The translations under genes were made by a program, and so were the position numbers. From NCBI GenBank assembly GCA_016209155.1, contig JACQWU010000015.1, positions 7,012-12,975 of the forward strand: a stretch of 5,964 bases of DNA, written 5' to 3'. The stretch comes from Candidatus Desantisiibacteriota bacterium. Its GTDB lineage: Bacteria; JACRDZ01. Every line of letters begins with the position of its first letter. Position 1 is the stretch's first letter. Below are positions 1 through 5,964 of this stretch, one piece after another. The notes beneath the pieces were generated by a model that had not been told where the DNA came from, searched no databases, and worked only from the letters and a program-made list of their open reading frames with translations.

Positions 1-341
1 AAAATTGCCATAAAGAGTTATTAAATGGAGGTAAGCTAATTTTAACATTTCGTGATTTAACAAACGAACTGCAAGGAATCAACAGATTTATTCCTGTTAA
101 AAGTGAAGAAGGCCGGATTTTTATCTGCTTTTTAGAATATTCGCCGGAATATATTGATGTTTATGATATTGTAAATGAGCTAAAAGATGGAATATGGGTG
201 CAGAAAATAAGCAGTTATAAAAAGATAAAAATATCCCCTGACACTATAAAAAAGTATTTAATCGATTTGAAATTTGAGATTAATTATTTTGAAGTAAATA
301 AAGGGTTGATAACTGTAATAGCTAAAAAAAACAGGACGTAA
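1..341 (+). CDS. C-terminal part of a class I SAM-dependent methyltransferase
   Basis: This is an open frame from the window edge (first full codon at 3) to a TAA at 339-341, giving 112 residues of a protein that starts upstream. The visible part begins with an L-N-G-G-K-L-I-L-T-F-R-D motif, the late beta-strand region of a Rossmann-type methyltransferase. It then reads RFIPVKSEEGRIFICFLEY, a combination I recognise from small uncharacterised class I methyltransferases that end with a mixed alpha/beta C-terminal segment. The SAM-binding glycine motif lies outside the window, so the cofactor assignment rests on the family and not on visible residues. The substrate is unknown. The end (about IKKYLIDLKFEINYFEV) fits the usual terminal helix and strand, so the C-terminus looks intact. 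A run of about ten T residues follows at 369-378 without a G+C-rich stem, so termination is uncertain. Confidence 0.75.
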   Translation, partial: NCHKELLNGGKLILTFRDLTNELQGINRFIPVKSEEGRIFICFLEYSPEYIDVYDIVNELKDGIWVQKISSYKKIKISPDTIKKYLIDLKFEINYFEVNKGLITVIAKKNRT

Positions 342-382
342 CGTATTAATATTAAATAATTTTTTATAATTTTTTTTTATTA

Positions 383-600
383 GTGTCAATGCTATTGACC
401 GTGCGGCCGTGTTTTACTGTCTACGCTTATACCATGCGGTCATTATCGCACCTATCCATAAAAGTACAACACTCGCAGGCTCAGGCACGACTGCTGTTGC
501 CGTTATGGCTTGGATCGATTGAATGCGCGCTTGGCCGTCCAGATTTTGTTTCATTGTTCGCTCTCTTATATGTTTGTTATGAAAACTCAATAATTCATAC
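383..600. other. G+C-rich island in AT-rich intergenic DNA
   Basis: By hand count, 391-540 is about 53% G+C, while the flanks are strongly AT-rich and the window as a whole is near one third. The island coincides with the minus-strand ORF that carries the PEP-CTERM signal. A perfect 6-bp hairpin GTCAAT-GCT-ATTGAC lies at its left edge (385-399). The sharp change in composition suggests DNA of different origin, or a leftover from a larger deleted gene with different codon use. No transposase or terminal inverted repeats are visible. Confidence 0.6.
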
Positions 601-602
601 AT
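414..602 (-). CDS. Short ORF ending in a PEP-CTERM sorting signal (probable remnant)
   Basis: The frame encodes 62 residues from ATG at 602, or 46 residues from the internal ATG at 554, which has an AAGAGAG stretch about 7 nt upstream and may be the better start. The C-terminus is a textbook PEP-CTERM tripartite signal: VPEPAS, then a hydrophobic segment (VVLLWIGAIMTAW), then basic YKRRQ and stop. In the known system this signal is recognised at the inner membrane by an exosortase (EpsH family), and carrier proteins normally have an N-terminal signal peptide and a large secreted domain. Neither is present: residues 1-33 are polar and resemble no domain I know, and an in-frame stop lies just upstream. 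The simplest reading is the orphaned tail of a deleted secreted protein. However, promoter-like elements at 633-661 lie correctly placed upstream, so expression of a mini-protein cannot be excluded. Confidence 0.45.
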   Translation of the reverse strand: MYELLSFHNKHIRERTMKQNLDGQARIQSIQAITATAVVPEPASVVLLWIGAIMTAWYKRRQ

Positions 603-605
603 AAT

Positions 606-682
606 ATGGGAAAATTAAAAACGGATGATTTAATTTAATCATATAAAAATAGGTATGTCAAGAAATTTTTCGAAAGATATTT
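606..682. repeat. Dispersed intergenic repeat, copy 1
   Basis: This segment aligns with 5015-5100 at about 80% identity over 60 bases: shared GATGATTTAATTT, then CATATAAAAATA or CACATAAAAATA, then TGTCAAGA and TTTTTC. A shorter stretch at 2512-2537 matches only its first 26 bases with three differences. After TTTTTC, copy 2 has about ten extra bases before similarity resumes at CGAAAG. No coding potential is seen. Both long copies preserve a minus-strand TTGACA box, so the repeat may be a mobile or duplicated promoter unit. Confidence 0.6.
633..661 (-). promoter_or_regulatory. Promoter-like sequence reading toward the PEP-CTERM ORF
   Basis: On the minus strand there is a perfect -35 box TTGACA (661-656), a 17-nt spacer and a -10 box TTAAAT (638-633, four of six matches). 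Initiation would fall near 626, about 24 nt before the ATG at 602. The arrangement is conserved at the same spacing in repeat copy 2 upstream of the sulfur operon, which strengthens the call. Activity is inferred only from the sequence. Confidence 0.45.
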
Positions 683-851
683 TTTGATTTTTTATCTATG
701 GATTTTATACGGAAGGATAAAAATTCCTGATATTTTTATCTATATATCCATTCAATATTTTAATATTCATTCCGCAGGAATTCCTTGAATTGAAATATTT
801 TGTATGATAACATAATAAAAAATTTTAAGTTTTTCATTATGGAGAATTAAA
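683..851 (+). promoter_or_regulatory. AT-rich glnS leader with hairpin and ribosome binding site
   Basis: The leader holds a perfect 9-bp stem GATAAAAAT/ATTTTTATC (716-724 with 732-740, 7-nt loop). It also holds an 11-base direct repeat TTTTTATCTAT (689-699 and 733-743), with the second copy overlapping the stem, so an operator is possible. A weak promoter candidate is TTGAAT (785-790), 17 nt, then TAACAT (808-813). A clear Shine-Dalgarno GGAG at 841-844 sits 7 nt before the glnS ATG and fixes that start. Confidence 0.4.
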
Positions 852-1127
852 ATGAATGAAAATATAGAATCAATAAGGGTTAATTTTATAAAAAATATTA
901 TAACAGAAGATATTGAAAACAAAAAAATAGAAAAAGTGATTACAAGATTTCCGCCTGAACCAAATGGCTATCTTCATATTGGTCATGCAAAAAGTATATG
1001 CCTTAATTTCGGTATTGCAAAAGATTTTGGCGGAATTTGCAATTTGAGGTTTGATGATACAAATCCTGTTAAAGAAGATATGGAATATATAAGTTCAATA
1101 AAAGAAGATGCCGTCAAATTATTTTGA
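852..1127 (+). CDS. glnS: GlnRS N-terminal fragment (91 residues)
   Basis: The start ATG has a good ribosome site (GGAG, 7 nt spacing), and the N-terminus aligns with known GlnRS starts (NFI-x-x-II-x-ED). The HIGH signature HIGH is at residues 42-45 and the glutamyl/glutaminyl-specific RFDDTNP at about 66-72, so the ATP-binding half of the active site is encoded here. The frame leaves the family after SIKED (residues 82-86). The last five residues, AVKLF, are mostly the downstream gene read in the wrong frame, although A-V-K may be native. It should yield an unstable truncated peptide if translated. Confidence 0.75.
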
Positions 1128-2508
1128 CAAGATGTACGATTATGCAGTTCAGCTTATAAATGCTGGACTTGCCTATGTCTGCGACCTGTCTGCTGATGAA
1201 ACAAGAGAATACAGGGGAACGCTTACCGCACCGGGAACTGAAAGCCCATACCGCAAAAGAACGATTGAAGAAAATCTGGATTTATTTTTACGTATGAAAA
1301 ACGGTGAATTTGGAGACGGATCAAAAGTTTTAAGAGCGAAAATTGATATGACATCTTCAAATATCAATCTGAGAGATCCTGTAATGTATAGAATAATGCA
1401 TGCCGATCACCCGCACACCGGGAATAAATGGTGTATTTACCCGACATACGACTGGGCTCATGGCATCGAGGATTCAATTGAAAAAATTACACATTCAATC
1501 TGCACATTGGAATTTGAAGATCACCGTCCTTTATACGACTGGTTTTTGGAACAGTTAAAAATTCATCATCCACGTCAGATAGAATTTGCAAGGCTGAATC
1601 TCACTTTTACAGTTTTAAGCAAAAGGAAACTCTTACAGCTAGTGGAAGAAAAATATGTGTCAGGATGGGATGATCCCAGAATGCCGACAATTTCGGGCTT
1701 AAGAAGAAGGGGATACAAACCTGAAATTATTAGAAATTTTTGTGAAAAAATCGGAGTTTCAAAAGCAAACAGCACAGTAGATTTCGCTCTTTTGGAACAT
1801 TGTATAAGAGAAGATTTAAATGTAACATCAAATCGATATATGGGAGTGCTTCGGCCTCTTAAGGTTGTAATTGAAAATTATCCAGATGAAAAAGAAGAAG
1901 AACTCACAGCGGTCAATAATCCAGCAGATCCAAATTCATCCTCGCGCGTTGTACCTTTTTCTAAAGTACTATATATTGAACAGGATGATTTTATGGAAAA
2001 TCCTCCTAAAGATTTTTATCGTCTTGCGCCTGGTCGTGAAGTGAGACTGCGTTATGCGTATTTCATTAAATGTATTAATGTTATAAAAGATTCAAATAAT
2101 AACATTATTGAGGTTCACTGCACATATGATCCTGAGACGAAAGGGGGAAATGCTCCTGACGGAAGAAAAGTAAAAGCAACCATGCATTGGGTTTCAGCAA
2201 AACACGCAAAAAAGATTGAAGTTAGATTATATGACAGACTTTTTACCTCTGAATTTGTGGAGAATGAAAAAGACAACTGGAAATCCTGCATAAACCCGAA
2301 GTCCTGTGAAGTGCTAAAAGAAAGCTTTTGCGAACCGTATATTGCAAATTTAAAATTGGATGAAAGATTTCAGTTCGAACGATTAGGATATTTTTGCGCC
2401 GACAGCAAAGACCATACAATTGAAAATCCGGTATTTAACAGAATTGTGCAATTAAAAGACGCATGGGAAAAAATAAAAAAGAAGATGGGAAATAGTATTA
2501 TAAATTAA
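1108..2508 (+). CDS. glnS: GlnRS C-terminal fragment (466 residues)
   Basis: This frame overlaps the first by 20 nt and contains everything after the deletion: the acceptor-stem binding region ([11 protein letters not shown], about residues 33-43), [18 protein letters not shown] (about 128-145), the signature loop VLSKR at 169-173, and the beta-barrel anticodon-binding domains (about 240-455, including EVRLRYAY and [15 protein letters not shown]). The ATG at 1108 has no separated Shine-Dalgarno and lies inside the junction codons, so it is probably not a native start; family homology begins at SNYFDKM (residues 3-9). Without HIGH it cannot bind ATP normally. Translation by reinitiation from the overlapping upstream stop is conceivable but not supported by any visible signal. 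Confidence 0.75.
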
Positions 2509-2511
2509 TGT

Positions 2512-2537
2512 ATGAGAAAATCAAAAACGGATGTTTT
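2512..2537. repeat. Dispersed intergenic repeat, copy 3 (short)
   Basis: These 26 bases right after the glnS stop match the first 26 bases of copy 1 (606-631) with three differences: the shared core is ATG, then GAAAAT, then AAAAACGGATG. The promoter half found in the other copies is absent. Here the core forms a small perfect stem AAAAAC-GGAT-GTTTTT (2523-2538), which could act as a weak bidirectional terminator between convergent genes, although it has only one G-C pair. Confidence 0.45.
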
Positions 2538-2545
2538 TATCTGAA

Positions 2546-2592
2546 AGTGCCATTAATAGGTAAGCCTTTTAAGTCAGAGATGAATTGGCACT
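2546..2592. other. Long-loop inverted repeat between convergent genes
   Basis: AGTGCCA (2546-2552) and TGGCACT (2586-2592) are perfect 7-bp complements, extendable with one bulge through the adjoining TT/AA, enclosing about 33 bases. The position between the convergent glnS and TusA-like genes suggests a terminator or a structured 3' end, but neither strand has a proper T-run after the stem. The rest of 2509-2622 shows nothing coding. Confidence 0.35.
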
Positions 2593-2622
2593 AAAATGGA
2601 AATAAAACATATTTTTAGGTCA

Positions 2623-2850
2623 CTATTTTTTCATTACATATCCTTTAACAACACCATTTTCATTTTTTATTTCCAAAAAGTTTTCCCCGGACATTATGCA
2701 CCATGCCGGTAAATCTTTTATAAAACCCGGGTCATCTGCAAGGATTTCAAGAACTTCTCCGGATTTCATATTTTCAAGTTCCATTTTTGTTTTAATAACC
2801 GGCATTGGACAAAAAAGTCCGATGCAATCTAATGTTTTATTTATTTCCAT
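2623..2850 (-). CDS. tusA: TusA/SirA-family sulfur carrier
   Basis: The product has 75 residues, the usual length for this cytoplasmic family of two-helix, four-strand sulfur carriers. The N-terminal strand LDCIGLFCPMPVIKTK contains the CPxP signature (C14-P-M-P17); in TusA this cysteine carries the persulfide passed between sulfur-transfer partners. The middle (KSGEVLEILADDPGFIKDLPAWC) and the end (GVVKGYVMKK) are also typical. A second cysteine (C9) sits five residues before the active one. It is the last gene of the minus-strand operon, 35 nt after the DsrE2-like gene; the ribosome site is weak (AAGTGA about 6 nt upstream), suggesting dependence on upstream translation. TusA-DsrE2 pairs are common in sulfur-metabolising prokaryotes, so the partner is probably the neighbour. 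The specific acceptor is unknown. Confidence 0.88.
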   Translation of the reverse strand: MEINKTLDCIGLFCPMPVIKTKMELENMKSGEVLEILADDPGFIKDLPAWCIMSGENFLEIKNENGVVKGYVMKK

Positions 2851-2885
2851 TTTAAATCACTTTTTCAATTGGTATATTATGCATA

Positions 2886-3356
2886 TTATATGAAAAGATT
2901 TACTTTTGATTCCCTGGCTTCAGCAAGATAAGCAGCAGCACCGGCGAATTCGTTAACATCATCAATTAAATTTTCTTTTGTAAGCCCAAGAACTCCGCAA
3001 CTTGTTGTGCATGCTATATATTTCACATTAAGTTGTTTGGCAAGCTTCATGAGTTCATCAAGTGATGCCATTTTTGATTTTTTCATTAATTTTTTCATCA
3101 TCCATGGACCTAATCCGAACATATTTAATTTCGTAATTGGCAAACGGGAAGTACTCATAGTATTGAACATTTTTTGAAGAATATTTTGAGATTTAGATGT
3201 AGCGATTACAGATCGTTTAAGAATATTTAAGCCCCAGAAAGTAAAAAAAATAGTTACATCCATATTGCTTGCTGCCGCGGTAGTGGCAAGGGTGAAAGCT
3301 GCAATAGCTTTATCCATCTCACCGGAAAAAAGGATAATTGTCATTTTATCTTTCAT
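2886..3356 (-). CDS. DsrE/DsrF/DrsH-like (DsrE2-type) sulfur-transfer protein
   Basis: The product has 156 residues. It starts with KMTIILFSGEMDKAIAAFTLA, followed by a hydrophobic ATTAAASNMDVTIFFTFWGL stretch, and has the characteristic RLPITKLNMFGLGPWMMKKL block at about residues 71-90. This is the layout of the DsrE2 group (COG2210-like), in which a conserved cysteine in the last third takes part in sulfane sulfur transfer. Here the region reads IACTTSCG: C116 is the probable family cysteine and C120 an additional one four residues later, which could form a C-x3-C pair. Many relatives have no cysteine at the second position as I remember them. The start is supported by GAGGTG about 4 nt upstream. 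It lies between the micro-ORF and the TusA-like gene, forming a sulfur-relay module with the IscU operon. Functional assignment beyond the family is inference. Confidence 0.85.
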   Translation of the reverse strand: MKDKMTIILFSGEMDKAIAAFTLATTAAASNMDVTIFFTFWGLNILKRSVIATSKSQNILQKMFNTMSTSRLPITKLNMFGLGPWMMKKLMKKSKMASLDELMKLAKQLNVKYIACTTSCGVLGLTKENLIDDVNEFAGAAAYLAEARESKVNLFI

Positions 3357-3386
3357 ATTTCACCTCACAGACAAAATATTATTTTT

Positions 3387-3422
3387 TCATTCACAATAAG
3401 GGCAACTGCATCCTTTTTTCAT
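3387..3422 (-). CDS. Micro-ORF encoding an 11-residue CxCxxC peptide
   Basis: The reading is MKKGCSCPYCE then TGA. Its ATG overlaps the iscU stop as ATGA (3422-3419), and AAGGAGG lies 4 nt upstream, the strongest Shine-Dalgarno of the operon. Cysteines at 5, 7 and 10 make a compact metal-ligand-like cluster. It may be a translated micro-protein, or the stump of a small zinc-ribbon-like protein whose remainder has been lost; only 30 nt separate its stop from the next gene. Caution: AAGGAGG also encodes the Lys-Glu of the usual IscU C-terminal KEAK, so the ribosome site may be partly coincidental. Confidence 0.4.
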   Translation of the reverse strand: MKKGCSCPYCE

Positions 3423-3802
3423 TTTGCCTCCTTATGCTTATTTTGATAATCCTCAATAGCTCTATGGAGAGCATCTGCACCGAGGTTTGAACAATGCATT
3501 TTATTTGGCGGAAGCCCACCGAGTTCGGCTGCCACACTTTCGTTTGTTATTTTAAGCGCATCTTCAACTGATTTACCTTTAGCCATTTCTGAAACCATTG
3601 ATGAAACAGCAATTGCAGCACCGCAGCCAAATGTTTTAAATTTCACATCTTCAAGTTTATTATCTTTTATTTTTACATAAAAAGTCATCATATCTCCGCA
3701 GACAGGATTCCCAATTTCTCCTATTCCATCCGCATTAGTTATTTCACCGACATTTCTTGGATTTTTAAAATGTTCTAAAACTTTATCAGAATAAAATGCC
3801 AT
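3419..3802 (-). CDS. iscU: Fe-S cluster assembly scaffold IscU (NifU N-terminal type)
   Basis: The 127-residue protein matches IscU in length and along its whole sequence. IscU builds [2Fe-2S] and [4Fe-4S] clusters in the cytoplasm from iron and sulfur and hands them to apo-proteins. All ligands are present: C35 with D37 (NPVCGD), C60 (FGCGAAIA), and H103-C104 (KMHCS). LPPNK at 97-101 is the equivalent of the LPPVK motif bound by the HscA chaperone in proteobacteria. The end (EDYQNKHKEAK) matches known IscU tails, so the gene is complete. A good ribosome site AAGGAG is 6 nt upstream. It lies 26 nt downstream of the IscS-like gene, the normal partner order, although no iscA, hscBA or fdx gene is visible here. 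The function is confident; the sulfur source in this strain is the open question because the partner lacks its PLP lysine. Confidence 0.95.
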   Translation of the reverse strand: MAFYSDKVLEHFKNPRNVGEITNADGIGEIGNPVCGDMMTFYVKIKDNKLEDVKFKTFGCGAAIAVSSMVSEMAKGKSVEDALKITNESVAAELGGLPPNKMHCSNLGADALHRAIEDYQNKHKEAK

Positions 3803-3828
3803 TTCATTCTCCTTTTACTTTTCACTAT

Positions 3829-4917
3829 TTATTTACCATGTTCATCCCTGTCATGATGATGATCATAATCCGTACCAGGTCCTGCTGCCTGCCTGGTGCC
3901 TGTTTTTAAAAAATATGCATACAACGGAGACATATCTCTTAATTTTTTTACAATCAACGGAAACTCCTGAAGAATATAATCAACATCATCAGGAGAATTA
4001 TATTTCGAAAATGTCATAAGCACTGAACCCTGCGCTATTGCAGTATCAACTTTTATGGCTGATAATACATGCGACAGCTTAAGCGCCTTTGATGTACAGG
4101 CTGAACCGCTTGTTACGTTAACTCCGGCATCATCTAATAAAAGCAGCATACCTTCACCTTCAACAAATTCAACCGAAAAATTAACATTCCCGGGAAGACG
4201 TTTTAAATTATGCCCATTGAGATATATGTGTTCAATTTTATTTGGAAGTTCTGCAATTAATCTGTTTCTTAGGAGAACTATTTTTTTATTATTTTCTTCC
4301 ATTTCGCTTTTTGCAATTTCACATGCTTTACCAAAACCTACTATGCCTGGAATATTCTCTGTTCCTGCACGACGCCCGCTTTCTTGAATCCCTCCATCAA
4401 TCTGAGGAATAGCCCTCACACCTTTTTTTATATAAAGCGCGGCTGCACCTTTTGGGCCATAAATTTGAGAACTTGATAAACTTAATAAATCCACTCCCAT
4501 TTTATACACATCAATTGGTTCAAGTCCTACTGTGCATACCGCATCCGTATGAAGCAAAATATTTTTTGCATGCACAATTTTTGATAATTCTTCAACATTC
4601 TGAATTGTTCCAATTTCAGGATTTGCATGTTGTATTGAAACCAATATCGTATCATTTCTGATTGCTTTTTCCAGTTCACCTGATGAAACTAAACCATATT
4701 TATCTACAGGAAGATATGTGATTTCAAAGCCTGATGACTGCTCCAATCTTTTTGCAGAATAAAGCACAGAAAAATGTTCTATACTTGAAACGATTATATG
4801 TTTACCTTTTTGTTTATATGCATCTGCTGCACCTTTAATTGCAAAATTATTTGATTCGGAACCGCAGGATGTAAAATAGATTTCACTCGAATTTGCATCC
4901 AGATAAACTTGTTTCAT
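3829..4917 (-). CDS. iscS: IscS/NifS-like protein lacking the PLP lysine, with an internal N-terminal deletion
   Basis: The 362 residues belong to the class V aminotransferase fold. Normal family members use PLP on a lysine to pull sulfur from cysteine. Retained: ESNN (about 21-24), the EH pair at 47-48, D125 in HTDAV, GRRAGTEN (181-188) and the persulfide cysteine C274 in SGSACTS. Altered: the usual H-K of the S-H-K-x-x-G-P-K-G motif reads S150-Q151 (SSSQIYGPKG), the usual Gln of HTDAVQ is C128, and the late arginine motif reads GSVLMTFSKY. Loss of the Schiff-base lysine should abolish desulfurase activity; Archaeoglobus fulgidus IscS has the same kind of change. In addition MKQVYLDAN runs straight into SSEIYFTSCG, skipping about 53 residues present in NifS (the ATTP and GNPSS region) without breaking frame. 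The tail ends in a His-rich DYDHHHDRDEH (350-360), possibly metal-binding. The start matches family N-termini; its ribosome site is weak (GGGA, 9 nt). Confidence 0.85.
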   Translation of the reverse strand: MKQVYLDANSSEIYFTSCGSESNNFAIKGAADAYKQKGKHIIVSSIEHFSVLYSAKRLEQSSGFEITYLPVDKYGLVSSGELEKAIRNDTILVSIQHANPEIGTIQNVEELSKIVHAKNILLHTDAVCTVGLEPIDVYKMGVDLLSLSSSQIYGPKGAAALYIKKGVRAIPQIDGGIQESGRRAGTENIPGIVGFGKACEIAKSEMEENNKKIVLLRNRLIAELPNKIEHIYLNGHNLKRLPGNVNFSVEFVEGEGMLLLLDDAGVNVTSGSACTSKALKLSHVLSAIKVDTAIAQGSVLMTFSKYNSPDDVDYILQEFPLIVKKLRDMSPLYAYFLKTGTRQAAGPGTDYDHHHDRDEHGK

Positions 4918-5041
4918 GGTTAACTGTCCCGTCCTAAAATAATTGACAACTTTTGTTACTCTGAATTTGTTTCAGAGTCTTATAAACAGATGCAGAAATA
5001 AAAAATAAAATAAAATGGTAAAATCAAAATTGAATGATTTA
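4918..5041 (-). promoter_or_regulatory. Leader of the Fe-S/sulfur operon with a perfect hairpin
   Basis: If transcription starts from the promoter at 5042-5070, the leader is about 118 nt. It contains a perfect 8-bp stem ACTCTGAA/TTCAGAGT (4958-4965 with 4971-4978, 5-nt loop). No T-run follows on either strand, so it is not a standard terminator; mRNA protection, translational control or a protein operator are possible. Near the start codon the leader reads GGACGGGACAG with no good Shine-Dalgarno. No IscR-type operator was recognised. Confidence 0.4.
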
Positions 5042-5100
5042 ATTTGACCACATAAAAATATGGTTGTCAAGAGGTTTTTCTGCTGATTTGCGAAAGTATT
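5015..5100. repeat. Dispersed intergenic repeat, copy 2
   Basis: This is the partner of 606-682, with 48 of 60 aligned bases identical; both retain GATTTAATTT, CATAAAAATA (CATATAAAAATA in copy 1) and TGTCAAGA. It has about ten additional bases (5081-5090) before the shared CGAAAG. It sits upstream of the minus-strand operon, and just left of the decayed cupin gene. Confidence 0.6.
5042..5070 (-). promoter_or_regulatory. Probable sigma70-type promoter of the Fe-S/sulfur operon
   Basis: On the minus strand there is a perfect TTGACA (5070-5065), a 17-nt spacer and TCAAAT (5047-5042, four of six). The same boxes and spacing are conserved in copy 1 of the repeat although the surrounding bases differ, which argues for selection on promoter function or for recent duplication. 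Initiation is predicted near 5035. Confidence 0.5.
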
Positions 5101-5141
5101 GTTAAATAAATATGTTTGATATAACGATAAAAGAAATATGA

Positions 5142-5335
5142 AATCATTTTTCGCAAGTCACAAATTTAGTCGACTTAGTGGATTATCAGGAAGGGGCTAT
5201 AGTGAGCCTAACGTTAATTGACAAAAAACAGGGACGGTAATATTGTTCGCTTTTGATGAAGGGCAGGGATTGAGTGAACATACTGCACCGTTTGTAAAGA
5301 AATTTAAAATGATTTTAACAATGATACGCTCATAA
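5142..5335 (+). pseudogene. Decayed cupin-domain gene (frameshift plus internal deletion)
   Basis: Two frames read together give a small single-domain cupin of the kind of about 100-115 residues with a beta-barrel metal or ligand site. Frame one (5142-5237) gives TNLVDLVDYQEGAIVSLTLI then DKKQG and ends at a TAA (5238). Frame two (from 5237) gives VILFAFDEGQGLSEHTAPF, then VKKFKMILTMIRS and TAA at 5333-5335. A single lost base between GGA and CG (near 5234) restores the join as KKQGTVILF. Intact relatives have about 40-45 residues, including the second cupin motif, between HTAPF and the terminal F-K-M-L-L-T-M-I-R. Those residues are missing here, so the barrel cannot form. An in-frame TGA (5139-5141) also interrupts any extension to the ATG at 5112. 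It is non-functional; the original role is unknown. Confidence 0.75.
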
Positions 5336-5386
5336 ATTATTAACATTATCAAGTAAAATAAATTGGGAATTAAATTTAAATAAATC

Positions 5387-5416
5387 TTGACTATACTATT
5401 ATTTATAACCTATAAT
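5387..5416 (+). promoter_or_regulatory. Sigma70-type promoter for the P-loop ATPase gene
   Basis: TTGACT (5387-5392, five of six), an 18-nt spacer and a perfect TATAAT (5411-5416) make the best promoter match on the + strand in this window. Initiation is expected near 5423, giving a leader of about 55 nt to the ATG at 5478. This suggests the ATPase gene starts its own transcription unit. Confidence 0.65.
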
Positions 5417-5477
5417 TATTAAATTGACTCATTAGCTTAAATTTTTTTTTCTAAAATCATTTCAGGAGAGTATATAT

Positions 5478-5964
5478 ATGCAAGAAGAATTTATTATAGC
5501 TGATAATCTTGACCTTGCATGGAGCAACTTTGATCCTTTTTTTACTTTACCGGCAAATTGCCCATTCCATGTTGAGCGACATGATAGACCCTTAGATAGA
5601 CTAAAAAGAGCGCTTTTACGACAACATAGACAACCATCTAAATATTTTTTCTCCGGGCACAGGGGTTGCGGAAAATCAACAGAGTTTAATATACTTGCTG
5701 CTGATCCTGAAATTAATAAAAAATTTCAAATTATAAAATTCTCGGTAAAAGATACTTGTGATGTTAATAATCTTAATTATGTTGATGTATTATTTTCTAT
5801 TGGGGCACAATTATATATACAATATATTGATTCAGGCAAAAAACTTCGGTCTGAGCTTTATAACGAACTTGATACATGGAAAAATACTGTTGAACGGGAG
5901 ACACAAACATCAGTATCTGCTGAAACTGACCTGGATATTGGAATCAAAGCTTTTTTTCTTTCAC
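5478..5964 (+). CDS. P-loop (AAA-type) ATPase of unknown role, N-terminal part
   Basis: An open frame of 162 residues runs off the right edge. The ATG is preceded by AGGAG (5464-5468) with 9-nt spacing and by a strong promoter. After an N-terminal segment with PFHVERHDRPLDRLKRALLR (30-49), a strand YFFSG leads into a Walker A motif GHRGCGKST at residues 60-68. Next come a strand IIKFSV and a helix-rich region with YVDVLFSIGAQLYIQYI (101-117). The S-G-H-R-G-C-G-K-S-T-E pattern is one I associate with uncharacterised ATPases whose P-loop follows a short N-terminal domain; some relatives occur in accessory or defence regions. Walker B, sensor residues and any C-terminal effector domain lie outside the window, so function cannot be assigned. 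ATP binding is well supported; hydrolysis is inferred. Confidence 0.8.
   Translation, partial: MQEEFIIADNLDLAWSNFDPFFTLPANCPFHVERHDRPLDRLKRALLRQHRQPSKYFFSGHRGCGKSTEFNILAADPEINKKFQIIKFSVKDTCDVNNLNYVDVLFSIGAQLYIQYIDSGKKLRSELYNELDTWKNTVERETQTSVSAETDLDIGIKAFFLS

Follow-up and report, generated by a model that had tools for sequence, protein, structure and literature searches.

In E. coli, active IscS loads TusA. According to the summary given in PMC7585200, IscS of A. fulgidus has no desulfurase activity and its cysteine ligates the cluster on IscU, and IscS1 of Methanosarcina acetivorans, which was insoluble as a recombinant protein, is without the catalytic lysine and is paired with an IscU. 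An IscS without the PLP lysine (here called Lys-less) beside IscU is thus already known in principle from A. fulgidus and has been suggested for M. acetivorans IscS1. When iscS is mutated in E. coli, IscU can be supplied from sulfide (PMC13015791), which the SMS scaffold can use as well (PMC12192291). The minimal ISC system (MIS) was defined with a working cysteine desulfurase and a scaffold (PMC12192291). Whether the Fe-S clusters of anaerobes receive their sulfur from cysteine or from inorganic or persulfide sulfur is an open question. Until now the A. fulgidus IscS has been an archaeal oddity; proteins of the same kind occur in many bacterial phyla, as described below.

Organization of the locus and active-site residues

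The window, i.e. the whole stretch of 5,964 nucleotides analysed here, carries the following features of the iscS locus.

3829..4917, minus strand: iscS homologue without the PLP lysine, 362 aa in the assembly, against about 390-415 aa in relatives
4890..4905, minus strand: junction at which about 52 internal codons are missing in comparison with all relatives (alignment)
4534..4536, minus strand: Cys128 after HTDAV, replacing Gln183 of the E. coli numbering (translation, residue scoring)
4465..4476, minus strand: SSSQ replacing S-[GA]-H-K, with Gln151 at the position of the Schiff-base lysine, E. coli K206 (translation, alignment)
4096..4098, minus strand: Cys274, the conserved persulfide/ligand cysteine (C328), in the loop SGSACTSKALK
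4021..4023, minus strand: Leu299 replacing the substrate-carboxylate Arg354 (translation, residue scoring)
3829..3890, minus strand: C-terminal AGPGTDYDHHHDRDEH tail, common to the subclade of the window protein (alignment)
3419..3802, minus strand: iscU (NifU_N / NifU_clost), directly downstream of iscS, with the three cluster cysteines and the Asp all present
3387..3422, minus strand: stub MKKGCSCPYCE of 11 codons, overlapping the iscU stop and lying between iscU and dsrE2
2886..3356, minus strand: dsrE2 (DsrE2 sulfur carrier family), carrier Cys present in every aligned row that reaches the site
2623..2850, minus strand: tusA, CPMP motif intact (FCPMP; profile match, alignment)

Based on a Pfam search, the window ORF encodes a class V protein of the IscS/NifS type (206 bits for PF00266, against a gathering cut-off of 21.5). 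The equivalog cut-offs of TIGR03402 (415 vs 531 bits) and TIGR02006 (331 vs 643 bits) were both missed, to which the truncation of the ORF contributes. The active-site segment reads LSSSQIYGPKG, the codon of Gln151 being 4467-4465, and translation and alignment with relatives confirmed the preliminary description in that no lysine is present at the PLP-lysine position. The Cys in place of Gln after HTDAV and the altered late arginine motif, both reported there, were also found: the position of the SIRFSLG motif, which includes Leu299, reads SVLMTFS. The protein is without the PLP-contacting Gln and His, besides the missing lysine and substrate arginine. The persulfide cysteine (Cys274, in the context TSGSACTSK), the EH pair (as IEH) and the adjacent conserved iscU (3802..3419) had been described as retained, and they are. 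The window IscS has the features of the A. fulgidus type, namely no Lys, a kept Cys and an adjoining iscU, and in its Cys loop residues 331 and 334 are both Lys, which is specific to the clade.

A sequencing error at the active-site motif was considered and rejected. Substitutions of the same kind (GSQFYGPKG, GPQFHGPKG and similar) occur in relatives that share 66-73% identity with the window protein, so that an error, judged unlikely from the start, is excluded in practice.

Profile searches of the window gave the same-strand order iscU, dsrE2 and tusA after iscS. The stub between iscU and dsrE2 has as its counterpart in relatives a double-zinc-ribbon-like protein of 55-74 aa with about 10 cysteines (CxCPxC...CxxC...CxxC...CPxC), which matched the double zinc ribbon family weakly, below the cut-off. 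The corresponding ORF of Elusimicrobia locus L042 is L042:6701-6883, with equivalents in L043-L045, L047, L048, L050, L051, L053 and L055-L057; in the neighbourhood comparison of 52 Lys-less and 78 Lys-bearing iscS genes it was found near the Lys-less ones only.

Truncation of the window copy and quality of the assembly

The window ORF had initially been taken as intact, which did not hold. Alignment revealed that about 52 residues are missing right after MKQVY(LD), a gap present in none of the relatives, and the Aminotran_5 profile was matched by the ORF only from profile position 56. A search of the rest of the assembly did not recover the missing N-terminal piece of iscS, matching paralogues only. 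The assembly consists of 352 contigs with an estimated completeness of 78.8%, and further genes are broken in it. The loss of about 10 codons and of the frame in rpoB (contig C276) is apparently bounded by two AGAGC pentamers; what is missing was deduced from relatives. The glnS gene (window 852-2508, plus strand) is in two frames, split near 1108-1127 by a loss of about 10 codons. A cupin-family gene upstream of iscS (window 5150-5300, plus strand) is frameshifted and truncated, its homologue upstream of iscS in L042 being intact, and contig C212 carries an IscS-like gene broken into pieces. The losses in glnS and rpoB suggest microhomology deletions in the assembly. The cell cannot do without rpoB, and the breaks, judged gene by gene, were therefore read as artefacts, probably of assembly or of whole-genome amplification. 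Because such small microhomology deletions and frameshifts, including that in the essential rpoB, occur in the same genome, the gap of about 52 residues in iscS is probably an artefact as well, and the gene is probably full length in the living organism.

Distribution, phylogeny and fold of Lys-less IscS proteins

Sequences were sampled by similarity to the window protein. Lys-less proteins with 66-73% identity to it were identified in Elusimicrobia, WOR-3, Endomicrobia, Latescibacterota and Deltaproteobacteria, and remoter Lys-less relatives in Aminicenantes, Acidobacteria, Solincola, Zixibacteria, Pedosphaera and Deferribacteraceae; the lysine is missing in all of these. A tree built from 109 rows placed the bacterial Lys-less proteins in one clade spanning many phyla (34 rows, SH-aLRT 99); nearby, a second Lys-less clade united Geoglobus and Ferroglobus with L003, another IscS of the window genome (5 rows, support 100). 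As to one joint clade of the bacterial and the A. fulgidus-type groups (support 14), or a single origin, the trees speak neither for nor against.

Residues were scored, in E. coli numbering, over 130 sequences, 78 Lys-bearing and 52 Lys-less. The Lys206-bearing set had His205 and Arg354 in 78/78 and Gln183 in 76/78, while Arg354 occurred in 0/51 scorable Lys-less sequences. In the Lys-less set Lys206, Arg354, Gln183 and, in most, His205 were lost together, and the position of Lys206 was occupied by Gln, Asp, Val, Asn, Arg, Thr and other residues. Cys328 was kept in 51/51 scorable Lys-less sequences, Asp180 and His104 were each present in 52/52, and Thr243 was nearly invariant. Within the Cys loop, position 331 is Lys, Arg or Asn in Lys-less proteins and mostly Gly in Lys-bearing ones, and position 334 is Lys in 80% of the former and Glu or Asp in the latter. 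The five pairs with usable dS gave dN/dS values of 0.06-0.30. A unique local mutation or decay was rejected for the family on the basis of the clade, the residue conservation and dN/dS.

The AlphaFold model of the Elusimicrobia relative L042 had a mean pLDDT of 87.8, with low pLDDT in the Cys loop. The best Foldseek matches of this model were the A. fulgidus IscS structures 4r5f and 4hvk (TMt 0.96). The former is the D199K mutant of A. fulgidus IscS, and the mutation was visible in the sequence alignment too. Judged from its sequences, the Lys-less IscS is a conserved family which has lost K206 and R354 and has kept the fold, C328 and the link to IscU. With both the Schiff-base lysine and the substrate-holding arginine gone, such proteins would not be expected to desulfurate cysteine.

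A His/Glu-rich C-terminal tail, AGPGTDY[EHD]n, was observed in 15/52 Lys-less and 0/67 Lys-bearing IscS proteins. The tail-bearing loci are the window, L012, L041-L048, L051, L053, L054, L057 and L151. The tail might bind metal.

Gene neighbourhood and Fe-S gene content

TusA and/or DsrE2 genes were located within 3 kb (<=3 kb) of 28/52 Lys-less but of 0/78 Lys-bearing iscS genes, the flanks differing in length between loci and the Lys-bearing set taking in loci from the same genomes as the Lys-less ones (Fisher p ~2e-14, relatedness ignored). The linkage recurs in the archaeal type, as in the order thiI-tusA-iscS-iscU of Geoglobus, and in the second Lys-less copy of the window genome (L003, L099:2126-3277, contig C350), which is of the A. 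fulgidus (Asp) type and adjoins tusA. Neither gene was present within 3 kb of the other 24/52 Lys-less genes, the Endomicrobium and Aminicenantes lineages among them, so not every such locus would encode a TusA/DsrE2 relay. The CPxP cysteine was present in 28/28 aligned TusA proteins and the three cysteines in 23/23 IscU proteins; the carrier cysteine of DsrE2 was found in 16/17 rows, the remaining row stopping short of the site.

In 18/30 Lys-less genomes the sole NifU_N (IscU) gene adjoins the Lys-less IscS. No match to SufB/D was obtained in 30/33 genomes examined, including all 18 with a sole IscU, and several of these genomes (G014, G045, G059, G209, G213 and G345) are 93-100% complete. 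An orphan Lys-bearing IscS is also present in the bacterial Lys-less genomes examined (L001 in the window genome), adjoining in some genomes genes which read, by eye from the starts of their translations, as mnmA, nadA or Rrf2. Strong IscS matches in the Geoglobus genome were of the Asp type only.

Comparison with described systems

A. fulgidus IscS 2 (PDB 4EB5, 4EB7, 4HVK, 4R5F) shares the fold (TMt 0.95-0.96), is likewise without Schiff-base lysine and substrate arginine, has IscU as a partner and retains the Cys loop with Lys at 331; its Archaeoglobales relatives also have tusA beside iscS-iscU. The alignment and tree proposed in the preliminary description bore out that the lysine is missing in both proteins, but the archaeal one has Asp at this position, not Gln or another residue, and belongs to a separately supported branch. 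It also differs in having no His tail, and no DsrE2 was found beside its gene. That the window protein is a bacterial counterpart of this desulfurase-negative IscS, as had been supposed, is strongly supported by conservation, tree, gene neighbourhood and predicted fold. M. acetivorans IscS1, compared by description only, is similar in its reported lack of the lysine and its IscU partner, as summarised in PMC7585200.

The IscS-IscU-TusA hub of E. coli, for which a structure of the IscS-TusA complex exists (3LVJ), comprises the same three protein families. In the Lys-less loci, unlike in E. coli, the IscS adjoining TusA has no catalytic lysine, and because of this any flow between TusA and this IscS would have to run towards the Lys-less IscS or not at all. 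The MIS resembles the locus in consisting of a minimal desulfurase-type protein and a scaffold, with no chaperone or ferredoxin genes in the operon (PMC12192291); it has by definition a working desulfurase, whereas key residues are missing in the Lys-less IscS. In the literature searched, outside which most subscription papers lie, nothing relevant was found on a bacterial Lys-less IscS clade or an IscS-IscU-DsrE2-TusA operon, nor any description of the TusA/DsrE2 linkage or the small Cys-rich component. In that literature, the operon with TusA/DsrE2 and the bacterial clade that carries it thus appear to be undescribed.

Proposed role of the Lys-less IscS

The loss of the desulfurase residues, with the scaffold-touching cysteine kept, suggests that these cells may feed sulfur to Fe-S clusters in another way. 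With moderate confidence we read the Lys-less IscS as a catalytically retired protein which docks on IscU and whose cysteine serves as persulfide acceptor and/or cluster ligand, with TusA/DsrE2 or sulfide as the supply. By analogy with A. fulgidus, the ligand would be one to the nascent [2Fe-2S] cluster. TusA and DsrE2 would pass persulfide to this cysteine, the reverse of the E. coli direction, and could themselves be charged by the separate Lys-bearing IscS of the cell or from sulfide or polysulfide. At loci without linked TusA/DsrE2, sulfide or an unlinked carrier would have to serve. The earlier suggestion that sulfide or TusA/DsrE2 replaces cysteine as the sulfur source is favoured by the linkage (28/52 vs 0/78) but not by the retention of the orphan Lys-bearing IscS, owing to which sulfur could still derive from cysteine indirectly. 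More tentatively, and as a possibility we hold to be rather less than even, the IscU of a wide range of anaerobic bacteria may be fed through a reversed TusA/DsrE2 relay, from the carriers to a non-desulfurating IscS, forming a distinct Fe-S system with its own zinc-ribbon component.

Alternatively, the Lys-less IscS could be a structural cap or ligand donor only, with free sulfide entering IscU and TusA/DsrE2 serving another, co-regulated pathway. A. fulgidus IscS was proposed to give just a ligand (as summarised in PMC7585200), the IscU of E. coli is supplied directly by sulfide when IscS is missing (PMC13015791), and the 24/52 loci lacking a nearby TusA/DsrE2 fit this; the specificity of the linkage for the Lys-less class (0/78 Lys-bearing) and its reappearance in the archaeal type and in the second copy of the window genome make it somewhat unlikely. 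A putative residual use of PLP, held non-covalently or as an external aldimine, with some desulfurase or other PLP activity, is less probable again. No Lys-less sequence has lost the PLP-ring contacts Asp180 and His104, and Thr243 is almost always kept, which would permit non-covalent PLP or a PMP-like role, but Arg354, Lys206, Gln183 and mostly His205 were lost together, the A. fulgidus protein is reported in the summary of PMC7585200 as having no desulfurase activity, and a D199K structure of it (4r5f) exists.

Very improbable, finally, is that the window copy is a decaying pseudogene whose motif changes reflect decay. The loss of about 52 internal codons, the neighbouring small ORF cut to 11 codons and the broken glnS and upstream cupin genes would agree with decay, but the essential rpoB of the assembly is broken likewise, which points to artefact, and intact full-length relatives under purifying selection conserve the same substitutions. 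The Lys-less genes from Endomicrobia, Elusimicrobia and others offer a defined set with which one can directly test where an IscU system independent of a desulfurase gets its sulfur.

Other features of the window and its genome

In the RpoB tree the window genome groups with G001-G003, on a branch adjoining Deltaproteobacteria, Thermodesulfovibrionia and Deferribacteraceae. An intergenic repeat of about 70 nt is present at window 601-671 and 5010-5080, the two copies being 80% alike, and has at least 20 copies in the genome. A short frame on the minus strand (window 414-602) ends in a PEP-CTERM-like sorting signal (VPEPASVVLLWIGAIMTAWYKRRQ) and is probably a gene fragment.
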